Positions 1 through 26,963 of a DNA stretch of 26,963 nucleotides are shown piece after piece. The notes beneath the pieces are model-generated. The model did not search any database. It was not told the DNA's origin and saw only the letters and a list, made by a program, of their open reading frames with translations. Location: positions 1-26,963 of the IMG/VR virus record IMGVR_UViG_3300033148_008873; one strand, written 5' to 3'. The stretch comes from a virus. Made by a program: the position numbers and the translations under genes. How positions within the stretch are numbered: position 1 is the stretch's first letter; every line of letters starts with the position of its first letter.

Positions 1-1173
1 ATATAGATTGGCAAGATGAAGACTAGCAAGCATATTGTTTAAATCAGCATTATTGAATGTGGTGTCTTCACGTTGACCTAGGATACCAATAATTGGCTGA
101 GTCTGATCATTTGTCGCAAATAGCCAAACTGCAACGAAATTCCTATTAGTAGAAATTTCACTGAGTACCCAGTTTGGTGAAACAAATTCATTAAACTGAA
201 TTCGATTAATACCTTCCATCAAAGGGAAAGAATTGACAGTTTTAATTCTCCAAATTGGAACGCTTCCGCTAAGATACCAAATTGGTATCTTAGCTGGTAA
301 TGCAAGATCTTGTTCGAAACGATCTCCACCTATCCCTTGTGTTACCGATATTTCAAGATCTTCATCGTGTATCTCGCCAGTACTGACTTCCACTTGAGCA
401 TGTATATCAAGGTCACCATCACCAGTTATATCGCCAGAAACCGCAAGACCGTGTTCAAACAATGCGCCAACAGTATCATGAAGATATTTATGTGTAGCCC
501 AGTCCATAGCCAAACGGTGTGGTTCCCATGCCACAATTAACGCCTTGGAATTGGTTGCATCCCAATAGATGAATGATACAGGCGCATCGCCTTCGAATTC
601 CCACTCAATTGTGCTGGCCTGTAGAACGCCCACACTGTTGTAATAGAAGAACCAATAACCTTCAGTTATAGTAGCAGAGATGTCTATCACCTCCGTCGTC
701 TTAGTATACTTTACCCCTTGTAACCACACATCGAAAGATGCTCCAGTCGGAGCTATAGTAAGTGTTTTAGCTGCGTCAGACCAAGTTATAGTAATATCGG
801 CTTCTGGATCAGCAAATCCAGTAGGTTCTACCTCAACAGCTGCCGATTCGATAGCACCGCTAACCCAGCTATCTAAGAGGCCATTCGAATCTGCTTTTGG
901 AATCGCATTAGCAGTTGGAGTAGCAATCGCGAAAATAGCAGGTGAAGCTAGCGCAAGACTTTCAGATTTATTCAGATCAACATTATCCAAATTCAATAAT
1001 ACTTGATCGTTAGCAATATAATCTATTAATTCAAAATCTTCCGCAATTTCATATTCAAAATTATAATCAGTCAGAGTTGCTTGTCCAGATGCAGGGATCT
1101 TAGCATCTGGTGCTGACAATCTAGTCAATGATAGATCAGCAACAGTTTGATTCTTTGCTATAATTGTGGCCAT
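1..1173 (-). CDS. Tail-fibre or virion structural protein, 3' part beyond window
   Basis: An uninterrupted reading frame of 391 codons starts at ATG 1173 and runs off the left edge, so its C-terminus is missing. A GGAGG ribosome site lies 8-9 bases upstream of the ATG, inside the last codons of the preceding gene (which ends at 1177), so the two are translationally close. The product begins MATIIAKNQTVADLSLTRL and is rich in small and beta-prone residues (Ala, Thr, Asp, Val), with no signal peptide or membrane segment. Around residues 200-240 it has aromatic-rich stretches (EGYWFFYYN, VSFIYWD) of the sort seen in phage fibre and baseplate-attached proteins. I do not recognise the family. Calling it a fibre or virion component rests on composition and on lying at the end of a run of similar proteins behind a late promoter. 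Confidence 0.6.
   Translation of the reverse strand, partial: MATIIAKNQTVADLSLTRLSAPDAKIPASGQATLTDYNFEYEIAEDFELIDYIANDQVLLNLDNVDLNKSESLALASPAIFAIATPTANAIPKADSNGLLDSWVSGAIESAAVEVEPTGFADPEADITITWSDAAKTLTIAPTGASFDVWLQGVKYTKTTEVIDISATITEGYWFFYYNSVGVLQASTIEWEFEGDAPVSFIYWDATNSKALIVAWEPHRLAMDWATHKYLHDTVGALFEHGLAVSGDITGDGDLDIHAQVEVSTGEIHDEDLEISVTQGIGGDRFEQDLALPAKIPIWYLSGSVPIWRIKTVNSFPLMEGINRIQFNEFVSPNWVLSEISTNRNFVAVWLFATNDQTQPIIGILGQREDTTFNNADLNNMLASLHLANLY
268..294. repeat. Perfect 12-bp inverted repeat inside the partial fibre gene
   Basis: Arms 268-279 and 283-294 are exact reverse complements (gctaagatacca / tggtatcttagc) separated by three bases, whose outer two can also pair. The hairpin is entirely within coding sequence, and neither side has a T-tract, so it does not look like an intrinsic terminator. 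Confidence 0.85.
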
Positions 1174-1176
1174 GTG

Positions 1177-2385
1177 CTAAGCCCTCCATTTTACCTTAAA
1201 CCATCCAGAAACATTAGAAGTAGTATTACCTCCTGCTTGGTTCTTAACCGAAAGGATTGAATTTGCTGAAAAATCGTTATTCTTAGTCGAATCATTTCCA
1301 GATGTTGCTGCCGATATTAGTGTAGACCTGCTAACCCCATCTTCTTCGATTTCAAATGTGGCCGCATCAACATCGCTGCGCGTATACATAATAGCAATAA
1401 TTGTGCCATTATGTGGCATAATATAACCAATATTAGCAGTCATAGTAACGCTACCAATCATATAATAACTACCAACCGCTGTATTACTTATACGGCTAAA
1501 ATGAAATGCATTAGAATCAATAGACAACCATTTACCACGAGCTTCGTCATACTGCATAGCCATATCAATAGTAGTATTATAATATTTGTCGCCATCAGAA
1601 GCGCCGACAGGATCAGTTAGTAACGTACCAAAATCTTGTGGCCCATCAAACGCAGTATCTATAAATATAGTAATCTGATCTAAATTAGAAAAATCAGATC
1701 CTGATCGTATCAATTCAATAACATCAAATAAGAAATATCCAGTTGATTCTACAACATCAAAATATCTGAATACTATCTTAGACCCATAGCTAATTATACT
1801 AATAATACCAAAAGGATCTATATTTCTAAAATATTCAATAAGATCATTATTATCATTATCAATGGGATCTATATTAATCCCAATAATATTACCACTAGTA
1901 TCTGTATCAAATGATAATTGTCCTACACCTGGATCCCCTTCAGTTGGTGAATCGACAAACACATAATTGAATCCGACTGTGCTTTCAGACGCACTAGCAG
2001 TATCTTGTAAGTAAGCTCTCCAACTTCCACCAGTTGTATGAACGAAAATATAATCTCTAGCGTCGTTGATCACCAGATTAGGCCCGACACCATTTATATC
2101 TGTAGTTGCTGTAATAGTTAAATTGTTGATTATGATATCTGAATTTCTTATAGAAACAAAAACTATTCTGCCATCTTGTTCAATATTATTAAGATTTAAT
2201 ACTCTAGCAGCACCAAGAACTCCAGTAGAACATATTGCTATAGGGGTATTGATCTGTAGCGTACCATCTCCAGCGTTGAGCAATGTATCTATGATATCAA
2301 CATTAGCGAGGCCTTGCGCAATATCAAAATGCTCACCAGCAAAACCACCGCTAGCAATGATAGTTTCATAGAAACTCTTAGCCAT
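1177..2385 (-). CDS. Probable fibre/head-decoration structural protein with C-terminal jelly-roll-like domain
   Basis: A 402-residue protein. I chose ATG 2385 rather than the in-frame TTG at 2397, because the GGAG that overlaps that TTG sits six bases before the ATG and is the natural ribosome site. The product is beta-rich, Ile/Asn/Asp-rich and free of membrane segments. Near residues 275-305 it has a DGDKYYNTTID...YDEARGKWLSID stretch. This resembles the 'G-x-x-Y/W-N-T-T...W' segments common in phage fibre proteins. The last ~100 residues (GYIMPHNGTIIAIMYTR...FEIEEDGVS...VSGWFKVKWRA) look like the C1q/BclA-style jelly roll that ends many phage fibres and spikes. It stops at 1177, four bases before the start of the next structural gene. 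Function is inferred from these resemblances and from position, not from a recognised family. Confidence 0.6.
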   Translation of the reverse strand: MAKSFYETIIASGGFAGEHFDIAQGLANVDIIDTLLNAGDGTLQINTPIAICSTGVLGAARVLNLNNIEQDGRIVFVSIRNSDIIINNLTITATTDINGVGPNLVINDARDYIFVHTTGGSWRAYLQDTASASESTVGFNYVFVDSPTEGDPGVGQLSFDTDTSGNIIGINIDPIDNDNNDLIEYFRNIDPFGIISIISYGSKIVFRYFDVVESTGYFLFDVIELIRSGSDFSNLDQITIFIDTAFDGPQDFGTLLTDPVGASDGDKYYNTTIDMAMQYDEARGKWLSIDSNAFHFSRISNTAVGSYYMIGSVTMTANIGYIMPHNGTIIAIMYTRSDVDAATFEIEEDGVSRSTLISAATSGNDSTKNNDFSANSILSVKNQAGGNTTSNVSGWFKVKWRA

Positions 2386-2418
2386 AACCAGCTCCAATTA
2401 ACTTATATTTGGCCTAGA

Positions 2419-3075
2419 TTAGATAATACTACTTACAACGGCTCTACCATCAAAAGCCGGAGCTAATCCAGATTTTCTCAATGTAACATCGCCAGTAATA
2501 ATATTAGTCTCTACTTCAACATCAACCTGCGTAACAATATTGCCACTCTCACTAAAGACTAAAACTTGATAAGGACCAAGATTATCATAATTATGTGGGC
2601 CTATTTGTCCTGGACCAGATGTTCCACTACCAATAATAGTAATTTCATTGGCCGTACCAGCAGCCCAATCAGCAACCACAAAAGTGAAACTTCTTGGTAA
2701 TACGTTAATAGGGACCCATTGATTAGAATCATTGCGCACTAAAATATCACCAGGATCGCCATCTATTCTATTTAGAACATTGTCAACATCCAATAACCAA
2801 TCGATAAATCGCCTGAAATAAGGCCCGAATTCTACTAGCTCAATAAATTCCATATAATGATCTGGAATATCGATCTCAAGATAATTCTCAACAGGATTAT
2901 ATTTAGAAATAAGTTCTACAGTAGTATTATCAGTAGCAGTAATGCGACCAAATGATACATTAATCAAAATATCGTTGGCTTGTACTAAATCCCCAGTTGG
3001 CGGCTTTTGAGAACTGTATTCAGGCCTAGCTTGGAACAATCTAGAATGTGGTATTGGGAAACTAAATGACGGCAT
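2419..3075 (-). CDS. Hypothetical virion-module protein
   Basis: A 218-residue protein beginning MPSFSFPIPHSRLFQARPEY. Its ATG overlaps the TAA of the upstream gene as TAATG (one-base overlap), so it is probably translated by coupling. It is acidic, beta-rich and has no membrane segment. A region around residues 75-100 (EFIELVEFGPYFRRFIDWLL) is probably helical. A segment at about 103-125 (DGDPGDILVRNDSNQWVPIN) resembles the 'GD-L-x-R-N...W-V' linkers of fibre-type proteins, which are often repeated there. I do not recognise a family. Its place in a four-gene run behind a late promoter, directly before two fibre-like proteins, suggests a virion part or attachment/adaptor role. Confidence 0.55.
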   Translation of the reverse strand: MPSFSFPIPHSRLFQARPEYSSQKPPTGDLVQANDILINVSFGRITATDNTTVELISKYNPVENYLEIDIPDHYMEFIELVEFGPYFRRFIDWLLDVDNVLNRIDGDPGDILVRNDSNQWVPINVLPRSFTFVVADWAAGTANEITIIGSGTSGPGQIGPHNYDNLGPYQVLVFSESGNIVTQVDVEVETNIITGDVTLRKSGLAPAFDGRAVVSSII

Positions 3076-3665
3076 TATTCATACTTTGTTAGTGATTGTA
3101 AGAATTTCCTCACTTCTTCTCTAGTAAGCTCAGTTAATTCTCTATCGCCTGGCAAATCAGCTCGCCCTACTTCATTATCGCTTATCTTATCGCTATCTGC
3201 AATAAACAAGGAAGGCTCCGAAATCTTTTGCGTTAAGTGAGGAGGCTTAATATCTTCCATCCCTGCAGCTATATTCTCTACTGTAGTTATATTTTGGCTA
3301 GGCTTATCAATGGGCTGCGACCAATTTATAACAGCACCATAAATACTATTCTGAGCTTTTTGCCACGAAGCACCACCATCCTCCAATTTACTTGGCGGGC
3401 CAACATTCTCAATCACAAAATCTTTAATACACTCTACCAGCTGTTTAGGAATAACAGATGAACGATCCTCGGCATCACCAATATGAATATAATCATCGAA
3501 AATTTTCTGTGCCTTTGGTCTACCTTCATGAATTGTACACAGCACAACTCTGTTTTGTTTAGTTGGTTGCAATGTTAATCCGATTGAATTGAAATCCTCT
3601 TCAAGACAATATAACATTTCAAAGTTAACACATTTGTTAATCTTCTTCAGGACTCCATTAAGCAC
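3075..3665 (-). CDS. Hypothetical protein, first gene behind the late promoter
   Basis: A 196-residue protein beginning MLNGVLKKINKCVNFEMLYC. It uses a GTG start at 3665; an AAAGGGA ribosome site lies about seven bases upstream and no better ATG is available in frame. It is the first gene after the TATAAATA motif at 3690-3697, so it should be expressed late with the virion genes that follow. The first ~120 residues look globular (VVLCTIHEGRPKAQKIFDDY, IHIGDAEDRSS). The C-terminal third is polar and probably disordered until a short helix (ELTREEVRKFLQSLTKYE) at the end. Its stop overlaps the start of the next gene (TAATG). I see no known motif and do not assign a function. Confidence 0.55.
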   Translation of the reverse strand: MLNGVLKKINKCVNFEMLYCLEEDFNSIGLTLQPTKQNRVVLCTIHEGRPKAQKIFDDYIHIGDAEDRSSVIPKQLVECIKDFVIENVGPPSKLEDGGASWQKAQNSIYGAVINWSQPIDKPSQNITTVENIAAGMEDIKPPHLTQKISEPSLFIADSDKISDNEVGRADLPGDRELTELTREEVRKFLQSLTKYE

Positions 3666-3689
3666 AGCAGATTCCCTTTATCAATATAA

Positions 3690-3697
3690 TATTTATA
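3690..3697 (-). promoter_or_regulatory. T4-type late promoter TATAAATA
   Basis: The minus-strand sequence is exactly TATAAATA, the T4 late promoter -10 element read by gp55, which needs no -35 box. It lies in the largest intergenic gap, 24 bases before the GTG of the gene at 3665, so the transcript would have a leader of about 15-20 bases. A gp55-like sigma factor is encoded in this window at 18914-19666, which makes the assignment coherent. The same octamer on the plus strand at 24443-24450 lies inside a gene and is probably chance. Confidence 0.7.
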
Positions 3698-3753
3698 CTT
3701 TATGTTTGATGTTTGATAGGGACAAAAAAATTTCAACTAAGTAGACTTGTACA

Positions 3754-3861
3754 TCAAGTATGATTATGACAATCCTGTGCCCCATTCATCATAATCCCAT
3801 TAAACCCATTTTTTATGGACTCTTCATAAGGACAATTCTCTCTACCAGCATCTAAATTCAA
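3754..3861 (-). CDS. Possible 35-residue mini-ORF or gene remnant in the gap
   Basis: From TTG 3861 to TGA 3754 the minus strand reads MNLDAGRENCPYEESIKNGF followed by a Met/Asn-rich end with a second Cys. The composition looks like a real globular segment rather than noise. However, no convincing ribosome site precedes the TTG, and the frame is closed by a TAA eight codons upstream of the Cys-Pro. A second protein-like stretch in another frame just upstream (ARCLEISNFCYN, ending near 3865) raises the possibility of a small gene broken by a frameshift. Very tentative. Confidence 0.2.
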   Translation of the reverse strand: MNLDAGRENCPYEESIKNGFNGIMMNGAQDCHNHT

Positions 3862-3910
3862 TTGTAACAGAAATTACTAATCTCCAGACACCGTGCCAAA
3901 TCATCAAATG

Positions 3911-4438
3911 CTAACTTCCTTTGGTTCTCTCGTCAATGATCTGCATCAACTTGGCACGTTGACTAGAACTTAATACCTTACTACGCCAGAGACAATTCAT
4001 ATCTCTTATGAATTTTTTCTCCCAATTAGTCATATTATTCTGACTAAGTACTATTGCAACATTTATCAACTCAACATTTGTCAACAATCTTCTAATCAAT
4101 TTCAGAGCACTAATCTTAGGACCTTTACCAAGAAGATAACTAGCACAACGTTTGAGATTAGGTAGTGAGAATTCAATCTGTTTTTGTCCATCAAATTCAT
4201 CAAAATCTAATCTCAAACCAGAAGCTCCCCATGCATCGCCATGAGCTTTTAGATCACCTGTCGATGGTGGAGCAACATCAAGAATTTGGCATATTTCTCT
4301 GCGTAATTCCTTTACGCTAATATGTCCGCCTTCGTCATAATTACCTATAAAATAGGTTGCAATATTGCAAGCCCGTGCCATGCGGCGATTATCACCATCT
4401 TCTGCAACATACTCCGATACCAACATCTTACTAGCCAT
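3911..4438 (-). CDS. Hypothetical protein, 175 residues
   Basis: ATG 4438 is preceded by GAGAGGA at good spacing. The product is soluble and mixed alpha/beta, without signal or membrane segments. Its last ~45 residues contain NWEKKFIRDM...VLSSSQRAKLMQII. This has the pattern W-E-x-x-F ... L-S-x-x-Q-x-x-x-L that I recall at the end of assorted phage replication or recombination proteins; the resemblance is from memory and weak. The gene lies between the HNH-methyltransferase gene and the late promoter, 95 bases after the former, with no clear promoter of its own. I do not assign a function. Confidence 0.6.
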   Translation of the reverse strand: MASKMLVSEYVAEDGDNRRMARACNIATYFIGNYDEGGHISVKELRREICQILDVAPPSTGDLKAHGDAWGASGLRLDFDEFDGQKQIEFSLPNLKRCASYLLGKGPKISALKLIRRLLTNVELINVAIVLSQNNMTNWEKKFIRDMNCLWRSKVLSSSQRAKLMQIIDERTKGS

Positions 4439-4533
4439 AACATCCTCTCTTACTAAATAAGTAGTCTAAAACTAGTAAAATTCAAATACATTAATAAATT
4501 ATAACACCTCCACAAACCACTCATTTGGAGCTT

Positions 4534-6078
4534 TTAGCTAAATATAGCTAAATATTCATCTGATTTCACAGACCCAATTGTATTCTTAGATCCAATCGGA
4601 ATAATTTTATCAGGATTCAATTTCTTTAAAATCTCCTTGTTGACATGGAGCACTCTAAGAGGGATATTTTTTGTCGATTCTAATAATGTTTCAAGATTAA
4701 CTGAAGATTGAGAATCGATATATTCTTCTGATCCAAAAGGCGGCGAAGTAAACATCAATTTATATCTATCTAGAGTAGGTTCTATTACAGCAGAGTTGAA
4801 TTTTAAAATATGCGCACCATCATAATTTATAAAATCAGCCATCTTAATTAATCCTTCCCATGTCAGAAAAGACAATTCAAAAGCATCATATTTTAACTCA
4901 AGCGAAGAGGCGGCTAAAAGCCTGCCTCCCCATCCGGCAAAAGGATCATAAACTATATCGCCACTTTTACACCCAAAATATTGATAAACCGCACGGGCAA
5001 ATCCAGCGTGAATCTGAGAAGGAACACCAATGCCAGCGAAAACAAATTCTCTAACGATCCTTTCAAAGGATATTTTAGTCTGGCCACCAACAAGATTGTT
5101 TAAAGTACGCTCAAAGATCGAATTATTATTTCTGCCCCATATTTTAGAAATAACAGGTTTATTCTGAGTTTTAACTTCCCATAAGTGTGGGTGAAAATGC
5201 CATACTAACTTTTTGCCAGCCCATGGCTTATTTTCAGGTTTGTGGGACCGCCATTTGTCATCTTTCAAATAGTCGCTAAGATTATAATTAACAATTCTAG
5301 AATAGTCATCTTGAAGAAGTTTGTCAGAATATCGGGGAGGTTCAAATTGTTGATTAAAAACTGGTCGCAATTTTTCCTCCTTAAATTTCAATTTTTTGTA
5401 CGATGTGTAAATTTTAGTAGATTCTGGAAATGAAAATTTATCAAAATCCAAAAAATTATATGCCTGATTCCTAATGGCTTCCACAAATTGAATGGCTTTC
5501 TGATTAGAATACTCACGTTTAGCTCTATTTAGCCCACTACAAACAAGTTGGATATTTTCTTCAATATGTCCAAATTTAGAATCGATCCTATCAATTGATA
5601 TAGCAAATAAATCATCTCTTTGGTGAGACATATTCAGACCAGACAGAGCACATTTTCCATCTTGCTGTTTATGCAATTTTATCACAAATTCAAGACCGAT
5701 ATTATGTTCTCTATCAAGTCTTTTATCGCCATTAATTGAATGTTTCAAGCATTTTCTTAACCAAGACTCAACGTTAGCGGTCTCTTTATCAATTTGATAA
5801 TTTTTCTGCCAAGCCCTACGCTCCTCAGCATTGTTGTGATAATATCTATTGTTCTTTTTCTTTACTTTATCTGAATGTCGTTTATAAGATTCTTTTTTTT
5901 GCTTTTTTATCTTGTCGGCGTTATCTTGTCTCCATTTCTTCGATCTTTTGAGTACATATTCTTTATTGTTTTTCCGATATTCTCTAAGGTTATAAGCTTT
6001 GCATTGTTTACATTTACGCCCTATTTTAGGAAATTTTATTAAGTCTTTGGTTTCTTCGCACTGATGACATTTCTTCAT
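4534..6078 (-). CDS. HNH endonuclease-DNA methyltransferase fusion
   Basis: I chose ATG 6078 (MKKCHQCEETK) over an in-frame ATG at 6120 because AGAGGT precedes it at proper spacing; the product is 514 residues. Residues 4-26 form a CxxC...CxxC zinc ribbon. A Lys/Tyr-rich helical stretch runs to about residue 100. Residues ~143-200 are an HNH-type nuclease (CALSG, SIDRIDSKFGHIEENIQLVC, N..K). The usual first His of the motif reads Arg (DR), as I recall for many phage-borne relatives, so activity is uncertain. The C-terminal half is a class I SAM-dependent DNA methyltransferase, with motif I YDPFAGWGGRLLAA (~377-390) and catalytic motif IV TSPPFG (~444-449), of the N6-adenine/N4-cytosine type. 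It stands alone between the capsid terminator and the next gene, which fits a self-inserted cargo or mobile gene. The two functions might act as restriction plus protection, or only for homing or genome modification. Confidence 0.8.
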   Translation of the reverse strand: MKKCHQCEETKDLIKFPKIGRKCKQCKAYNLREYRKNNKEYVLKRSKKWRQDNADKIKKQKKESYKRHSDKVKKKNNRYYHNNAEERRAWQKNYQIDKETANVESWLRKCLKHSINGDKRLDREHNIGLEFVIKLHKQQDGKCALSGLNMSHQRDDLFAISIDRIDSKFGHIEENIQLVCSGLNRAKREYSNQKAIQFVEAIRNQAYNFLDFDKFSFPESTKIYTSYKKLKFKEEKLRPVFNQQFEPPRYSDKLLQDDYSRIVNYNLSDYLKDDKWRSHKPENKPWAGKKLVWHFHPHLWEVKTQNKPVISKIWGRNNNSIFERTLNNLVGGQTKISFERIVREFVFAGIGVPSQIHAGFARAVYQYFGCKSGDIVYDPFAGWGGRLLAASSLELKYDAFELSFLTWEGLIKMADFINYDGAHILKFNSAVIEPTLDRYKLMFTSPPFGSEEYIDSQSSVNLETLLESTKNIPLRVLHVNKEILKKLNPDKIIPIGSKNTIGSVKSDEYLAIFS

Positions 6079-6182
6079 AGTACCTCTTATTAGGCGTGAA
6101 GTTGCCCATTTTAAGTACATTTGATTTAATGCTAATAACTGATTTGTTTTTATTGGGAGTGAAACAACTAGATATAAAAAGA

Positions 6183-6203
6183 AACCCGCCGTTTAGGCGG
6201 GTT
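6183..6203 (-). terminator. Intrinsic terminator after the capsid gene
   Basis: An 8-bp perfect stem (aacccgcc / ggcgggtt) with a five-base loop lies 24 bases past the capsid stop codon. On the minus strand it is followed by TTTCTTTTT, the classic U-tract. It is the clearest GC-rich hairpin in an otherwise AT-rich window and should end the head-gene transcript. The plus-strand side (TTCTTTAAAG) has a much weaker T-run. Confidence 0.9.
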
Positions 6204-6226
6204 CTTTAAAGATTGCTTTTAAAACC

Positions 6227-7321
6227 TTAGAGGTTGCTTACGGTCACGACACCATAGTAAAGCCCACCGTCTTCGATGAGTTTCTTGCCATAACGCGTCA
6301 TGATTCCCTTATTGGGAGTGAAGCTGTTTGGATCTAGCACGGTTGGAGTGCTGAGAAGTGGTATATATGGCGCATAGAAATATCCGCTGTCTAGGACTGA
6401 ACCACCCTTGAAGCCCATTAGGATCTTGCAGTTGGGGAACAGCGGATCCTTATAGAGCTTCAGCTTGCCTTGAACAGTACCGGCAGTAGTAATACCAACA
6501 TCGATACCATCAACTGCTAGGGCATCTGAACCACGGAAGTCGTTCAGTTGCTCGAACTTGGAGCTGATATCAGCAGAGGTTACCATCCAGTTGGCTGGAC
6601 CACGGAGAGTCAACCTGTGGATGACGTTGGCGACTTCAAGGACCTTGTATAGCAACGCAATGTTGCGGTCAGTGAAGTTTACGCTAGCACCTGCGCCAGT
6701 GGCGAAGTTGTGGGTAGCGCGGACTGCTGCTGCGATAATCAAGTCGTTAATGATTTCACGGTCGATTTCTGCGACCATCTCATCAGCCATTAGATCGGTT
6801 AGAGTGGACTCAGCATCGATATTGTGTACTGCCTTGAGATCCTGAGCAGCCTCAAGGCTCCAGGAGGTCTTAAGCTTACGAGTAATAGCTGCGACGCTAT
6901 CACTGTCAATGCTCAAGGTTACTTCTGGCTGGAATGGGTTATTCTCAAGATCGAACTCATAATCGACCCGCGCTATAGTAGTGCTTGCTAGGGCACCAGC
7001 GGATAAAGTTATAGTTACCGATCCAGTTGCATGATCGAACTGAGTTGCACCAGTTGTAGTATCATCAACAACAACACCAGTTGCATCACCAACTAAGATG
7101 AGGTCTGGGTTGCCATCGCTATCGAAACCAACCTGTAGAACCGGCTCTGGATCTTCACAGCTATCGGTATCTTCGTTATAAACGTTGACTACCACTGTGC
7201 CAGCTAGGACTGGACGATGAGCTAGTGTGCCAGTGATGGCAGCGCCGCTGCCGTCAATTGTCAGATCCTCTCCCTTTACTTCTTTACTTCCTGTGAGGAG
7301 TAATATGGATCGAGTGCCCAA
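6227..7321 (-). CDS. 23: Major capsid protein gp23, C-terminal part (frame-shifted)
   Basis: This frame carries about 350 residues of the T4 gp23-family capsid protein. Diagnostic stretches are LKTSWSLEAAQDLKAVHNID and MADEMVAEIDREIINDL in the middle, and YFYAPYIPLL...NSFTPNKGIMTRYGKKL at the C-terminus; all match gp23 order and spacing. The part up to ~130 residues is a Gly/Thr/Val-rich insertion domain typical of divergent gp23 proteins. There is no independent start: the first possible TTG (7321) lies inside the upstream frame and has no ribosome site. It must be the continuation of the frame ending at 7276, reached by a -1 shift. If one copy of the 8-bp repeat at 7275-7290 is removed, the two frames join into 505 residues, close to T4 gp23 (521). 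The terminator at 6183-6203 follows. Confidence 0.9.
   Translation of the reverse strand: MGTRSILLLTGSKEVKGEDLTIDGSGAAITGTLAHRPVLAGTVVVNVYNEDTDSCEDPEPVLQVGFDSDGNPDLILVGDATGVVVDDTTTGATQFDHATGSVTITLSAGALASTTIARVDYEFDLENNPFQPEVTLSIDSDSVAAITRKLKTSWSLEAAQDLKAVHNIDAESTLTDLMADEMVAEIDREIINDLIIAAAVRATHNFATGAGASVNFTDRNIALLYKVLEVANVIHRLTLRGPANWMVTSADISSKFEQLNDFRGSDALAVDGIDVGITTAGTVQGKLKLYKDPLFPNCKILMGFKGGSVLDSGYFYAPYIPLLSTPTVLDPNSFTPNKGIMTRYGKKLIEDGGLYYGVVTVSNL
7275..7290. repeat. 8-bp tandem duplication at the capsid frameshift
   Basis: The octamer tttacttc (GAAGTAAA on the coding strand) occurs twice back to back at 7275-7282 and 7283-7290. The stop codon of the N-terminal capsid frame (7276-7278) lies in the downstream copy. 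Deleting one copy fuses both capsid frames in register with the expected sequence (SSQEVKGEDL). Confidence 0.9.
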
Positions 7322-7752
7322 CCGTTCTGACGTGCGAACTGTTGAGCAGTGTTCTGACGCATAATTTGGGTCCCAGCCAGAGTTTGGCCCTTGCTAAGGG
7401 CGTAACGGTATCTGATATAGAATATCAGAGAAGCCGGCTGGCTCATTGGCTGAACACCAACTAAGTTATCAGCGATAAGCTTTGGATAGGACTTCCTGAT
7501 TAGAGGAAGCGCGAAACGAGTGAAATCGGCGATATCACCAGTTGTGGTCGCATCTTCTAGAAGAAGTGATTTCTTCTTTGGATCCCAGTGGTTATACTGG
7601 TTCTCAAGAATGTGCGCCATAAGTGGGAATTTCCCAGGATGCACCTCGCGGCACTTCTTAAGAACCGGCGACCATCTATTGACCAGTGTATTTTTTCTAC
7701 CTTCGCGCAGCAACATTTGCTGACGATACTCTTCAGTAATCACGTTACTCAT
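7276..7752 (-). CDS. 23: Major capsid protein gp23, N-terminal part
   Basis: ATG 7752 has an AGGAGA ribosome site seven bases upstream. The 158 residues match the N-terminal third of T4 gp23: NTLVNRWSPVLKK, then DATTTGDIADFTRFALPLIR and LIADNLVGVQPMSQPASLIF, where gp23 has its TG-x-IA and LI-x-D-x-x-GVQPM-x-GP-x-LIF segments. The frame ends ...YYSSQEVKK inside the tandem duplication, and the rest of the protein continues in the -1 frame (6227-7321). A probable maturation cleavage by the gp21 protease lies at LLE66/DATT, in the same place as the E65/A66 cut of T4 gp23. The gene follows scaffold gp22 in T4 order. Sequencing error, a mutation fixed in this genome, or programmed -1 frameshifting could all explain the split. 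Confidence 0.9.
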   Translation of the reverse strand: MSNVITEEYRQQMLLREGRKNTLVNRWSPVLKKCREVHPGKFPLMAHILENQYNHWDPKKKSLLLEDATTTGDIADFTRFALPLIRKSYPKLIADNLVGVQPMSQPASLIFYIRYRYALSKGQTLAGTQIMRQNTAQQFARQNGWALDPYYSSQEVKK

Positions 7753-7782
7753 TATTTTCTCCTACTCCAAATGAGTTATATT

Positions 7783-8526
7783 CTAGTCATCCATCCTTGC
7801 TGCGATACCAGCAATTTTGTTATCGCTACCGGTCTTGGATGCACCGCTCTTTTGATTGTCTTCCATAATTGGTCTGGTAGACTTCCCTCTTGCTGGTGCA
7901 CGACGCTTTGAATCCAACCTGCGACGAGTAGATTTCTTCTTACCCTCCGCAATATTGCTAACAGTCTTTGTAGTTTTCGTCTTCTTTGAAGCGACTGGCT
8001 TAGTTTCGCTCAAGGTTACTGCAGCCTTGAGCTTACTCTCTAACAGACGACTAATCTTCAAATGTTTGATAGCAATAGTGTTGGCTTCGTTCGCCTTGCG
8101 AACAGCCAAATCACGTTCCTCTTTCAGGGTGCCTACAGCCCTCTGCAACCTCGTGATTTGTTTACGAGTGACTTGAATCTCCCGATTATTGCTAGGATCG
8201 TCGATATTGATCCCCTCCAAAAGTGCGCGAGTGCGCTTAAGTAAGGAGGTAGCCTCGGTGTCCTCATTTAGTCTCTGCTTTTCAGCTGTACGGTCAATTT
8301 GTTCCTTCTTAGCTTCAAGATATATTCCAACTCTCTTAGCTAGCCGGACCTTCTCCTTATTTAGAAGGTCCTGGGCCACTTTTTGAGCTTTATTCAACTT
8401 TTGATCGAATCTTCTATCATACTCTTCTTTCACCGCTTTGGTGTGAGTACCAATCTCCTCAATGATAGCATCAGCCAACTGTTGGCCGACACCTGCTTGT
8501 TTGAAAAGACTCCTAAGTTTATCCAT
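7783..8526 (-). CDS. 22: Prohead core scaffold protein, gp22-like
   Basis: A 247-residue protein beginning MDKLRSLFKQAGVGQQLADA, with TGGAG before the ATG. About residues 25-170 are almost entirely charged heptad-type helix (EEYDRRFDQKLNKAQKVAQD and on), a long coiled coil. The tail (~175-230) is very basic (KKKSTRRRLDSKRRAPARGK). There is no enzymatic motif. T4 gp22 (269 residues) is the main helical scaffold of the prohead core and is degraded by gp21 during maturation. The length, coiled-coil make-up and place between the protease and capsid genes fit this; sequence identity alone would not prove it. The strongly basic tail is unusual and could contact the very acidic regions of the giant core protein at 9264-12563. 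Confidence 0.8.
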   Translation of the reverse strand: MDKLRSLFKQAGVGQQLADAIIEEIGTHTKAVKEEYDRRFDQKLNKAQKVAQDLLNKEKVRLAKRVGIYLEAKKEQIDRTAEKQRLNEDTEATSLLKRTRALLEGINIDDPSNNREIQVTRKQITRLQRAVGTLKEERDLAVRKANEANTIAIKHLKISRLLESKLKAAVTLSETKPVASKKTKTTKTVSNIAEGKKKSTRRRLDSKRRAPARGKSTRPIMEDNQKSGASKTGSDNKIAGIAARMDD

Positions 8527-8577
8527 TGAAGAACTCCAGAATATCTTTGCTTAAATTATATTCGTTCACACGGATTC

Positions 8578-9264
8578 CTATCGCAACTCCTCTAAGAAAT
8601 TGCGAACTTCTACGATTATCTTCTTATCTCGACCAACCTTCTCACTATGAGACCGGTTTAAAAGCCGATTTTTTGATTCCATCACTGACATATAAGAACC
8701 GTGAACACTAGGCTCTGCTACAATATCGAAAGTAACAAAAGTATATCCAGGCAATACTTTATAATATTCTTCATTCTCGTATATCGCGGTCTCCATATCA
8801 CCAACACCACGAGAAGAGATGCCAACTCTAATTTTGCGCTCTAACAACGCATATAATTGTTTGCCGAGAATCGTATTATCAAGAACCTCAGCCTCACCAA
8901 ATACAGCACCACTGTTATCAATCCAAAGCTTAGTAATAAGGTGAGAGACACGATCAAGATGTATCTTAGCATCAGGAGGATGATCAAATTCACCAAGAAC
9001 ACTGCGAGATTTTATATCCTTCTGGATTTCTTCAACTGCCTGTCGCAACACACCTTCAGGATAAATTCTACCATTGGCATTAGGTCTACCTGATAATTGG
9101 AACTGGCCGCCAATACGCAGAACTGATACTTGATCGCCATGAATATCCTCTGATATAATACGTTCAGAGCGCATAATCTTCAGAGGATATGTATCCTGCA
9201 ATAATGTATGACCACCAAGGTTCCCCGTCCTAGAAACAATTGATCTATTAATAAGATGAAGCAT
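8578..9264 (-). CDS. 21: Prohead protease gp21
   Basis: A 228-residue serine protease of the T4 gp21 family, close to T4's 212 residues. Visible signatures are NANGRIYPEGVL (~62-73), GEFDHPPDAKIHLDRVSHLI (91-110) with the probable catalytic His95, and VGISSRGVG (147-155) with the nucleophile Ser150 or Ser151. It matures the prohead by cutting scaffold and capsid proteins after Leu/Ile-x-Glu sites, and it also processes itself. Its ATG overlaps the stop of the giant core gene (TAATG), and it is followed by the gp22-like scaffold 51 bases on, the T4 order. The last ~30 residues are basic and may be a removable tail. Confidence 0.93.
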   Translation of the reverse strand: MLHLINRSIVSRTGNLGGHTLLQDTYPLKIMRSERIISEDIHGDQVSVLRIGGQFQLSGRPNANGRIYPEGVLRQAVEEIQKDIKSRSVLGEFDHPPDAKIHLDRVSHLITKLWIDNSGAVFGEAEVLDNTILGKQLYALLERKIRVGISSRGVGDMETAIYENEEYYKVLPGYTFVTFDIVAEPSVHGSYMSVMESKNRLLNRSHSEKVGRDKKIIVEVRNFLEELR

Positions 9265-12200
9265 TAGTCTTCAAGCTCTTCTTCCTCGGCTTCACCTTCC
9301 TCGAATGCAGCACCCATAACTTCTTCATCAGCTTCTTCATCAGCTTCGCCCTCTAGACCTTCTAGACCTTCTAGACCTTCAGGCTCTGATTCAGGCATTT
9401 CACCAATATCGGGCATTTCCTCGCCAGTAATATCACCAGGCTCCAACTCCGGAACCTTTCCACCACCAAGACCAGGCAGAATATCTGCTAGAGCTTTAGC
9501 AACTTTATCAGGCTTCCCAGCAATTACTACTATATCCTCATCGGACAAGACTTCAGTATCGCCTAAGCTCCCAGCACCAAAATCATCATCCGTTTCGACT
9601 AAATTAGATGGATCTTGTTGCATATCTTCCATTGGATTTATAGATGAACGCTTGTACCCAATCTTCTTATATGATGGACCCTTATATTGTGCTTCGCTAG
9701 CAGGTTCCTCACAAGTACATTCTTTCTTCTTATTATTGCAATCATTGCATATAATATTCTCGAGGAATTCTGGAGGTACCTTCCCACCACCTTCTTCCTC
9801 CTCATTCATTGCCTGCTTACACAAACACGTCATATCGCACGTGCAATCCTCAGGACATGCCTCCTTACCATGTGGGCATAGCGTTTGTTCCATTAGATCA
9901 ATCAACTCAGCAATATGCTCAGGTGAGAAATCTTCGGCAACACCCTCTTTGCCTTGTAAGATGCCCATATCGCCGCCACCAGAGATCTTCTTGGTACCGC
10001 CATCACTTCCTACTTTACCAGTATCTCCAGGATGATTCCCAGATGGAGTCTCATCAGCTATGCCGTCTTTACCATGCAATTCATCCATACGGATTGATAC
10101 TGCTGTGGGACCGCCAGATGCTTCATAACCCTTTGCTGACTTAGCACCATCACCAGAAACTCCATCAGTATTAGCTATTGATTTTCCAGTTACACTGCCT
10201 TTTCCGCCAGTACCCTGGAAATCCTTACCCATGCTAAGACCAACAGAGCTATATCCGCCCTTAGTTGTAGCCGGATCGCCACCACTTACTGGGATAGCAC
10301 TCTCAGATGAGGTCTCAGAACTACCAACTGATCCCTTGCGACCGTCAGAGGAGTGTAGACCCTTCGATTGTACTCCACCACCACTTTGCATATCATCCAT
10401 ACGCAGTGATCCACCGGCAGATCCTGAAGTAGAGTGATTACCCTTACGACCATCAACAGGCTTCATTCCTTTACCGGCTAATCCAGAACCACGCTGCTTG
10501 GCCTGGTATCCACCTGCCTCGCCTCCAGCACTACGACCATCAGATTTCTGTGTGCTCTTTCCAGCAATACCACTGCCCTGTAGATCATCCATGCGAAGTG
10601 GATCAGTTGCAGGATCAGATATTCCTGATGGCACACGTGCAGAACCATATGGTTTTTCAGCTTCTATAATGGATTGATAATAATCACGATCAAGTTTGCT
10701 TTCGGATACCTTTCTACCAATAAAGTCTGGATCTCTTTCAGGATCGTTATTATTATCACTGTGTAGGATCTTGTTAGGACCATTTAAAGCCACAGTAAGA
10801 CTATTCAGGTACGGATCGTTATCCATATCTTCTAGCAATTCATGGCCATTAGTATCAAACATGCGCTGACGCATATTCTCAAAATGTTCACGAATTATAT
10901 TAGTACTTGGACCAAGCTTCATGCACTGCTTGACATAATTATTTAGTTGCTTAGTACACTTATCATACCCAAATTTGTTTAGATATAACTCACCATTTAA
11001 GCGCCAATTTTCAACATGTTCTAGCAGACCAGTTAGATTCATATCGCTAATCTTCTTACTGCGACCTGGGTGTTCGGCATCAGCTGCTAATGGAAGTTCC
11101 TCGCCTGGACCAGGTGGCATTGGCGGCATTCCGCCTTCTTCCTCGCCTTCCTCACCTGGCGGCATTCCGCCTTCTTCCTCCTCCTCTTCTTCGCCAACTT
11201 CTACCATCGGGAACAATTGGCTACCTTCTTCCTCCTCTTCACCAGACGAACCTTCCTCACCAGGTTCGCGATCAAATCCTTCCAAGCTCTGAATATTATC
11301 GATCAGAGAATCACTAATATTGGCCAGTAATTCTTCAGCCTGAAGAATAGCATCTGTATCAGCCTCAGCACCACTTAGACGCTCAATTAGTTCATTTAAT
11401 TCATCAACTGATGCAGTGGTTTCCTCATCATCATCTTCAAGCTCAGGAATGACACCAGCAATAACCTTCAGACATGTTCTGTAAGCCTTCGCTCTAGCCT
11501 GTTGTATATCTAGTTCCTCATTGAAGACGATATTTAAGAACTCATTGTGGTCATCTTCGAAATTCTTAGATTCTGATAGAATATTGATATTAGTGAGAAG
11601 AGAAGCGTTCTGGGCTTTCTGCGCAGCCTTAGTCCAAGATTCTACGATAGCATGACGATTGACAGCGAGATTAGTCCTAAATATTACATTTGTAATATCT
11701 TTCGACAAGAATGAATTGAATTCCCCTTGTGAAGCTAATGTATTCTCAACCAAATAGCGCATGCCATTTCTGGTTAACAGGCAGAATTCTTGCTCTTCGC
11801 GCAAGAATTTTGCTGCAGTATTACAAGATTCTTTGACATTTCCCTCGCACATCAAAGAGCCGATTCTTAATACAAATTTTTTGAATGCATCTGATTTATA
11901 AGCTTGTTCAGCAATAGATCTCATCTTGTGTGCCACCAGACGACGTCTAGTATATTCATTGATTGGTATTATAAATTTCTGAGTACCGTCGGATAATGTT
12001 CCACGAACAATTCTGCCGCGATCCATTTCAACATTATCGCGTACTGATTCAGTAAACAGTTTAACTATATTGTCGATATGATTATCAGAAACAATTCTAT
12101 TAGAAGCTCTGACACGTCGAGCTATACCATCTTTAAGTGTAATCCATCCACTTTCCGGTATTACTTTGGATTGGTATCTCTGGCCTTCTATTTTAGTAAA

Positions 12201-12563
12201 TACGCGATCGGCTTGTTTCAGATTGCCACCACAGATAGCTTCCACGAGATCTCGACAATTCTTGTTGAATTGATTTGATTTCTCTTCCTCGATTATCTGA
12301 ATTTGACGAATATTATCAACATCAACTCTACCTCTATTAGCCTTCTTCACATCAGCAAGATAATAGGTGTTTTTGTCGACATCTTCAAACATGATGCTTG
12401 TAGCATCTAAAGAAGCAAGACGTAAGTTTTTGCCAACTTGCGCGCCCATACGTTCGACCGCCTCTTCAAAGAATCGTAATTTGGATGCGGCTCCATTATT
12501 GATATAACGGACAAATTTGCGCGCGTCCATAATAACTGTTGGTTTACTCTGAGCAGTGCCCAT
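9264..12563 (-). CDS. Giant acidic, repeat-rich head-core protein
   Basis: I chose ATG 12563 (MGTAQSKP), which has GAGGAG seven bases upstream, over an in-frame TTG at 12578; the product is 1099 residues. Regions by approximate residue: 1-425 helical, globular; 430-500 Glu-rich with GGMPP blocks; 500-640 globular; 655-880 Gly/Ser-rich with about six degenerate repeats of RMDDLQ-G-GIAGK-SDGR type; 893-958 with ten Cys in two clusters (CPHGKEAC-PEDC-TC-DMTC-LC and CNDC...ECTC); 1010-1099 extremely acidic, ending EEGEAEEEELED. It occupies the place of T4 genes 67 and 68 (core proteins of 80 and 141 residues; gp67 is very acidic), between portal and protease. I infer a prohead-core component, perhaps cleaved by gp21. 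The repeats and cysteines are not known to me in that role. No enzymatic motif is seen. Confidence 0.75.
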   Translation of the reverse strand: MGTAQSKPTVIMDARKFVRYINNGAASKLRFFEEAVERMGAQVGKNLRLASLDATSIMFEDVDKNTYYLADVKKANRGRVDVDNIRQIQIIEEEKSNQFNKNCRDLVEAICGGNLKQADRVFTKIEGQRYQSKVIPESGWITLKDGIARRVRASNRIVSDNHIDNIVKLFTESVRDNVEMDRGRIVRGTLSDGTQKFIIPINEYTRRRLVAHKMRSIAEQAYKSDAFKKFVLRIGSLMCEGNVKESCNTAAKFLREEQEFCLLTRNGMRYLVENTLASQGEFNSFLSKDITNVIFRTNLAVNRHAIVESWTKAAQKAQNASLLTNINILSESKNFEDDHNEFLNIVFNEELDIQQARAKAYRTCLKVIAGVIPELEDDDEETTASVDELNELIERLSGAEADTDAILQAEELLANISDSLIDNIQSLEGFDREPGEEGSSGEEEEEGSQLFPMVEVGEEEEEEEGGMPPGEEGEEEGGMPPMPPGPGEELPLAADAEHPGRSKKISDMNLTGLLEHVENWRLNGELYLNKFGYDKCTKQLNNYVKQCMKLGPSTNIIREHFENMRQRMFDTNGHELLEDMDNDPYLNSLTVALNGPNKILHSDNNNDPERDPDFIGRKVSESKLDRDYYQSIIEAEKPYGSARVPSGISDPATDPLRMDDLQGSGIAGKSTQKSDGRSAGGEAGGYQAKQRGSGLAGKGMKPVDGRKGNHSTSGSAGGSLRMDDMQSGGGVQSKGLHSSDGRKGSVGSSETSSESAIPVSGGDPATTKGGYSSVGLSMGKDFQGTGGKGSVTGKSIANTDGVSGDGAKSAKGYEASGGPTAVSIRMDELHGKDGIADETPSGNHPGDTGKVGSDGGTKKISGGGDMGILQGKEGVAEDFSPEHIAELIDLMEQTLCPHGKEACPEDCTCDMTCLCKQAMNEEEEGGGKVPPEFLENIICNDCNNKKKECTCEEPASEAQYKGPSYKKIGYKRSSINPMEDMQQDPSNLVETDDDFGAGSLGDTEVLSDEDIVVIAGKPDKVAKALADILPGLGGGKVPELEPGDITGEEMPDIGEMPESEPEGLEGLEGLEGEADEEADEEVMGAAFEEGEAEEEELED
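9352..9378 (-). repeat. Three exact 9-bp repeats in the acidic tail of the core gene
   Basis: The unit tctagacct is repeated three times in tandem and encodes Glu-Gly-Leu triplets (GLEGLEGLEG). The unit is a multiple of three, so copy number can change without breaking the frame. Confidence 0.85.
11781..11816. repeat. 9-bp stem (13 with a bulge) hairpin inside the core gene
   Basis: Arms aattcttgc (11785-11793) and gcaagaatt (11801-11809) are exact reverse complements around a seven-base loop. Outside them gcag (11781-11784) and ctgc (11813-11816) can pair, leaving a three-base bulge. It lies entirely within coding sequence. Confidence 0.7.
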
Positions 12564-12602
12564 GCGATGACTCCTCAATTATGTTATTTTTGTCAAGAAA
12601 TT

Positions 12603-14543
12603 TCAGTTTAATAACACCATCCTTGATGGCAAGTCACTCACTGTAATCTCCTCTAAATCTTCTTCCAAGATCTCATTAGCCCCCTCGACCAATAAAGTTC
12701 TTGTACTATCAATAGCATCCCCACGTTCAGTTGGATCCAATATACAATCGACTAACAGTTGACCAAGATCCTCATCGCTGGGATCACCAGACAAACCATC
12801 AAGCTCATTGTGATTCATAATATAATCAAACCCACTACGCATCTTCGTATCTATGCTACGCTCAATATTATATTTTTGATATGGTTCGTTTAATGTCTCA
12901 AGAATACTAGAATCTACTTTTCGTGCCTCAGTTAATAATTCAGATTCTAGTTCAAAATTATATCCTTCAAGGGCTGGTCCACCAGGGGTAGGCACACCAC
13001 CTAGATCTGGCATCTCGCCGCCAGGCAATGGGGGCATCTCGCCAATTGGAGATGGTTCGCCTGGGGGCGCTTCACCAAGTGGAGGCAACTCGCCAGGCCC
13101 GCCCATCTCGGGCATTCCGCCCATCCCAGGCATTCCGCCCATCCCAGGCATTCCTAGCTCGGGTATTGCCTCTTTAGACTTCTCCATCTCCTCTTCCATT
13201 TCCTCTATCTCATCATCCGTCATATCGGTGAATCTGCGCAAAATCCAACGTTTTGGGAACATATCAGTGCCCTTAAGAGCTTCGATAACATTTGCTCTAG
13301 ATTGCCAAGTCTCAATCCTATATAATTCATCGATAGATGACGAAGCAGTCATTATAACATCGAAATTGCGCAAATCCTCTTCAGTAAATCCAGCAAGAGC
13401 AAGATGGATTATAGCAATTTTCTTCAATCCAATTGCTACTTCCCGCTGAATATATTGTACAGCTTTAGCAAATTCTGGCGACACCTGAGATAAAGAACGT
13501 TCATCGGCAGATTCAGCTTCGCCCAATCCCACTCTACTGAATGGTATCTTCAAACCAGATACCATATTCTTCTTAAAATATTCAATATCCTTAATATCAT
13601 CTAGATTCTCAGCACCAGGCAAAGTAGTGATCTGCGGTCCTTCGCCATTAGGTCTCGACGGAAGCCAGAAATCATCCTCCTGGATTAATGGATGCCATCT
13701 CTCATTGACATCACCAGTAGCAGGATCAAAGAATTTCTTCTTCTTAAATTGACGGGCAATCATTTCAATATATTGAGGCACTTCCGGCGTCGGAATATTG
13801 CCAACTGGAATAGTAAAGACGCGCTTTTCTGGAGCCCTAGTAATACGATATATCAGAGCTGCATCTTCCATCAGACGTAATTGTTTGAAATGTTTTCTAG
13901 CTCCATCTAATATTGATCTGCCATATGGATGATAAATGTTCTCATACGAAGTTAGGCGGAGATGCATCACCTGCCACGGATGCAAGAATACCGGATTAGT
14001 AATCAGTTGATCTTGAAAGAAGAAACCGACTAGGTCACCATATCTCGTCTCAACTCTGGTAAAGTTGTATACGTTCATGAATTTGATATTGGCGACACCA
14101 GTACGATTCTTAGTAGGAATAATTTCTGCAGCAAAATCACCATATTTGCACATATAGCGCACCATAGGTCGTAATGTATTGTCGATCAATAAGGTATCAT
14201 AGAATAGGCTTTCGAGTTCTTTCTTAACCCTCTTGCTTTTAGCTCTGAATGTAATAGCATGTTTCAATTCTGAATCAATTAAGCTGGTCTCATCGGCATA
14301 TAAGTCAAGAGCTAAGGATATAGCCCCAATCTCATCCATCTGATCAAAATCTTTATATCGTTCTAGACGATTAATCTGTAAATTGGTCTGTTCTAGTAGA
14401 GCACTCTGATGACCAAAATTTAAAAATTCACCGCCAGCTGTTAATCTATTGAGATCAGGCTGATCAGTATAAAGACTGTCTAACCGATATAAATTAATTT
14501 GCTTGGTAAAAGCCGCGATTCTGTCAAATAATTGCCAACTCAT
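12603..14543 (-). CDS. 20: Portal vertex protein gp20
   Basis: A 646-residue portal protein; T4 gp20 has 524. ATG 14543 is preceded by AGGA at eight bases. Family signatures include the N-terminal helical part (QINRLERYKDFDQMDEIGA), the mid region (FKKKKFFDPATGDVNERWHP), and TLPGAENLDDIKDIEYFKKN...LKIPFSRVG, the gp20 'TLPG-x-NL' motif followed by its Pro-Ser/Phe-Ser-Arg segment. It forms the dodecameric channel at the special vertex, initiates prohead assembly and docks the terminase encoded next to it (three-base gap). Much of the extra length is a Met/Gly/Pro-rich low-complexity insert at about 462-522, built partly from three 18-bp repeats, followed by a ~120-residue acidic C-terminal domain. 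The core protein next door has similar GGMPP blocks. Confidence 0.93.
   Translation of the reverse strand: MSWQLFDRIAAFTKQINLYRLDSLYTDQPDLNRLTAGGEFLNFGHQSALLEQTNLQINRLERYKDFDQMDEIGAISLALDLYADETSLIDSELKHAITFRAKSKRVKKELESLFYDTLLIDNTLRPMVRYMCKYGDFAAEIIPTKNRTGVANIKFMNVYNFTRVETRYGDLVGFFFQDQLITNPVFLHPWQVMHLRLTSYENIYHPYGRSILDGARKHFKQLRLMEDAALIYRITRAPEKRVFTIPVGNIPTPEVPQYIEMIARQFKKKKFFDPATGDVNERWHPLIQEDDFWLPSRPNGEGPQITTLPGAENLDDIKDIEYFKKNMVSGLKIPFSRVGLGEAESADERSLSQVSPEFAKAVQYIQREVAIGLKKIAIIHLALAGFTEEDLRNFDVIMTASSSIDELYRIETWQSRANVIEALKGTDMFPKRWILRRFTDMTDDEIEEMEEEMEKSKEAIPELGMPGMGGMPGMGGMPEMGGPGELPPLGEAPPGEPSPIGEMPPLPGGEMPDLGGVPTPGGPALEGYNFELESELLTEARKVDSSILETLNEPYQKYNIERSIDTKMRSGFDYIMNHNELDGLSGDPSDEDLGQLLVDCILDPTERGDAIDSTRTLLVEGANEILEEDLEEITVSDLPSRMVLLN
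13101..13154 (-). repeat. Three 18-bp tandem repeats in the portal gene
   Basis: The units at 13101-13118, 13119-13136 and 13137-13154 each encode the hexapeptide Gly-Met-Pro-x-Met-Gly (GMPGMG, GMPGMG, GMPEMG). The second and third are identical and the first differs at two bases. They form the core of the Met/Gly/Pro-rich insert of gp20. Confidence 0.9.
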
Positions 14544-14546
14544 ATG

Positions 14547-17513
14547 CTAATTCCTAAAGTACCTTAGAATATGTTTCTTAAACGAAACTATATCTTGCGT
14601 AGCGGCCCTTGGTATTTTATCTTTAGTGATGGGGATACCACCAAGTTGGGTTGTAAATTTAGCTAGCTCAGCTTCCTTGCTTGGTTTCCCGCTATAAACT
14701 TCAGAAGAGACATTGAACGGTGCTAACACATTGCGTCCACCTATTACAGCCATTTTTTCTATTTTATCCCTTATAGCGGCTTGGTCCAACAGTTCTGGAC
14801 TAACCTCCATACTATGTACAGGTATAAGATTTGAATTTCCACGATAAATAGCATCTTCTATCCCAACCAATGCTAATGCAATAGCTAATACAAGGTCATC
14901 AGAATTACCAACTCCATCCTCATTGCCATATCTGCTCTTCCCAAGATGCACGAAAATACATAACTCATGATATAACCTTGATGATTTAATATGATAACCA
15001 TCCTCTCCAAGTTCATCTTGCAAATGCTTGATCAAAATATTCTTGCTCTGATGAGAAGTTGGATAACCTATCTGGTTATATTTAATTTTTAGAGCAGCCG
15101 TCACCCTCTTATGACGATATAAATTGGGATATGCTAATTTGTGATCTAATTCTTGGCATACTGATTGCCCTATTCCGGTACGCTCACACACTACAAATGC
15201 TCGATTATACCATCTACCAATAAAATCGATCATCTTTGCAAAAATTTCTGGCAGTGCCTTGATCCTTAATTCAGCTACTTGTTCATGAGCATCAACATCA
15301 AGCACCTGAACAGCACAATAATCACTAGCCTCGCCAGAAGATGGATCAGCTCCTATAACGTACATGTGCGGTCTTCTATCACTAATTAATATATCTTCTG
15401 GATTAGTAGTCTTAGCAACACGACGTACCGATTTATCGGTAAATGGAGGTTTCCATATTATTAATTGTTCCCGGAAATCCAACAATTCACGCTCCATAGT
15501 AGAAGGATTAACATAATCGGTAATTCCAACTACTTTAGGAATTAATTTCTTTTCTTTTACAGCCTGCTCAGTCTCCCTAATCGTTTCGCCTATAGCCAAT
15601 AGAGCAGTACGTCCAAGCACAGTATTGCCAGTACCAAGAAATTCAGCTAATATTTCCTGTCTAAACTTTTTATCAGATCCTTTAGTCGTAAGTTGGCGAT
15701 ATTGATCTTCTAACCACGGACTCCAATATGGTCCATATTTTTCTTTTTCTTTTTCTGTTCTACAATCTTTAATATTATCCAATGGTGAAATTCTAGTAGT
15801 ATTGTTACTCAGTTCATCAACAAATTCTATAGTCCAATCCATATCCCACCAATTAATATCGATGGGGTTAAAATCATTATCACCATTAATAGCGTCAGAC
15901 CACGTTCTCCAATACCAATTACCTATGCCATTGGTAGTTGATATCACGACAACGCTACCACCAGTTTGTATAACAGACCATCCGCCTGCCCACATTGCAT
16001 CCATGTGCTGCATAAATGCAGACTCATCGATAATTATTAATGAGCCAGAGTTGGATCTTAGAGTATCAGGGCTGGATGTCAGACTTTTAATCCCCGATCC
16101 ATTAATAAACAATAATTCATGTTCATTCCGTTTCTCTACTCGCCAAAGCTCTTTCATCCATTCAGGTAAATGATCATATATGAATTTTACATTTCTGCTA
16201 AGGAATTCCATTGCATCATCATCGCGTTTGGACACTATGAGTATACTCTTTTGAGAGAAGAACATGCTATACCATAAAGCATAAACTCCAGTCAATGTGC
16301 TCGCACCACAATTGTGTACTACAGCCCCGTCAACTATATAATTGTTGTATGGCGGAACCGATAAATCAAAAACTTGATATTCATCTTCGATTAATTTGAT
16401 TGATTTTATTTCACCTTTCGCTCTATTGAAGAAAAAACCTTTTGTTAATTCTTTCCTAGGTTTTTTTCCAAAAATGTCGATATTTTTTACGAATTTTTCA
16501 AAATCGTTGCTCCCATATATCCGCAATTTTGCTATTGAATTTGTTGAAGATTTATATATCTTACAAGAAATTTGGAATCTGGACAACAACTGTTTTATTT
16601 GATGTAAAACAAATTCTGATTGTTGTCCTATTCCGACTTCATTGCAATGGTCACCACTATACCAACCATCTCCTGCAAATATTCTATTCAGCAATAATGC
16701 TATCGATCGATTATCCCATTTGAAAACTTCATCTGGAATTTTTTTATCGGTGCCGGTTGCTCCACGCAATCCATATTTCTCAAGCCAGTTCTGGGAATCT
16801 ACAAATGATGAAGAAATCCGATAATTTTTGTTAGAATCAGGCTTGAAACCACTCTTAACCTTTTTTATCCGCAATCTCTTACCGAATCTTAATTCATAAT
16901 GTTTCTGAAATTCAAGTAAATATTTCCATCTAGAATTAGCAAAATAAAGGTTATTCTGATTACATCCACCATCCGTCAAGAGATATCCAAGCAAGATCGG
17001 ATCCGATGGATGATCAGGTTTAACACCATATCTCATGGGTTCATATATTTCAATTAGATTATCATTACAAGTAATGTCGCCAGCATCTATATAGCCCCTA
17101 TTGGTCAAAAATCTATGGCTTAAAGTACAAATTGATCTATGACCAGTTTTTGATCTCACTTCACAACAATCATTAGAGACACCATTATTAAAAACGCGCT
17201 CTACAGTCGATATTACAACCATTTTATTGTTATCAATTGAATATATCTTATCGCCAGGTTGTAAACTTTCTATAGATCTAGGACCAATTGGAGTCCACAC
17301 TGTGGTACCTTCTATAAAACACTGTCTGCACTTTTTGAAAATGTTAAATCTATGATTCCTAAATTCAGTCAGCGATTTTTGTTGATAACTGAATAGATTA
17401 AATGGAATAATCCCTTTTTTTGGATGTTTAACCTTGCAGAAATTATTGACAAAAAATGCGGGATCTCCCTGGCAACGCTTGATTAATCGAAGAAGCGCAT
17501 TTTTGTTAGGCAT
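14547..17513 (-). CDS. 17: Terminase large subunit gp17 with intein
   Basis: A 988-residue precursor. Residues 65-401 are an intein, so the spliced protein is 651 residues (T4 gp17: 610). Splicing joins KKCRQ to CGASTL, rebuilding the P-loop of the packaging ATPase, of the R-Q-x-G-x-S/T terminase type. Walker B with catalytic Glu is SLIIIDESAF (D496, E497) and the coupling motif is VISTTNG (~524-530). The C-terminal RNase H-like nuclease shows VIGADPSSGEASDY (D723), VVCERTG (E777) and NSDDLVLAIAL (D872/D873), equivalent to the T4 D401/E458/D542 set. It cuts concatemeric DNA and drives it through the portal, whose gene follows after three bases. The start has only a poor ribosome site, so translation may depend on coupling to the gene upstream. 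Confidence 0.95.
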   Translation of the reverse strand: MPNKNALLRLIKRCQGDPAFFVNNFCKVKHPKKGIIPFNLFSYQQKSLTEFRNHRFNIFKKCRQCFIEGTTVWTPIGPRSIESLQPGDKIYSIDNNKMVVISTVERVFNNGVSNDCCEVRSKTGHRSICTLSHRFLTNRGYIDAGDITCNDNLIEIYEPMRYGVKPDHPSDPILLGYLLTDGGCNQNNLYFANSRWKYLLEFQKHYELRFGKRLRIKKVKSGFKPDSNKNYRISSSFVDSQNWLEKYGLRGATGTDKKIPDEVFKWDNRSIALLLNRIFAGDGWYSGDHCNEVGIGQQSEFVLHQIKQLLSRFQISCKIYKSSTNSIAKLRIYGSNDFEKFVKNIDIFGKKPRKELTKGFFFNRAKGEIKSIKLIEDEYQVFDLSVPPYNNYIVDGAVVHNCGASTLTGVYALWYSMFFSQKSILIVSKRDDDAMEFLSRNVKFIYDHLPEWMKELWRVEKRNEHELLFINGSGIKSLTSSPDTLRSNSGSLIIIDESAFMQHMDAMWAGGWSVIQTGGSVVVISTTNGIGNWYWRTWSDAINGDNDFNPIDINWWDMDWTIEFVDELSNNTTRISPLDNIKDCRTEKEKEKYGPYWSPWLEDQYRQLTTKGSDKKFRQEILAEFLGTGNTVLGRTALLAIGETIRETEQAVKEKKLIPKVVGITDYVNPSTMERELLDFREQLIIWKPPFTDKSVRRVAKTTNPEDILISDRRPHMYVIGADPSSGEASDYCAVQVLDVDAHEQVAELRIKALPEIFAKMIDFIGRWYNRAFVVCERTGIGQSVCQELDHKLAYPNLYRHKRVTAALKIKYNQIGYPTSHQSKNILIKHLQDELGEDGYHIKSSRLYHELCIFVHLGKSRYGNEDGVGNSDDLVLAIALALVGIEDAIYRGNSNLIPVHSMEVSPELLDQAAIRDKIEKMAVIGGRNVLAPFNVSSEVYSGKPSKEAELAKFTTQLGGIPITKDKIPRAATQDIVSFKKHILRYFRN
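16311..17321 (-). mobile_element. LAGLIDADG intein in the terminase P-loop
   Basis: A 337-residue in-frame insertion starting at Cys65 (CFIEGTTVWTPIGPRSIESL, block A) and ending VVHN401 before Cys402 (+1 nucleophile). Block B is GHRSICTLSHRF. The homing endonuclease domain has two LAGLIDADG-type helices, LLGYLLTDGG (~174-183) and LLNRIFAGDGW (~274-284). Block F is YQVFDLSVPPYNNYIVDGAV. All splicing residues appear present: Cys1, block B T-x-x-H (TLSH), penultimate His, terminal Asn and Cys+1. It should therefore be a full, splicing-competent and possibly mobile intein. Insertion in the P-loop, between Gln and Cys of KKCRQ/CGAST, is a known preference of inteins in phage terminases. Confidence 0.95.
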
Positions 17514-17534
17514 AATTTATGTTTACCAAAAAAA

Positions 17535-18152
17535 TTATTCTGGTGCATCTTCCATAGACTCAGCAGCGTCCAACAATAAAGTAAGATCACTAAGATCTGG
17601 TCCAGCATTTTGATTTAGATTATTTATCATAATGCTATTATTCTTAGAAGCAGCCATAAATCTGGTTATAGAATCAAGCAATTTTATTGGTGTTAACGCA
17701 ATTTCATTCTTAGCTCTGATCACATCAGGAAGTTTTTCAACGTAAACACGCGGAATCTTACCACCATTACCAATTATGTCGAAAAAATGTTTTATTGCGC
17801 TTTGAGCTTGAATTCTATCAGTTCTATAATTGCACATAATTTCTTCAGTAATATCATTTATACGGCTTATAGCTCCCTTAAATTGGGATATTAATTCGTT
17901 GCCAATATCATCAACATCAACATCAACATCAACATCAACATCAACATCAACAGACTCATGTGACGGAATTTTTTGCGTTGGAATTGCTTCAACGCTAGTG
18001 GCTAATTCTGACTGTGGTATACTTATAGTTCCATCAGAATTCTTTTTCTTGTTTGCCTGTTTGAAATTAGGTTTTGGGATTTCGCCAACATCGCTTAATT
18101 TATCTATAATATTTTTCAATTCATCGTCATGTTCAGACAAGAGGAAGCCCAT
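17535..18152 (-). CDS. 16: Probable terminase small subunit (gp16-like)
   Basis: About 205 residues. The start is uncertain: ATG 18152 is given, while TTG 18170 and a TTG near 18140 are possible and none has a good ribosome site. All overlap the 3' end of the upstream gene, suggesting coupled translation. The N-terminus (DELKNIIDKLSDVGEIPKPN) is acidic, then a disordered linker contains a (Val-Asp)7 run. The helical core (RIQAQSAIKHFFDIIGNGG ... RVYVEKLPDVIRAKNEI...LLDSITRFM) resembles in pattern the central helical hairpin of T4 gp16 (164 residues). The tail is acidic. Position immediately before gp17 is where gp16 sits in T4, which is the main support. gp16 binds DNA as a ring and stimulates the gp17 ATPase. 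Confidence 0.6.
   Translation of the reverse strand: MGFLLSEHDDELKNIIDKLSDVGEIPKPNFKQANKKKNSDGTISIPQSELATSVEAIPTQKIPSHESVDVDVDVDVDVDVDDIGNELISQFKGAISRINDITEEIMCNYRTDRIQAQSAIKHFFDIIGNGGKIPRVYVEKLPDVIRAKNEIALTPIKLLDSITRFMAASKNNSIMINNLNQNAGPDLSDLTLLLDAAESMEDAPE
17911..17952 (-). repeat. Hexanucleotide microsatellite, seven copies
   Basis: The unit tcaaca (TGTTGA on the coding strand) is repeated seven times without error and encodes alternating Val-Asp in the linker of the gp16-like protein. Copy changes keep the frame, so linker length could vary by two residues per unit. Confidence 0.95.
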
Positions 18153-18933
18153 CCCTAAGCAGATTTTCAATAAGATGAGTCTTATCTTCTATTTTGCTAG
18201 TTAGGTGTTTATCAAGAATATTACAAGCGCAATAAATTAAATCGAAATTGGATACTTCCCTGCCTTCCATAGCCATTTGTCGCAATTGTCGCAAACTGAT
18301 TAGAATCTCGTAATCATGCTTCATATTGTCCAAGAATTCTTCAGTTATAGTATTGTTACGAATATGTTTCAAGAATTGATAACATTCGCTCTTTGGTTTT
18401 TCTTTTTCCGGTTTTGGTTCTCTGCTTTTAACAGATGTACTTTGTCCAATCCTACCAGCCATTTTTCTTTCAGGTTGTACAGGCCGGCGCTTAGTCTTTT
18501 TGCGCTGACGATTACGTTTTTGTCTACTCATAGTCAAAGGCCTTTCTACCTGCGTTAATTGTCTCTGAACAGGATCGCCGCCCTTTCCCATTATTTGGAT
18601 GCTTTCCATCTTCTCTTTAGATTGATCTACTTTAGCTTTAAAAACTTTGTTTTCCTCGTGTTTACTAGTGTCCTCTATAGTTGCAGGAATCATTATTAAT
18701 TCCCTCAAAATAGAATCATCATAAGATCCAGTAACTTTAAAAGCTTGCTCCTCCCCAACAGTCTGTTTAGTAGAAAAGACCACAGCATCGGCAACAGCAG
18801 GATTATCTAAATTTCTAAGTATTCCAGCATCACATATAGCCAAATGTCCGCTAGTAGTCTTAACTATCTTCTCAAAATCTTCAGGTTCTTCACCAGGCTC
18901 GAGATTAGGATGCTCAGTCGTCATCTGGTTCAT
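18133..18933 (-). CDS. Hypothetical protein with basic central region
   Basis: A 266-residue protein starting MNQMTTEHPNLEPGEEPEDF. ATG 18933 is given; ATG 18924 (Met4) is equally possible, and no clear ribosome site decides. It overlaps the sigma-factor gene by 20 bases and the gp16-like gene by about 20, so the three are probably one translational unit. Residues ~1-115 are mixed and acidic. Residues ~130-185 are strongly basic and probably disordered (RQKRNRQRKKTKRRPVQPER). Residues ~185-266 look like a small helical domain (CYQFLKHIRNNTITEEFLDN ... LLRDGLPLV). The basic tract suggests nucleic-acid or RNA polymerase contact, perhaps with the adjacent sigma factor or terminase, but that is inference. 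I do not recognise a family. Confidence 0.6.
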   Translation of the reverse strand: MNQMTTEHPNLEPGEEPEDFEKIVKTTSGHLAICDAGILRNLDNPAVADAVVFSTKQTVGEEQAFKVTGSYDDSILRELIMIPATIEDTSKHEENKVFKAKVDQSKEKMESIQIMGKGGDPVQRQLTQVERPLTMSRQKRNRQRKKTKRRPVQPERKMAGRIGQSTSVKSREPKPEKEKPKSECYQFLKHIRNNTITEEFLDNMKHDYEILISLRQLRQMAMEGREVSNFDLIYCACNILDKHLTSKIEDKTHLIENLLRDGLPLV

Positions 18934-19666
18934 AACTACTATGACTTATCCTATATTTATTTTCAGCCTGAGCAGGTTTATTATTAACAGGCGAATCTGT
19001 AAATTCGAAACTACGAAGACGGATATTTCTGAGGAAGTTGGAGATCCGAGATCTAGGCAAACTAGAATGTCTTGATAATTTATCTATTAAACCATCATAT
19101 GGCTTTGGATCCGTCTTAACCAATGATTCTATCGCTTCTATAATCTTTAGACTGGCATTGTCAAATTTACATATTTCGCGAGCCTCTTGTAGGAATCTAT
19201 CGAATCTATAATTGGTTGGTTCGCCGCGTGAATCTAGATGTTCCTTATAAGCCCCATAATTGCGTTTGTCTCTAGATTCTTTTTTGATATGAGCCAACAT
19301 AACAGTCTTTGCCACCTGACTCCACATATTAAAGACTTTAGTATGTCCAGGACGGCTATCAAATTTGTAAAGCGAACTCTCGATCTGTACCCATGCCAGT
19401 TGATAAAGATCACCAAATGATGTTCCTTCCTTACCGTTTGTCAATAAATGTAATTTGTGAGTTCTAATTATCTGGCGTATCAATTCCGACGCATTTTCCA
19501 TTATACTGTCGCGCAGTTGGATATCGGTACAACCGCCCCAGACGTATTTAGTCAATAGGGTTTCAACATAACCATTATCAAAATAATAATTCTTAGGCAA
19601 GTTTGGATTACGTGGACGATTAGGACGTGTAAATGTGATTTGTTCTATTTTAATGTCTCTCTCCAT
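18914..19666 (-). CDS. 55: Late-transcription sigma factor, gp55-like
   Basis: A 250-residue protein (T4 gp55: 185) starting MERDIKIEQITFTRPNRPRN. The core at about residues 55-145 follows gp55 order: a helix (ASELIRQIIRTHKLHLLTNG), then SFGDLYQLAWVQIESSLYKFD, then HTKVFNMWSQVAKTVMLAHIKKESRDK. This is the minimal sigma region 2 that T4 gp55 uses to bind host core RNA polymerase and read TATAAATA. The C-terminal ~110 residues include a possible small helical DNA-binding part (KLSRHSSLPRSRISNFLRNI) that T4 gp55 lacks. One exact TATAAATA promoter is present at 3690-3697. Its ribosome site and start codon lie in a strong nested hairpin (19655-19709), suggesting translational control. It follows the UvsW-like gene by 45 bases. 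Confidence 0.8.
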   Translation of the reverse strand: MERDIKIEQITFTRPNRPRNPNLPKNYYFDNGYVETLLTKYVWGGCTDIQLRDSIMENASELIRQIIRTHKLHLLTNGKEGTSFGDLYQLAWVQIESSLYKFDSRPGHTKVFNMWSQVAKTVMLAHIKKESRDKRNYGAYKEHLDSRGEPTNYRFDRFLQEAREICKFDNASLKIIEAIESLVKTDPKPYDGLIDKLSRHSSLPRSRISNFLRNIRLRSFEFTDSPVNNKPAQAENKYRISHSSYEPDDD

Positions 19667-19709
19667 TATATTCCTTTTAGGAATATATACTTATATTTAG
19701 GAGAGAGAC
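19655..19709 (-). promoter_or_regulatory. Nested hairpin covering the ribosome site and start codon of the sigma gene
   Basis: Two perfect inverted repeats are nested. The inner stem has 8 bp (19667-19674 with 19680-19687, five-base loop). The outer stem has 10 bp (gtctctctcc 19655-19664 with ggagagagac 19700-19709). In the minus-strand mRNA the AAGGA ribosome site lies in the inner loop and 3' arm. The AUG (19666-19664) sits between the inner 3' arm and the outer 3' arm, with its G paired. The fold uses the whole 45-base gap plus the first four codons. There is no T-tract, so it is not a terminator. Opening by a protein, by the ribosome or by heat would be needed for efficient initiation. 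Confidence 0.7.
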
Positions 19710-19711
19710 GA

Positions 19712-21250
19712 CTATTTAAATCCTTTTGGTAGCCTAAAATTTCGCCTAACCAATTCTTCCCCATCCATGATATATTTCCCAAAAGAAATATGACATTTAT
19801 ATCCAAGAGATAAAATAGTCTTCAATTGTTCTTTGCTATGTTTATACAAATAATGATTGTCAAGATGGAAGAAGCATATTAATCTAGCCCAACCTCTATC
19901 ATTCTGCCTGACTGCTCTTCCTATTTTCTGATCAAAATCAGACGATAATTTCCCACCACCACATATTATCAAATTATCTAAGCCGCCCTTGATATCTAGA
20001 CCACGCTTTAGAATTTTGCTACCTATTAGACACGTCAATTTGCCATCCTGAAAAGTACGAATAGCTTCATTTCTCGCCTTTTTAGAGGATTTACCAAATA
20101 TGAAAATTGATCCTTCTATTTCGCGTTCCAATGCCTTACCGAGATCTTCTATATTATGAGTATCAACTAATATCATAGTTTTCTCATCTCGATATGCTGA
20201 CACTATTTTTTTAATTCTATCATAATATTCAGGACTATCAATGACTAATTCTCTCTGAGCAATATCATATGCTGTCATATCATACCGATCAGCTGGATCA
20301 CCTACACTAATCATCAGAGCCCTAATTGGCACAATACGACCAATATCTTCAAGCTCCCTACGACTTACCTCAACAATAACAGATCCAAGATACTCTCTTA
20401 ATTTAAGGGCTTCCACAGGCTTCTTTGGGTCGAAACATGTCCCGCTAAATCCAAATTTATATCTTCCATTATAATAATTCTTGAACAACTTCCTATATCT
20501 ATTATCTGTCGCCTTATCGCATTCATCGGCAAGCAACAACTTAGCATGTCCTACAATATCTTGGAATAGCTTAGCGTTTTCCTTTCTTTTCCTATATTGC
20601 TTAGGCTTCTTTTTCCTAAGGCTTGCGGGTGGAGATGTGAGCGATTGGATGGATCCAACTACCACAGTCTGGCCGTCCGGTGTTTCTCCGCCATAAAATA
20701 ATCCTATGCTGTCTTTGCCAGCAGAATCAGTAATATCGCGCAATTCTAGGCGTTCTTTAATTTGTTCAATAACTATTCTCTGATCAGCTATGATTACAGT
20801 TGGCAGATTCATCAATTTAGTAATAGCAGCCATCAACTCCGTTTTTCCACCGCCTGTCACTACTGATATTAAACCACATTCATGTTTACCGTCACATATA
20901 GTCTTTAGAACACGCATTTGATGCGGTTCTAATGTTATTCCATGCAACATATCATCTTTTATATCCGAACCATCAATTGGATATTTCTCATATGGCCTAT
21001 CATCTTTAATCGACAATGGAATATTATACTTATTACAAAATTCTTGTAATTTTTGTAGAAATGGTCTTGCTAGTGTCTGCATGCGAGGATTATATTTTCT
21101 ATACCAACCATCCCAACTCTGTTGAGTAGTATCATTAATATATCTCGCTTTAGGGTCCTTAACAGAAAAATAATCAATCAATAATGATTCGAACTGAGGA
21201 ATTATTTGATCGATTTTTACCGATTGATTGTTTTGTATAATAACTAACAT
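19712..21250 (-). CDS. uvsW: UvsW-like SF2 DNA/RNA helicase
   Basis: A 512-residue helicase starting at ATG 21250 with no strong ribosome site. Superfamily 2 motifs in order: Q-like region TLEPHQ (106-111); motif I VVTGGGKTEL (130-139); Ia IIADQRIV; motif II LLADECDKA (DECD 242-245); motif III FSGT (268-271); motif IV/V SKILKRGLDI (411-420); motif VI QKIGRAVRQ (441-449). The ~100-residue N-terminal domain before motif I fits UvsW (T4: 587 residues). In T4, UvsW unwinds R-loops and branched recombination intermediates and helps switch replication from origin-dependent to recombination-dependent mode as a late protein. Here it sits just before the late sigma gene, consistent with linked timing. 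It diverges from a small plus-strand gene 40 bases away. Confidence 0.88.
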   Translation of the reverse strand: MLVIIQNNQSVKIDQIIPQFESLLIDYFSVKDPKARYINDTTQQSWDGWYRKYNPRMQTLARPFLQKLQEFCNKYNIPLSIKDDRPYEKYPIDGSDIKDDMLHGITLEPHQMRVLKTICDGKHECGLISVVTGGGKTELMAAITKLMNLPTVIIADQRIVIEQIKERLELRDITDSAGKDSIGLFYGGETPDGQTVVVGSIQSLTSPPASLRKKKPKQYRKRKENAKLFQDIVGHAKLLLADECDKATDNRYRKLFKNYYNGRYKFGFSGTCFDPKKPVEALKLREYLGSVIVEVSRRELEDIGRIVPIRALMISVGDPADRYDMTAYDIAQRELVIDSPEYYDRIKKIVSAYRDEKTMILVDTHNIEDLGKALEREIEGSIFIFGKSSKKARNEAIRTFQDGKLTCLIGSKILKRGLDIKGGLDNLIICGGGKLSSDFDQKIGRAVRQNDRGWARLICFFHLDNHYLYKHSKEQLKTILSLGYKCHISFGKYIMDGEELVRRNFRLPKGFK

Positions 21251-21290
21251 GGTTTAATTTTTAAATACAAAAATAATCTAGAATATAATT

Positions 21291-21626
21291 ATGCCTAGTA
21301 CAGATGAGATAAGAAAAAACGCTCCCAACATCATTGCCGCAATGATTACTGATAATCCTAATATGTTCAATAAACAAGAAGATGAGTTTATTGAACCGCA
21401 TAAACCAATATTAAGCGGTAATAAATTGCTGACAGAAGCGAAAAAGAAAAGTTGGCCAAAGAAACTCAAAAAAGGACGTTTTACTACTTGGTGTAAAAAA
21501 CAAGGATTCAAGGGTCCATGTAAAGCATGCGCAAAGAAAGCAATGAAGAGTAAAAGCTCGTCCGTTAGAGGCATGGCATCATTCTATATGAACACCACGT
21601 TGAAAAATCCTAAGACTAAGGGTTAA
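21291..21626 (+). CDS. Small basic Cys-containing protein, plus strand
   Basis: A 111-residue protein, one of only two plus-strand genes here. The N-terminal half (MPSTDEIRKNAPNIIAAMIT) is acidic and helical. Residues ~45-105 are very basic with a patterned core: KKLKKGRFTTWCKKQGFKG, PCKACAKKAMKSKSSSVRGM and ASFYMNTTL (Cys68, Cys77, Cys80). The G-R-F-T-x-W-C...S-x-x-V-R-x-M-A-x-F-x-x-N pattern reminds me of small basic proteins scattered through phage genomes and probably binds nucleic acid. I know no firm name or function. No ribosome site is visible before the ATG. Its stop overlaps the stop of the reductase gene by four bases (convergent), so read-through of either transcript would be antisense to the other. 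Confidence 0.75.
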   Translation: MPSTDEIRKNAPNIIAAMITDNPNMFNKQEDEFIEPHKPILSGNKLLTEAKKKSWPKKLKKGRFTTWCKKQGFKGPCKACAKKAMKSKSSSVRGMASFYMNTTLKNPKTKG

Positions 21627-23722
21627 ACCTCGCAGGCCCCACCAGCACAAGCCGCAATATCCTTGAAATTAGTATAATCTCCAGCCTCGCTAAATTGATC
21701 CCACGGAATTTTAGAAAATGAACTAACCAGATTATTCCATTTCTTAATATCTTCCTCTGTCTCTATACGCTCCATCGGAGCTTGATCATAAACCTTATCA
21801 GATTGTTTCGCCAAGAAGCTAACACCAGAAAAGTATTCCTTATTTTTATAGAGATATTTTATAACATCGTTCCACTCATCATCATCAACTATAACAGTAT
21901 TGCTGACATTGTGTCTAAGATTAGGGGTAGAATTAGGATAAGCCGTACCAGGCCATATCCAATTTATAATAGTCCCTTTGATCTTCTCTAAGAATTCTAT
22001 GGCGCCCAGTTCATATTTAAATATGCATGTTTCAGGCACTTCAACACAAAATGTAATAATCTCATCGGTTGCACCCCATACAGATTTCTCAACAGCTTGC
22101 GGATTCCACAATTTGAAAAATTGAAGTGGTTGTTCAACAATATTTTGTTGAACTCTGCGAAGATACCATTGTGCTTGATGCCCATGATGTCCAGAAGCTG
22201 TTCCAAGAACAGCGGAACTATTACCAGCTGGTTTAGTACATGTTACCCTTGCAGCATGTTCAATACCTATCTTATCGGCATATTCCTGATTTATTTTGAC
22301 AGCACATTTAGCCATTTCTTGTTGCACGTCCGGCTGCAACAAGAAATCAGGATTTTCCATCCATCCAGTGACAGAAACACCGAGCAGCCTTTCCCTGCGA
22401 ACAATTCTTCTGGTCGCATCAGTAAGATAATGAAAATAAGTATAACCAGCTTGTAATGTTCCTATGATCGTCGCTGCTCTTACAGCAACCTTGAAATCTT
22501 CTTTGGTCTCAATGCGCCCACCATTTATTTCTGTAAGATTGCATACTGCCCAACCACTCTCTCCAGTCTCAACACAAATCGGATATAAGCCAATCTCAAC
22601 ACAAGGATTATATCCATAGTCAAGATTGTCTAAAAAGACAAACGCAGGCTCGCCATATAATCTGGTACAATTTATAATTTCCGAGAATTGTTCAAGCGTA
22701 CATGAATTCCTCAATAAAGCAACACTATTGTTGGATCTAGCACGCCATGGCATAATATTATGCCACGCTATAGTGACTTCCTCGCCATTCTTTGGTTCTT
22801 TCTTATTATCGTTCTTTAACTTGACTGCTACTCCATAATTAGTAAGCCACGTGTCGTCTTTACGCTTATCAGATAGAACTTTGCCGCGTTGACAGAACGT
22901 CTTAGCAGTCATCATCTCCTTGTCTTCATATGAAAACAATGCAATAGTAGCTGATCGTCTTATGCCACCAGACAAAACAGCATCAGCAGCCATCATAATA
23001 ATATCGTAAACTTGTATAGGTCTAAGCCTGCGCTGACCATCTTCAACTGCCTCTCTTAGGACTTTCTTTATCCTCTTCAAAGCAATTCGGAGCGGAGTAG
23101 CACCAGGAGCACGTCCACCAGATGTTTTTAACCACGATCCTTTACGTCTAATCTTGGAAAAATCAAAAAACACCTCTTTACCAGAGATAGGATTGCCACA
23201 GAAGTACGTTGACGTTAGAATATCAAGAGCATCAGCCCATCCTTCGATAGTATCCTCTACCACATACGTCATTATCGATTTCTCATCAGGCGATTTGTAT
23301 TCTACTAACTTAGGCAATTTCGCAACATGTTGCTTCTGCACACTAAATCCGATACCACAACCGGACAATAACATCCAAAATGCTTCACTGAAGAATCTTG
23401 CACGATCAACATGTGAAAATGCACAATTATACATCCTAGCATCATTAACAATAATAGCCTGTCCACCAAATTGCATTGATCGCATCGACGGCAAGACTCT
23501 TTTCTGCCTCACTTGTTCAAATGCCCAATTGATATCATCATTTATACCTTTTGATGCATACCTATGGAGATGCATATCGCGCACGCGGTTAACAGCCTCA
23601 TTCCATGTCTCGCGTCTTTTTTTCTTGTTATCATATCGTGCATATTTTGTTATGAAAACATATTCACTTAGATCATCTATTTGATTAGATGGAATGGGCA
23701 ACAAATCAGGTTGTAATTGCAT
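21623..23722 (-). CDS. nrdJ: Adenosylcobalamin-dependent ribonucleoside-triphosphate reductase (class II)
   Basis: A 699-residue monomeric class II reductase, making dNTPs for phage DNA synthesis. It matches the Lactobacillus leichmannii-type enzyme (about 739 residues). Signatures: YNCAF (Cys100, first redox Cys); TSGGRAPGATPLR (201-213); AADAVLSGGIRRSATIALF (246-264); NPCVE (373-377; radical Cys375 and Glu377); CNLTEIN (Cys395); GTLQAGYTYFHYLT; TKPAGNSSAVLGTASGHHG; and the C-terminal reducing pair CAGGACEV (Cys692, Cys697). It looks complete. Between Cys375 and Cys395 there seem to be about nine more residues than in relatives I recall. ATG 23722 has GGAG nine bases upstream, in the end of the preceding gene. 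The coding region also holds several strong inverted repeats. Confidence 0.93.
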   Translation of the reverse strand: MQLQPDLLPIPSNQIDDLSEYVFITKYARYDNKKKRRETWNEAVNRVRDMHLHRYASKGINDDINWAFEQVRQKRVLPSMRSMQFGGQAIIVNDARMYNCAFSHVDRARFFSEAFWMLLSGCGIGFSVQKQHVAKLPKLVEYKSPDEKSIMTYVVEDTIEGWADALDILTSTYFCGNPISGKEVFFDFSKIRRKGSWLKTSGGRAPGATPLRIALKRIKKVLREAVEDGQRRLRPIQVYDIIMMAADAVLSGGIRRSATIALFSYEDKEMMTAKTFCQRGKVLSDKRKDDTWLTNYGVAVKLKNDNKKEPKNGEEVTIAWHNIMPWRARSNNSVALLRNSCTLEQFSEIINCTRLYGEPAFVFLDNLDYGYNPCVEIGLYPICVETGESGWAVCNLTEINGGRIETKEDFKVAVRAATIIGTLQAGYTYFHYLTDATRRIVRRERLLGVSVTGWMENPDFLLQPDVQQEMAKCAVKINQEYADKIGIEHAARVTCTKPAGNSSAVLGTASGHHGHQAQWYLRRVQQNIVEQPLQFFKLWNPQAVEKSVWGATDEIITFCVEVPETCIFKYELGAIEFLEKIKGTIINWIWPGTAYPNSTPNLRHNVSNTVIVDDDEWNDVIKYLYKNKEYFSGVSFLAKQSDKVYDQAPMERIETEEDIKKWNNLVSSFSKIPWDQFSEAGDYTNFKDIAACAGGACEV
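22132..22153. repeat. 9-bp perfect hairpin in the reductase gene
   Basis: gttcaacaa (22132-22140) and ttgttgaac (22145-22153) pair around a four-base loop. A second, weaker stem-loop with a bulge lies just beside it at 22106-22130. Within coding sequence. Confidence 0.75.
22314..22347. repeat. 13-bp perfect hairpin in the reductase gene
   Basis: Arms atttcttgttgca (22314-22326) and tgcaacaagaaat (22335-22347) are exact reverse complements with an eight-base GC-rich loop. This is the longest perfect stem I found in the window. It encodes part of the reductase (LLQPDVQQ) and has no T-tract. Confidence 0.9.
22748..22765. repeat. 18-bp perfect palindrome in the reductase gene
   Basis: tggcataatattatgcca equals its own reverse complement with no spacer (9+9). 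It is coding sequence (WHNIMP). A shorter 14-bp palindrome, catatttaaatatg, occurs in the same gene at 22012-22025. Confidence 0.85.
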
Positions 23723-23724
23723 AC

Positions 23725-24402
23725 TTAGCTCCGCAAGCAGGTTGGAGGCACCCTAAGGTCCGCACCCAGAATCTCTTTAAGCCCTTCAACAGTATCACTA
23801 GATACAGTATGAGTACAGATCCTAAACAATTCAATATCGTTGGGTAGTTCTTGTCTTTCCGATTGCGGAATTTTAGAGAGTGCTTTGATACATTTTTTAC
23901 TAATAGCAACATAGAGCGGCGTAATATATCCTAGATTATACCAGTAGACTATCCTAGAATATCCGCCATCCGATATCGGCTCTACCATCAGGCGAACGAG
24001 ATTATCTTTGCTATCTACTTGATCAGCAATAAAGCTATGACAACAAGATATCTCCAACATTAAAGACGACTCATCTTCTATCATATCCTTAATGCTTTGA
24101 TAACATAGATCAACAACAAGATCCATACAAAGCATCTGTGCGCCCTTAGCCAACAAACCCTTCCTTTTAGCATAATCAACTATATTATATGTCAGTATTT
24201 TGATTACTTTATTGTCTAATTCAAGTTCATCAGAGCATTTCTGAGTATATTTATGAATAGCTCTATATTGATACGTCTTTTTTACATCTTTACATTTAGG
24301 CCAGCTAACTTTACGACCATGTCTCCTCATGGCAGATTGGAACCATTCATAGATAGTAAATACCATAGAGTCTGGTATTTCAGACATTTTGATTCTAGAC
24401 AT
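23725..24402 (-). CDS. Hypothetical protein upstream of the reductase
   Basis: A 225-residue protein. ATG 24402 is given; ATG 24387 (Met6) is possible, and neither has a visible ribosome site. It is mostly alpha-helical, Cys-rich for a cytoplasmic phage protein (nine Cys) and without membrane segments. Notable stretches are TIYEWFQSAMRRHGRKVSWP, IVDYAKRKGLLAKGAQMLCM and SDGGYSRIVYWYNLGYITPL. It ends two bases before the reductase ATG, and its last codons supply the reductase ribosome site, so the two are co-translated. It diverges from a small plus-strand gene with a 23-base gap. I do not recognise the family; the tight pairing suggests, but does not show, a role in nucleotide metabolism. Confidence 0.65.
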   Translation of the reverse strand: MSRIKMSEIPDSMVFTIYEWFQSAMRRHGRKVSWPKCKDVKKTYQYRAIHKYTQKCSDELELDNKVIKILTYNIVDYAKRKGLLAKGAQMLCMDLVVDLCYQSIKDMIEDESSLMLEISCCHSFIADQVDSKDNLVRLMVEPISDGGYSRIVYWYNLGYITPLYVAISKKCIKALSKIPQSERQELPNDIELFRICTHTVSSDTVEGLKEILGADLRVPPTCLRS

Positions 24403-24425
24403 GAAAATGAAATACGAGGGGAAAC

Positions 24426-24650
24426 ATGGAAGAAGATACTAATATAAATAGTAAGATGAAATCAATAAAAGAGAAACTAGACGTTATTCTAGATGATGAT
24501 GACATAGAACTGGCATTTTGTATATTCACTATCAAAAAACAGCCAGAGACAATAATAGCTCAAGTAGGACATTTTTATGATGTCACACGCTTATTAACTT
24601 CCGCAATTAGAGATATACACTCTAGAATGCATGATGAAATAGGTCTTTAG
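24426..24650 (+). CDS. Small acidic protein, plus strand
   Basis: A 74-residue protein with a good GAGGGG ribosome site seven to eight bases before ATG 24426. It is acidic at the N-terminus (MEEDTNINSKMKSIKEKLDV) with a run of four Asp, then about 45 residues that look globular (LAFCIFTIKKQPETIIAQVG, then HFYDVTRLLTSAIRDIHSRM). There is no signal peptide. Its stop overlaps the stop of the gp6-like gene by four bases, and its start diverges from the gene at 24402. This layout copies that of the other plus-strand gene at 21291-21626. Function unknown; small acidic phage proteins on the opposite strand are sometimes early host-takeover factors, which is only a guess here. Confidence 0.65.
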   Translation: MEEDTNINSKMKSIKEKLDVILDDDDIELAFCIFTIKKQPETIIAQVGHFYDVTRLLTSAIRDIHSRMHDEIGL

Positions 24651-26233
24651 ATCTGAGCTTTCTCAAAGTATATCTTGATCTGGACCTCACCTAAAACAAT
24701 AAGCTCATTGAATCCAATCTGATTAGCCGGAGTTTCAGTAGCTATCTTACCAGAAACGATAACATCATCTTGGGGCGAATAAATCTTAACGTATTGCACG
24801 CCTTCAATGTCACCTAGAGTTTTGTATAACTTGCTGAGGTGTAATTCTTGACCCATATCAAAATTGGTTTGATCAAAGAATTCAGTAACCGCAACATCAA
24901 CTGCATCTCTGATCAAGGCGGGATCTGAATTGCGACTTATTATCACAGTTGCATTCACATTTATCGGCTTAATTGCGCCATCAAGCACCCTAGTTTCATC
25001 AGTAAGCACGTCTACATCAGCAAAATAAGTCACCAAGCCTTGTTTCAATCCTTTACTTGGCAATACCGGGATATCATCAGGGCCAATTGCTAATATATAA
25101 AGTTCTACTATATTAGCATTCAATGAAGTGCGTACTGTTGCAACGGCTTTAAGCACACTACCAAATATCGGATGGTTGAAGGTCTTAGCTTTAACAGAGT
25201 AATTCTCACCGCTAACAGCAGATTGTAATATGGCGCTTTCTTTAGGTGCCCTCTTTTTAGCAGATGCAATAGATTCAATGTCCATACCGCCATTTGATGG
25301 CGCAGGATTACGGAATAGAACTTGTACTGGGGCAGAAATCGGAGAATCAGGGCTTATTGGTCTGCTTTCATTGATTGCATTAGCCGGTATTCTTCCTCGC
25401 CTGCCTCCACCAAGCCTATATAGAACAGTTAATCGTTGACCGGCTATAGGAGCTTTACCTGCTATATTATCACCAAAAACGATTGATATGCCCTCGTCAT
25501 GGAATTTTATTTCATAAATTTCATCTTGAGCACTAGCTTGTTCACGAGTATCAACTCTACGCCATCTAACTGATTCGTTGCCAGTTACAACTTCAACCAC
25601 AATTGGTTCTTCAAGAATATCTTCATCTAATATCTCAATAATCTGATTAGACCCACCAGCCGATTCAACAGTTAATGGTTCAGCAAATGAACCTTCAATG
25701 CCAAAGGCAACCACACCGCGAGCACCAGGGAAAATAATAATTTCACTGTCAAAATCATTCGGTGCTCTAAAAATTTCATATGTTACTGGAGCACCATCAG
25801 CACCAGCCAAATTAAAATGGGTGCCAGCCGGGATGCGGACTGATGTTGGCGCTGCCGATGGCAGTGTTATTGCCATGTCGATAATAGCTGGAGTCGCTCT
25901 TTGGATTTTGTTGTTTATAAGAAATAAATGTTGATCTACTGCTGTGATTGATTGAGATGTTGGCAGAAATCCATCGTCCGCAATGATGTCTTCGCGCTGG
26001 GTTAATACTGATCCTAAGTAGGATATTAACTCTACGAGCATAATTATGCCATTGTTGGCAACAAAATCATTAAATTGATCTGGATGGTAAGTCTTGATAT
26101 ATTCTATTAGCGCACGTCTGATCTCAGGATATTCTAATGCGCTGAAATCGATACGCCTCAAATTTGGTGATTCTAATACAACTCCAAATTCTTCTGGGCT
26201 ATTTGGGAGCTTGAAATAAGTTTTTTCAACCAC
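24647..26233 (-). CDS. 6: Baseplate wedge protein gp6-like (baseplate J family)
   Basis: A 528-residue protein starting at GTG 26233, eight bases inside the end of gp25, with AAGGAAA upstream. The N-terminal gp6/J signature is YPEIRRALIEYIKTYHPDQF then FVANNGIIMLVELISYLGSV (35-76), followed by the EDIIADDGFLPTSQS turn. Later features of the baseplate J family are the beta-rich centre (YEIKFHDEGISIVFGD then RLTVLYRLGGGRRGRIPANA), GENYSVKAKTFNHPIFGSVL, and the C-terminal ferredoxin-like part (VNATVIISRNSD). T4 gp6 has 660 residues and dimerises in the wedge core with gp7, gp25 and gp53. The gp25-gp6 pair is conserved in contractile phages and related injection systems. Confidence 0.9.
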   Translation of the reverse strand: MVEKTYFKLPNSPEEFGVVLESPNLRRIDFSALEYPEIRRALIEYIKTYHPDQFNDFVANNGIIMLVELISYLGSVLTQREDIIADDGFLPTSQSITAVDQHLFLINNKIQRATPAIIDMAITLPSAAPTSVRIPAGTHFNLAGADGAPVTYEIFRAPNDFDSEIIIFPGARGVVAFGIEGSFAEPLTVESAGGSNQIIEILDEDILEEPIVVEVVTGNESVRWRRVDTREQASAQDEIYEIKFHDEGISIVFGDNIAGKAPIAGQRLTVLYRLGGGRRGRIPANAINESRPISPDSPISAPVQVLFRNPAPSNGGMDIESIASAKKRAPKESAILQSAVSGENYSVKAKTFNHPIFGSVLKAVATVRTSLNANIVELYILAIGPDDIPVLPSKGLKQGLVTYFADVDVLTDETRVLDGAIKPINVNATVIISRNSDPALIRDAVDVAVTEFFDQTNFDMGQELHLSKLYKTLGDIEGVQYVKIYSPQDDVIVSGKIATETPANQIGFNELIVLGEVQIKIYFEKAQI

Positions 26234-26621
26234 TTACTATATTTCCTTTCCTAAATACAGCTTCTACCTGTAAGACTTGATTCGGATTGCTCTTAATAGC
26301 AGCATGTATTATGATTGATGCTAAATGATTGTCTGGTGTAGGAACTATAGTTACAGATTTGAGTTCTACGCGCTGCTCATATAAAAAGAAAGCCATTTTT
26401 ATGGCTGAAGCAATATCGTTAATTGACAAATTATCTAACGGTTCGAATGCCCATTGCCTAATTGGCACACCATATGTTGGCCTCATTACGCGTTCGCCAG
26501 GGCTTGTTAATAATAATTGTAACATATCATTTTTGATTAAACGTTCATCAGCTTGAGGCGGCAATACGAATGTTTTAGAATAAAATGGAACATTATAACC
26601 GAAATATGTAGACTGCGCCAT
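26226..26621 (-). CDS. 25: Baseplate wedge protein gp25 (GPW/gp25 family)
   Basis: A 131-residue protein, almost the length of T4 gp25 (132). The family core is TSPGERVMRPTYGVPIRQWA (39-58), then SINDIASAIKMAFFLYEQRV and KSVTIVPTPDN. gp25 joins the baseplate wedge to the sheath initiation site. The ATG overlaps the stop of the upstream gene by one base (TAATG), and its 3' end overlaps gp6 by eight bases, so all three are translationally coupled. Confidence 0.93.
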   Translation of the reverse strand: MAQSTYFGYNVPFYSKTFVLPPQADERLIKNDMLQLLLTSPGERVMRPTYGVPIRQWAFEPLDNLSINDIASAIKMAFFLYEQRVELKSVTIVPTPDNHLASIIIHAAIKSNPNQVLQVEAVFRKGNIVSG

Positions 26622-26963
26622 TATCGCACCAATTGAGAAACGCTTATCAATTTATTATAAGCTTCTTCTACTTCTGTAGATTTAGTATTTCTATTAGATA
26701 TCAATTGACTACGTTCAGCCTCTAACGAAGCCTTATTTATCAACAATTTCTGATAAATATCATTATCAAAATCTAAATCATTTTCCGGGATATTATAAAT
26801 ACTCCTAACTGCCTTGATGGTTTTGTTGCTCTCATTAATTTTCTTTTGATTCTCACTGATATCAGCATTAAATGTTTCAAGTTCAGATTTCAGACTAGTA
26901 AATTCCTTCTCAAGCTCGTCTTTACGCCTCTCGGATTCAGCAATTAATTGGTCAATTTCAACT
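26621..26963 (-). CDS. Coiled-coil protein, 5' part beyond window
   Basis: The last 113 codons of a gene that enters from the right edge. The sequence is a long charged helix (DQLIAESERRKDELEKEFTS, ELETFNADISENQKKINESN), then a short break (YNIPENDLDFD), then a second helix (LLINKASLEAERSQLISNRN) up to the C-terminus QLVR. No enzymatic motif is visible. It immediately precedes gp25 with a TAATG junction, so it probably belongs to the tail or baseplate operon. The missing N-terminus prevents identification. Confidence 0.7.
   Translation of the reverse strand, partial: VEIDQLIAESERRKDELEKEFTSLKSELETFNADISENQKKINESNKTIKAVRSIYNIPENDLDFDNDIYQKLLINKASLEAERSQLISNRNTKSTEVEEAYNKLISVSQLVR

Follow-up and report, generated by a model that had tools for sequence, protein, structure and literature searches.

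A gp23-like capsid gene split at an 8-bp tandem duplication, probably an error private to one metagenomic phage contig

The window, i.e., the whole stretch of DNA that was analysed, is the 26,963-base IMG/VR virus record IMGVR_UViG_3300033148_008873 (positions 1-26,963). The main genes lie on the minus strand; among them, as judged by Pfam and PHROG matches, are homologues of T4-like baseplate wedge, ribonucleotide reductase, helicase, terminase, portal, prohead protease, and gp23 proteins. The gene order fits the gp23 family, with Peptidase_S77, portal, and terminase matches upstream of the capsid gene on the same strand. A blastn search of INPHARED phage records found no DNA-level relative, and no RNA families or tRNAs were found in the window. 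The capsid gene itself is in two frames, and the features at this locus are as follows.

7276..7752, minus strand: first piece of a gp23-like major capsid gene, 158 codons followed by a premature TAA; Pfam Gp23 3e-14, PHROG 138
6227..7321, minus strand: remainder of gp23 in the -1 frame, 364 aa from a nominal TTG, the gp23 part starting at the octamer; Pfam Gp23 3e-62
7275..7290, minus strand: tandem duplication GAAGTAAA GAAGTAAA, present as a single copy in three conspecific contigs
7238..7252, minus strand: 6-bp hairpin with a 3-nt loop (GGCAGC-GGC-GCTGCC), beginning 23 nt past the stop

The gp23 start at 7752 is preceded by GGAGTAGGAG, and the first frame runs from there to a stop at 7278-7276, giving a product that ends in YYSSQEVKK. 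On the minus strand the junction reads CAG GAA GTA AAG AAG TAA AGG, and the two frames diverge at CAG GAAGTAAA GAAGTAAA GGGAG, where perfect octamers occupy 7290-7283 and 7282-7275. The first-pass annotation had described gp23 as lying in two frames, with the first stop inside a perfect octamer duplication, and the minus-strand sequence, the coordinates, and the translations all confirm this. The gp23 family profile is matched along both pieces, with the first covering positions 1-56 of Pfam Gp23 (PF07068; 3e-14) and the second positions 83-347 (3e-62). The locus thus resembles T4-like gp23 (PF07068; PHROG 138) in that both pieces match in order, and differs from it by the interruption by an extra octamer, which is seen in the window contig only. 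A perfect period-8 duplication is expected by chance about 0.5 times anywhere in a sequence of such size and composition, so its presence is by itself unremarkable. What makes it an event is that three conspecific contigs are without it.

These sister contigs were found by a protein-based scan of IMG/VR, in which their gp23 pieces were identical to those of the window, and the whole contigs were then aligned to the window. All three (L166, L167, and L168, from metagenomes 3300033149, 3300033153, and 3300033154) represent the same phage, with ~99.7-99.9% identity, and each has a single octamer and an intact gp23 in one continuous frame. The 505-residue length that the first-pass annotation had predicted upon removal of one octamer is therefore seen directly in these contigs. 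L167 aligns to window positions 1-8277, and the 8-bp duplication is the sole difference over 8,277 bp. In L166, which aligns to 4678-9661, six substitutions accompany the 8-bp difference. L168 aligns in two segments, 1-8952 and 9024-10885, and besides the 8 bp it shows six substitutions and a deletion that is not shared. Since three copies of the phage lack the duplication, one octamer is its normal state. Scanning IMG/VR for the exact single-octamer junction returned the three sister contigs only, and scanning for the double octamer returned three contigs, none among the gp23 loci; either scan may miss records very close to the window.

The deletion in L168 is private, in-frame, and 72 bp long; it takes 24 residues out of the prohead protease (window positions 8953-9024; around 15368 in L168) and shows that private indels do occur in this contig set. 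The missing segment is present in the window and in L166, and the residues encoded by it include GEFDHP, which we take to be a conserved motif of that protease family. Other near-identical contig pairs differ mostly by indels of 1-3 bases and display no octamer duplication, indicating that an error of this kind is not frequent.

More distant gp23 genes give the same picture as the sister contigs. When related genes were compared for the same duplication, as the first-pass annotation had put forward, 153 of 154 gp23-matching loci crossed the junction in one frame with no stop, the remaining locus ending at a contig edge. The conspecific contigs are counted in this set and some contigs occur in it twice, so that fewer independent phages are represented. 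Not one of the site-spanning relatives shows the break. QxVKGE or close variants are kept at the junction in these relatives, and none of those listed shows a three-residue insertion there.

The second octamer is missing from all three conspecific contigs, and every relative that spans the site has gp23 in a single frame. We consider it probable, from these sequence comparisons, that the extra octamer is an error restricted to this contig and due to assembly or sequencing. It would have arisen in assembly, in contig joining, or from erroneous reads, and the real phage would carry one GAAGTAAA and produce a gp23-like capsid protein of the ordinary kind, 505 residues long and uninterrupted. This reading is favored because the three sister contigs each have one octamer and encode gp23 intact at 505 residues, because 153 of 154 loci are unbroken, because only one base of homology is shared by the ends of the duplicated unit, and because a private indel is also found in L168. 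We therefore infer that the duplication originated in assembly or sequencing rather than in a real molecule. A literature search for documented short tandem duplications created by assemblers gave nothing usable, and a specific assembler fault was not identified. The first-pass annotation had listed an assembly error, a private duplication, and a used -1 frameshift as options. Its interpretation stands in part: absence from three near-identical contigs and the lack of any broken site-spanning relative fit an error or a private duplication and go against the frameshift.

It is unlikely, although not negligibly so, that the duplication is instead a real and recent 8-bp event in some of the phage genomes of the sample, which would have inactivated gp23. 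Short tandem duplications are known to arise by mutation, and the sequence is otherwise identical to that of the sister contigs, as a very recent single event would give. However, genomes with a real duplication would be dead or would be propagated only via intact genomes in the same cell, and the duplicated form would have to be the one assembled in the sample despite a broken essential gene, while it is missing from all three sister contigs. Replication slippage, which the first-pass annotation had named as the possible source of such a mutation, fares poorly as the specific mechanism. The period-8 run across the duplication is 17 nt, meaning that the ends of the duplicated unit have just a single base in common, and a slipping polymerase would therefore have little to pair with.

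We also weighed whether the duplication could be real and gp23 made by -1 frameshifting at A_AAG, yielding a protein three residues longer (EVKEVKGEDL), and find this very improbable. A_AAG is among the tetranucleotides recognised for -1 shifts (PMC5009743), it is in the right frame with the stop close behind, and frameshifted phage capsid genes are known, namely those of the T3 major coat protein and Listeria phage PSA (PMC5009743). The present locus resembles these in having a frame change within a capsid gene and a known -1 slip sequence. In T3 and PSA, however, the shift extends part of the capsid protein, with T3 making two products from one gene (PMC5009743), whereas here no functional molecule would be made without it, and the conspecific contigs have no need of it. 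The single-frame gp23 of the sister contigs needs no shift, and the split arrangement is not conserved, with all 153 site-spanning loci, the sisters included, being in one frame there and the listed relatives lacking the extra three residues. A slippery sequence, GTA_AAG, does lie between the frames, although the NNA_AAG motif is commonplace (49 occurrences in the 8,199 codons of the window's genes). The 6-bp GC hairpin noted in the first-pass annotation exists as claimed, but at 23 nt past the stop it does not provide a stimulatory RNA structure shortly downstream, and its folding z-score of -0.30 is no better than that of shuffled sequence. Among the loci, this hairpin occurs only in contigs of this phage, including the copies with a single octamer, i.e., whether a shift is needed or not. 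Conservation, motif frequency, and folding all speak against programmed frameshifting, which was rejected. Separate translation of two capsid pieces, the second from an internal codon, has a probability close to nil. The second frame is open from the TTG at 7321, but no ribosome-binding site is evident there, the next in-frame candidate starts (GTG 7195 and TTG 6916) are both inside gp23, and relatives have one continuous gene. A split gene with an internal restart was rejected since a plausible start site was not found for the second piece.

With an error private to this contig as the preferred reading, the split is most likely neither part of the biology of this phage nor a new way of reading genes. 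The locus serves only as a caution: when an essential phage gene seems to be split in a single metagenomic contig, conspecific contigs should be compared before recoding is proposed.

Several other features of the window were recorded. The minus-strand ORF at 4534-6120 (528 aa), which directly follows gp23, has matches to phage endonuclease VII and HNH endonuclease families and may be a free-standing homing endonuclease adjoining the capsid gene. In the terminase large subunit gene (14547-17513, minus strand, 988 aa), an intein that includes a LAGLIDADG endonuclease domain lies close to the N-terminus, with matches to Intein_splicing at residues 86-401 (1.5e-11) and to LAGLIDADG_3 at residues 272-345 (4e-12). 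Between the protease and portal genes, a minus-strand ORF of 1104 aa (9264-12578) has no match in PHROGs and nothing above threshold in Pfam, where one sub-threshold match was obtained. Finally, a perfect CATCAA repeat spans 44 bases (17909-17952, about seven copies) within the ORF at 17535-18170, and shorter perfect tandem repeats with periods of 9, 12, and 18 are found near 9352, 9320, and 13111.
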